Assembly (NCBI GenBank): GCA_030674455.1
Contig: JAUSGQ010000027.1
Span: 82,786 to 124,722, forward strand
From: a bacterium
GTDB taxonomy: Bacteria; Patescibacteriota; Minisyncoccia; Phycocordibacterales; UBA2100
Direction of reading: 5' to 3'
Length of the DNA: 41,937 bases
Position numbers and translations under genes: made by a program. The notes beneath the pieces are model-generated. The model searched no databases and was not told the origin of the DNA. It worked only from the letters and a program-made list of their open reading frames with translations. Shown piece after piece: positions 1 through 41,937 of the stretch. Position 1 is the stretch's first letter, and the number at the start of each line of letters is the position of its first letter.

Positions 1-388
1 ATTGGTGTGCGCTCGTAATGTTTCCGCCGACTACATCTATTGAATATGCCCTGCACTCTCGCGTGATTCCGCGATAAACCCTCTCGACATAATTATCCGC
101 AATATTTTTCGGAAGAAACAAGGATACGAGGCAATGCTTCGGCGTGCCTCCCATAGCGGCGATGTCGCTAATGGAGACTGCGACCGCTTTTTGGCCGATG
201 CGCTCCGGCGGGGTTTCGGGAAGAAAATGAACACCTGCCACTTGAGCATCGACTGTCGCGAGAATATATCGGGAGCTACTGCTCTTGATAACGGCGCAAT
301 CGTCGCCCACGCCGACTACGACATCCTTGTTCTTTATGGAAAAAGAAGATGTCAATTTCCGAATCAATTCAAATTCTCCGGAGCGCAT
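1..388 (-). CDS. thiL: Thiamine-monophosphate kinase ThiL, N-terminal part (runs off the left edge)
   Basis: This gene is missing from the ORF track because it leaves the window. Translating the minus strand from the ATG at 386-388 gives an open frame to base 1 (about 129 residues). It phosphorylates thiamine monophosphate to the cofactor TPP in the cytoplasm. Visible family landmarks are VGVGDDCAVI near residue 30 (metal/ATP-binding acidic pair), a TVDAQVAGVHF segment matching the usual TTDxLVEGVHF, and SISDIAAMGGTPK followed by VVGGNIT. The start lies 2 nt after the thiM stop, so it is the last visible gene of the riboswitch-controlled thiamin operon. The usual GGDT is replaced by GGNI, which is a mild oddity. 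The C-terminal half is not in the window. Confidence 0.9.
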   Translation of the reverse strand, partial: MRSGEFELIRKLTSSFSIKNKDVVVGVGDDCAVIKSSSSRYILATVDAQVAGVHFLPETPPERIGQKAVAVSISDIAAMGGTPKHCLVSLFLPKNIADNYVERVYRGITRECRAYSIDVVGGNITSAHQ

Positions 389-390
389 AC

Positions 391-1194
391 CTACTTGACT
401 CTTGTAACTCGCGCGCCTGTAAGAACGGTTTCAGGCTTTAAATTGGCAACGGCATCGAGGAGCGCGACCCTAAAGCTTGCCGGCCCTGCAGCGGTTCTTG
501 CCGCGATCTCACCCGCAAGTCCGAAACACGCAAGAGCCGCGGCGCTCGCTAAGCAAAAATCTTTTTCGACGCCAGCAAAAGCCCCGACCATCGTTGTAGA
601 CATGCATCCGGTGCCGGTAATTTCCGCCATCCGCTCATGTCCGTTGTCTACATAATAGAGCGAATCTGCGCCCGCAATAATGTCGCGTTTGCCCGTGATT
701 GCGACGACAGCGCCGTATTTTTTTGCGAACTCGGCAGCGACCGATTCAATATTTGCGACATCGCCGATGCTTTCAACGCCTTTTACTTTTCCACCCGCTC
801 CCGCGAGCGCACCAATCTCCCCCTGATTTCCGCGTAGAACGGCGATTCGCAAATTCTGCAAAAAATCCAAATTTGTTGTTGTTCGATACGAAGTGGCGCC
901 CGCGCCCACGGGGTCTAGCACCACGGGTATGCCGAGTGCGTTCGCTTTTTTTCCTGCAATGTTCATTGATTGCACCCACTGCACATCAAGCGTTCCCGGG
1001 TTCAATATTAAACAATTGGCAATCGTCACCATTTCTTCCACTTCTTCTTTTGCATGAGCCATGACCGGGAGTGCGCCGATGTGTAGCGAGAGATTCGCCG
1101 TGTCATTCATAACTACGAAATTTGTTATGTGATGAAGCAGGGGTTTTGTTGCCCGCACTCGTTCCAGAAGTTCTGCTACTTTTTTATTTTCCAT
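391..1194 (-). CDS. thiM: Hydroxyethylthiazole kinase ThiM
   Basis: ThiM phosphorylates 4-methyl-5-(2-hydroxyethyl)thiazole to the thiazole phosphate used by ThiE, a salvage step. At 267 residues it has the usual length. Recognisable parts are the N-terminal HHITNFVVMND segment, the NPGT loop near residue 67, VLDPVGAGAT around residue 94, VVAITGKRDII, and the GTGCMST anion-hole/catalytic region near residue 194 that contains the family Cys. It follows thiE by 4 nt and precedes thiL by 2 nt, so the three are co-transcribed. No start ambiguity is seen: the ATG begins MENKKVAELLERVR, the typical ThiM N-terminal helix. Confidence 0.95.
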   Translation of the reverse strand: MENKKVAELLERVRATKPLLHHITNFVVMNDTANLSLHIGALPVMAHAKEEVEEMVTIANCLILNPGTLDVQWVQSMNIAGKKANALGIPVVLDPVGAGATSYRTTTNLDFLQNLRIAVLRGNQGEIGALAGAGGKVKGVESIGDVANIESVAAEFAKKYGAVVAITGKRDIIAGADSLYYVDNGHERMAEITGTGCMSTTMVGAFAGVEKDFCLASAAALACFGLAGEIAARTAAGPASFRVALLDAVANLKPETVLTGARVTRVK

Positions 1195-1198
1195 AAAA

Positions 1199-1861
1199 TT
1201 ATTTGTTTAATGAAGTATCTACAATAGACCTCAACTCATTTGCCGCTTTTTCCGGCTCTCGCGCGAGAACGATAGCAGAAATAACGGCTATGCCCCGCGC
1301 TCCCGCCGCAATTGCCTCCGCAGCGTTTTTTGCGGAAATTCCCCCGATTCCCACGACGGGAATGCTCACCGCGCGCGCAATGCGCCGAATCGCCTCCGAT
1401 CCTATCGGCTTTCCAGCATCATCTTTGCTCCGTGTTCCAAAAATATCACCGACGCCAAGATAATCCGCTCCATCGTTTTGCGCACGTAGAGCTTCGGCAG
1501 GCGTTTTAGCCGAGACACCGAGGATTTTTTTTGGGCCGAGCAACTCTCGCGCCAGCTTTGCAGGCATGTCGCTTTGTCCAACGTGCGCTCCATCGGCGTC
1601 TATCGCGAGCGCGATGTCTACTCTGTCGTTGATTATCAGCGGCACCTTGGCTCTGCGCGTTATTTTCTGAATCTTTTTCGCAACAGAAATAAAATCTTTT
1701 GCGCCGGATTCTTTTTCCCGCAGCTGCACCAGCGTTACCCCGCCTTGAAGCGCTCGTTCGACGATATCTTCTAGCGGACGTGCAGACCTGCCGACATTTC
1801 TGTCAGCGACAAGATAGAGACTGTAATCCACGCGCTTGCGACTTTTCTTACCAACCCTCAT
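1199..1861 (-). CDS. thiE: Thiamine-phosphate synthase ThiE
   Basis: ThiE couples HMP-pyrophosphate with thiazole phosphate to make thiamine monophosphate. The 220-residue TIM-barrel shows the family signatures: YLVADRN near the N-terminus, VTLVQLREKE (substrate-binding), PLIINDRVDIALAIDADGAHVGQSD, LGVSAKT, DYLGVGDIFGT and VVGIGGI for phosphate binding. Its start overlaps the end of the transporter gene by 4 nt (1858-1861), which suggests translational coupling. The first dozen residues are basic and may be a short extension. The operon contains no visible thiD; it could lie beyond the left edge after thiL, or elsewhere. Confidence 0.95.
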   Translation of the reverse strand: MRVGKKSRKRVDYSLYLVADRNVGRSARPLEDIVERALQGGVTLVQLREKESGAKDFISVAKKIQKITRRAKVPLIINDRVDIALAIDADGAHVGQSDMPAKLARELLGPKKILGVSAKTPAEALRAQNDGADYLGVGDIFGTRSKDDAGKPIGSEAIRRIARAVSIPVVGIGGISAKNAAEAIAAGARGIAVISAIVLAREPEKAANELRSIVDTSLNK

Positions 1862-3177
1862 ACATTCACAGCGCTGGTGCGCCCACGAACAGCCTTGATG
1901 CTGAATCGGTAAATGCTATAGACAAGAAATACGCTGATGAACGTCGGCATCGACGCCCCGAATGTCGCGGTGTGTGCGATATATTGGTATATCCCGATGC
2001 CGATAAACCAAATCGCGATCGCGCCCGCGTGTATTCCTTTTTGGAACCAAAATGTCCCGCCGGAGCTGTACAAATCGTCCGTATTAAAAGTCCCTCTCCT
2101 GAAAACAAAATAATCCGCGATGAGAATGGCAAAGAGGGGGATGAATACCGAACCGATGAGATAGAGGAAGCTTTGGTATTGCGTAATATCGATAACAGCG
2201 GCCACGAGAAAGGCGGCAATGCCGAATCCGATTACCGTTTTTTTATAATCAAGGCGGGGGAAAATATTTTGCGTGGAAATCACGGAAGAGTAGAGATTCG
2301 ACCACGCCTCTTTTGTTTCATCGACGAGAAGTATAAGGAGCGCGAGCCAGCCGGTAAGGAGCAAGACGGCGGTAACGAATCCCTGCGTTTCCTGCGTGAT
2401 GCCTGTCGCCAAGAGCAGGAGCGCGCCGACCGCATACATCCACGTATTCGCCAAAAAGTAGCCGATGAATGTTCCGTAAAATGCGGAGCTCGTTTTATTT
2501 GCAAAGCGATTGAAATCGGCGATAAGCGGAAGCCACGAAATCGGCATTGCGATCACGAGGTCGACCGCAGCCCAAAACGAGAGACTGCCGTCGCCTGCCT
2601 TTAGCATAAGAGAAAGTATATTGTCGGTTGAAAGTACCTGATATGTGATGTAGCCCGTGGTTGCAAAAACTATCCAAACCGCGATTTTTCGGAGCCAGTG
2701 CCGTATTATCGCAAGTCCCATGAGTCCCATAAATATGACGATGAGAGCGCACACCGCCGTCGTTAAGACATAGTTGTCGAACGCAAAGAACGTTTTCAGA
2801 ATTGCGTTCGCGGTGTATCCCATGATGACAAGCTCGAACACCGTCCAGCCGAAAAGCTGTACGACATTGAGCACCGACGGCAGATACGAGCCGCGTATGC
2901 CGAGGACCGAACGCAGAAGCACCATCGTCGGCACTTTAAGCTCGCTACCGACTGCGCCTACGGTTGAGAGAAGAAGGCATCCGACTGCCGAGCCGATAAT
3001 GATAGCCGCTCCGGCTTGCAGAAAGCTGAGTCCCGGAACGAGAAAACTTCCCGCAAGCAAAACGAGAAGGCCTATGCCCAAATTTCCCCAAAGTACAAAA
3101 AAGTCGAAAAAGCCGAGCGTTCGGTGTTCAGTTGGAACCGGTTCTACGCCCCACGAGCGAGGCTGTGCATTATTCAT
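1858..3177 (-). CDS. cytX: NCS1-family permease, CytX-like hydroxymethylpyrimidine transporter
   Basis: This 439-residue membrane protein has about 12 hydrophobic segments. It belongs to the nucleobase:cation symporter-1 family (cytosine/purine/thiamin permeases). The N-terminus PRSWGVEPVPTEHRTLGFFDFFVLWGN and the IAMPISWLPLIADFNRFA segment are typical of the CytX branch. CytX genes are commonly found under TPP riboswitches and are thought to import the HMP moiety of thiamin. It is the first gene of the operon, directly downstream of a TPP riboswitch, with thiE overlapping its stop. The position fits a pyrimidine-salvage transporter; the exact substrate is inferred. The ATG at 3175-3177 is preceded by GGAGGG, the 3' end of the aptamer. 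Confidence 0.85.
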   Translation of the reverse strand: MNNAQPRSWGVEPVPTEHRTLGFFDFFVLWGNLGIGLLVLLAGSFLVPGLSFLQAGAAIIIGSAVGCLLLSTVGAVGSELKVPTMVLLRSVLGIRGSYLPSVLNVVQLFGWTVFELVIMGYTANAILKTFFAFDNYVLTTAVCALIVIFMGLMGLAIIRHWLRKIAVWIVFATTGYITYQVLSTDNILSLMLKAGDGSLSFWAAVDLVIAMPISWLPLIADFNRFANKTSSAFYGTFIGYFLANTWMYAVGALLLLATGITQETQGFVTAVLLLTGWLALLILLVDETKEAWSNLYSSVISTQNIFPRLDYKKTVIGFGIAAFLVAAVIDITQYQSFLYLIGSVFIPLFAILIADYFVFRRGTFNTDDLYSSGGTFWFQKGIHAGAIAIWFIGIGIYQYIAHTATFGASMPTFISVFLVYSIYRFSIKAVRGRTSAVNV

Positions 3178-3184
3178 ATATAAA

Positions 3185-3277
3185 TCCCTCCGCGGGTATT
3201 ATCCCGACAGGTTCAATGGGTCTCCCGATACGCATAGCAACCAGTCGGGACTCTCAGCCGGCAACTTCCAGCTCCCC
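3185..3277 (-). promoter_or_regulatory. TPP riboswitch (THI element)
   Basis: Read on the minus strand, the segment shows the THI-box blocks in order: GGGGAGC, GGCTGAGAG (pyrimidine-sensor arm), ACCCATTGAACCTG, GGATAATACCCGCGGAGGGA. These match the conserved CUGAGA and ACCUGA..GGAUAAUgCCAGCG.aGGGA blocks of the TPP aptamer. The final GGAGGG lies 8 nt before the cytX ATG and looks like the Shine-Dalgarno sequence, so control is probably at translation initiation. No expression platform with a U-run terminator is visible between aptamer and start codon. Confidence 0.95.
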
Positions 3278-3322
3278 GCACGCATAATAACATCTGCGCC
3301 CGCGTTCGCACAGTGCTTGAAT

Positions 3323-5245
3323 TCATTCAAGTGTACTCGGCACCAACTTCGCAAGTATCTGTTTTAAGGAATATGTCGCCGCGCTGATTACACTGTCGGC
3401 GCCGCCGTAATAAATGATAAGCGTGTCTCCGTGCGCAACCATGCCGCAAGAAAAAACCACGCGCGGAATTTGACCCTCCAACTCGTCTTTTTTTGCGGGC
3501 TCAAGAATAGGTTCAACCGTGCGCGCAATAACTCGGGTCGGATCATTTTTGTCTAACAGCGCCGAGCCGAGCCGATACGTCTTTCTGCCGCTGGATACGC
3601 CATGGTAGATAAAGAGCCATCCTTTATCAGTGAGTATCGGGACTCCGGAAGCGCCAACTTTCAAGTCGTCCCACATACCGCGCCGCGGACCAAAAATCTC
3701 AATACAACGGTCTACGCGGCTTTTTGAAAAGTCCAACGATTTCCTGACGTCTACGCAGATCTGTCCGCCGATACGATGAAAAATATAATAGTTCCCGTCA
3801 ATGACCGTCGGCAAAATGAACATATCTTTATCGTCGATGGTATCCGGCGTTACGAGCTCGGGCATCGAAAAGCGCTCGAACCGTTTCGCGACAAAATCCT
3901 CGACGCGTATCGATGAAAGCGCTGCTCGCGGAGCGTGAACTCCATCATACGATGTGTACCCAATATACAGGATGTCGCCGATGATCGTGATGCGCGGGTC
4001 TTCGCAACCGGAGTTTCCATTACGACTGCCGAGCTTCTGTTCAAATGATGCGCGCGGCACATATACCGGCTCGCTCAAGCGTTCTTCAACTTTGAGACCG
4101 TCTTTCGACATGCGAGCATATCCTAAGACAGAAGTATTATCTCCACCCATGGCTCGATACAGAAGGTATGGAGTGCCGTCGATGTCGACCGCGCCAGCAT
4201 TGAAAGTCGCCTTTTCCTCCCACGAATGTTTTGGGTCCGGCACTATGAGTGGATTGTTGGGCGCCCGCGTCGCGAATCCATCGCGGCGCTCGGGTATCAT
4301 TGCGTCAAGCAAATCAGGGATGTACAGCGACGCAGATGCGCATACCGAATCTGCCGCTCCATAGTAAATTTCCAAGCGGCCGTTTTCATGGAGAAGCGCG
4401 CCGCTAGGGAAGACGATATCTTTAATCAAACCATAACGTTCATATAGTTCTTCAGGCACGAGTATTGGCCCACTCGTTCGGCCGACAATTTTGCGCGGAT
4501 CGTTGAGGTCGAGCAATAAGGCTTCTATGCCAAAGATTCTTTCGCCTCCTCCAAAATAGTTCTGAATATACGAGTAGAGGTGAAGCCATCCGTGTTCTGT
4601 CTTTATCGGCGGCGCGCCCACTTCTGCATGGTCGCGATTGCTGCGCAGCGGATTCAGCACGTTCTGAGGAAGTTCTGCATGCCAGCGTTTCCAAAATGCT
4701 TCGTCCCATAAATCCTCGAGCTTGTCGCACTGCACGACGGCGATGCAGGATGGCGGTTCATCGGTATGAGCCGTGATTATGGCTGTCACTTTTCCGTTCA
4801 CGCGTTCCGGAAAGAGCGCCATCGCTTTTGCATTGAACGGCGTGACAAGATGTTTTTCATGAACGGTTTTTAGATCACGCGAAAGCGCCGCTCCAACTTT
4901 GATGTTGCCGGCGTTAAACGGATACCCGCCAAGCGCGGTGTAGAAAATTACGTACCTATCCTCAAAAAACGTGACACGAGGATCCTCGCAGCCCGCTTTG
5001 TCCCATGGCGCGTCCGGCACAATAAAACGACCGCGCTTCTCAAATTCACCGTTGTTCTCGGAAACGGCTATATTGACAGTGGAGAGGCCGGAGGGCGCCG
5101 AAAGGGGATCGGGATTTCCCACCGCGCGGTACAGAAGATACGTGCTATTGCCGCGTTTCAGCGGACAGCCGTTAAACGCGCCTTGCGCTTCCTCACCATT
5201 AGGAATGAGGATGGGATTTTTAGGATTTCGTTTGACAATGTACAT
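3323..5245 (-). CDS. Tandem GH130-like glycoside phosphorylase/hydrolase (two propeller domains)
   Basis: The 640-residue protein contains two copies of a GH130-type five-bladed beta-propeller (about residues 1-315 and 320-640). Each copy starts with an NPILIP/NPLIVP strand, has the family motif GCEDPR (residues 86-90 and 414-418; the Asp is the proton donor in GH130 enzymes) and ends with YYGAADS or YYGGADS. GH130 enzymes phosphorolyse or hydrolyse beta-mannosides (known for the family). No signal peptide is seen, so it is predicted cytoplasmic. The neighbouring membrane-tethered GH130 protein and the cupin isomerase form one minus-strand operon with it. A single-domain enzyme is about 300-390 residues, so this is a fusion of two. 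Which domain is active cannot be told from sequence alone. The stop codon sits in the loop of a small CTTGAATGAATTCAAG hairpin. Confidence 0.85.
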   Translation of the reverse strand: MYIVKRNPKNPILIPNGEEAQGAFNGCPLKRGNSTYLLYRAVGNPDPLSAPSGLSTVNIAVSENNGEFEKRGRFIVPDAPWDKAGCEDPRVTFFEDRYVIFYTALGGYPFNAGNIKVGAALSRDLKTVHEKHLVTPFNAKAMALFPERVNGKVTAIITAHTDEPPSCIAVVQCDKLEDLWDEAFWKRWHAELPQNVLNPLRSNRDHAEVGAPPIKTEHGWLHLYSYIQNYFGGGERIFGIEALLLDLNDPRKIVGRTSGPILVPEELYERYGLIKDIVFPSGALLHENGRLEIYYGAADSVCASASLYIPDLLDAMIPERRDGFATRAPNNPLIVPDPKHSWEEKATFNAGAVDIDGTPYLLYRAMGGDNTSVLGYARMSKDGLKVEERLSEPVYVPRASFEQKLGSRNGNSGCEDPRITIIGDILYIGYTSYDGVHAPRAALSSIRVEDFVAKRFERFSMPELVTPDTIDDKDMFILPTVIDGNYYIFHRIGGQICVDVRKSLDFSKSRVDRCIEIFGPRRGMWDDLKVGASGVPILTDKGWLFIYHGVSSGRKTYRLGSALLDKNDPTRVIARTVEPILEPAKKDELEGQIPRVVFSCGMVAHGDTLIIYYGGADSVISAATYSLKQILAKLVPSTLE

Positions 5246-5270
5246 GCAGCAGATAGTACGATAAATAAAA

Positions 5271-6413
5271 TTATGTTGTGCGCACCAATCGCGCTTGCTT
5301 ATCCTCTATGAGCGCGTTCAGAAATATGTCCAACTGCGACGTCGCAACATTTACCCTCTTGTCCCCTCCTCCGTAATAAACAATAAGCGTGCCGTCTTTG
5401 ATTACTGCACCAGAAGCGTACACGACACCCGGCTTCCCATCGTTCTCGTACCATTCTTTCGGCTCAAGAATCGGAGTGTTTGAACGGTAAAGAATTTTCG
5501 TCGGCTCGTTTATGTCGAGAATCATCGCGCCGACTTTATATCCGTGTCCCTCTTTTGGGCTCATGCCGTGGTAGAGCAGCAACCATCCGTACTTCGTTCT
5601 CATCGGGGGCGCCGCGGCACCTCGCACGAATTCATCCCAATATCCGGCGCGACCTCCTCGGTTATTGTTGCTTTTTATGGGTCGCTCTTCCCATTCCCTC
5701 GGAGAATCCGCGTAATCTATCATGAGCTTTGGCGTAAGCGCGTGGAGCAACGCAAACTTGCCGCGGATTTTTTCCGGAAAAAGCACCCAGTTCTTATGCG
5801 TTTCGTTCGGCGGAGATATATATAAATGCGGCGTCCAGCGCCACGTCCTTTTCTCGCAATCGGGCATATCAATTGATGTTAATGCCATTCGAATAGAGTC
5901 CCAGCTTTCAAAAACAGAGAACGTCATATAAAGGCGGCCATCCAATAACACAGCGCGGGGGTCTTCACTGCCGCCCCATCCTCCTCCGGAAGCGTACGCG
6001 TCTGTATCGTAACGGCCGATCCTCGAAAACGGATTCTGGAATTTCGCCGGAGTCTGGGTCTTTACTATAAAAGCCGGATTCTGAAAACGCCTGAAGTGGA
6101 CTCCGTCGTCGCTAACGGCGTAGCCGATGCGCGAAACGCCTTCCGACCCGATTGCGCGATAGAGAAGATGAACTTTCTCTCCGTCATAGCATGCCGCGGG
6201 GTTAAATACAGCGGCATCCTCCCACGAATGCTCCGGGTTGGGGTCAAGAATAGGATTCTCCGCAGAGCGCGTAAGAATTGCGCCCGCCTTTCGCGAAGGG
6301 AGTTGTCGCTTTTTGCTCAAGTGCCTGCTCCAATCAAACAGTACGTATACGATAAGGGCACCGGATAAAAGGGCGATGGCCTTAAGCGCGAATATATAGG
6401 GTACAGTGTTCAT
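5271..6413 (-). CDS. Membrane-anchored GH130-like glycosidase/phosphorylase
   Basis: The 380-residue protein has one N-terminal membrane segment (about residues 5-26) followed by basic residues (SRHLSKKR). The GH130 propeller then probably lies on the cytoplasmic side, by the positive-inside rule, though an outside orientation is not excluded. Family marks are NPILDPNPEHSWED, LLYRAIG, SEDPR at 149-153 (Asp proton donor), WVLFPEK, LLLYHG and YYGGGDK near the C-terminus. It starts 4 nt after the cupin stop and ends 25 nt before the tandem GH130 gene, so three propeller domains are encoded in a row. The role is probably processing of a mannose-containing oligosaccharide. The substrate is not known. 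Confidence 0.82.
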   Translation of the reverse strand: MNTVPYIFALKAIALLSGALIVYVLFDWSRHLSKKRQLPSRKAGAILTRSAENPILDPNPEHSWEDAAVFNPAACYDGEKVHLLYRAIGSEGVSRIGYAVSDDGVHFRRFQNPAFIVKTQTPAKFQNPFSRIGRYDTDAYASGGGWGGSEDPRAVLLDGRLYMTFSVFESWDSIRMALTSIDMPDCEKRTWRWTPHLYISPPNETHKNWVLFPEKIRGKFALLHALTPKLMIDYADSPREWEERPIKSNNNRGGRAGYWDEFVRGAAAPPMRTKYGWLLLYHGMSPKEGHGYKVGAMILDINEPTKILYRSNTPILEPKEWYENDGKPGVVYASGAVIKDGTLIVYYGGGDKRVNVATSQLDIFLNALIEDKQARLVRTT

Positions 6414-6417
6414 TCAT

Positions 6418-6777
6418 TCATCTTCTGCCAAAATCGTCTTCGAGACGCGTCTCGTCATGCTCATCAAATGTGCCCATGGAAATCTCAAGAATGCGCATTC
6501 CTTCCTCGCTGGCTTTGGCGCGATGCGCCATGCCGCGGGGCGCATAAAATTCATCTCCCTTTTTCGCCGGATTGCGTTCGTTATCAAGAGTAACTATTCC
6601 TGCGCCGTCCAGAACTCTCCAGAATTCGTCGCGATTAGAATGCTTTTGCAGGCTGAATTCTCTATCCGGCAACAATTCCAAGATTTTTACCGTCGCCTTC
6701 TCGTTCAAAATAAACTGTTCGAACGAACCCCAAGGTCTTTTTTCGATGTAATAACTCGGAAGGATCTTTGTATCCAT
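6418..6777 (-). CDS. Cupin, mannose-6-phosphate isomerase type II-like
   Basis: A 119-residue single cupin domain similar to the C-terminal domain of bifunctional mannose-1-P guanylyltransferase/phosphomannose isomerases. It shows the opening RPWGSFEQFI, the LLPDREFSLQKHSNRDEFWRVLDG metal-binding block (H, E and flanking residues), GIVTLDNE, and PRGMAHRAKA for the second cupin motif. It is first in a minus-strand operon with two GH130 genes. The combination suggests interconversion of mannose phosphates linked to mannoside breakdown or synthesis, which is inference. The gene is divergent from the Nudix gene at 6882, leaving a 104 bp shared promoter region in which I see no clear -35/-10 pair. 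Confidence 0.8.
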   Translation of the reverse strand: MDTKILPSYYIEKRPWGSFEQFILNEKATVKILELLPDREFSLQKHSNRDEFWRVLDGAGIVTLDNERNPAKKGDEFYAPRGMAHRAKASEEGMRILEISMGTFDEHDETRLEDDFGRR

Positions 6778-6881
6778 ACCGTACAGTATATATTGGAATT
6801 AAGGACGCGTATGGAATAGTAGTGGATAAAGATTCCTCGGGACTTGCAGGTAATCGAAGCTCAAACTGATATAATCGTAGC

Positions 6882-7469
6882 GTGGACATAGAACGGCCAA
6901 AGTCAATTCAGCCGATACCCGCGCACGCAAAGCGGGTCTTTAAAGGGCAGATTTTTGATGTGTATCAATGGGAGCAAGAAATGTTCGACGGCACCATCGA
7001 AACATTTGAAAAGCTGAAACGCCCCGACACCGTCGTCGTATTTCCCGTGCTTCCGGATGGCAAGATTATTTTGACGGAGCAGGAACAGCCGGGCAAGGAG
7101 TCTTTCATTGGTGCCACAGGCGGAAGAGTCGATGAAGGAGAGGGAATACTTGACGCCGCAAAACGGGAGCTTCTTGAAGAAAGCGGATATGAAGCGGAGA
7201 AATATATTTTATGGAAAGCGGAACAACTCGTCGGAAAAATCGATTGGGCAATCTATGTCTTTGTAGCGAAAGGTTTGAAGCAGGTCGCGGAGCTTAATCT
7301 CGACCCCGGTGAAAAAGTAACTCTCAAACCGGTAACATTCGATGAATTTATAGAAATGGGCACGAACGAACGGTTTAGTGAGAAATCAATTGCGCATAAA
7401 CTGCATGAAGCAAAATTATCTCCGGAAAAGAAAGAAGAACTACGAGATTTATTGAGTCCGGAGATTTAG
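6882..7469 (+). CDS. Nudix hydrolase, ADP-ribose pyrophosphatase-like
   Basis: A 195-residue protein with a complete Nudix box at about residues 81-103 (GRVDEGEGILDAAKRELLEE, then SGYE), so the Mg2+-binding Glu residues are present. The layout, with an N-terminal beta domain including FDVYQWEQEMFDG before the Nudix fold, resembles ADP-ribose/nucleoside diphosphate sugar pyrophosphatases. The exact substrate cannot be assigned. The start codon is GTG at 6882. The gene converges on the PaaX-like gene, and the 44 bp palindrome lies between the two stops. Confidence 0.85.
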   Translation: MDIERPKSIQPIPAHAKRVFKGQIFDVYQWEQEMFDGTIETFEKLKRPDTVVVFPVLPDGKIILTEQEQPGKESFIGATGGRVDEGEGILDAAKRELLEESGYEAEKYILWKAEQLVGKIDWAIYVFVAKGLKQVAELNLDPGEKVTLKPVTFDEFIEMGTNERFSEKSIAHKLHEAKLSPEKKEELRDLLSPEI

Positions 7470-7483
7470 AACTAGAGGTTTCA

Positions 7484-7527
7484 AGTATTGCTTTAGCAAA
7501 TGCGGCCGCATTTGCTAAAGCAATACT
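7484..7527. repeat. 44 bp perfect palindrome abutting the PaaX-like gene stop
   Basis: A perfect inverted repeat of 22 bp arms centred on GCGGCCGC. It begins 15 nt after the Nudix stop and ends 1 nt before the stop codon of the minus-strand PaaX-like gene. It shares an identical 18-mer (TAGCAAATGCGGCCGCAT) with the imperfect palindrome in the promoter of the same gene. No T-run follows on either strand, so it is not a standard intrinsic terminator. A cruciform, an operator-like site or a transposon-like end are possible. Confidence 0.9.
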
Positions 7528-7528
7528 C

Positions 7529-8101
7529 TTATTCGCGCAACTTAAACAGTTTTTTCAATCGATCTTCATCCTCGATTCGCTCCAAAACTCCGTACAATAT
7601 GTATTGCGAAAGCCGGGATTCCTCTTTGAGTAAACGCACGAGTTCTTCACATTCGTGCGGGAATACCCACACGCTCTGTTGAAGTTGGACAAAACCGGCC
7701 GCCTTAAGAATACCTCTGACTCTATTTCGCAGTGGCGCGTATTTCTCCGGAATATCAAAAATCGCAATTCGCCACTTTCTATCCCATGCACTCGTCTTTA
7801 GTAACTTGAGCGTAGCGAGGGCTATACCGCCGAGGGCGTTATTGCCATAATGCGTGATTGAGAGCCGTTCCCCGCGTTCCTGCACAAAGTTACTCTCTAT
7901 TAATCGCTCTATGGCGATCTTACGCCGATGACGATAACTCGCACGCTCGCGCGCAAGTTTGTAAAAGTGCCTAGTTGATCGGCCCGAGAGAAGGAAACTG
8001 TACAAGAGATCGCCAAACGTCAGTTCGTCCAATATATCCCTTTCTATCGAGCCGAGTCCTCTGGTGCGTTTATGAGGTCGTTTTGCACTGTACTGCGCCA
8101 T
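7529..8101 (-). CDS. PaaX-like protein: winged-helix plus Cas2-fold domain
   Basis: I chose the ATG at 8099-8101 (190 residues), not the longer track ORF. The conserved protein starts MAQYSAKRPHKRT, and its length then matches the second copy at 15683 (189 residues). The N-terminal half looks like a helix-turn-helix region (GDLLYSFLLSGRS..). The C-terminal half carries WDRKWRIAIFDIPE, then LRNRVRGILKAAGF and LQQSVWVFP, the pattern of the PaaX central Cas2-like domain, with the beta1 Asp in FDIPE. The third domain of PaaX is absent. Palindromes lie 8 bp upstream of the start and directly after the stop. It is probably a DNA-binding autoregulator. Nuclease activity is not shown by the sequence. 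Confidence 0.8.
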   Translation of the reverse strand: MAQYSAKRPHKRTRGLGSIERDILDELTFGDLLYSFLLSGRSTRHFYKLARERASYRHRRKIAIERLIESNFVQERGERLSITHYGNNALGGIALATLKLLKTSAWDRKWRIAIFDIPEKYAPLRNRVRGILKAAGFVQLQQSVWVFPHECEELVRLLKEESRLSQYILYGVLERIEDEDRLKKLFKLRE

Positions 8102-8109
8102 ATTGATGG

Positions 8110-8149
8110 TATTACTGTAGCAAATGCGGCCGCATCGGCAAGAGCAATA
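8110..8149. promoter_or_regulatory. Imperfect 40 bp palindrome, likely operator of the PaaX-like gene
   Basis: Two 20 bp arms match at 15 of 20 positions around GCGGCCGC. The site lies between the PaaX-like start (8101) and the divergent Nudix start (8213), so it could control both. It shares TAGCAAATGCGGCCGCAT with the perfect palindrome at the other end of the gene. Confidence 0.7.
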
Positions 8150-8212
8150 TGTACAATTCTGGGAAATAGGAGAAACGGTATCTATCCGGTGCGGAAGTGG
8201 TAATATTTTTGC

Positions 8213-8725
8213 GTGCATCCAATAACAATAATACGGGACGCGGACATCGGGTCGCTTACTCCGCCTCCCAATGCGTACAGAGAGCGCGAATCGGCCCGAG
8301 CCGTTGTTTTTAATGACGATGGCAAAATTGCCATTCTATTTGCATCAAAAAAGAATTATCACAAACTGCCAGGCGGCGGCGTGGAAGAGGGAGAGGATTT
8401 GAATGCCGCGCTGGTCCGCGAGCTTCGCGAAGAAATTGGATGCGCAATCAAGAACCCTAGGGAGTTTGCGATGATTGAAGAGTACCGCAATAAGCAGACA
8501 CTGCATCATATTGCACATTGTTTTCTTGCAGAACTCGAGGGAGAAGTGGGGACTACGCGCATGGATGAAAGTGAGATTGCCGACGGTTTTACCACTGAAT
8601 GGATGAATCTCTCCGATGCCATTGCGAAGATTGCCGGCGAAACGGCCATAGAGAGTTACGAAGGAAAATTCATTCGTCTGCGAGAACTCGCTTTTTTGAA
8701 AGAAGCGGCGCATATAATTGCATAG
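8213..8725 (+). CDS. Nudix hydrolase (8-oxo-dGTP/nucleotide type, substrate unknown)
   Basis: The protein has 170 residues with a full Nudix box at about 56-77 (GGVEEGEDLNAALVRELREEIG). It resembles small MutT-like pyrophosphohydrolases that also contain the ALVRELREE pattern. The start is GTG and the ribosome binding site is weak; no better in-frame start is seen before ARAVVFNDDG. The HAD gene follows after 2 nt, so the two are co-transcribed. Upstream is the palindromic operator shared with the PaaX-like gene. Confidence 0.8.
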   Translation: MHPITIIRDADIGSLTPPPNAYRERESARAVVFNDDGKIAILFASKKNYHKLPGGGVEEGEDLNAALVRELREEIGCAIKNPREFAMIEEYRNKQTLHHIAHCFLAELEGEVGTTRMDESEIADGFTTEWMNLSDAIAKIAGETAIESYEGKFIRLRELAFLKEAAHIIA

Positions 8726-8727
8726 GT

Positions 8728-9141
8728 ATGAATCGGAACATTAAAGCGGTAGTTTTCGATTATTTTGGAGTGATTGAACTATTTGAAGGAAGTATTAATT
8801 CCGAATTGGTTTCTTATTTTCCTAAACTTAAAGCACTCGGGTTAAAAACCGGGATTTTCAGTAATGCCAATTCATTGCTTCGGACAAGACTCAATGAGTT
8901 CGGTCTGGAAGATTTGCCCGATGCGCTCGTTCTCTCCGGTGAAATCGGATATCAAAAACCGCACAAAGAGGCATTTCGCGTTTTGTTTGAGAAACTCGAG
9001 CTTCGACCCGAAGAGGTTGTATTTATAGATGACTCGGCTGAAAATCTAGCGAAAGCAAATGAAATCGGGTACGTCCCGATTCTATTCAAGGACAATGAGC
9101 AAGTGAAAGGCGAACTACAGAAGCTTGGCATCGTGCTGTAA
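8728..9141 (+). CDS. HAD-superfamily hydrolase with a reduced cap
   Basis: I chose the ATG at 8728, 2 nt after the Nudix stop, rather than the upstream track start, because the protein then opens with motif I: AVVFDYFGVIELF. Motif II is GIFSNAN, motif III the Lys in GYQKPHKEAF, and motif IV VFIDDSAEN, as in HAD-IA phosphatases such as YihX. At 137 residues it is much shorter than the usual 200 or so, because only about 35 residues lie between motifs I and II, where the helical cap normally is. The second Asp of DxD is replaced, as in other FDxxGV members, so phosphatase activity should be treated with caution. Confidence 0.78.
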   Translation: MNRNIKAVVFDYFGVIELFEGSINSELVSYFPKLKALGLKTGIFSNANSLLRTRLNEFGLEDLPDALVLSGEIGYQKPHKEAFRVLFEKLELRPEEVVFIDDSAENLAKANEIGYVPILFKDNEQVKGELQKLGIVL

Positions 9142-9224
9142 GAGCTGCGGAAGGCAGATTCACGTTCTATTCATTCCCTTTTGGGAGACTTAATCATTAT
9201 TAATTATTAAATCATATATCACTT

Positions 9225-9377
9225 ATGTTAATGACAATTGCGGCGATACTCATTGTCTTATGGCTTTTGGGTGTAATTACGTCGTACACCATCGGTGGAT
9301 TCATACACATCCTCCTCGTTATTGCTGTCATCCTGTTCCTTGTTCGATTGATACGGGGTGAAAATCCGATTAAATAA
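9225..9377 (+). CDS. Lmo0937-family small membrane protein
   Basis: This gene is too short for the ORF track. The ATG at 9225 opens a 50-residue frame ending at 9377. The protein has two hydrophobic helices, starting MLMTIAAILIVLWLLGVITSY, then a GGFIHILLVIAVILFLVRL segment and a short charged tail. This is the characteristic pattern of the Lmo0937 (DUF5670-type) family, in which the TSYTxGGFIHILLVIA block is nearly invariant. The function is unknown; members are often stress-associated membrane peptides. The DUF6496 gene follows 16 nt later on the same strand. Confidence 0.85.
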   Translation: MLMTIAAILIVLWLLGVITSYTIGGFIHILLVIAVILFLVRLIRGENPIK

Positions 9378-9393
9378 TTTCAATGAGGATGGT

Positions 9394-9573
9394 ATGGCAA
9401 AATATGGAGAAAAAGCGAAAAAGAAAATCACGAAAGTAATGCGGGAATTCTCTCAAGGGAAATTGGAGAGCGGTAAGTCCGGAAGAAAAGTAACAAAACG
9501 GAAGCAAGCAATAGCAATAGGAATTTCCGAAGCTCGTCGCGCGGGAGCAAAAGTACCCAGAAGAAAGAAGTAA
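9394..9573 (+). CDS. DUF6496 family small basic protein
   Basis: I chose the ATG at 9394 (59 residues), which has a GAGGA motif 5 nt upstream, over the track start at 9358, which overlaps the Lmo0937-like gene. The protein opens MAKYGEKAKKKITKVMREF and ends with KRKQAIAIGISEARRAGAKVP, the conserved core of DUF6496. It is very rich in Lys and Arg, which fits nucleic-acid binding, but no function is established. Confidence 0.85.
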   Translation: MAKYGEKAKKKITKVMREFSQGKLESGKSGRKVTKRKQAIAIGISEARRAGAKVPRRKK

Positions 9574-9599
9574 AAATAGAGAATTTGCGGATTTTTTAT

Positions 9600-9626
9600 A
9601 AAAAAAAGGGGCCTACTTGCGGCCCC
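9600..9626 (-). terminator. Intrinsic terminator overlapping the end of the small minus-strand gene
   Basis: On the minus strand GGGGCC, a 7 nt loop, GGCCCC and then eight Ts form a standard intrinsic terminator. The stop codon of the gene at 9613-9783 falls at the loop/stem border, so the last codons (SPWGRK) are part of the hairpin. Confidence 0.85.
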
Positions 9627-9783
9627 AAGGGGAGGCGCGGTTAACCACCTCCAGCCATTCCTTTAGCTCTGCGCGCCGCCTTGCTTCTCTCTTGCGTTGA
9701 CGCGCAGAGAGGAGTTCTTCTACAGGATTCTGCCCCGTAGATTCCTGGGTCTTCCGCCCAGTCTTTGCAGATACTTCTTTCAT
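9613..9783 (-). CDS. Small charged hypothetical protein
   Basis: I chose the ATG at 9781-9783 because AAAGGAGA lies 8 nt upstream, one of the best ribosome binding sites in the window. The longer track start at 9849 would overlap the next gene's promoter. The 56-residue product starts MKEVSAKTGRKTQ and is mostly charged helix (LLSARQRKREARRRAELKEW). I do not recognise a family. It has its own strong terminator, so it is a single-gene transcript. Confidence 0.65.
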   Translation of the reverse strand: MKEVSAKTGRKTQESTGQNPVEELLSARQRKREARRRAELKEWLEVVNRASPWGRK

Positions 9784-9847
9784 AGGATTTCTCCTTTCGT
9801 GGCCCCGCACATTTATACCACTAATGCCTAGTGATATACTAGTGCGC

Positions 9848-10918
9848 ATGTTAAAGGCTCCGTTTTATGACCCGAATATAACGTACGAAGAAAATTGGGA
9901 AAAAGGCCCGTTCAATGGATTTGCCGATGGCGTGATTTTGCCCGCAGGAGAACCGCGCTTTGATTTTCTAGTACAGAAGCTCTCTTATCCGTTGGGAATT
10001 CCGGCGGGGCCGCTCTTAAACGGCGAATTCGTGCGCGCCGCACTCGATAAGGGTTTCGACGTGCCGGTTCACAAAACGGTGCGCAGCCGCGTTCGCGCAT
10101 GCAACGAGTGGCCGAACGTTCTGGGAGCAGATATTCCGGGCGACCTCACATTGGAAATGGCACAGAAGCCGATTGTTGTTCGTAACGAATACAAAGAGCC
10201 GCTATCTATCACCAACTCGTTCGGCAATCCCTCGTACGAACCGGATGTCTGGATGGAGGATTTGCGAGAGAGCGTGGCGTATGCGAAACCAGGCCAGCTA
10301 GTGATGTGCAGTTTCGAAGGTACGAAGTGGGGAGGATTTTCTTCAGAAGATTATGTGGGCGATTGGGTGCACGGAGCGGAAATGATAAAAAGCACCGGCG
10401 TAAAAGTTGTCGAGACGAATTTCAGCTGCCCCAACGAGGGCGCGGCACAATTATTGTGTTTTGACATACCGAAAGTGAAGCTCGTTTCGGACGCGATAAA
10501 AAACAAAATTGGCGACACGCCGCTCGTCATCAAAATCGCATATTTCGGCGAACGGGAACTGGAAGAGCTCGTAAAAGAAACAGGCAAAATTGTAGACGGA
10601 TATTCTGCCATCAACACCATTCCCGCGCCGGTCGTAAATCCCGATGGCACGCAGGCTCTCCCTGGCGCGCACCGCGTAAAGAGCGGCATTTGCGGGCACG
10701 CGGTGAAATGGGCGGGGCTCGAAATGACTCGCCGCCTCAAATCGCTTCGCGAAAATCTTGGATTGCGCTATGCGATTATAGGATGCGGAGGGGTTACTGT
10801 TCCGACAGATTTCAGAGAATATCGCGATGCCGGAGCCGATGTCGTTATGACGGCGACTGGCGCCATGTGGAATCCCTACCTCGCAAAAGAAATAAAAGAC
10901 ATGTATCCTGACGCTTAA
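9848..10918 (+). CDS. pyrD: Dihydroorotate dehydrogenase-like FMN enzyme (PyrD family)
   Basis: I chose the ATG at 9848 (MLKAPFYDPNITY). The roughly 356-residue TIM barrel shows LGIPAGPLLNGEFV, the substrate segment ITNSFGNPS, VVETNFSCPNEG with Cys in the catalytic-base position used by class 1 enzymes (class 2 has Ser), and phosphate/FMN binding at IIGCGGV and VVMTATGAMWNPYLA. It probably oxidises dihydroorotate to orotate, though related enzymes act on dihydropyrimidines. It is longer than class 1A enzymes (about 310). One nucleotide separates it from the PfkB kinase gene, so the two form an operon that may handle pyrimidine nucleotides. Confidence 0.78.
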   Translation: MLKAPFYDPNITYEENWEKGPFNGFADGVILPAGEPRFDFLVQKLSYPLGIPAGPLLNGEFVRAALDKGFDVPVHKTVRSRVRACNEWPNVLGADIPGDLTLEMAQKPIVVRNEYKEPLSITNSFGNPSYEPDVWMEDLRESVAYAKPGQLVMCSFEGTKWGGFSSEDYVGDWVHGAEMIKSTGVKVVETNFSCPNEGAAQLLCFDIPKVKLVSDAIKNKIGDTPLVIKIAYFGERELEELVKETGKIVDGYSAINTIPAPVVNPDGTQALPGAHRVKSGICGHAVKWAGLEMTRRLKSLRENLGLRYAIIGCGGVTVPTDFREYRDAGADVVMTATGAMWNPYLAKEIKDMYPDA

Positions 10919-10919
10919 T

Positions 10920-11873
10920 ATGACAGAAGCATCAAAGAGGAAAATAATCGTGTCCGGTTCGCTTGCGTTCGACCGCATCATGGACTACCACGGGCTTTTC
11001 GGCGAACACTTCATTGCCGATAAACTACACAACATCAACCTAAGCTTTTCCGTCGACAAGCTCTCGGTAGAATTCGGCGGCACTGCCGGCAATCTCGCCT
11101 ACAACTTATCCCTGCTCGGCGAAGCGCCGGAAATAATTTCCACGGCGGGAACCGATTTCGGGCCGTATCGTTCGCACCTGCTTCTTTCCGGTGTTGACCC
11201 GACAAGCATAAAAATAGTGGAAAACGAGCTCACTGCATCGGCTGTCGTTCTTACCGATTCCGCCAACAACCAAATCAGCGCCTTTCACGCGGGTGCAGGC
11301 AAATTCCCATACGACACGCCGGTGGAGACCGAAGGCCGGGCGCTCGCTATTGTCGGCCCCGGAAACATCGATGACATGATGACTTTGATGGCGCTCTATA
11401 GAAGAAAAGGGTTTCGATATCTCTACGACCCCGGCCAGCAAATTACGTCATTGACAGCCGAACAACTCAAGGAAGGCATACAGGGCGCGCACACGCTGTT
11501 TGTCAGCGATTACGAATTCGGTCTTATCGCGCAGAAGACCGGCTGGGTCGCCGGCTCGATTCTTGAGCATGTCACAAATCTAGTCGTTACCTTCGGAGCG
11601 GAAGGCTCGCGCGTATTTACGAAAGAGGCAGAATGGAAAGTAGAAGCGGCGCCGTCGGAAGACGCCGAAGACCCGACGGGCGCGGGCGATGCGTATCGTG
11701 CCGGATTCATCAAAGGCATGCTTCTTGGTTTACCGATGGCGACGTGCGCAAAACTCGGAGGCGTTGTCGCGGCATACGCCGTCGAAACCTACGGAACGCA
11801 GACGCACCGCTTCACATTCCCTGAAGTTGTTGAGAGATACAAGAAATCATTTGGAGAGAAGTTGATGGGATAG
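10920..11873 (+). CDS. PfkB-family carbohydrate/nucleoside kinase
   Basis: The 317-residue protein is of the ribokinase/PfkB fold. It has the N-terminal GSLAFDRIMDY strand, VEFGGTAGNLAYNLSLLG (substrate-binding GG near residue 45), and the C-terminal signature DPTGAGDAYRAGF with the catalytic Asp near residue 250. The family includes ribokinase, adenosine kinase and archaeal broad nucleoside kinases. Sequence alone does not fix the substrate. Its start codon is 1 nt after the pyrD-like stop, so the two are co-translated. Confidence 0.85.
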   Translation: MTEASKRKIIVSGSLAFDRIMDYHGLFGEHFIADKLHNINLSFSVDKLSVEFGGTAGNLAYNLSLLGEAPEIISTAGTDFGPYRSHLLLSGVDPTSIKIVENELTASAVVLTDSANNQISAFHAGAGKFPYDTPVETEGRALAIVGPGNIDDMMTLMALYRRKGFRYLYDPGQQITSLTAEQLKEGIQGAHTLFVSDYEFGLIAQKTGWVAGSILEHVTNLVVTFGAEGSRVFTKEAEWKVEAAPSEDAEDPTGAGDAYRAGFIKGMLLGLPMATCAKLGGVVAAYAVETYGTQTHRFTFPEVVERYKKSFGEKLMG

Positions 11874-11914
11874 CGATTAGCGACTAGCGTTTAGCGAATA
11901 TAGAATTCCCGAGG

Positions 11915-11983
11915 CCTGCCTGCCTCTGGCAGGTGACTCCTCACCTGCAGGGGAGGTGTCTCCTCGGTCCGCCAGCTGGCGGA
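11915..11983. repeat. Cluster of REP-like hairpins in the 340 bp gap 11874-12213
   Basis: Within 70 bp lie CCTGCCTCTGGCAGG, then GCAGGTGA-CTCC-TCACCTGC, then the perfect 16 bp palindrome TCCGCCAGCTGGCGGA. A stretch of repeated TAGCGA-like words precedes them, and one copy of ATTTGTAGATTGG (12011-12023) follows; the latter recurs around atpC. The rest of the gap to 12213 is AT-rich, and I see no gene in it. Confidence 0.75.
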
Positions 11984-12213
11984 TTCGCAGTCATTCGTAA
12001 TTTGGAATTCATTTGTAGATTGGCATTTGCACATTGAAGCAGACGATGCTATTTTGAATTTCTGGTCCTTAGAACATTGATTTTTTGTTCCTTGTCATAA
12101 AAGAGATTGCTGAAGCATAGAGAGCCTGATTTTGTATTCGTTGAATCGGACTTTGCATACTTCAATAATCTTTTTGGTTTTTTTGCCAAACCTTCCTGGA
12201 AAGGGAAAAGATC

Positions 12214-12462
12214 ATGTCACCATGGAAACGGATTGCGATTGTTGGGAAGACGACCGCTGATTGGGCGTCTATATTTGCCTCTCTGAGAGAGGCAGTTTCG
12301 AAAGCAGGTCTAGAGAAAGAGGTATTGATCTGGACATGCAGAGAGCGACCCAAAAACGGGCTTATCGACGGCCATCCTATCGACCACATCGTTGCTTCTG
12401 GCGACGATGTATCGGTAGCCGTTATGGCTATCAAAAACAAGCTCGCCAACGGCAGGAAATAA
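12214..12462 (+). CDS. Small hypothetical protein
   Basis: The 82-residue frame begins with ATG preceded by a GGAAAGGGAAAAG purine-rich ribosome binding site. The sequence reads like a small globular alpha/beta protein (RIAIVGKTTADWASIF, helical SLREAVSKAGL, HIVASGDDVSVAVMAIKNKLA). I do not recognise a family. Competing ORFs on the other frames overlap it but lack comparable starts. A GGAAAACAGT hairpin follows the stop by 7 nt. It is probably a stand-alone gene. Confidence 0.55.
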   Translation: MSPWKRIAIVGKTTADWASIFASLREAVSKAGLEKEVLIWTCRERPKNGLIDGHPIDHIVASGDDVSVAVMAIKNKLANGRK

Positions 12463-12469
12463 GGTCGTG

Positions 12470-13882
<1,413 letters not shown>

Positions 13883-14000
13883 ACAGGTGACAGGAAATAG
13901 GTTATAGGGGATAGGAAATTCAAAAGGTATCCTTCTCACATTTGTATGAAGGTGAGACTTTGAGTCTGCATATATGGCTCTGTTGAGGCACTTTAGGCCA

Positions 14001-14029
14001 TTGACAGGGGGGCCTTGATATGTTAGGAT
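14001..14029 (+). promoter_or_regulatory. Sigma70-type promoter for the 3D-domain gene
   Basis: TTGACA, a 17 nt spacer and TAGGAT lie 34 bp upstream of the ATG at 14063. A 19 bp palindrome GTAGAGGAAGTTCCTCTAC (14037-14055) sits between promoter and start and may be an operator or mRNA hairpin. Confidence 0.6.
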
Positions 14030-14062
14030 TGTAATTGTAGAGGAAGTTCCTCTACACCACAT

Positions 14063-14626
14063 ATGCATTCAATAGTAACTACGGCCTTGGGCCTATTTAT
14101 TTTGTCCGGCACGAGTTCAATAAGCAATCCGGCCAATTTACCAGTCATACCCAAAGATGAAGACAAGATTTACTCCGTTGCGATGACGGGTTATAACGCT
14201 GTCTCGGCACAAACCGACGGCGACCCCACAACTACGGCGAGCGGCGCTTTTTCTAATCCGGATATTGTAGCGGCACGCTCTCTAGACCTTGCGGATGAAC
14301 TGCCTTTCGGAACCGTTATTCAGGTTCTGCCGTCCGCAACATTGACCCCGAACTGCGGACTTTCGAGCGTTGAGCCGTTTCTCGGATTTCGGGTCATCGC
14401 CGATTCCATGCATTCGCGAAAGCGAAACCAAGTTGATATTCTTTTTGATTCAGATGTGTCGATGCGCGTCGGAGGCAAAGCAATGAACCCCGCCGTTACC
14501 CTCGGCAAGTGCGCGGGCGTCAATATCCGTGTCGTCGGGCATATAGACATGAAGAAAATGCCAAAAAGCCAAATTGAACTAATGTCGGCCATAGGATTGG
14601 GTGCGCCTCTCTCCGTCAGGAAATAA
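14063..14626 (+). CDS. Exported 3D-domain protein (double-psi beta-barrel)
   Basis: The 187-residue protein has an N-terminal signal-like stretch (IVTTALGLFILSGTSS). A 3D-type domain follows: VAMTGYNAVSAQTDGDPTTTASGAF, VAARSLDLADELPFGTVIQV and GFRVIADSMHSRKRNQVDILFDS, the pattern in which Asp residues line the active groove of MltA-like and Rpf-like lytic enzymes. It is probably secreted and acts on peptidoglycan, but catalysis is not proven. Its own promoter lies upstream, and the alpha/beta hydrolase gene follows after 18 nt. Confidence 0.75.
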   Translation: MHSIVTTALGLFILSGTSSISNPANLPVIPKDEDKIYSVAMTGYNAVSAQTDGDPTTTASGAFSNPDIVAARSLDLADELPFGTVIQVLPSATLTPNCGLSSVEPFLGFRVIADSMHSRKRNQVDILFDSDVSMRVGGKAMNPAVTLGKCAGVNIRVVGHIDMKKMPKSQIELMSAIGLGAPLSVRK

Positions 14627-14644
14627 TCGCGCTATAATTTTCGT

Positions 14645-15574
14645 ATGAGCGCGTGCGAAACGATAGAAATTGTTACGCCTAAGAAAGTTTTGCTCAATGG
14701 TTTGTGGTTCGGCCCCTCCTTCGCCAAGGCTTCGAAGGGCAAGCCTTCAAAACCGAAGAAGGTTATTATCTGGATACACGGGCTCGGGAGTTCGGCTTTC
14801 AGTAAATTGGCAATAGTAGAGAAATTGAAAGATAAGAATACGGCGGTAATAACTTTTAATAATAGAGGGCATGACAAAGTGAGCAGGATTGCTTTCACGG
14901 ACGAGAAAAGAAGCGCAAATCAGACACTTGGAGGAAGTGCGCATGAAGTATTCGAGGATTGCGTCGACGATATTCAGGGCGCAATTAATTTTCTAAAAAA
15001 GGCAGGAATAAAAAATATTTATCTCGCCGGACATTCGACTGGATGCCAGAAATCAATATATTGGGCGAGCAGGAAAGGGGCTCGGGGCCTGCCTGCGTCG
15101 CGGACGCGACAGGCAGGCGTGAAAGGAATTATTTTACTCGCTCCAATTAGCGACTATTCTGCGGAGATGCATTTGAAAGGTAAGAATGTGATTGCGCGCG
15201 CGGCTGCGGCCGCGCGCGCCCTTCTCGCGCGAAAAAAACCGCGCGCGCTTTTGCCCGAATCTCTGTGGCCTGAACCCATAGATGCGCAGAGATTCATTTC
15301 CCTATACACGCCGGACAGCGCGGAAGAAATGTTCACCTACGCTCAACCTAAGAAAATCCCGCGCTTATTGCAATCGGTCAAACTTCCCATATTTGCGCTT
15401 CTCGCAGATGAAGACGAATTTGCAGACCGGCCGGCGGTTGAAATTGCTGAATGGTTCGAACGGAACACCGACGCGAACCTCGAGACGCTTATCGTCCCAA
15501 GAGCAACCCACGGCTTTCGCGGCAAAGAGCTCCAGGTATCAGACGCGATCAAAACTTGGCTTTCCGAGCGCTAG
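14645..15574 (+). CDS. Alpha/beta-hydrolase family protein
   Basis: The protein has 309 residues. It shows the oxyanion-hole region IIWIHGLGSSAFSK, FNNRGHDKVS, the nucleophile elbow AGHSTGCQKSIYW (Ser of GHSTG), LLAPISDYS, a late Asp in LLADEDEFADRP and a His in PRATHGFRG, so the catalytic triad appears complete. The substrate is unknown; the layout resembles DUF1749-like esterases. Two dispersed-repeat insertions lie in frame (14715-14745 and 15087-15118). They add low-complexity peptides without breaking the fold signatures. No signal peptide is seen. Confidence 0.8.
   Translation: MSACETIEIVTPKKVLLNGLWFGPSFAKASKGKPSKPKKVIIWIHGLGSSAFSKLAIVEKLKDKNTAVITFNNRGHDKVSRIAFTDEKRSANQTLGGSAHEVFEDCVDDIQGAINFLKKAGIKNIYLAGHSTGCQKSIYWASRKGARGLPASRTRQAGVKGIILLAPISDYSAEMHLKGKNVIARAAAAARALLARKKPRALLPESLWPEPIDAQRFISLYTPDSAEEMFTYAQPKKIPRLLQSVKLPIFALLADEDEFADRPAVEIAEWFERNTDANLETLIVPRATHGFRGKELQVSDAIKTWLSER
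14715..14745 (+). repeat. In-frame dispersed repeat in the hydrolase gene (first)
   Basis: The CCTTCGCCAAGGCTTCGAAGGGC-type word, with internal AAGGCTTCGAAGG symmetry, encodes SFAKASKGKPSKPKK between the first two beta strands. It looks like an inserted repeat unit because the family has only a short turn there. Confidence 0.5.
15087..15118 (+). repeat. In-frame REP-like hairpin in the hydrolase gene (second)
   Basis: GCCTGCCTG ... CAGGCAGGC arms enclose GTCGC/GCGAC, a 32 bp hairpin. It encodes the insert GLPASRTRQAG after the nucleophile helix. Its outer arm is the same CCTGCC/GGCAGG word seen at 11919. Confidence 0.65.
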
Positions 15575-15653
15575 CAACATGCGTATCAGGGAAGTACTGT
15601 GTCTCATTCACCCGCTTCAATAACAGCCAGCTAGACAAGGACAATGACTGTAC

Positions 15654-15689
15654 TGTACATACTCCACGCGGTCGCGTAAAGTATGTACA
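15654..15689. promoter_or_regulatory. Palindrome overlapping the start of the second PaaX-like gene
   Basis: A 36 bp imperfect palindrome: TGTACATACT arms around GCGGTCGC (15 of 18 pairs). Its right arm covers the ATG at 15683 and reaches the second ATG at 15689, so a protein bound here, or an RNA hairpin, would block expression. It is related to the two palindromes after the gene. Confidence 0.7.
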
Positions 15690-16252
15690 TGGGAAAGTTA
15701 GAGACAGAGAATAGGAAACGGACAAAGAGAGATCGGCTGAAAAGAATAATCCTTGAGACAGCAAAGGCTGCCGGGTTTCTCAGCATGGCTCTGCTTCTTC
15801 CCAACGTTCTCGGAGCGATGATGAAAATGGGACTGGTCGCTTCGCCCCGGCAATTCAATGTAGTTGAAAGAGCCTCTAAGCGCCTCGTTAAAACCGGCTT
15901 ACTGGAATGGAAGAATAGTAAATTAAGATTAACGCAAAAAGGCGAAAGGGAATTGCGCAAACTTACACTTTTTGAAGACGCGCGGAAACGGACTCGAACG
16001 TGGGACAAGAAATGGCGCGTACTCATATTTGACATTCCTGAACGCAGAAAGAACTTGCGTCAGCGGATCCGCTATACTCTTCGCGCCATCGGTTTTGTGA
16101 GATTACAGAATAGCGTGTGGGTATATCCGTACGACTGCGAAGATCTCATCACACTGCTTAAGGCGGATTTTCATGTAGGCGACGACATGCTGTATATGAT
16201 CGTTGATGCTATAGAACGTGATGAAAAAATGCGTATCCATTTTGGCATCTAG
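15683..16252 (+). CDS. PaaX-like protein: winged-helix plus Cas2-fold domain (second copy)
   Basis: The 189-residue protein has an N-terminal basic segment and a helix-turn-helix-like region (VVERASKRLVKTGLLEWKNSKLRLTQKGE reads as the end of a winged helix). The Cas2-like domain follows: WDKKWRVLIFDIPE, LRQRIRYTLRAIGF, LQNSVWVYPYDCEDLI. It aligns along its whole length with the protein at 7529-8101, including FDIPE, GFV-LQ-SVWV and the C-E-L-LL block. The start is ATG at 15683 or 15689; both lie in the palindrome. The ATP synthase operon follows, but the gene has two palindromes and a promoter between it and atpB. Confidence 0.8.
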   Translation: MYMGKLETENRKRTKRDRLKRIILETAKAAGFLSMALLLPNVLGAMMKMGLVASPRQFNVVERASKRLVKTGLLEWKNSKLRLTQKGERELRKLTLFEDARKRTRTWDKKWRVLIFDIPERRKNLRQRIRYTLRAIGFVRLQNSVWVYPYDCEDLITLLKADFHVGDDMLYMIVDAIERDEKMRIHFGI

Positions 16253-16296
16253 ATATGTAAGGGTTTGGGCATTGGGGCGGAACAGCCGCCACCACC

Positions 16297-16336
16297 TCTG
16301 TACATACATCAGGCGACCGCATGAAGTATGTACAGA
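16297..16336. repeat. Palindrome after the second PaaX-like gene (first of two)
   Basis: TCTGTACATAC ... GTATGTACAGA arms surround GCGACCGC. The motif is the same as at 15654-15689 in inverted orientation. It lies 44 bp after the stop codon. No U-run follows. Confidence 0.8.
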
Positions 16337-16356
16337 CAACAGCTGATATACTCTTT

Positions 16357-16390
16357 GTACTTACTTCAAGCGACCGCATGAAGTAAGTAC
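16357..16390. repeat. Palindrome after the second PaaX-like gene (second of two)
   Basis: GTACTTACTTCAAGC ... GCATGAAGTAAGTAC arms surround the same GCGACCGC core. The arms changed together relative to the first copy (TACATAC became TACTTAC on both sides), so the pairing was kept during divergence. Confidence 0.8.
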
Positions 16391-16443
16391 GGTTCAAGAC
16401 TGTATATTGAGAAGTTCTCACAATTTGCTTATGCCCGACGATT

Positions 16444-16472
16444 TTTGGAGGGCACATTTTTTGTGCTAATAT
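16444..16472 (+). promoter_or_regulatory. Candidate promoter of the ATP synthase operon
   Basis: TTTGGA, a 17 nt spacer and TAATAT. Transcription would start near 16479, a few bases before the long inverted repeat that ends at the atpB start codon. The -35 match is weak. Confidence 0.4.
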
Positions 16473-16484
16473 AGCGCGCAATGG

Positions 16485-16607
16485 ATCCCGTTAGAAGTCG
16501 CGGAAGGTGCAACTGATGCGGAGGTCACATATACAATGCATACGCGTCGAATAATTAACAGCGATAATAGTAGGTCGGAAGCGCAAGCTTCCTACTTCTA
16601 ACGGGAT
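16485..16607 (+). promoter_or_regulatory. Structured atpB leader: 14 bp inverted repeat closing on the start codon
   Basis: ATCCCGTTAGAAGT (16485-16498) is perfectly complementary to ACTTCTAACGGGAT (16594-16607), whose last two bases are the A and T of the atpB ATG. Inside is a GGAAGC-GCAA-GCTTCC GNRA-type hairpin (16577-16592). The leader could mask the start codon. The same outline, with terminal inverted repeats of a 123 bp segment, also fits a small inserted element. An 11-codon frame ATGGATCCCG.. starts at 16481 in the left arm. Confidence 0.65.
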
Positions 16608-17346
16608 GGAACCATCGGGCATTCATGTCGCGCTTGCGCCGGAAGTAATCGGTAACTTATGGGGGCTTCCCATCACCAACACTCTGCTCATGAGCTGGGC
16701 GGTGATTATTGTGCTCGGAACTCTGGCGTATTTTATGGGGAGGAATGTCAAACTGATACCGAGCCGTTTTCAGACTCTTCTTGAAGGACTTTTCAGCTTC
16801 GTCTACGATTACATCTCGGAAACGCTTGAAAGCAGGGACATGGCGAGAAAATTCTTTCCTCTTCTTCTCACGATATTTCTCTTTGTATTTACTGCTAACA
16901 TGCTGGAATTTACGCCCGGCATCGGAAGCGTTGGCATATATCACGGCGAGGAATTTCTGCCGCTTTTTAGAAGCGCCAACACTGATCTGAACGCGACGCT
17001 CGCGCTGGCGATAATCTCTTTTTTCGTGATTGAAGTAACCGGCATCCTTGCTATCGGATTTTTGAAATACTCGCAGAAATTCTTTAATTTTCATTCAGGG
17101 ATGGGATTTGCCGTCGGCATTATTGAATTCTTTTCAGAATTGGCGCGGCTCGTTTCGTTCTCGTTCCGTCTCTTCGGAAATATTTTTGCGGGCGAAGTGC
17201 TCATTCTCGTCGTGAGTTTCTTCGTGCCGTATTTCTTGCCGGTGCCACTCATGCTGTTCGAGGTATTCGTCGGATTTATTCAGGCCGCGATTTTCGCGCT
17301 GCTGACCCTCTTCTTTATTAAGATCGCTATAATGGAACCGCACTAG
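16606..17346 (+). CDS. atpB: ATP synthase F0 subunit a
   Basis: Subunit a (246 residues) forms the ion half-channels beside the c-ring. Five to six membrane helices are visible. The essential stator Arg is in SFSFRLFGNIFAGEVL, and the C-terminal helix FVGFIQAAIFALLTLFFI matches the family. It is the first gene of the operon. The start ATG has no good Shine-Dalgarno sequence and lies at the foot of the leader inverted repeat. Confidence 0.95.
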   Translation: MEPSGIHVALAPEVIGNLWGLPITNTLLMSWAVIIVLGTLAYFMGRNVKLIPSRFQTLLEGLFSFVYDYISETLESRDMARKFFPLLLTIFLFVFTANMLEFTPGIGSVGIYHGEEFLPLFRSANTDLNATLALAIISFFVIEVTGILAIGFLKYSQKFFNFHSGMGFAVGIIEFFSELARLVSFSFRLFGNIFAGEVLILVVSFFVPYFLPVPLMLFEVFVGFIQAAIFALLTLFFIKIAIMEPH

Positions 17347-17427
17347 GAAAAGGTATCTGGTATTTTCTATGAAGTTTGTGGTATAAATACCGGAGAAGTC
17401 AAAAAATTATTATTAATTATTAATTAG

Positions 17428-17662
<235 letters not shown>

Positions 17663-17664
<2 letters not shown>

Positions 17665-17782
17665 TATAACTTTGAGCGAAGCGAATTAGTTATACTTAAC
17701 CCAGCACCTTCGTTTCTTTATGAAACAAAAGTGCGGGGTCTAAGAATTTCTAGCTTCGCAAGCTCGTCAAGAAATTCTAAGA
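17663..17782 (+). promoter_or_regulatory. Three hairpins between atpE and atpF; the last closes on the atpF start codon
   Basis: The hairpins are AGTATAACT/AGTTATACT (17663-17696, starting in the atpE stop), a GTTTC-TTTAT-GAAAC hairpin near 17710-17735, and TCTAAGAATTTCT (17739-17751) paired with AGAAATTCTAAGA (17770-17782) with one mismatch. The right arm of the third ends with the A of the atpF ATG. The context NTTCTAA-(0-4 nt)-ATGGAACCA is shared with atpB. They may set subunit stoichiometry by limiting atpF translation or by stabilising the atpE message. Confidence 0.6.
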
Positions 17783-18225
17783 TGGAACCACTTCTTTCAG
17801 TCTTCGGCGTCAAATGGCAGCTCCTGCTCGCGCAGGGAATCAACTTCGCCCTGCTTTTGGCGATATTGAGTTATTTTCTCTACAAGCCGGTTTTGCGGAT
17901 GATTGACGAGCGTCGCGCTAAAATCGAAGAGGGTGTTCGCACCGCGGAAGCGGCGGCCGTTAAGCTGGCGGAAGCGCAAAAGAAAGGCGATGGAATTGTC
18001 GGAGATGCTTCGCGCGAAGCGGAGACTCTTGTAAAAACAGCTCGTTCGCGCGCCGAGGAGAAGGGAGCCGAAATTCTGAAATCAGCGGAAGCGCAGGCGC
18101 AAGGAGTGCTTGCGGATGCAGCTAGCCGCGCCGAAGAGGCGAAGCGCCTGGCAATCAAAGAAAGCGAAAAAGAAATTACACGGGCTGCGATGCTTGCCGC
18201 GGAGAAAATACTGCGCACGAAATAG
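17782..18225 (+). CDS. atpF: ATP synthase F0 subunit b
   Basis: I chose the ATG at 17782 (147 residues, MEPLLSVFGVKWQLLLAQ), not the GTG at 17731, which would translate through a hairpin. One N-terminal membrane helix (INFALLLAILSYFLYKPVL) is followed by a long Ala/Glu/Lys-rich stalk helix that forms the dimeric peripheral stalk. The length is close to the usual 155-160. The start is inside the intercistronic hairpin. Confidence 0.92.
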   Translation: MEPLLSVFGVKWQLLLAQGINFALLLAILSYFLYKPVLRMIDERRAKIEEGVRTAEAAAVKLAEAQKKGDGIVGDASREAETLVKTARSRAEEKGAEILKSAEAQAQGVLADAASRAEEAKRLAIKESEKEITRAAMLAAEKILRTK

Positions 18226-18241
18226 GCGAACAGGGAATAAT

Positions 18242-18631
18242 ATGGACAAAGCGTACGCAAAGGCATTGTGGGAAATCGTTGAAGGAGGAATGGCGCCGAA
18301 GGCCGCCGTGAAGCGTTTGTGCGAGGTGCTTGGCGCACGCGGGCGGCTCGGTTTATTGCCCAAAATTGCGCGGTCATTCTCAATCCTTTCCTCGCGAGAT
18401 AGGTCAAAAAATAGCGTTGTCCTGAAAGTCGCACGTTCCTCTGACGCCAAACACGCGCTTAAGGAAGCGGGAACATTTCTTAAAGACGCAGGCATTAAAC
18501 TCGGCGATGTGAGAACGGACGTTGAAGAGTCTCTGATAGGCGGATGGCGTCTTGAAGCAGGAGAGCTTTTACGTGATGCGAGTTATAAACGCAGATTACT
18601 GGATATTTACGAAAATGTTTCAGAAGAGTGA
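18242..18631 (+). CDS. atpH: ATP synthase F1 subunit delta (short)
   Basis: I chose the ATG at 18242 (MDKAYAKALWEIVEGG). The track's longer frame overlaps atpF. At 129 residues it is clearly shorter than the usual 170-180. The recognisable C-terminal block GGWRLEAGELLRDASYKRRLLDIYENV matches the delta/OSCP signature, while the N-terminal helical domain is reduced. The identity rests on this block and on the position between atpF and atpA. Confidence 0.8.
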   Translation: MDKAYAKALWEIVEGGMAPKAAVKRLCEVLGARGRLGLLPKIARSFSILSSRDRSKNSVVLKVARSSDAKHALKEAGTFLKDAGIKLGDVRTDVEESLIGGWRLEAGELLRDASYKRRLLDIYENVSEE

Positions 18632-18676
18632 ACTCGTGATACTATGTGTCATTCTTTTAAATAAAAGACCTAGAAT

Positions 18677-20245
18677 ATGGAACAATCGATAGTACAAAAG
18701 ATAGTGAACGAGATAGAGAAATATGCGCCAAACGCGGACGTGGAGCATGTGGGTCGCGTCACGTCGGTGGGCGACGGCGTTGTCTCAATCGACGGACTCT
18801 CCCGCGCTGTCATGGGTGAAATCATTCAATTTGAAGAAACTGCAGGGCGTTCACTCGCCAAAGGAATGCAATCGTCCGGCGCGCTTTATGGCCTGGTCTT
18901 GAACCTCGAGGAAGATGGCGTGCGTGCGACTATTTTGGGCGATTCGGCGCGCGTGAGCGAAGGGATGACGATAAAGTCCACCGGACGAATTCTTTCCGTG
19001 CCGTCGGGAGACGAACTTTTGGGGCGCGTTGTGAGCGCTCTGGGGGAGCCCCTAGACGGCAAAGGCCAATTTTCAAAGACAACGATGATGCCCGTTGAGA
19101 GGGATTCTTACGGGGTCATAGACAGAAAATCGGTTTCCGTTCCTTTGCAGACCGGCATCAAAGCCATCGACGCGATGATTCCGATAGGCCGCGGACAGCG
19201 CGAGCTCATAATCGGCGACCGCTCGACGGGAAAAACCACCATTGCTATAGACACGATAATCAACCAGAAATACGAACCCGCGGAGAAGCGGCCGATTTGT
19301 ATTTATGTGGCTATCGGGCAAAAGGAATCCAAGACCGCCCGCATCGTAGCCCAGCTTGCAGAAGCGGGAGCGCTGCCATACACAATCATCGTTGACGCTC
19401 CGGCTTCTGCTCCGGCGGCTCTGCAATTCCTCGCACCATACGCGGGCGTCGCGATGGGCGAATACTTTATGGACAAAGGCCGCGACGTTCTCGTAATCTA
19501 TGACGACCTTTCAAAACAGGCGACAGCGTACCGCCAGCTCTCACTCTTGCTGCGCCGACCGCCGGGCCGCGAAGCGTATCCGGGCGACATTTTCTATTTG
19601 CACTCTCGTTTGCTCGAAAGAGCCGCTCGCCTCAGCGAGAATAAGGGCGGCGGTTCGATTACCGCGCTTCCCATCATTGAAACGCAGGACGGCGATGTCG
19701 CGGCGTACATTCCGACGAACGTGATTTCGATTACCGACGGCCAGATATTCTTGGATTCCTCTCTCTTCAACAAAGGCAACCGCCCGGCAATCGACGTCGG
19801 TATTTCCGTCTCCCGCGTTGGTTCATCCGCACAGACAAAAGCGATGAAATCAGTAGCGGGAACGCTGCGCTTGGGCCTCGCGCAATTCCGCGAACTCGAA
19901 GCATTCATGCAATTTGCGCAAGATTTGGACAAAACGACAGCCGATAGAATCGAAACAGGCCGTAGAATGGTAGAGGTGATGAAGCAGAAGAATGGAGCGC
20001 CGATTCCGGTTGAAAAACAGGTCGTTGTTCTTTACGCGACCGACAAGAAATTCTTTGCCGACGTTGCGATTGCGCGCGTGAGCGAAGTTGAATCGCTCTT
20101 GCTTGAATTCGTTGATGGACAATACTCCAAAGAACTTGCGGAGATAAAAAAGACCGGCGTCATTTCGGATGAGCTGAAAACGAAATTAGACCGCGCACTT
20201 GAGGAATTCCGTCTTGCTCACAGGGAATTGTTTGCTAAGTCTTGA
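18677..20245 (+). CDS. atpA: ATP synthase F1 subunit alpha
   Basis: A 522-residue non-catalytic nucleotide-binding subunit. The P-loop is GDRSTGKT (about residues 180-187), the Arg finger lies in the [10 protein letters not shown] block, and [32 protein letters not shown] is typical. The start ATG lies 45 nt after atpH. The stop overlaps a TTG, and the following unknown gene begins at 20248. Confidence 0.96.
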
Positions 20246-20247
20246 CT

Positions 20248-20616
20248 ATGTTTGAAGGAATCAAAGAGGCTTTCGATACCAGATTCAGATCGGCCGTTGC
20301 CGCTTACGAATCAGAACTTAGGAAGCGTTTGGCGAATGAGCAAGCTGCTCTTACTAATGCCAAGTTGCGTGGCGCTGCTGACTTTCTTACAAAGGAGGCG
20401 TTTCGAAGTGGCGATATTGAACAGATCAAATCCGCGCAGGATATAGCCCAAGAAGCAGGTAAGGTATTGGATACTGATGAACGCAGCGTTGAAGAAATTC
20501 AGCAGGCCATTAAGCTAATGACCCTTATTCTCGGAAACAAACAGCGAATTCGTGAGCTTGTTAGAGATAAGTTGGACGGTGAAAAAAGAAGACAACGTAA
20601 TGATAGTAAGAAATAG
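20248..20616 (+). CDS. Unknown coiled-coil-like protein inserted between atpA and atpG
   Basis: I chose the ATG at 20248, 2 nt after the atpA stop (122 residues). The protein starts MFEGIKEAFDTRFRSAV and is predicted almost all helical and highly charged, with a Lys/Arg-rich tail. No membrane segment is seen. I do not recognise a family, and no ATP synthase subunit normally sits here. The spacing to atpG is 2 nt, so it is translated as part of the operon. It could be an assembly or regulatory factor, or a passenger gene. Confidence 0.65.
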   Translation: MFEGIKEAFDTRFRSAVAAYESELRKRLANEQAALTNAKLRGAADFLTKEAFRSGDIEQIKSAQDIAQEAGKVLDTDERSVEEIQQAIKLMTLILGNKQRIRELVRDKLDGEKRRQRNDSKK

Positions 20617-20618
20617 TT

Positions 20619-21539
20619 ATGGCCTCCCTAAAAAGTCTCAAAGTAAAAATCTATTCCTACAAGAAAACCGGCACCGTTACAAAAGCGATGCAGGCGGTTT
20701 CGGCGGTCAAGATGCGCAAGGCGCAGGAGCGCGCGCTTTCCGGCCGGGCATACGCGGCTACTTCGCTCTCAATTCTTCAGCGCCTCTCGGGAACTTCGGA
20801 TGTGAAGCGGCACGCGCTTTTGCAAACGAGAACGGGGAAGACATGTCTTGTCATCGTCACGAGCGATAAGGGACTCGCAGGTTCCTTGAATAGCGCCGTA
20901 ATACGCAAGGCTGAAGCCGAAATATTGAGGTTAAACCTCAAGAAAGAGGATGTCATCATCATTGGGGTTGGGCGTCGGGGAGCGGAATATTTTGCTTCTC
21001 GCGGCTACGACGTGAAATTAAAGTTTGAGAACATTGCCGACGGCGTTTCAGAGGATGAAATGCGCATGGTTACCGATAAGGTCTTGAACTGGCACGAAGA
21101 AGGTGAGGTCTCCGCATGCATTGTCGCGTACACCAATTTTATTTCTACGTTCGAGCAGGAGCCGGTTGTTCGCCAAATTGTCCCGATAGACCCGGAGATG
21201 TTCGCGCTTATGGTCGCCCGCATCAGGCCAGCTAAAGGAAAATATTCTCCTGTGCCAGCGGATGAAAAAGCTGTTGCGCCAAGCGTGTACACGATAGAAC
21301 CGGATGCGGACAGCGTCTTGCGGGTACTTCTTCCGAAATTATTGAACATCGCGGTATTTCACGCGCACATTGAATCGAAAGCATCCGAACATTCCGCGCG
21401 CATGGTGGCGATGAAGAGCGCGACGGACAAGGCAAACGAAATGGCGAGCTCTTTCACGCGCACGTTTAACAAGGTGCGCCAAGCGGCCATCACGCGCGAA
21501 GTCTCCGAAATTACAAGCGGCATGGAGGCGATGAAATAA
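20619..21539 (+). CDS. atpG: ATP synthase F1 subunit gamma
   Basis: A 306-residue central rotor subunit. The N-terminal helix LKSLKVKIYSYKKTGTVTKAMQAVSAVKMRKAQ and the C-terminal helix ATDKANEMASSFTRTFNKVRQAAITREVSEI are diagnostic; together they form the coiled-coil shaft. ITSDKGLAGSLNS-like VTSDKGLAGSLNS is present. It starts 2 nt after the unknown gene. Confidence 0.94.
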   Translation: MASLKSLKVKIYSYKKTGTVTKAMQAVSAVKMRKAQERALSGRAYAATSLSILQRLSGTSDVKRHALLQTRTGKTCLVIVTSDKGLAGSLNSAVIRKAEAEILRLNLKKEDVIIIGVGRRGAEYFASRGYDVKLKFENIADGVSEDEMRMVTDKVLNWHEEGEVSACIVAYTNFISTFEQEPVVRQIVPIDPEMFALMVARIRPAKGKYSPVPADEKAVAPSVYTIEPDADSVLRVLLPKLLNIAVFHAHIESKASEHSARMVAMKSATDKANEMASSFTRTFNKVRQAAITREVSEITSGMEAMK

Positions 21540-21578
21540 ATTAGCTTCTAGCGACTAGCTGCTAGCTTCTAGAAAAAA

Positions 21579-21998
21579 ATGAATACAACTCAAACACGGC
21601 CGGGCGTAGGGGTAGGAGTTTGTGTTCGGAAAGACGGCAAGGTGCTTATGGGCAAACGCAAGGGCGGGCTTATGCCCGGAACATGGGCTTTTCCGGGCGG
21701 GAAATTGGACATGAACGAGGAATTGGAAGCGTGCGCTGCTCGGGAAATAAGAGAAGAGACTGGAATAGAAATCGAAAACATCCGGTTCGCCGCTTTCACA
21801 AATGACATCGCCAAGGAGGCCGGGATGCATTACCTCACATTATTTTATGTTGCCGATTGGAAAGCCGGTGAGCCGCAGGTGTTAGAGCCGGATAAATGCG
21901 AGGAGTGGAAGTGGTCTAATTGGAACGAGCTACCGCAACCGTTATTTATCTCCACTAGAAATTTAATAGATAGCGGGTATAATCCTTTTAAGATATGA
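21579..21998 (+). CDS. Nudix hydrolase inside the atp operon
   Basis: The 139-residue protein has a complete Nudix box at about 41-63 (GKLDMNEELEACAAREIREE, TGIE). The WAFPGGKL and GVCVRKDGKVLMGKRKG features resemble NUDT15/MutT-type nucleotide pyrophosphatases. It interrupts the usual atpG-atpD order. A repetitive CTAGC-rich stretch (21541-21571) lies just before the start, and the next gene overlaps its stop by 4 nt (ATGA). Housekeeping of nucleotides is likely; a link to ATP synthesis is not shown. Confidence 0.85.
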   Translation: MNTTQTRPGVGVGVCVRKDGKVLMGKRKGGLMPGTWAFPGGKLDMNEELEACAAREIREETGIEIENIRFAAFTNDIAKEAGMHYLTLFYVADWKAGEPQVLEPDKCEEWKWSNWNELPQPLFISTRNLIDSGYNPFKI

Positions 21999-22396
21999 AC
22001 ACCGTCGCCAGATCAGTGATATATATTTTGGCTGTGATATGTGGCGATGCAATCGCTATTTATTTCTTCCCAGATCTTGCAGACCCCAGTCGGTGGATTA
22101 TAGATATATTTCTAATAATAGTATTGGAATTACTTATTTTCCCTAACAATTCCTTGTTTAAGCGCATTTTCTCCGGCAATATCTCCAATGTAAAGATGTC
22201 TGGAATAGGACAGATGTCCATTACACCGGTCATGGGAATTTCTGTGGTCGCCGCAATTCTATCGGGAGTGATAATTCAGATTAATCTTTTTCCAGAAATC
22301 GCTAATCTTCCAGGACTATTGGGCAATTTGGGCGCTCTCGCACTTCCTTTGGTGTTTTTGAGTGTCGTTCTAACTTATTATCAAAAGAAACAATAG
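21995..22396 (+). CDS. Unknown integral membrane protein inside the atp operon
   Basis: The 133-residue protein has about four hydrophobic segments (VIYILAVICGDAIAIYFF; WIIDIFLIIVLELLIF; ISVVAAILSGVIIQI; LALPLVFLSVVLTYY). I do not recognise a family. Its start overlaps the Nudix stop (ATGA) and atpD starts 3 nt after its stop, so it is tightly coupled. AtpI, the small c-ring assembly protein, is not seen elsewhere in the operon, but the resemblance here is only in being a small membrane protein. Confidence 0.7.
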   Translation: MNTVARSVIYILAVICGDAIAIYFFPDLADPSRWIIDIFLIIVLELLIFPNNSLFKRIFSGNISNVKMSGIGQMSITPVMGISVVAAILSGVIIQINLFPEIANLPGLLGNLGALALPLVFLSVVLTYYQKKQ

Positions 22397-23767
<1,371 letters not shown>

Positions 23768-23769
23768 GT

Positions 23770-23868
23770 CCCAATCTGCAAATGATGCGAATGCTACGAA
23801 TGGCTACGAATATACGAGATTGCTCATTTGTAGTTATTTGTAGATTGGAATAAATTCGTAGATTGGAA
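23770..23868. repeat. Degenerate repeat element upstream of atpC
   Basis: The element opens CCCAATCTGCAAAT and ends with two copies of TTGTAGATTGG/TCGTAGATTGG. TACGAAT words and their complements inside make a long imperfect stem. It is related to the element after atpC and to one copy at 12011. Confidence 0.7.
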
Positions 23869-23875
23869 CACATAT

Positions 23876-24124
23876 ATGAGCGAAAAGACTTTTCATCTCA
23901 TCATCTCAAGCGTGGGCGAGACGCATTTTGACGGCGAGGCAGTTTCGGCGACTGTGCCCGGCTCGGAGGGAGAGCTTACCGTGCTTGCGCATCATGAACC
24001 GTTCGTCACCGCTCTGCGAACCGGCTCCATTGTCGTGCGTCTTCCGGGCGGAGAAACAAAAAAATTTCCAAATTCAAACGGCATTCTTGAATTTTCCGGC
24101 AACAAGGCAGTCGTACTACTGTAG
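23876..24124 (+). CDS. atpC: ATP synthase F1 subunit epsilon, beta-sandwich domain only
   Basis: The 82-residue protein starts MSEKTFHLIISSVGETHFDGEAVS and contains VPGSEGELTVLAHHEPFVTAL, the classic epsilon N-terminal domain. The C-terminal two-helix domain of about 50 residues, which inhibits ATP hydrolysis in many bacteria, is absent: the frame stops after NKAVVLL. This is the last gene of the operon. Repeat elements lie directly before and after it. Confidence 0.9.
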   Translation: MSEKTFHLIISSVGETHFDGEAVSATVPGSEGELTVLAHHEPFVTALRTGSIVVRLPGGETKKFPNSNGILEFSGNKAVVLL

Positions 24125-24127
24125 AGT

Positions 24128-24223
24128 CCCAATCTGCAAATACATCCCAATCTACAAATATCTACGAATAAGGGATTCTTACATTTGTAGACATTCGTAG
24201 CATTCGTATCATTTGCAGATTGG
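24128..24223. repeat. Degenerate repeat element downstream of atpC
   Basis: CCCAATCTGCAAAT (24128-24141) pairs with ATTTGCAGATTGG (24211-24223), with TCTACAAAT/ATTTGTAGA and ACGAAT/ATTCGT words nested inside. This forms a long imperfect hairpin that could end the atp transcript. It is the same family as the element at 23770. Confidence 0.7.
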
Positions 24224-24228
24224 AACTT

Positions 24229-24552
24229 ATGAAAAGATTTCAGAGGAAAATAGAAGATTTTACATGCGAACATTGTGGTGAAAAGATTATAGGCGATGGT
24301 TACACCAACCATTGCCCGCATTGTCTCTGGAGCAAGCATGTCGACGTAAATCCGGGCGACAGAGGAAGTGCATGCGGCGGCATGATGAAGCCGGTGCGTA
24401 TTGAAGGCACGGTTGCCGCATATTTCATCATTCATAAATGCATTAAATGCGGAGTTGAGCGCCGGAACATCTTTGGTAAGAAAGACAGTATTGAAGCGAT
24501 GCTTGATATTGCAAAAAATTCTGCTGACGAAATTGCGAAACGAGCGACATGA
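24229..24552 (+). CDS. RNHCP domain protein (zinc-binding)
   Basis: I chose the ATG at 24229 (107 residues); the track start at 24220 is a TTG inside the repeat element. The order FTCEHCGEKI, then GYTNHCPHCLWSKHVDVNPGDRGSACGG and IHKCIKCGVERRN, is the RNHCP domain. Paired CxxC motifs (CEHC, CPHC, CIKC) probably bind zinc. The function is unknown; it may be nucleic-acid related. Confidence 0.88.
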   Translation: MKRFQRKIEDFTCEHCGEKIIGDGYTNHCPHCLWSKHVDVNPGDRGSACGGMMKPVRIEGTVAAYFIIHKCIKCGVERRNIFGKKDSIEAMLDIAKNSADEIAKRAT

Positions 24553-24599
24553 AAAAATCGTTTGCGCGAAGGTGATGCTTATGCCATCATTATCTTTGT

Positions 24600-25229
24600 A
24601 TGGCAAATGGAAAAGGCGGGAATGGATTACGAGGCGGGCACGTGCCGTATGGCGACAGATATGGATATCAGACAAACGGAGAAACAATCTCGCACTATTA
24701 CGGTGATTTTGTGAGGGACCTGTTCCTCGGGGCTGCAGTAGTGATGCTTTTTGCATCGCCGTTTTATGCCGATTCCATCGAAGACCAATTCGCGTACGTT
24801 GTCATGGGCGCGCTCGTTCTCGTTTGCCTCGCTGCTCTCACGAACCCGTGGAAACGCTCGATAATGATTGCAAACGGAATAGCCTCCGGTGCCGGCATGT
24901 TTATTTACCAAATGTGGGCTCTCGGCGGCTACGGAACGATCAGCCCCATCGCTTTCGTTCTGCGGGAAGCCATTTCCATAATCTTTATATTCGCCCTTTA
25001 CTTCAGTATGAAAACCATTCGTGCAATGTTTTTGCATCAGATAGGGAAGCGTGCTTCGCCAGACGAGTTTAGAGATGCCGAAGATATAGCCAGAGTATCG
25101 AGCGACTCGGAAATCGCAGAGCCTGAAGACACGGTATCGAAATTAAAGCATGCGTTCGACGAGGGGCAAATCGATGATGACGACGAAACGCCCCCGCATC
25201 GGCCCACATTCTGGGAAAAAACCGGCTAG
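24600..25229 (+). CDS. Hypothetical membrane protein with an acidic tail
   Basis: The 209-residue protein has a Gly/Tyr-rich N-terminus (GGNGLRGGHVPYGDRYGYQ), four hydrophobic helices between about residues 38 and 145, then a soluble acidic C-terminus (DEGQIDDDDETPPHRP). I do not recognise a family. It lies 47 nt after the RNHCP gene. Confidence 0.7.
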   Translation: MANGKGGNGLRGGHVPYGDRYGYQTNGETISHYYGDFVRDLFLGAAVVMLFASPFYADSIEDQFAYVVMGALVLVCLAALTNPWKRSIMIANGIASGAGMFIYQMWALGGYGTISPIAFVLREAISIIFIFALYFSMKTIRAMFLHQIGKRASPDEFRDAEDIARVSSDSEIAEPEDTVSKLKHAFDEGQIDDDDETPPHRPTFWEKTG

Positions 25230-25244
25230 TATGCCTAAAAACCC

Positions 25245-25288
25245 CACGATATCTACTCCAAGGGTAGTCCTTGGAGTAGATAATCGTG
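25245..25288. repeat. REP palindrome upstream of the transposase
   Basis: CACGAT..CTACTCCAAGG-GTAGT-CCTTGGAGTAG..ATCGTG is a long hairpin whose core CCAAGG-GTAGT-CCTTGG recurs inside and after the transposase gene. It ends 13 bp before the transposase start. Confidence 0.85.
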
Positions 25289-25301
25289 TATTATAAAAGC
25301 G

Positions 25302-25973
25302 ATGCAAAGAAAATTTGACTTTGAGGTAGGTGAGTGCTACCACATTTTCAATCGAGGGGTAGAAAAACGGGCAATATTCCAGCAAGACAGTGACTGGGTT
25401 CGATTTCAGGATTTGTTATATCTCGCAAACGGAGATAAGCCGCTGATATTCAAACTGTTCCAAGGACTACCCTTGGAACAGGAGAGAGGGAACATGCATG
25501 CGAGCATTATTGCTTACTCGCTTATGCCGAATCATTTTCACATGATTGGACGGGAGGATAAAGAAGCTGGACTTAGTAGGTTGATGGGTAAACTATCAAC
25601 ATCGTACTCCATGTATTTCAATGTGAAGTATGAAAGAAGCGGGCATCTATTATGTCACCCCTTCCGCGCGCGGCACATAGACAGCGACGACTATTTGCGT
25701 TGGGTGTTATCGTATGTGCATCTGAATCCGCTCGATATCATGGATCCAGGATGGTTGAAGAGGGGGAGCATTGACTGCAACAAGGCCGTGAAATTTCTTC
25801 AATCCTTCGCGTTCTCAAGTTATCCCGATTATTTTCTCGAGGAACGAAAAGTTACGAAAATCATTAATAAAAGTGCATTACCGATAGAAATAGATGAGTT
25901 AGAAAGTGTCGAGGAAATGCTAAAGGAGCTAAGGGATCCGCCGGAAAGCTCCCCACTAACATTCCAAGGGTAG
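25302..25973 (+). mobile_element. REP-associated tyrosine transposase (RAYT, Y1/HUH family)
   Basis: The 223-residue protein starts MQRKFDFEVGECYHIFNRG, typical of transposase_17/IS200-like proteins. The HUH motif is HFH (78-80) in LMPNHFHMI. The candidate nucleophile Tyr is at 102 or 105 in TSYSMYFN, followed by ERSGHLL and LSYVHLNP. RAYTs act on REP hairpins in the same genome. Here three palindromes of one family lie before, inside and at the stop of the gene. The internal copy encodes FQGLPLEQ. The gene appears intact. Confidence 0.88.
25455..25481. repeat. REP palindrome inside the transposase coding sequence
   Basis: CTGTTCCAAGG-ACTAC-CCTTGGAACAG: perfect 11 bp arms and the same 5 nt loop as the flanking copies in inverse orientation. 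It is in frame. Confidence 0.85.
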
Positions 25974-26003
25974 TCCTTGGAGTCCAAGGACTACCCTTGG
26001 AAT
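25961..26003. repeat. Double REP palindrome containing the transposase stop codon
   Basis: ATTCCAAGG-GTAGT-CCTTGG then AGT then CCAAGG-ACTAC-CCTTGGAAT: two head-to-head copies. The TAG stop of the transposase is in the GTAGT loop of the first copy. The rest of the gap to 26137 shows no gene. Confidence 0.85.
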
Positions 26004-26137
26004 TGACATATAGACTCGGAGCCGTCTTCATGATGTTTCCATGATTCATCGAATTTAAAGGGTCACAATGCTTAACTTTACAGGTGTCTCCGTGTAGTCA
26101 ACGGTGGCACGATTAATGGATAACCACTTAAACATTT

Positions 26138-27508
26138 ATGAGAATAGGAACAATTAACGCGCGTACCTTTGCGGCGCTTACGTTGGCATTTTTTGCGGCG
26201 GCAGCGGCAATAGGGTACAGCTCATTTGTCTCTGCGGCAGCCGGTGGTCCTACGGTTGTACTTTCGAGTACAAGCGCAACGACAACAAACGCAGCTGCGA
26301 TTGCGGTCACAGCTTCGTTTTCGGAACCCGTCAGCGGATTTGCGACGACAAGCGTCAGCGCTACTAACGCGACCGTCACCAATCTAGCAGGAACAAGCAC
26401 GAGCTTCACCTTCGATGTGAACCCCACGGCTGATGGTGCAGTGACAGTGCAAATCCCGGCAGATGCGGTGATGTCGGTTGCAACCAGTACCGGTAATCAG
26501 GCGTCTAACATCCTCTCGTTCACTTCCGACATGGCTGCGCCGATAATTTCGAGCGTGGGAGTAGTGGCGAATGCCACTTCAACGACCATCACTTGGAATA
26601 CGAACGAGCCGGCAACGGACCAAGTTGCCTATGGCACAACAGCGAGCTATACGGCTTCTTCCACATTGGTAAGCACTACAAGCACCTCGCATTCTGCAAC
26701 GCTTATCGGACTCTCGGCATCCACGACGTATCACTACCAGATACAGTCGGCGGACGCCGCGGGCAACATGGCAACGACATCGGACTCGACATTCACAACT
26801 GCCGCTCCGGCAGCTGTGGCGCCCGTAATTACAAATGTGTCGGCAACTGCGACCGGCACTACGACAGCTACGGTAACGTGGAACACCGATGTTGCGGCGA
26901 CAAGCCGGGTATACTACGGCACATCGGCTGCTCTCGGGTCTGTAACGGCGCTTAGTACTTCTGCCACCACATCGCACTCGGTAGGTCTAACGGGACTTAC
27001 TGAAGCCACGCTCTACCACTACAAGGTGGAATCAATCGGCGCGGGCGGCACGGCAACTTCATCGGACAATGTGTTCACAAGCGGCTCGACTGCAAGTTCA
27101 ACTCCTCTCGCTGTGACCAGCGTTGATACCGTGAGTTCGACCGCTACCGCGGACGGCACGTTCGCGAATGGCTGGACATGGGTCCTGCACTTCGTCGTCC
27201 CGTCCAATGAACCCTTCTTGCGACTGAAGTTTGCGGACTTCACGACGACATCTTCTTCAAGCACTATTCCGATAGCGAATAACGTGCGCTACTTCTCTCC
27301 GCAATCCTCGAACGCAGCATCGAGCGCCTCGGCAATAGTTGAGACCAACAACAACTACGGAACAGCTCTCATCCTTACGGGCGACACCTCGACTTCTACA
27401 GCGGGACTGCAAATAGATGTGACGGTTCAAGCGGCGGTGCCGGTGAGAACGACTCCCGGAGTCTACAGCACCATCTTTGGTGCGCTTTCAACCACAACGG
27501 CACAGTAG
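26138..27508 (+). CDS. Exported surface protein with Ig-like and two fibronectin-III-like domains
   Basis: The 456-residue protein has an N-terminal signal (TFAALTLAFFAAAAAIGYSSFVSA). Domain 1 (about 38-135) is a bacterial Ig-like module (VVLSSTSATTTNAAAIAVTASFSEPVSGF). Domains 2 and 3 (about 140-230 and 232-325) are near-repeats: ITNVSATATGTTTATVTWNTD, YGTSAALGS and LTEATLYHYKV, like the fn3/purple-acid-phosphatase N-terminal fold. The C-terminal part (SNEPFLRLKFADF) is a separate beta-rich module. There is no LPxTG or membrane anchor, so it is secreted or held non-covalently. It is very rich in Thr, Ser and Ala. The next gene lies 34 nt downstream. Confidence 0.78.
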   Translation: MRIGTINARTFAALTLAFFAAAAAIGYSSFVSAAAGGPTVVLSSTSATTTNAAAIAVTASFSEPVSGFATTSVSATNATVTNLAGTSTSFTFDVNPTADGAVTVQIPADAVMSVATSTGNQASNILSFTSDMAAPIISSVGVVANATSTTITWNTNEPATDQVAYGTTASYTASSTLVSTTSTSHSATLIGLSASTTYHYQIQSADAAGNMATTSDSTFTTAAPAAVAPVITNVSATATGTTTATVTWNTDVAATSRVYYGTSAALGSVTALSTSATTSHSVGLTGLTEATLYHYKVESIGAGGTATSSDNVFTSGSTASSTPLAVTSVDTVSSTATADGTFANGWTWVLHFVVPSNEPFLRLKFADFTTTSSSSTIPIANNVRYFSPQSSNAASSASAIVETNNNYGTALILTGDTSTSTAGLQIDVTVQAAVPVRTTPGVYSTIFGALSTTTAQ

Positions 27509-27542
27509 GCCGATTATCAACCGTAAGTAAAAACACATCACC

Positions 27543-28226
27543 ATGAATTCTAAATTACTCATTCCTACAGTCGCGATGACGCTGGCACTCGCCACAACGG
27601 CATTCGCTGCGGAAATAACGGGAACGCTTACGGCTGGTGCGGGAACAAGCTCCGTGGGAGGGACAGTTACTGCCCCTCCCACGGCCTCTCCTGCTCCCGG
27701 CACGTACTCAAACTTCATTTCCGTGACCCTTACATCGCCCGGTTCCTCATCAATTCGGTACACGATCAATGGGTCAACACCGACATGCGCGGGCGGTGGA
27801 TTGCTCTACACTAGTCCTGTTGCAGTCATACAGACGCTCACCATGCAGGCAGTCTCCTGCTACTCAAGCGGAGCCAGTTCTAACGTCGGCTTATCCGCAT
27901 ACGTAATCAACGCCGGCTCTCTTGGCGGCACAGTTGTTGCGCCTGCAACTGGAGGCGGTAGTACTGGCGGCACCGGCGGTACTGGTGGCGGAGGTGGCGG
28001 AGGTGCAGGCAGCTACTTGAACAGCAGCATGACTGGCGCAGGTACCGTTACGGGCGGAACGCCTTCTGGCGGCGGTGCAGTGCTTGGTACTACAACCGCG
28101 ACACCGAACCTTCCGAGTACCGGCGAGGGAGGTAACGTACATGAGAATTTGCTCATCCTAACCCTTGCCGCACTGGCAGCTCTCGGTGGAGCAATAGGAT
28201 ACCGCAGGTATCGCGCTTCTGTTTGA
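27543..28226 (+). CDS. LPSTG-anchored surface protein with a chitobiase C-terminal-like domain
   Basis: The 227-residue protein has an N-terminal signal (LLIPTVAMTLALATTAFAA). A domain at about 50-120 follows with PGTYSNFISVTLTSPGSSSIRYTINGSTPT, the CHB_HEX_C pattern. A Gly-rich linker comes next, and the C-terminus LPSTGEGG plus a hydrophobic helix plus RRYRASV is a complete cell-wall sorting signal. The class F-like sortase at 28969 is the likely processing enzyme. The 34 nt gap to the previous gene suggests one transcript. Confidence 0.85.
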   Translation: MNSKLLIPTVAMTLALATTAFAAEITGTLTAGAGTSSVGGTVTAPPTASPAPGTYSNFISVTLTSPGSSSIRYTINGSTPTCAGGGLLYTSPVAVIQTLTMQAVSCYSSGASSNVGLSAYVINAGSLGGTVVAPATGGGSTGGTGGTGGGGGGGAGSYLNSSMTGAGTVTGGTPSGGGAVLGTTTATPNLPSTGEGGNVHENLLILTLAALAALGGAIGYRRYRASV

Positions 28227-28254
28227 CTGAAGTCAAACAAGCGTTAGGAATTAA

Positions 28255-28293
28255 AAAACCAAAATGCGATGAGGCGTCGCCTCATCGCATTTT
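28255..28293. terminator. Bidirectional intrinsic terminator between convergent genes
   Basis: A perfect 33 bp palindrome, AAAATGCGATGAGGCG-T-CGCCTCATCGCATTTT. On the minus strand it is followed by GGTTTTTT, giving a strong terminator for the CAP-sortase operon. On the plus strand it ends in TTTT. A second small hairpin GTTTGACT/AGTCAAAC covers the stop of the upstream LPSTG gene. Confidence 0.85.
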
Positions 28294-28304
28294 GCTGGTA
28301 CAGA

Positions 28305-28907
28305 TTAGGGCTTCCCGGTAGCGGCAATCGGAGCTTTTGCCTTGGGACGCGACGTAACAACCTTCTTCGACGGAACGTTCTTCTTTGCAACTGTTGGCGC
28401 GGGCGCGGCAAAGAACTGGACCACGAACGTCGTCGATTTCCCGTTGTAGATTCCCTGTGCGATGCCGATGCCCATTTTGGTATATTTTGTATTCAGAAGA
28501 TTCTTTCGGTGCGAAGGAGAATTCATCCAGGCGCGCTCAATGCTGTCTGCGCTGTTAAAATCCATTGCGAGATTCTCTCCTGCGCTCGTATAGTAATATC
28601 CAGCGGAAGTGAACCATTTCCACGGCTGCGACCCATCAGGAGCGGTATGTGAGAAATATCCGCGAGCCGCCATGTCATCTGCTTTCTTCTGCGCGGCAAG
28701 GTTTAGCAAAGCGTCTTCGGCGACCGGTTTTGCTCCGTTTCCAGCGCGGTCTGCGTTAACCAAAGCGATGAATTCAGATGTGCGCAGTGGGGAATTGATG
28801 GTCTGCGCCGCCCCATACAGAGGCGCGCAGAGGGTGATAATAAAAAAAATCGCCAGTGCGATTGGAGCGAGAAGGGAAGATATGTCCCTTGTCTTTCTTA
28901 ATGCCAT
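28305..28907 (-). CDS. Exported CAP (SCP/PR1) domain protein, YkwD-like
   Basis: I chose the ATG at 28907 (200 residues); a GTG at 28922 is the track start. An N-terminal membrane/signal helix (LLAPIALAIFFIITLCAPLYGAA) is followed by a CAP domain: FIALVNADRAGNGAKPV, GYFSHTAPDG, AGENLAMDFNSADSIERAWMNSPSHRKNLLNTKYTKMGIGIA. These include the His and Glu positions that line the CAP cavity. A Lys/Pro-rich tail ends the protein. It is extracellular and of unknown biochemical role. It is last in a minus-strand surface operon with the sortase. Confidence 0.85.
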   Translation of the reverse strand: MALRKTRDISSLLAPIALAIFFIITLCAPLYGAAQTINSPLRTSEFIALVNADRAGNGAKPVAEDALLNLAAQKKADDMAARGYFSHTAPDGSQPWKWFTSAGYYYTSAGENLAMDFNSADSIERAWMNSPSHRKNLLNTKYTKMGIGIAQGIYNGKSTTFVVQFFAAPAPTVAKKNVPSKKVVTSRPKAKAPIAATGKP

Positions 28908-28968
28908 CTTCACACAGTCCACTCTACAGGACTATGGCGCGAGGGGAGGTGTGGAAAACTCTTTTAAT

Positions 28969-29568
28969 TCATGAAGACTCTACATATTTTGTATAGACGA
29001 CGATGCGCAGACTGTAGGTGCGCTTGCTTTTTATCCAGTCTCCGGAGCAGGTAATTAGATTTAGCCAAGCCGCGTCTTCTCGTTCAAATACGAGCTCCTT
29101 CGGAGCTTCCTCGTACGGGTACGAACGAACGTCTACAACGACAAAACGAAGCCGCGCGCCGTCCTTTGTCGTTACGAATACATCCGCTCCCGTCTTGATT
29201 TCTCCCAATCGATTAAAAACTGCCGGAAGTCCTAATCCATTGTCCACATGCCCGTCAATGACGGCGCTTCCGCGCTGCCCCGGTACGGGACCGTATTTAT
29301 ACCAACCCACATCGCGAAAATTGCTCGGTACGGCCATTTCTTTTCGTCCGTTGATGCCCACATATTGGACTTTTGCATCAATTCCAAGTGAAGGGATTTC
29401 CAGGTGTACCGGCTTCTCGGCAGTAGATGCTACGGCTATCTCCGGCAATGAGCCCATAGCGACAAGATCGGGGGAATAATAAACGGCGCGAACTACTGTG
29501 TATGCAAAAATCGCCGCTCCAAATACGGCTACCATCGCGAACGCACTTGTTATAAAACGCGAACGCAT
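28969..29568 (-). CDS. Sortase, class F-like
   Basis: I prefer the ATG at 29568 (199 residues, MRSRFITSAFAMVAVFG); the track start is a TTG 21 nt upstream, immediately after a hairpin. One N-terminal membrane helix is followed by the sortase barrel: LEIPSLGIDAKVQYVGI, VGWYKYGPVPGQRGSAVIDGHVDN with the catalytic His, LITCSGDW with the catalytic Cys, and RTYSLRIVVY with the Arg. The GWYxxGxxPGxxGxAVIxGHVD block is the class F pattern. It would cleave LPSTG of the two anchored proteins in this window. It is the only sortase seen here. Confidence 0.9.
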   Translation of the reverse strand: MRSRFITSAFAMVAVFGAAIFAYTVVRAVYYSPDLVAMGSLPEIAVASTAEKPVHLEIPSLGIDAKVQYVGINGRKEMAVPSNFRDVGWYKYGPVPGQRGSAVIDGHVDNGLGLPAVFNRLGEIKTGADVFVTTKDGARLRFVVVDVRSYPYEEAPKELVFEREDAAWLNLITCSGDWIKSKRTYSLRIVVYTKYVESS

Positions 29569-29590
29569 AAATCGTGTTGGTTTCGGCAAT

Positions 29591-29615
29591 CCCCGGCTAG
29601 ACGACCTAGCCGGGG
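29591..29615. repeat. Hairpin between the small charged gene and the sortase
   Basis: CCCCGGCTAG-ACGAC-CTAGCCGGGG, a perfect 10 bp stem. No U-run follows on the minus strand. It may weaken read-through or sortase translation. Confidence 0.75.
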
Positions 29616-29624
29616 TAGGAATTA

Positions 29625-29774
29625 TTAACCGCTTACTGGGATGTTGGCCTCTTTGGTCTTTGCATCCTGCGAACCGGGTTTATTCTCCGGCTTGCGATCA
29701 TTCCCTTTATCTTCTTGGCGATCGTCCTTTCGTTCAATGTCTTTCTTGTCGCCATCTCCATATTCTTGGTTCAT
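29625..29774 (-). CDS. Small highly charged hypothetical protein
   Basis: I chose the ATG at 29772-29774 (49 residues) with AAAGG 4 nt upstream. The product, beginning MNQEYGDGDKKDIERKDD, is almost entirely charged or polar and is predicted disordered. No family is recognised. It lies between the exported protein gene and the sortase in the same direction. Confidence 0.5.
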   Translation of the reverse strand: MNQEYGDGDKKDIERKDDRQEDKGNDRKPENKPGSQDAKTKEANIPVSG

Positions 29775-29877
29775 AAGCCTTTGTTTTGTTGTGAATAATG
29801 CGGATAATGATCGACCAATGTAGAAGTTTAAATCGGATGAGATGAAAATTGGCTGAATACTCGCCCTAGATGAACCG

Positions 29878-30393
29878 TTAGCGCAGAGAAATAAGGACAT
29901 TTTTGAAAAGGTCGGAAATCATGCCTGGTATCCCAAAGAGCCATGAAAATGCCGGGGAGCGTTGAATCGGAACCGAAAGCGCGGTTGAAGTTGATAGCGG
30001 CAGTGTAACGATTCGCGTTTGCCCGATACTGGCATTGACACTGACCATGGTGGCGGCTCTCGTTCTTGACGTACCAGTGGCCAAACGGGATGAACTGGAC
30101 GTGGCTACTTCTACGAAAATAGAACCGGAGACAGGAATGTCATAGTGCCGCGTTTCAGTTTGGCGAACGCCATTTTGTTCAGTCGAAACTCTCACGTCTA
30201 CCGAGCCGCCGTTCGATGTGCCTCGTATAACCGTTCGCACTTCTGCCGAACTATCTCCGGTACGTATTACGGTTTCGCCCGCTCTCGCGCTCACTCCGCC
30301 GGTCTCGCTCACGGATGAATTCTCGGTGCTATATGCGTACGCGAGAAGAGGGAGACATAAAGCAATGAGTACTGTGGATAGTATTTTTTTCAT
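29878..30393 (-). CDS. Exported hypothetical protein
   Basis: The 171-residue protein has a clear signal peptide (MKKILSTVLIALCLPLLAYA). A Ser/Thr/Val-rich beta domain follows (GETVIRTGDSSAEVRTVIRGTSNGGSVDVRV), then a C-terminal hydrophobic stretch PAFSWLFGIPGMISDLFKN that may be a membrane anchor. The start overlaps the stop of the 1108-residue gene (TAATG), so it is translated in coupling with it. The family is not recognised. Confidence 0.7.
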   Translation of the reverse strand: MKKILSTVLIALCLPLLAYAYSTENSSVSETGGVSARAGETVIRTGDSSAEVRTVIRGTSNGGSVDVRVSTEQNGVRQTETRHYDIPVSGSIFVEVATSSSSRLATGTSRTRAATMVSVNASIGQTRIVTLPLSTSTALSVPIQRSPAFSWLFGIPGMISDLFKNVLISLR

Positions 30394-33300
30394 TGGTTAA
30401 CGGCGCGCAACTGCCTGCCAGAGAGTCCTGCTATGAGTACCGAAGGAAGCTGGCGCAATCGCCATATCCAGCTGGTGTTCGCGGACCCAGCAAGAGGTTG
30501 TGCGACTTCCGGTTTCGTTTCTGCCACAGTGATTACAGGCGCTTCAGCCGCAACTTTTGTTTTAACGGGCGCCTTGGGTTTGGTGGCCTTAAATTTCGTC
30601 ACCATGCCTGCGGTCGAGGGCTTGCTTGCCGATGTGTTTACCGGTTTTGCGGCTTTCTGCGCGACCGCGGCATTACCGCAGTTGAGCTGGTTGACTTTTA
30701 ACTGTGTCAACGAAAGCACATTTCCGTTTGCCTTCTTAAGATTTACAGGCGTAAGTATCTCCGATGCATATTTGGTTTGGAACCGCTTTACCGCAGATAT
30801 CGTCGAGAGGTTATACGTGCTGGTCAGCTTCAACTTCTCGCCCTCTTTGCTGTTGAGGAATTTCTGCAGTTTCAACACATCGCCAGCACTGTTTTTCTTG
30901 GAGCCGTTCCGTATGAACGAGAAAAGAAGCGGTGAGCAATATTGAGACGGCGTCTCTGCTTGCGCAAGCGGACTTGTGGATGCCAATAACGTATCGAGAG
31001 TTTCGAGAGCGAGAAGTGCCGTAGACGTGGCAACAGACAATGAAGAAGTCGCAATCAAAGGAAGCAAGTTGCTCTCATCTGTGCTGGCGCCCAATACTGA
31101 ACCGCTCGAAAAGAATTCAACGTCTTTTGAAGCGGTTGCCAGTGTAATCGGCGTGTTTCCAGGGAAGTTCGCTTGCCCCGTGATGCTCGCGACATTGTGG
31201 TAGATGCCGGGGAGCGTGCTCGTGGCATAGGCGACCGTGTATGTCAATTGTATCTCCTCGTCGGGATTAATGTTTTGTAGGTCCCATGAACGCGTATACA
31301 TGACCTTGCCAAAGGGGTCATACAATGTATCCGTGAGGATGCTGTTGTAGATTGTATTTGCAAAGTCCGCACTATTGATAATTACTTCGTAGTCGATCGA
31401 TGCCGGAGCTTTGGCTTTGTCCGAACTTACCGACTTGGTTGTGGAAATTCCGTGGCTTGTGAATTGCGACAAGTTTCCCGAGAAGGCAAGTGGCCCGCTG
31501 GCGCCACCACCACCACCTCCGCCACCTCCTCCTCCACCTCCGTTATTAGAGTTTCCTCCGCCATTATTGCCAGTGCCTGCTCCAGTGTCTGCAGCTGCTG
31601 GAGATGAAACCACGATGGTCACATCTTCTGTCGTTTGCGTTGAAGCTTCGGCGTTATTGCTTGCGCGGACCGATGCCGTAAGCGGTATTGTCACACTTGT
31701 GCCGGCGGGGATGGGGCGCACATGCGCACTAAAGTCAAACGCGCGCGTGCCGTTCGCCGGTATCATCCCAAGATTCCAAGTTCTTCCAGTATCGGTCGTA
31801 TTTCCCGTATACGCTGCGTCCTCCTCGAACGTAAGCAAATTTGTGTCAAATTCGGCATTCAGGACGACATTGGAAGCATCAACCCTGCCATGATTGGCGA
31901 CAGTAAAGTTGTAGACGACGTCGGAATCCGGCGGCGTCGGGTTCGGCGTTTGCGCGACAGCGCCTACCCACAAAAGCGGTTTGCCGAACTCTATATTGCC
32001 GCTCCAGTCGCCGAAAATGTTGAATATCGCAAATATCCAATTTCGCCCGATGACATTCGTGTTCACGAGGTTCACGACATTGGCCGCCGCATATGCGTTT
32101 CCAGTTTGAATGCGAGATGTTCCATCTGTGGATGTCGCAAGGTTCTCGCCGGTCAGGGCATACACATGCACGTTGTTTTCGAGCGTTGCGTTATTGGTGG
32201 AAGATGCGGTGAATGAAGATGAGTTATAGCAGGGGCCTCCTTCAAGCGTGTGGTTAACATAGCTGCACGAACTGTCAGACGCCGCTCCTCCCGTACCCGT
32301 TGATGTGGCATTGTCGCTTAAGAGCATGATGCCATCGGGAGTCTGCGCCCACGACATGCCCGCGGGCAAACCTTGTATCGAGCCGGTCCAGTTTCCCCAT
32401 ACGCGGAACAGCATAAAGACGGATGCTCCGCCGAGCATGGTAGTGTTCTGTTGGTTGAACGTGTTTGAGGATGCATATGCGTTTCCTGTTGTTATTTGGC
32501 CCGAGGTAGTAGCCGTTGCCGCGATGTTATCGCCTGTTGCCGCATCGGCCGTTGTGGAAGCATTAGTTGTACCGTTGTTATTGACGTCGGCAGCATACGT
32601 ACTGGAATTCATTTGCGGCAAAGCGCCGCCACCTCCAAGCAGAGCGTCAAAGAACGTGCCGTCCGGCAGCGTGATGTTCTCGCTCAAACTCCCGAAATTG
32701 TTAAACGATACAAGAAGGTAGCTGGAATTGATGAGATTGGTGTTGACGAGGTTGAGGACATTGGCCGCTGCATATGCATTTCCGGTCGTTATCAAAGCGG
32801 AATCCGTCGAAGATGCCGCATTCTCTCCTGTCGCGGCGCGCACAATGACCGAGTTTGTAACCGCTGCTGTGTTGTCGTCTATTACATTCACCTGGCTGCT
32901 GTTGAGGCATGTGAGGATGGTGCATCGCGGCGTTGTCGTTCCGTATGCGGATTCGGGGCTCGCTCCAGGACCTCCGCTAAAGAAGTACGAGAGGTCGTAT
33001 GCGCTAAGGTCAATGCCGCCGCCGAAGAGCTGGTTAAGAAACAATATAAGTCCGTCAGAATTAAAAATATTCGTATTTACGACGTTGATGACGTTGGCGG
33101 TCGCAACTGCGTCGCCTGTATTTATCGTGTTGGCGCCGCCGCCGCCTATAACAAAGTTCTCGCCTGTGGAGGCCGACGATGTAGCGGCGCTCTCAAGAAC
33201 TCCGTCATTAGTGGTTGATGCGGTAAGAGAGGAAGAATTCAATTCACCCGGCTCGTCGGGATTAGCGATGTTCGTATTAAGTTCATTATTTATCGTCGTA

Positions 33301-33716
33301 GTTGCTGTCGCGTCTCCCGTGTCTATCGTTCCGCCGGTGGTATTTGAAAGTCCGCCTGTGCCGTCAGTCGAGGTTGCCGTCTGTGTTTGCGGAGCGGGGT
33401 TTTCCAAAGAAGCAGAAACGGGGTCGGTACTGCTTGCAGCCGTATCAGTTGTCGTATCAATAGGCGTAGGGTTTGCCTCAGGGGTGGATGTGCTTGTGCC
33501 GGTATCGGCACTCTGCGTGTCGCTTGTGGTTGTACCTCCGGTAGTCGTCGTGTCAGATGGCGGAGTACTTGAGGCCGCACTCGTGTCGAGCGCCGTATCA
33601 TCCGCATGAGTTATGTAGTAGTCGGTGAATCCGATACCAACTACCAAAATCGGCATCACCATGAGCATCGTTACGCACAAAGAACCCGCCAAACGTAGCA
33701 CGCCTTTCCATTTCAT
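30390..33716 (-). CDS. Large surface repeat protein with DUF11-like and peptidoglycan-binding domains
   Basis: The 1108-residue protein has an N-terminal membrane/signal helix (LAGSLCVTMLMVMPILVVGIGF) and a Thr/Ser-rich spacer. About four and a half repeats of 100-130 residues follow, each with ATGEN.A, ITTGNAYAAANVLNLVNTN and FN.FG..SGNI blocks. Next come a DUF11-like beta domain (DSDVVYNFTVANHGRVDASNVVLNAEF at about 590-700), a Gly/Asn-rich linker and a second DUF11-like domain (VDYEVIINSADFANTI). The C-terminal module CSPLLFSFIRNG..LKLQKFLNSKEG..AVKRFQTKY..LNCG resembles the peptidoglycan-binding end common in CPR surface proteins. It is probably S-layer-like or adhesive. The function is inferred from architecture. 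Confidence 0.8.
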   Translation of the reverse strand: MKWKGVLRLAGSLCVTMLMVMPILVVGIGFTDYYITHADDTALDTSAASSTPPSDTTTTGGTTTSDTQSADTGTSTSTPEANPTPIDTTTDTAASSTDPVSASLENPAPQTQTATSTDGTGGLSNTTGGTIDTGDATATTTINNELNTNIANPDEPGELNSSSLTASTTNDGVLESAATSSASTGENFVIGGGGANTINTGDAVATANVINVVNTNIFNSDGLILFLNQLFGGGIDLSAYDLSYFFSGGPGASPESAYGTTTPRCTILTCLNSSQVNVIDDNTAAVTNSVIVRAATGENAASSTDSALITTGNAYAAANVLNLVNTNLINSSYLLVSFNNFGSLSENITLPDGTFFDALLGGGGALPQMNSSTYAADVNNNGTTNASTTADAATGDNIAATATTSGQITTGNAYASSNTFNQQNTTMLGGASVFMLFRVWGNWTGSIQGLPAGMSWAQTPDGIMLLSDNATSTGTGGAASDSSCSYVNHTLEGGPCYNSSSFTASSTNNATLENNVHVYALTGENLATSTDGTSRIQTGNAYAAANVVNLVNTNVIGRNWIFAIFNIFGDWSGNIEFGKPLLWVGAVAQTPNPTPPDSDVVYNFTVANHGRVDASNVVLNAEFDTNLLTFEEDAAYTGNTTDTGRTWNLGMIPANGTRAFDFSAHVRPIPAGTSVTIPLTASVRASNNAEASTQTTEDVTIVVSSPAAADTGAGTGNNGGGNSNNGGGGGGGGGGGGGASGPLAFSGNLSQFTSHGISTTKSVSSDKAKAPASIDYEVIINSADFANTIYNSILTDTLYDPFGKVMYTRSWDLQNINPDEEIQLTYTVAYATSTLPGIYHNVASITGQANFPGNTPITLATASKDVEFFSSGSVLGASTDESNLLPLIATSSLSVATSTALLALETLDTLLASTSPLAQAETPSQYCSPLLFSFIRNGSKKNSAGDVLKLQKFLNSKEGEKLKLTSTYNLSTISAVKRFQTKYASEILTPVNLKKANGNVLSLTQLKVNQLNCGNAAVAQKAAKPVNTSASKPSTAGMVTKFKATKPKAPVKTKVAAEAPVITVAETKPEVAQPLAGSANTSWIWRLRQLPSVLIAGLSGRQLRAVNQ

Positions 33717-33849
33717 AATTCCAGCTGTTAATTATTAAGTTGAAGTTTTAATATTCGATTGCTGATGACGTTGAATAAAAATGCCGCCTTTACAGAATTT
33801 CTATTTACTCAAAAGTCAAAGTAATCATTTCCTCGATGAAAGGTTCAAA

Positions 33850-34018
33850 CCATAGGACAAAATCCTGTATCCGCGGCAAGCCGCGAGGTTTTCACCTTTG
33901 CTGTCTGCGTCGCTCGGAAGTGAAAGAGAGTACTCTTTCACTTCACTCGCTATCCTCGACAGATAAAGAACTCTCTTGAGGGAGGGAGTTCCCGATAGAC
34001 TGGGAACCCCTGTCCCTC
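33850..34018. repeat. Hairpin cluster in the 315 bp gap between two surface genes
   Basis: Four hairpins lie in a row: ATAGGA-CAAAA-TCCTGTAT; CGCGGC-AA-GCCGCG (33872-33885); GAAGTGAAAGAG-AGTA-CTCTTTCACTTC (33917-33944); and GAGGGAGGGAGTTCCC with GGGAACCCCTGTCCCTC (33978-34018). The last follows the minus-strand gene at 34032 by 14 nt and may act as its terminator. The remaining bases (33717-33849) show nothing clear. Confidence 0.75.
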
Positions 34019-34031
34019 AAAGAGCGAAAAA

Positions 34032-34730
34032 CTAGTGACGAACGCGAACGATGTTCGAGTTCAAGATGTTGATGGTGCCGGATGTCGCTGTAGACCCTCC
34101 GGTCACGATCGTGCCGCCCAAGTCACCTTCACCTCCCGTACCGCCGTCGCCGCCTACGGCGCCGCCGTTATTGTTGTTGCCGTTGCCGCCGTCAATTACT
34201 CCGCCATCGCCGCCCGAACCGCCAAAGCTGCCGTCTGCATCATTGCCGCCTGTGCGAGCGCGTGCGCGCGTGTCGTTGTTGATTGAGCTCGGCTGGTTAT
34301 CCAGTGCGACATCGATGCTGGAGCTGTTCAGGTTGCCGTCGCCGCTCACGCCAACAATGTTGGTGTTGAGAGCGTTTGCCGAGCCTGCATCCGCTGTCGC
34401 GTCACCGGTTTCAACCATTCCTCCCTCGCCTGCATTGCCGCCATTGCCGCCCCAGCCGGCCGCTGCACCGCCGTTGTTGTTGTCACCGTCTGAAGTGACA
34501 TCACCGCCAGTGCCTCCGGACCCGCCAAAGCTTCCGCCGGCGGTATTTCCGCCTGTGGATGCTGAAGCTGTCGTGGTGTTATTCATGGAACCCGCGTTTG
34601 AGACGCTTATCGAGATAGAACTCGAGTTCACATCGGCAAACGCGACAGTTGACGCGAGCGCCAATGTTGCGAGCGAAGTAGCTGCAACAGTAGCAACCGC
34701 CGCGGCCTTATTGAAGATAGTACTTTTCAT
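34032..34730 (-). CDS. Exported Gly/Asn-rich repeat protein
   Basis: The 232-residue protein has a signal peptide (AAAVATVAATSLATLALASTVAFA). Two long repeats follow, each with NSSSI, then TGGN.A.GSFGGSGG.GG, a Gly/Asn run, and TGDATADAGSANALNTNIVGV or TGGSTATSGTINILNSNIVRV. The NSSS..TG.N.A..TGDA.A...N.LNTNI grammar is the same as in the neighbouring 1108-residue protein, so both use one repeat family, probably a beta-solenoid. There is no anchor motif. It is probably a secreted or assembled matrix protein. Confidence 0.7.
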   Translation of the reverse strand: MKSTIFNKAAAVATVAATSLATLALASTVAFADVNSSSISISVSNAGSMNNTTTASASTGGNTAGGSFGGSGGTGGDVTSDGDNNNGGAAAGWGGNGGNAGEGGMVETGDATADAGSANALNTNIVGVSGDGNLNSSSIDVALDNQPSSINNDTRARARTGGNDADGSFGGSGGDGGVIDGGNGNNNNGGAVGGDGGTGGEGDLGGTIVTGGSTATSGTINILNSNIVRVRH

Positions 34731-35070
34731 ACTTTTATCATTCTATAGTTCTGCTAATTTCTTTTAATCTACTGTCTACGCAACTTTGCATTGCCGACAG
34801 GTATCGACCTGTTCATCGCTAGTCCATCGTTTTGTCACGATGAAGTACGAATGATGCAAAACAGGCAGTGAATTTAAAATGAAAAATAATTTACAGCGAT
34901 AAAAATAATTCTATTTTTGGAAGCATTGCATAAGAAAAATCTATGACAATTATGTCTGCGTGAATGAAAAGCATTCACGATGTTTTCACGCAAACATTCA
35001 TATTATTTGCGTTGCATTGTGTAGCGGGTCATTACGTAACCTTATTAAATAGACTATTAATAAAATTGAT
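34731..35070. other. 340 bp AT-rich divergent intergenic region
   Basis: This region lies between the minus-strand repeat protein and the plus-strand LPSTG gene. It is AT-rich and has a CGTGAATG-AAAAG-CATTCACG hairpin near 34972-34992. I found no gene and no promoter that I would defend. Both flanking genes should start transcription here. Confidence 0.6.
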
Positions 35071-36066
35071 ATGAGAAATAGAACTTTGTTTGCGGAACGA
35101 ATTGCCGGCGCATTTCTTTCGGTTCTTTTTATACTTGCGCTTGCTTTTATAGGCAGTCGTAATTTGGCTTCCGCACAGGTTGTTCCTCCGAACTTGGGGA
35201 GTCAGATAGTCTGTTTTGTTTATAGCAATCTCAATATGTTTGGTTCGCCCATTCCGCAGCTTGACGCAAGCAACTGTCCGGCTGCGCCGGCGGGTTCGGG
35301 GTCGCTCATAGTTACAAAGACAGTGTCCGGCGGTACGGCCTCATCCTCAGATTTTTCAGTGCATGTCAAAAGCGGGGGAGTTGATATTTCCGGCAGTCCG
35401 CAACCCGGTTCGGCAACTGGTATCTCATACATCGGCTTAGCCCCGGGCAATTTCACGGTGAGTGAATCCGGAGGGCCTGCGAACTACACGATGTCTTTTA
35501 GCGGCGCGTGCAATAGCAGCGGTGTTGTTTCAGTATCTGCTGGCGCAACGTCCACGTGTGCGATAACAAATACATTCACCGGTAGCGGTGGAGGCGGCGG
35601 CGGAGGAGGAGCTGGAAGCGGCAGCACTATTAGCGGCACGCTTTCTGGTTCTCTTGGAACGGGCGGTACGCTTTCCGGAACAGTTGGAGGAACTGGCGGT
35701 TCGTTATCTGGAACAGTAGTTCCACCGGGAGGTGGGTCTCTATCGGGAACAGTTGTGGCACCTGCTAGCGGCGGCGGAGGCACAGGCGGCGGAGGTGGTG
35801 GCGGTGGAGGCGGCGGTGGAGGCGGCGCCGGCAGCTATTTGCCCACGTCAAGCGGCGGTGGTGGAGGTGGTGGCGGAACCGGCAGCGGAGGAACCGGCGG
35901 TGGCGGCGGCACGCCAGACTCGGTTCTCGGCGCGGCAACCGACGCACCCAATTTGCCCTCAACCGGTTCAGGAGGCGATGCGACACAGACAATCATCACG
36001 TTAATACTCTCGGCACTGGCTTCGATTATCGGATTTGGTTACATCGCGAACAGAGTACGTCAGTAA
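35071..36066 (+). CDS. LPSTG-anchored surface protein with a Gly-rich stalk
   Basis: The 331-residue protein has a signal helix (LSVLFILALAFIGSRNLASA). A prealbumin-like/DUF5979-type domain at about 75-175 follows (SLIVTKTVSGGTASSSDFSVHV, YIGLAPGNFTVSESG, TCAITNTF). A roughly 120-residue stalk of SGTLSG/GTVVP repeats and poly-Gly comes next. It ends in NLPSTGSGG, a hydrophobic helix and RVRQ: a complete sorting signal. The stalk holds runs of up to about 14 Gly. It is a likely substrate of the class F-like sortase at 28969, about 5.5 kb away. Confidence 0.85.
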   Translation: MRNRTLFAERIAGAFLSVLFILALAFIGSRNLASAQVVPPNLGSQIVCFVYSNLNMFGSPIPQLDASNCPAAPAGSGSLIVTKTVSGGTASSSDFSVHVKSGGVDISGSPQPGSATGISYIGLAPGNFTVSESGGPANYTMSFSGACNSSGVVSVSAGATSTCAITNTFTGSGGGGGGGGAGSGSTISGTLSGSLGTGGTLSGTVGGTGGSLSGTVVPPGGGSLSGTVVAPASGGGGTGGGGGGGGGGGGGGAGSYLPTSSGGGGGGGGTGSGGTGGGGGTPDSVLGAATDAPNLPSTGSGGDATQTIITLILSALASIIGFGYIANRVRQ

Positions 36067-36242
36067 ATTTGCTCGTCGTAATGATTGGCTCGTCTGCTTT
36101 TATCAACTCATAATTCAAGGTCCTTTTTTGATTTTTTGAATTTGCGAGTTGAATAAGCAGGAGAACCACAAGGGCTTTTTTCAGAATTGCTCGCTCTAGG
36201 ACGGCAATACGTTTCTAGCGAGAAATTAAAGGAGAGCAAAAA

Positions 36243-36548
36243 ATGTCGTGTCTTCTTATAGCTGGACAGAATATCGCAGTCTACGACAACATTCGTGACG
36301 CCATGTTAGTCCGCGCGAGTACTAACAATTTCAACGTTCGTCTAGTCTTGTGGCACTGCTCTACCGAGAAGCTGCGAGATGCTCGATGCTCGAGCATTAA
36401 CACTTGGCAGCAACTATCGGAAGTATTGGGAGTTTCTGTGCCACGTGCAAAGTTCTTTATGTGGGCATGGAATGCGAAGGTTGCAGCGCAATTAGACATG
36501 CGCTGCCTCTCGCCAAAAGTCGCCAGCCAGCAAATGGAGGCGGCTTAA
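36243..36548 (+). CDS. Small hypothetical protein with a strong ribosome binding site
   Basis: The 101-residue frame has AAAGGAGAG 6 nt before the ATG, among the best in the window. The sequence MSCLLIAGQNIAVYDNIRDAM, then VRLVLWHCSTEKLRDARCSS and VPRAKFFMWAWNAKVAA, reads like a small alpha/beta domain with four Cys. No family is recognised. A GGGTGAGGCG..CGTCTCGCCC hairpin (36581-36608) follows. It is probably a stand-alone gene. Confidence 0.6.
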   Translation: MSCLLIAGQNIAVYDNIRDAMLVRASTNNFNVRLVLWHCSTEKLRDARCSSINTWQQLSEVLGVSVPRAKFFMWAWNAKVAAQLDMRCLSPKVASQQMEAA

Positions 36549-36633
36549 GGTCTTTTTTCGGTCTTTCAGGTCTTTTTTACGGGTGAGGCGTTAGCGCGCG
36601 TCTCGCCCTTAAAAATATTAACTTGGGAAGACA

Positions 36634-36677
36634 TTTACATAGGAGAGTCCTTTGTACAAAGGACTCTCCTATGTAAA
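36634..36677. repeat. 44 bp perfect palindrome upstream of the first AbiE operon
   Basis: TTTACATAGGAGAGTCCTTTG and its exact complement around GTAC: 22 bp arms, the same total length as the palindrome at 7484-7527 but unrelated in sequence. It lies 29 bp before the AbiE promoter. No U-run follows on either strand. Confidence 0.9.
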
Positions 36678-36705
36678 GATTGGCATTAAGTGGCGCTCGG
36701 GGGTC

Positions 36706-36741
36706 TTGACAGTGTATTTCAGTTGTAATACACTATTGTCA
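36706..36741 (+). promoter_or_regulatory. Promoter with overlapping inverted-repeat operator for AbiEi/AbiEii
   Basis: TTGACA (36706-36711), a 17 nt spacer and TACACT (36729-36734). Over the same bases, TGACA-GTGTATT and AATACAC-TAT-TGTCA form a hyphenated inverted repeat. AbiEi antitoxins are known to repress their own operon by binding inverted repeats, so this is a likely autoregulation site. The ATG is at 36747. Confidence 0.75.
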
Positions 36742-36746
36742 CATAT

Positions 36747-37370
36747 ATGAAAAGCAAGAAGAATCTATTGGAACAGCTAGATATTTTGCCCCACTTTACT
36801 AAGAGCACAATATATCAGCTTGGCAGCCAGTTGGGACTTAAAGAAAGCACGATTAATACTTACATTAGCCGCTTTTTAATGCGCAAGGAAATTCTACCTC
36901 TGAAAAGAGGTTTGTACATATCGGCGAAATTTTTCGAGAAAAACAAGAGCGATATATCATATTCCTTTTACCTCGCGAACGTGCTCCGCACGCCATCGTA
37001 TGTTAGCTCTTGGACCGCACTCCAGTATTACAATCTTACAACGGAAAAGATTCCTTGGCAGCTTATTTCAATAACACCAAAAGTTACAAGAAAATATGAA
37101 GTAAGAGGGGTTAGCACGTTTTCGTATCAGTCAATCAAGAAAGAGCTTTTTTCCGATTATTTGCTTGTAAATGGCAAATTCGATTTCTTTATTGCATCGC
37201 CATCGAAAGCGTTGTTCGATCTTCTATATTTTAGGACGCGCCAGTTTCGAGGCGTTCGTTTTGAAGACATCACGAAAATGGTAGAGGAATTACGAATAGA
37301 TATTGACGAAATGGACGAAGCGGAGCGAAACAAATTTTATGAAAAGGTAAAATCATTTCACCATGAGTGA
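36747..37370 (+). CDS. AbiEi-family antitoxin (transcriptional regulator)
   Basis: The 207-residue protein has an N-terminal winged helix (TKSTIYQLGSQLGLKESTINTYISRFLMRKEIL), LKRGLYIS, and the AbiEi C-terminal region (VLRTPSYVSSWTALQYYNLTTEKIP, ISITPK, SPSKALFDLLYF). In AbiE type IV systems this protein represses the operon and neutralises the nucleotidyltransferase without a direct complex. The AbiEii start overlaps its stop by 8 bp (ATGAGTGA), so translation is coupled. Confidence 0.88.
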   Translation: MKSKKNLLEQLDILPHFTKSTIYQLGSQLGLKESTINTYISRFLMRKEILPLKRGLYISAKFFEKNKSDISYSFYLANVLRTPSYVSSWTALQYYNLTTEKIPWQLISITPKVTRKYEVRGVSTFSYQSIKKELFSDYLLVNGKFDFFIASPSKALFDLLYFRTRQFRGVRFEDITKMVEELRIDIDEMDEAERNKFYEKVKSFHHE

Positions 37371-38655
37371 CCAGATACTAACAGTTCTGAAAAGTAGACT
37401 TGACGGCCTTTTGTCATACGGCTTTCGCATTACTGACCCGGAAACACGGCTTAACGCCCTGAAAGAGGAACTGCAGTTTTACGTCCTCGACTTCATCTAT
37501 CATCATACGGAATACAGCAAATGGATAATGTATGGCGGCTCGGCGCTTCGTATTTGTTATGACCTTGACCGCATGTCAGTTGATTTGGATTTCGAGGTAA
37601 GCAATGAAATTAATAACGACTTTCTAAACGAACTTAAGAGGGAGGCGGAAAAACATTTCTCAAAAGTGTACGATGTTGACTCTGGATTTTTGAGAGTCAC
37701 CATCACCAATAATAGAGGCATAACGCTTAAATTTCGAGTTGGTAGTTTGATTCAGGGTTACGCTTCCGAATGGGTCCATGTGAAAGTTGATATCAACCAG
37801 TTTGCACCGCCCGTCGGCGTTGTGACGGAGAGAGTGCCGCAGAATCATGGGCAGTTGTCATTCGTAATTCGGACATACAACCTCTCTTCTCTTATGGCCA
37901 GCAAGATTGCCGCGATCTTTTTGCGTGGGGCACGAGGCGTCGGCGAAGCTGTCTACGAAGAAAAGGGACGCGATATTTACGATTTGCTCTGGTACATGAG
38001 CAAAAAAATCGTACCCGACCTCGACTATCTCAAGGCAAAAAATGTAGAAGAAGCAAAAGATTACCACACTCTTTTTGCAAAGCTTTCTGTAAAAATGAGC
38101 AACGCGAACGAAAAAAATCTCAAAAATGACCTTTCGCCGCTCTTTCTTGACCCTCGGTATGTAACTAACTGGCTTACAGGCTGGCGCGAGGCTTTCCTTC
38201 AGTTGCGAGATGCGTATAAAATCAGCACTGTCTCAAAGTTTGAGAAGGTGCGCGTGTTTGAGGATTTTCGCACCGATGTTTTTTCTTTTATTTTTGAATA
38301 CAGCACGAAAGAGGACGACCATGTGCGGATTATCTGCAATTTAAGCGAGTACTGGTTCCTCTTTAAGGATATTGAAGTCTCGTTTCCAATTGACAATGAG
38401 GTGGCTAGCAACATCGAGTTTTCAGCGAACGGCTCTAGTAGTCGTTCGACATCAAAGGAAAAACAGACAGAATATGCCTCATTATTCCGCAAGAAAATCG
38501 AGGCATACTTGAAGAAAGTTAATTACGAGCTTGTTGGCGATACGCTGACGACAAAGCTTATTCGCGTGACCGCTGACAAATTGAATCAGAAGGAGCAGAT
38601 TGTACTTAGAAAAGAGGATTTGATTAGTTGCGATTTTGACGATTTATTGAAATAA
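37363..38655 (+). CDS. AbiEii-family nucleotidyltransferase toxin, long form
   Basis: The 430-residue protein has the DUF1814/AbiEii nucleotidyltransferase core: MYGGSALRICY with GGS at 58-60 and SVDLDFEV with the metal Asp pair at 74-76. YNLSSLMASKIAA and the GRDIYDLLWYM block follow. AbiEii proteins add nucleotides to tRNAs and halt translation in studied systems. At 430 residues it is longer than the usual 250-310. The extra C-terminal domain (about 300-430, EDHVRIICNLSEYW onwards) is not one I recognise. A DUF4325 gene follows after 17 nt. Confidence 0.86.
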   Translation: MSDQILTVLKSRLDGLLSYGFRITDPETRLNALKEELQFYVLDFIYHHTEYSKWIMYGGSALRICYDLDRMSVDLDFEVSNEINNDFLNELKREAEKHFSKVYDVDSGFLRVTITNNRGITLKFRVGSLIQGYASEWVHVKVDINQFAPPVGVVTERVPQNHGQLSFVIRTYNLSSLMASKIAAIFLRGARGVGEAVYEEKGRDIYDLLWYMSKKIVPDLDYLKAKNVEEAKDYHTLFAKLSVKMSNANEKNLKNDLSPLFLDPRYVTNWLTGWREAFLQLRDAYKISTVSKFEKVRVFEDFRTDVFSFIFEYSTKEDDHVRIICNLSEYWFLFKDIEVSFPIDNEVASNIEFSANGSSSRSTSKEKQTEYASLFRKKIEAYLKKVNYELVGDTLTTKLIRVTADKLNQKEQIVLRKEDLISCDFDDLLK

Positions 38656-38672
38656 GAATTTATGAAGAATGT

Positions 38673-38963
38673 ATGAAGTTACAACTGGAAAAGTTTGGCA
38701 AAACATTATTATCGCGGGAATTGGGCAGTGAAGCTTTCAAGGCATTTCAATCAACTCTGCGCGGGCTTTCTAAGGATGAAGGTCTGGAAATAGATTTTTC
38801 CGGCGTGTTAACGCTAACTCCCTCGTGGGCCGATGAGTTTTTAAGTCCCTTGCTGAGCCAATTGGGCGATCGCCTGGTGCTTTTGCCGAGTGACAATCTT
38901 TCAGTGCATGCGACACTGAAAATTCTTCGAGAAGCTAATAAGCGGAGTTTTAAAATGAAGTAA
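38673..38963 (+). CDS. DUF4325 STAS-like protein
   Basis: The 96-residue protein reads LEKFGKTLLSRELGSEAFKAFQSTL, then LEIDFSGVLTLTPSWADEFLSPLLSQL, which is the DUF4325 STAS-like core. Family members are often near defence or signalling genes. The short distance to the AbiEii stop suggests it is the third gene of that operon. Its biochemical role is unknown. Confidence 0.82.
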   Translation: MKLQLEKFGKTLLSRELGSEAFKAFQSTLRGLSKDEGLEIDFSGVLTLTPSWADEFLSPLLSQLGDRLVLLPSDNLSVHATLKILREANKRSFKMK

Positions 38964-38992
38964 CACTGTGAACGAATCAGCACGGGGGAGCA

Positions 38993-39014
38993 GGAGGAGG
39001 CGTCAGGAACCTTT
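38993..39014 (+). repeat. Direct repeat R1, left copy
   Basis: The GGAGGAGGCGTCAGGAACCT word (22 bp with the following TT) recurs exactly at 39888-39909. Each copy precedes a copy of the TATAGTTCGGC element. Confidence 0.8.
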
Positions 39015-39119
39015 ACTCGGCGTAAATAAACTCACCATGGAGAGCTTTTGGCTTTGAAATGCCCTAGGGGATTTTTGCTTATTCAGATGCTCCGTATAAC
39101 TATATAAACAGTAGTTCTT

Positions 39120-39141
39120 TTGACAAACTATATAGTTCGGC
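39120..39141 (+). repeat. TATAGTTCGGC boundary repeat, left copy
   Basis: TTGACAAACTATATAGTTCGGC. The same word, GACAAACTATATATAGTTCGGC, occurs at 41351-41372, and CATATAGTTCGGC at 39914. AACTATATA upstream (39098-39106) makes a 9 bp inverted repeat with TATATAGTT. Confidence 0.75.
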
Positions 39142-39176
39142 GTGGTCGAGAACACCGAATATGGTATAATTCATTC

Positions 39177-39389
39177 ATGAGCCGAAATATAACGGGAGAC
39201 ATAGATAATCTTGCAAATATCATCGACGAGTCCCACGAGAATAAGTGGGTAGCAATTGCAGCAGATTATTCGAAGGTAATCGCGACTGCAACTACTTTAC
39301 GTGAAATCATGAGTATGGTATCAGACCCCGATGCGATATTTCACAGGGTATTGCCTCGCGGCGTTAGTTTTGTCGGACCATCTTGGTAA
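39177..39389 (+). CDS. DUF5678 domain protein
   Basis: I chose the ATG at 39177 (70 residues, MSRNITGDIDNLANIIDES). The core NKWVAIAADYSKVIATATTLREIM is the DUF5678 pattern. TATAAT lies at 39165-39170, only 6 nt before the ATG, so the mRNA may be leaderless, although no good -35 fits. In other genomes DUF5678 genes precede a retropepsin-like protease gene, as here. The function is unknown. Confidence 0.7.
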   Translation: MSRNITGDIDNLANIIDESHENKWVAIAADYSKVIATATTLREIMSMVSDPDAIFHRVLPRGVSFVGPSW

Positions 39390-39390
39390 T

Positions 39391-39814
39391 GTGAAATACG
39401 TCTACACAACCATTCCGGGCGAGAAAGACGTCAATGGCCGCCCCACGAAACGTCCTATTTTGAAGGTAGACCTTATTAAAGGAAGGAGACATTAAACGAA
39501 CATTCTTCGCGTTGATAGATTCAGGTGCGGATCAGATAACGATGCCCGCTTATATAGCGGAACTCTTTCGAATAGAAAAACAACGTGCGGACTCACGGCC
39601 CATGATGGGGATTTCCATGGAGCCCATTGCCGGATTCGTGGGTGAATTAACCATTCGTATCCGCGGGCAAGCCGAAACATTTGTAGCGCCAGTTGTTTTT
39701 GTCGACACGGAAATGCCAATCGTTTTGGGGCGCGAAGGATTCTTCGATAAATACAGAATAAAGTTTGAACAAGACCACGACACGTTCGAGATTACACCAG
39801 TATCGAAGCGGTGA
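39391..39814 (+). pseudogene. Retropepsin-like aspartyl protease split by a +1 frameshift
   Basis: Frame 1 from GTG 39391 reads VKYVYTTIPGEKDVNGRPTKRPILKVDLIKG and stops at 39493-39495. Frame 2 continues EGDIKRTFFALIDSGAD, with the catalytic DSGA of retropepsins, then ITMPAYIAELF, and VFVDTEMPIVLGREGFFD to 39814. Together they make one normal clan AA protease of about 140 residues. The shift region is AAAGGAAGGAGA, where tandem AGG AGA codons and an SD-like run coincide. It could be a mutation, a sequencing error or programmed +1 frameshifting. It follows DUF5678 by 1 nt. Confidence 0.72.
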
Positions 39815-39862
39815 GAAACGTTTTGTAGTTGCTCAACAATATTGCTCTGTTGCGATAAAAAT

Positions 39863-39909
39863 CAGCAGGGGAGGAGATGTCAGCAGGGGAGGAGGCGTCA
39901 GGAACCTTT
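39863..39909 (+). repeat. Tandem 18 bp repeat plus R1, right copy
   Basis: CAGCAGGGGAGGAGATGT is followed directly by CAGCAGGGGAGGAGGCGT, and then CAGGAACCTTT completes R1 (39888-39909). Confidence 0.75.
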
Positions 39910-39914
39910 TCTCC

Positions 39915-39977
39915 ATATAGTTCGGCTACACGCCAATCGTAGGCACTCGATATCCACATTTTCTGCACAGGAAATCC
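39915..39977 (+). repeat. 63 bp direct repeat, left copy
   Basis: The word from ATATAGTTCGGCTACACGCC to CACAGGAAATCC is identical over 63 bp to 41361-41423. CCACATTTTCTGCAC at its right end also pairs with GTGCAGAATGTGG (40014-40026), giving an inverted repeat across the region upstream of the second AbiEi. Confidence 0.92.
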
Positions 39978-40063
39978 TCCTTCTTGACGTGTTCTTGCTA
40001 TTTTTGGGCTTTAGTGCAGAATGTGGACTGGATACTAGGTTTAAGCTAGTTTCCGGTTCAATT

Positions 40064-40651
40064 ATGGAAAAAGGTGACTACATGGAGTTGTTGTTACGCT
40101 CCGCAAATACCGTCTTTAGCGCCGGTGAGATTCTTTTATTGTGGGGACAGCCAGATAGCAAAGCTGCTCGCGCACGGATTAATTACTATGCAAAAAAAGG
40201 GAAACTCTATCGGGTTCGCAGAGGTCTCTACGCGAAAGATAAGAATTACAACAAGTTCGAGTTGGCTACGAAGATATTTACGCCGTCATACGTAAGCTTC
40301 GAAACTGTTCTCTTACAGGCGGGCATGATTTTCCAGTTCTACGGGCCTACCACGTTCGTCGCGTCGTACCTGAAGCGGGTGATTGAAGCTGACGGCACTT
40401 CCTACTCATATCGGAAGATAAAGAACGATATCCTCACTAATCACGCCGGAATCGAATTCAAGGATGGCTACTCGATCGCAACTCCGGAGCGTGCCTTTCT
40501 GGACATTCTGTACGCTTATAAAGATTATCACTTCGATAACCTGAACCCGCTTAATTGGGAAAAGGTACAGAGCCTCCTGCCAATCTATGGCGGTAACAAG
40601 CGTATGGAGAAGTTAGTGAAACGCCACCGTGAGTCAGCGAGCAAAACATAA
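40064..40651 (+). CDS. AbiEi-like antitoxin, second system
   Basis: I chose the ATG at 40064 (195 residues). A second ATG at 40082 has the better ribosome binding site (AAAGGTGA). The track start at 39842 would read through the repeats. The protein has a winged-helix N-terminus (TVFSAGEILLLWGQPDSKAARARINYYAKKGKLYRVRRGLYAKD) and an AbiEi C-terminal region (FTPSYVSFETVLLQAGMIFQF, YSIATPERAFLDILYAYKDY). It lies inside the 63 bp direct-repeat pair together with its partner toxin. Confidence 0.84.
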   Translation: MEKGDYMELLLRSANTVFSAGEILLLWGQPDSKAARARINYYAKKGKLYRVRRGLYAKDKNYNKFELATKIFTPSYVSFETVLLQAGMIFQFYGPTTFVASYLKRVIEADGTSYSYRKIKNDILTNHAGIEFKDGYSIATPERAFLDILYAYKDYHFDNLNPLNWEKVQSLLPIYGGNKRMEKLVKRHRESASKT

Positions 40652-40653
40652 TT

Positions 40654-41343
40654 ATGTCACTTGATACCGCGGCACATAGAAATATATTGCTACAAATCCT
40701 AAAGGATATTTATACCGATAGCACCATCGGTCCTATCCTCGGCTTCAAAGGCGGGACGGCGGCGTATCTTTTCTACACGCTAAACCGTTTCTCGATGGAC
40801 CTCGATTTTGACTTGTTGGATATTGGGAAGCAGGACTATGTATTCGAGCGTGTAAAGAAAATCCTTGCGGCTTACGGTGAGCTGAAACAACTCGACAAGA
40901 AGCATCACACGCTCTTTTATCTTCTCTCTTACGAACACAAAATCGCCGGGGCTAGGAATATAAAAATCGAGATAAATCTTCGCGATTTCGGTTCGAAATA
41001 CGAGGTTCGGCCGCCATATCTCGGTATTTCAATGAAAGTCATGACTCCGGCAGACATGTTCGCCCACAAGCTGGTGGCAATGACCGAGCGTACTACTAAC
41101 CGCGATGTATTCGACGTGCATTTCTTTCTCAAGAACAACTGGCCTATCAACGAAGAAATAATAAAGCTGCGCACAGAGATGTCGCTAAAAGATTTTCTCA
41201 AGAAATGCGTTCAGGATCTCGAGGCACGGGAACACGACGACATGCTCGGCGGCATGGGAGAGCTGCTTGATGAGAAGCAAAAAGCATGGGTGAAAACCAA
41301 TTTGAGAACTGACACGATTTTTTTGCTCAAGCTTAGACTGTAG
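40654..41343 (+). CDS. AbiEii-like nucleotidyltransferase toxin, second system
   Basis: The 229-residue protein has the nucleotidyltransferase core GFKGGTAAYLFYTLNRFSMDLDFDLL (GGT at 33-35, metal Asp at 49 and 51). KIEINLRDFGSKYE follows, then MTPADMFAHKLVAMTERTTNRDVFDVHFFL, the usual second half of the DUF1814 domain. It is compact compared with the 430-residue toxin upstream, so the two AbiE systems are from different branches. It starts 2 nt after the antitoxin stop. Confidence 0.86.
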   Translation: MSLDTAAHRNILLQILKDIYTDSTIGPILGFKGGTAAYLFYTLNRFSMDLDFDLLDIGKQDYVFERVKKILAAYGELKQLDKKHHTLFYLLSYEHKIAGARNIKIEINLRDFGSKYEVRPPYLGISMKVMTPADMFAHKLVAMTERTTNRDVFDVHFFLKNNWPINEEIIKLRTEMSLKDFLKKCVQDLEAREHDDMLGGMGELLDEKQKAWVKTNLRTDTIFLLKLRL

Positions 41344-41360
41344 CTCTTTGGACAAACTAT

Positions 41361-41423
41361 ATATAGTTCGGCTACACGCCAATCGTAGGCACTCGATATC
41401 CACATTTTCTGCACAGGAAATCC
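41361..41423 (+). repeat. 63 bp direct repeat, right copy
   Basis: Identical over 63 bp to 39915-39977. It begins 17 nt after the AbiEii stop and is preceded by GACAAACTAT, which is also found before the left boundary element at 39122. Confidence 0.92.
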
Positions 41424-41511
41424 CCCCTTCATGATGCTTGACAGAGAATTAGGGAAGCGTATGTTTCGAACTGGCCTAGCCGTCTACAGGCGAATCAGCA
41501 GATTTCGTGGC

Positions 41512-41557
41512 TTGGCCTGCCGATGCCAAACTCATCGGCCTCTCTCCGCCAGGCCAA
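41512..41557. repeat. REP-like hairpin in the 308 bp gap before the right-edge gene
   Basis: TTGGCCTG (41512-41519) pairs with CAGGCCAA (41550-41557), and CCGATG with CATCGG inside. The rest of 41424-41651 shows no convincing gene; the 68-residue track ORF has no coding character. Confidence 0.65.
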
Positions 41558-41651
41558 CCATAAAAATCGTACGTATTGGCTTGTCGAGGTCCGTTTATCA
41601 ATTATCAAGTGTTTCCCTAATTAATAAAAGGTTTTAATAATCAAAATTTGT

Positions 41652-41937
41652 ATGCAAAATCTCCTCTCTCTCTCTCTTAAAGGAAATTAGAACACCGGTT
41701 TTTGTATTTGTAGCCGCAACGTTTATCGTCAGCGGTTTTTTTGTCGCTCCGAGCATGGCGTTAGCGGCGCATACGGCGACAGTGTCAGTTGCTCCAACAT
41801 TGGTGAAAGGAAATCAAAGTAGTACCTACACGTTTAATATTACCAACAATGGTGCGGATGCAATTTATAGAGCCATTGTAACGATACCGAGTGGGTTCAC
41901 CAGTGTCGCAAGTGCATCTTGCCCCACAGGGATGACA
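41652..41937 (+). pseudogene. Exported surface protein, start out of phase by one CT unit (runs off the right edge)
   Basis: The ATG at 41652 gives only MQNLLSLSLKGN and a stop. One frame over, an open reading frame to the window end reads KEIRTPVFVFVAATFIVSGF, ending in MALA, then a beta-rich domain (TVSVAPTLVKGNQSSTYTFNITNNGADAIYR). Adding one CT to the (CT)7 tract joins them into a perfect signal peptide with a basic n-region. No other start codon precedes the hydrophobic core in that frame. The gene is therefore either switched off by slippage or contains an assembly indel. The mature part resembles DUF11-type surface modules. Confidence 0.7.
41664..41677 (+). repeat. (CT)7 dinucleotide tract in the signal-peptide region
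   Basis: Seven CT units lie 9 bp after the ATG. Gain of one unit or loss of two puts the ATG in frame with the downstream surface protein. Confidence 0.8.

Follow-up and report, generated by a model that had tools for sequence, protein, structure and literature searches.

Can a short CT tract, located between the start codon and the signal peptide of an exported protein, switch this protein on and off in a bacterium of the phylum Patescibacteria? This question is raised by the 3' end of the window, i.e. the whole stretch of 41,937 nt analyzed in the present study (C63:82786-124722). Patescibacteria are mostly uncultured and are thought to live on other cells, and the source organism is a tiny, probably host-attached bacterium; to our knowledge, little is known about surface variation in this phylum. 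In a preliminary description, the locus was proposed to encode a phase-variable surface protein, and this proposal is well supported by comparison with other genomes, through tracts in the n-region of an orthologue and of unrelated surface genes, the recurrence of such tracts in certain gene classes and the even distribution of their reading frames. Herein, we propose that the locus is likely a translational phase-variation (contingency) locus controlled by slippage.

The CT tract and the displaced signal peptide

On the forward strand, ATG 41652-41654 opens a short frame (41652-41690) encoding MQNLLSLSLKGN, which ends at TAG 41688-41690 and is the product when the tract holds seven units. The (CT)7 tract at 41664-41677, proposed as the slippage switch, occupies codons 5-9 of this frame on the same strand. 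The presence of this tract is not due to chance: it is the sole (CT)7 in the window, and none was obtained in 100 dinucleotide-preserving shuffles of the window (expected number, 0.00). A second forward frame, open from 41641 to the contig end at 41937, encodes SKFVCKISSLSLLKEIRTPVFVFVAATFIVSGFFVAPSMALAAHTATV... / KEIRTPVFVFVAATFIVSGFFVAPSMALAAHTATV... and contains the signal peptide and a stretch with Ig-like homology. This frame has no start codon upstream of the tract, and neither ATG, GTG nor TTG occurs in it between TAA 41638 and ATG 41755, the latter located inside the signal peptide, which bears out the earlier view of ATG 41652 as the only plausible start. The signal peptide, LLKEIRTPVFVFVAATFIVSGFFVAPSMALAA, is encoded in the displaced frame at 41677-41769 (forward strand), and its G-F-F and ALAAH columns are invariant in five relatives. 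Cleavage would occur after ALAA, a region that is conserved in relatives, and the mature exported protein would then begin with the first Ig-like stretch at 41770-41937 (forward strand). The last letter of the window coincides with the end of contig C63 (124722 bp) in a source genome of 1.25 Mb and 66 contigs, and the exported ORF is therefore cut by the assembly, not by a stop codon; the locus is 260 bp from the contig end.

Because the length of a CT unit is not a multiple of three, changes in unit number toggle the downstream frame. When the tract was altered in silico from 3 to 11 units, ATG 41652 was joined to the signal peptide at 5, 8 and 11 units and left unjoined at 3, 4, 6, 7, 9 and 10 units. 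The offset between the start and the signal peptide is thus repaired by one extra CT, giving 8 units, as had been predicted, and the preliminary description was right on all of its sequence points. In the mechanism proposed here, translation would start at ATG 41652, and the (CT)n tract in codons 5-9 would gain or lose units in living cells through slipped-strand mispairing during replication. At every third length (5, 8 or 11 units) the start would be in frame with the signal peptide and the adhesin would be exported, and at other lengths, including the assembled 7 units, a peptide of about 12 residues would be produced, so that the assembled allele would be OFF. With seven units, the tract is short by the standards of highly mutable dinucleotide repeats. 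ATG 41652 lacks a Shine-Dalgarno sequence at the usual spacing, and by eye the same holds for some relatives; the sole promoter-like site, at 41438-41465, is at chance level.

Other features were also observed in this part of the window. A type IV toxin-antitoxin pair, consisting of AbiEii (PF08843, 3.5e-23) and an AbiEi-like protein (a weak match, below the cut-off), is located directly upstream of the CT locus at 39842-41343. A short REP-like repeat (GATTTCGTGGCTTGGCCTGCCGATG...) is present at 41500-41541 and recurs about a dozen times elsewhere in the genome.

The encoded protein and its orthologues

Among the 195 relatives searched, clear homologues of the window protein were detected in two genomes, both from other families of the order; their open frames span 2014 and 1311 codons. 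A third match (L013/G180) was spurious. In a scan of named genomes, homologues were observed in Nealsonbacteria, Wolfebacteria, Nomurabacteria and one unassigned Patescibacteria record, and all of these share the G-F-F...ALAAH end of the signal peptide and the Ig-like start. Over the signal peptide and the Ig-like start, the displaced frame is 43-53% identical to relatives with normal starts from Wolfebacteria, Nomurabacteria and Nealsonbacteria. The gene was not found in the same-genus genomes searched, and no relative was found in viral contigs. The 87 residues within the window gave no match in Pfam; the Nomurabacteria protein contains Big_5, Big_13, Big_12 and PKD-like domains, and strong domain matches to bacterial Ig-like repeat adhesin families were obtained in relative L031 and in C56, probably the same gene as that of the window.

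When the 1311-aa Nomurabacteria relative was compared with the source genome, its residues 16-96 matched the terminal part of C63 and those from 215 onward the terminal part of C56, and both segments of homology stop where these contigs end. By this homology, a 1,980-codon open frame on the reverse strand (C56:148227-154166), containing Big_12, Big_13, Big_5, Beta_helix and Ca_tandemer domains (the last being Ca2+-stabilised adhesin repeats), very probably continues the window gene. No overlap exists between these two contig ends, which leaves a gap of about 350 bp; the connection is one that we infer, strongly, from the relative. The gene product probably exceeds 2,000 residues and would be a surface adhesin with Ig repeats and an intact body, and the adhesin domains, together with general knowledge of the phylum, suggest that it might serve host attachment. 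The window contig and the assemblies carrying L028, L030 and L109 all end inside the family's first Ig-like stretch, a hint that repeats or differences between strains might lie shortly downstream.

One orthologue (L030, JAHIHE010000054.1), identified by protein homology alone, carries a TC tract of 23 nt between the ATG and the signal peptide; the two are in frame, and the N-terminus reads MNNQNKALKAISLSLSLSTNGF...LMSGFFVAVSPALAAHTATV. This tract lies at another distance from the hydrophobic core than that of the window and may therefore have arisen independently. The orthologues in G113, G122, G267 and G292, and L028, have normal starts and no tract, and the switch is therefore not conserved among orthologues of this protein.

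CT and GA tracts across the order and the phylum

Requiring an ATG no more than 30 nt from a CT tract proved unspecific, as 30 of 397 genomes gave matches and controls also matched fairly often, and the survey of the order was therefore conducted on tracts of at least eight CT units in 297 genomes, with no condition on gene, ATG or frame. Forty such tracts were detected in 30 genomes, and the context of each was read individually. Reverse transcriptase (RT) or bAvd genes hold 15 tracts, promoter-like spacers hold seven, the 5' ends of exported or pilin genes hold six (two of them less certain), an HsdS-like gene and a TIGR04325 methyltransferase hold one each, and ten are in no assigned class. 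Pfam and NCBIfam searches on representatives yielded bAvd (PF22296), RVT_1, N_methyl pilin, Methylase_S, beta-helix, Peptidase_S74 and TIGR04325, and the remaining RT and bAvd assignments were based on visible similarity to the GIPIGNLTSQ.FAN and RIENKFLDLLE motifs. One tract initially counted with the surface proteins (L062) belongs to an RT on the opposite strand and was dropped from that tally. Many tracts in the order thus sit in genes predicted to be classic contingency targets, namely those for exported proteins, pilin, HsdS, a methyltransferase and RT/bAvd of the diversity-generating retroelement (DGR) type. For CA, only two tracts of at least eight units were detected in 197 genomes, compared with about 25 CT tracts in the same genomes, a roughly tenfold lower frequency for CA. 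In a draw across the phylum, 17 tracts were obtained outside the source genome, at least eight of which are in RT/bAvd; one lies where an exported protein begins. This survey, being one of sequences, shows an association with gene class and not a function.

The reading frames were tallied for ten exported-protein and ten bAvd loci in which an ATG could be clearly recognized ahead of the tract. Eight of these 20 loci are in frame, six are off by one and six are off by two, a distribution that does not depart from uniform (p=0.82); free slippage fits these frames, and plain codon repeats, which would all be in frame, do not. A constant programmed frameshift was rejected, as it predicts a single offset and the +1 and +2 offsets are mixed. 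Among CT-sense surface loci, one of seven is in frame in its own assembly, although this sample is small. Tract length differs between species and paralogues, with one genome per species: congeneric genomes have a tract of another length at the same site, with 21 versus 19 nt in G328/G305 and 25 and 21 nt in the pair G167/G087, and paralogous surface genes in G336 share about 70 bp of near-identical flank around tracts of 17 versus 15 nt. In that genome, three paralogous surface proteins with an MKLK... start (L067, L068 and L069) have a TC tract after each ATG, and all three are out of frame in the assembly.

In DGR-type RT genes, (CT)n/(GA)n tracts were observed mid-gene (L088, L089, L103, L104, L073, L144, L145, L148, L149 and L152), just before the GIPIGNLTSQ.FAN motif. 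Other tracts are located between bAvd and RT, with divergent 5' ends (L075, L078, L090, L100, L101, L141, L143 and L151). The frames of the RT/bAvd tracts are mixed, and the data suggest that DGRs may be under phase-variable control across Patescibacteria. They likewise suggest that cells across the phylum might flip surface-protein and diversification genes on and off by repeat slippage. With slightly more belief than doubt, we hypothesize a phylum-wide set of CT/GA switches that would comprise surface proteins, pilins and specificity subunits as well as DGR RT/bAvd genes, turning a mutation engine on and off. The action of a phase switch on the DGR mutation engine would, if this hypothesis is true, be the most unexpected part of the set. 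The literature searched, which was incomplete, contained no report of such a switch in Patescibacteria or of phase variation of DGRs.

CT tracts also occur in promoter-like elements. The element TTGACT(CT)nGATTTGcGATAnT, in which the CT count varies between about 5 and 9, is present six times in the source genome (L134-L139), at C36:21062, C45:48827, C56:73616, C59:65034, C63:16315 and C63:63767, in most cases 40-85 nt before short ORFs. These elements are promoter-like, and the -35/-10 spacing would change with CT number. A promoter role was considered for the (CT)7 at 41664-41677 and rejected, the window having no TTGACT/GATTTG motif. A second family of promoter-like elements, again with CT units in the spacer, was observed in G346 (L099 and L118-L122): six copies of TTGACAA/G(CT)8-9 precede TGCTATAAT (in one case TGTTATACT), and several continue into very similar sequence.

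Alternative explanations and known systems

Three other explanations of the window locus were weighed against slippage control. The count of seven might be an assembly or sequencing error, such that the true number in the cell is 8 (or 5), with the gene simply on and the LSLSL run an ordinary hydrophobic n-region. The position near a contig end, the miscalling of dinucleotide counts in long-read data and the compatibility of LSLSL with a signal peptide would agree with this explanation; however, short reads easily cover a tract of 14 nt, and miscounts would not cause tracts to accumulate within and at the 5' ends of genes for surface proteins, RT/bAvd and HsdS, as they do over many independent assemblies with even frames. 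We therefore regard an error as unlikely. A fixed frameshift in a pseudogene at the start of decay appears very unlikely, despite the out-of-frame assembled allele and the failure to find the gene in same-genus genomes, because the rest of the N-terminus is stop-free and keeps its invariant columns, no stop interrupts the 1980 codons of the probable continuation and the lesion lies exactly in a slippage-prone tract.

Least probable of all is constitutive expression, either from a non-canonical start (ATC 41659 or ATT 41686) or through programmed ribosomal frameshifting or slippage of transcription on the tract. Transcription can slip on repeats, and AAAGGA at 41679-41684 resembles a Shine-Dalgarno sequence, but it is only about 1-2 nt from ATT; the frame offers no conventional start codon, and the equal numbers of +1 and +2 offsets at comparable loci argue against any single programmed shift. 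Slippage control of translation thus remains the preferred reading. Slippage switches can be read in existing metagenome reads, so bet-hedging in host attachment becomes testable without culture. Moreover, OFF alleles resemble truncated or start-less genes, and surface proteins and RTs are therefore probably under-called in annotation.

Several known systems resemble the window locus. Neisseria opa genes carry a repeat in the part that encodes the signal peptide, and a surface adhesin is switched through the resulting change of frame, as proposed here, although the unit is the pentamer CTCTT and the Opa protein is a beta-barrel. Neisseria nadA is described as a surface protein controlled by short-repeat slippage that alters promoter spacing (PMC2791445); this likeness is relevant to the TTGACT(CT)nGATTTG elements of the source genome, whereas nadA control acts on transcription and the window tract is inside a coding region. 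The hypervariable PTD-repeat surface protein of a Gracilibacterium (PMC6851277) is likewise a CPR surface protein with repeat-driven variability, but its 9-nt repeats are in frame inside the protein, with no start-frame switch. The closest known case is oipA of Helicobacter pylori, in which the number of CT repeats in the signal-peptide region sets the On/Off state through slipped-strand mispairing, sabA and babA being regulated in the same manner (PMC10564699). The oipA gene belongs to another phylum and encodes an unrelated protein, and its variation from isolate to isolate is documented, whereas the window locus is known from one assembly. The two loci have the same architecture: CT dinucleotides in a 5' signal-peptide region, a frame set by unit number and an adhesin, here a probable one, as the product.
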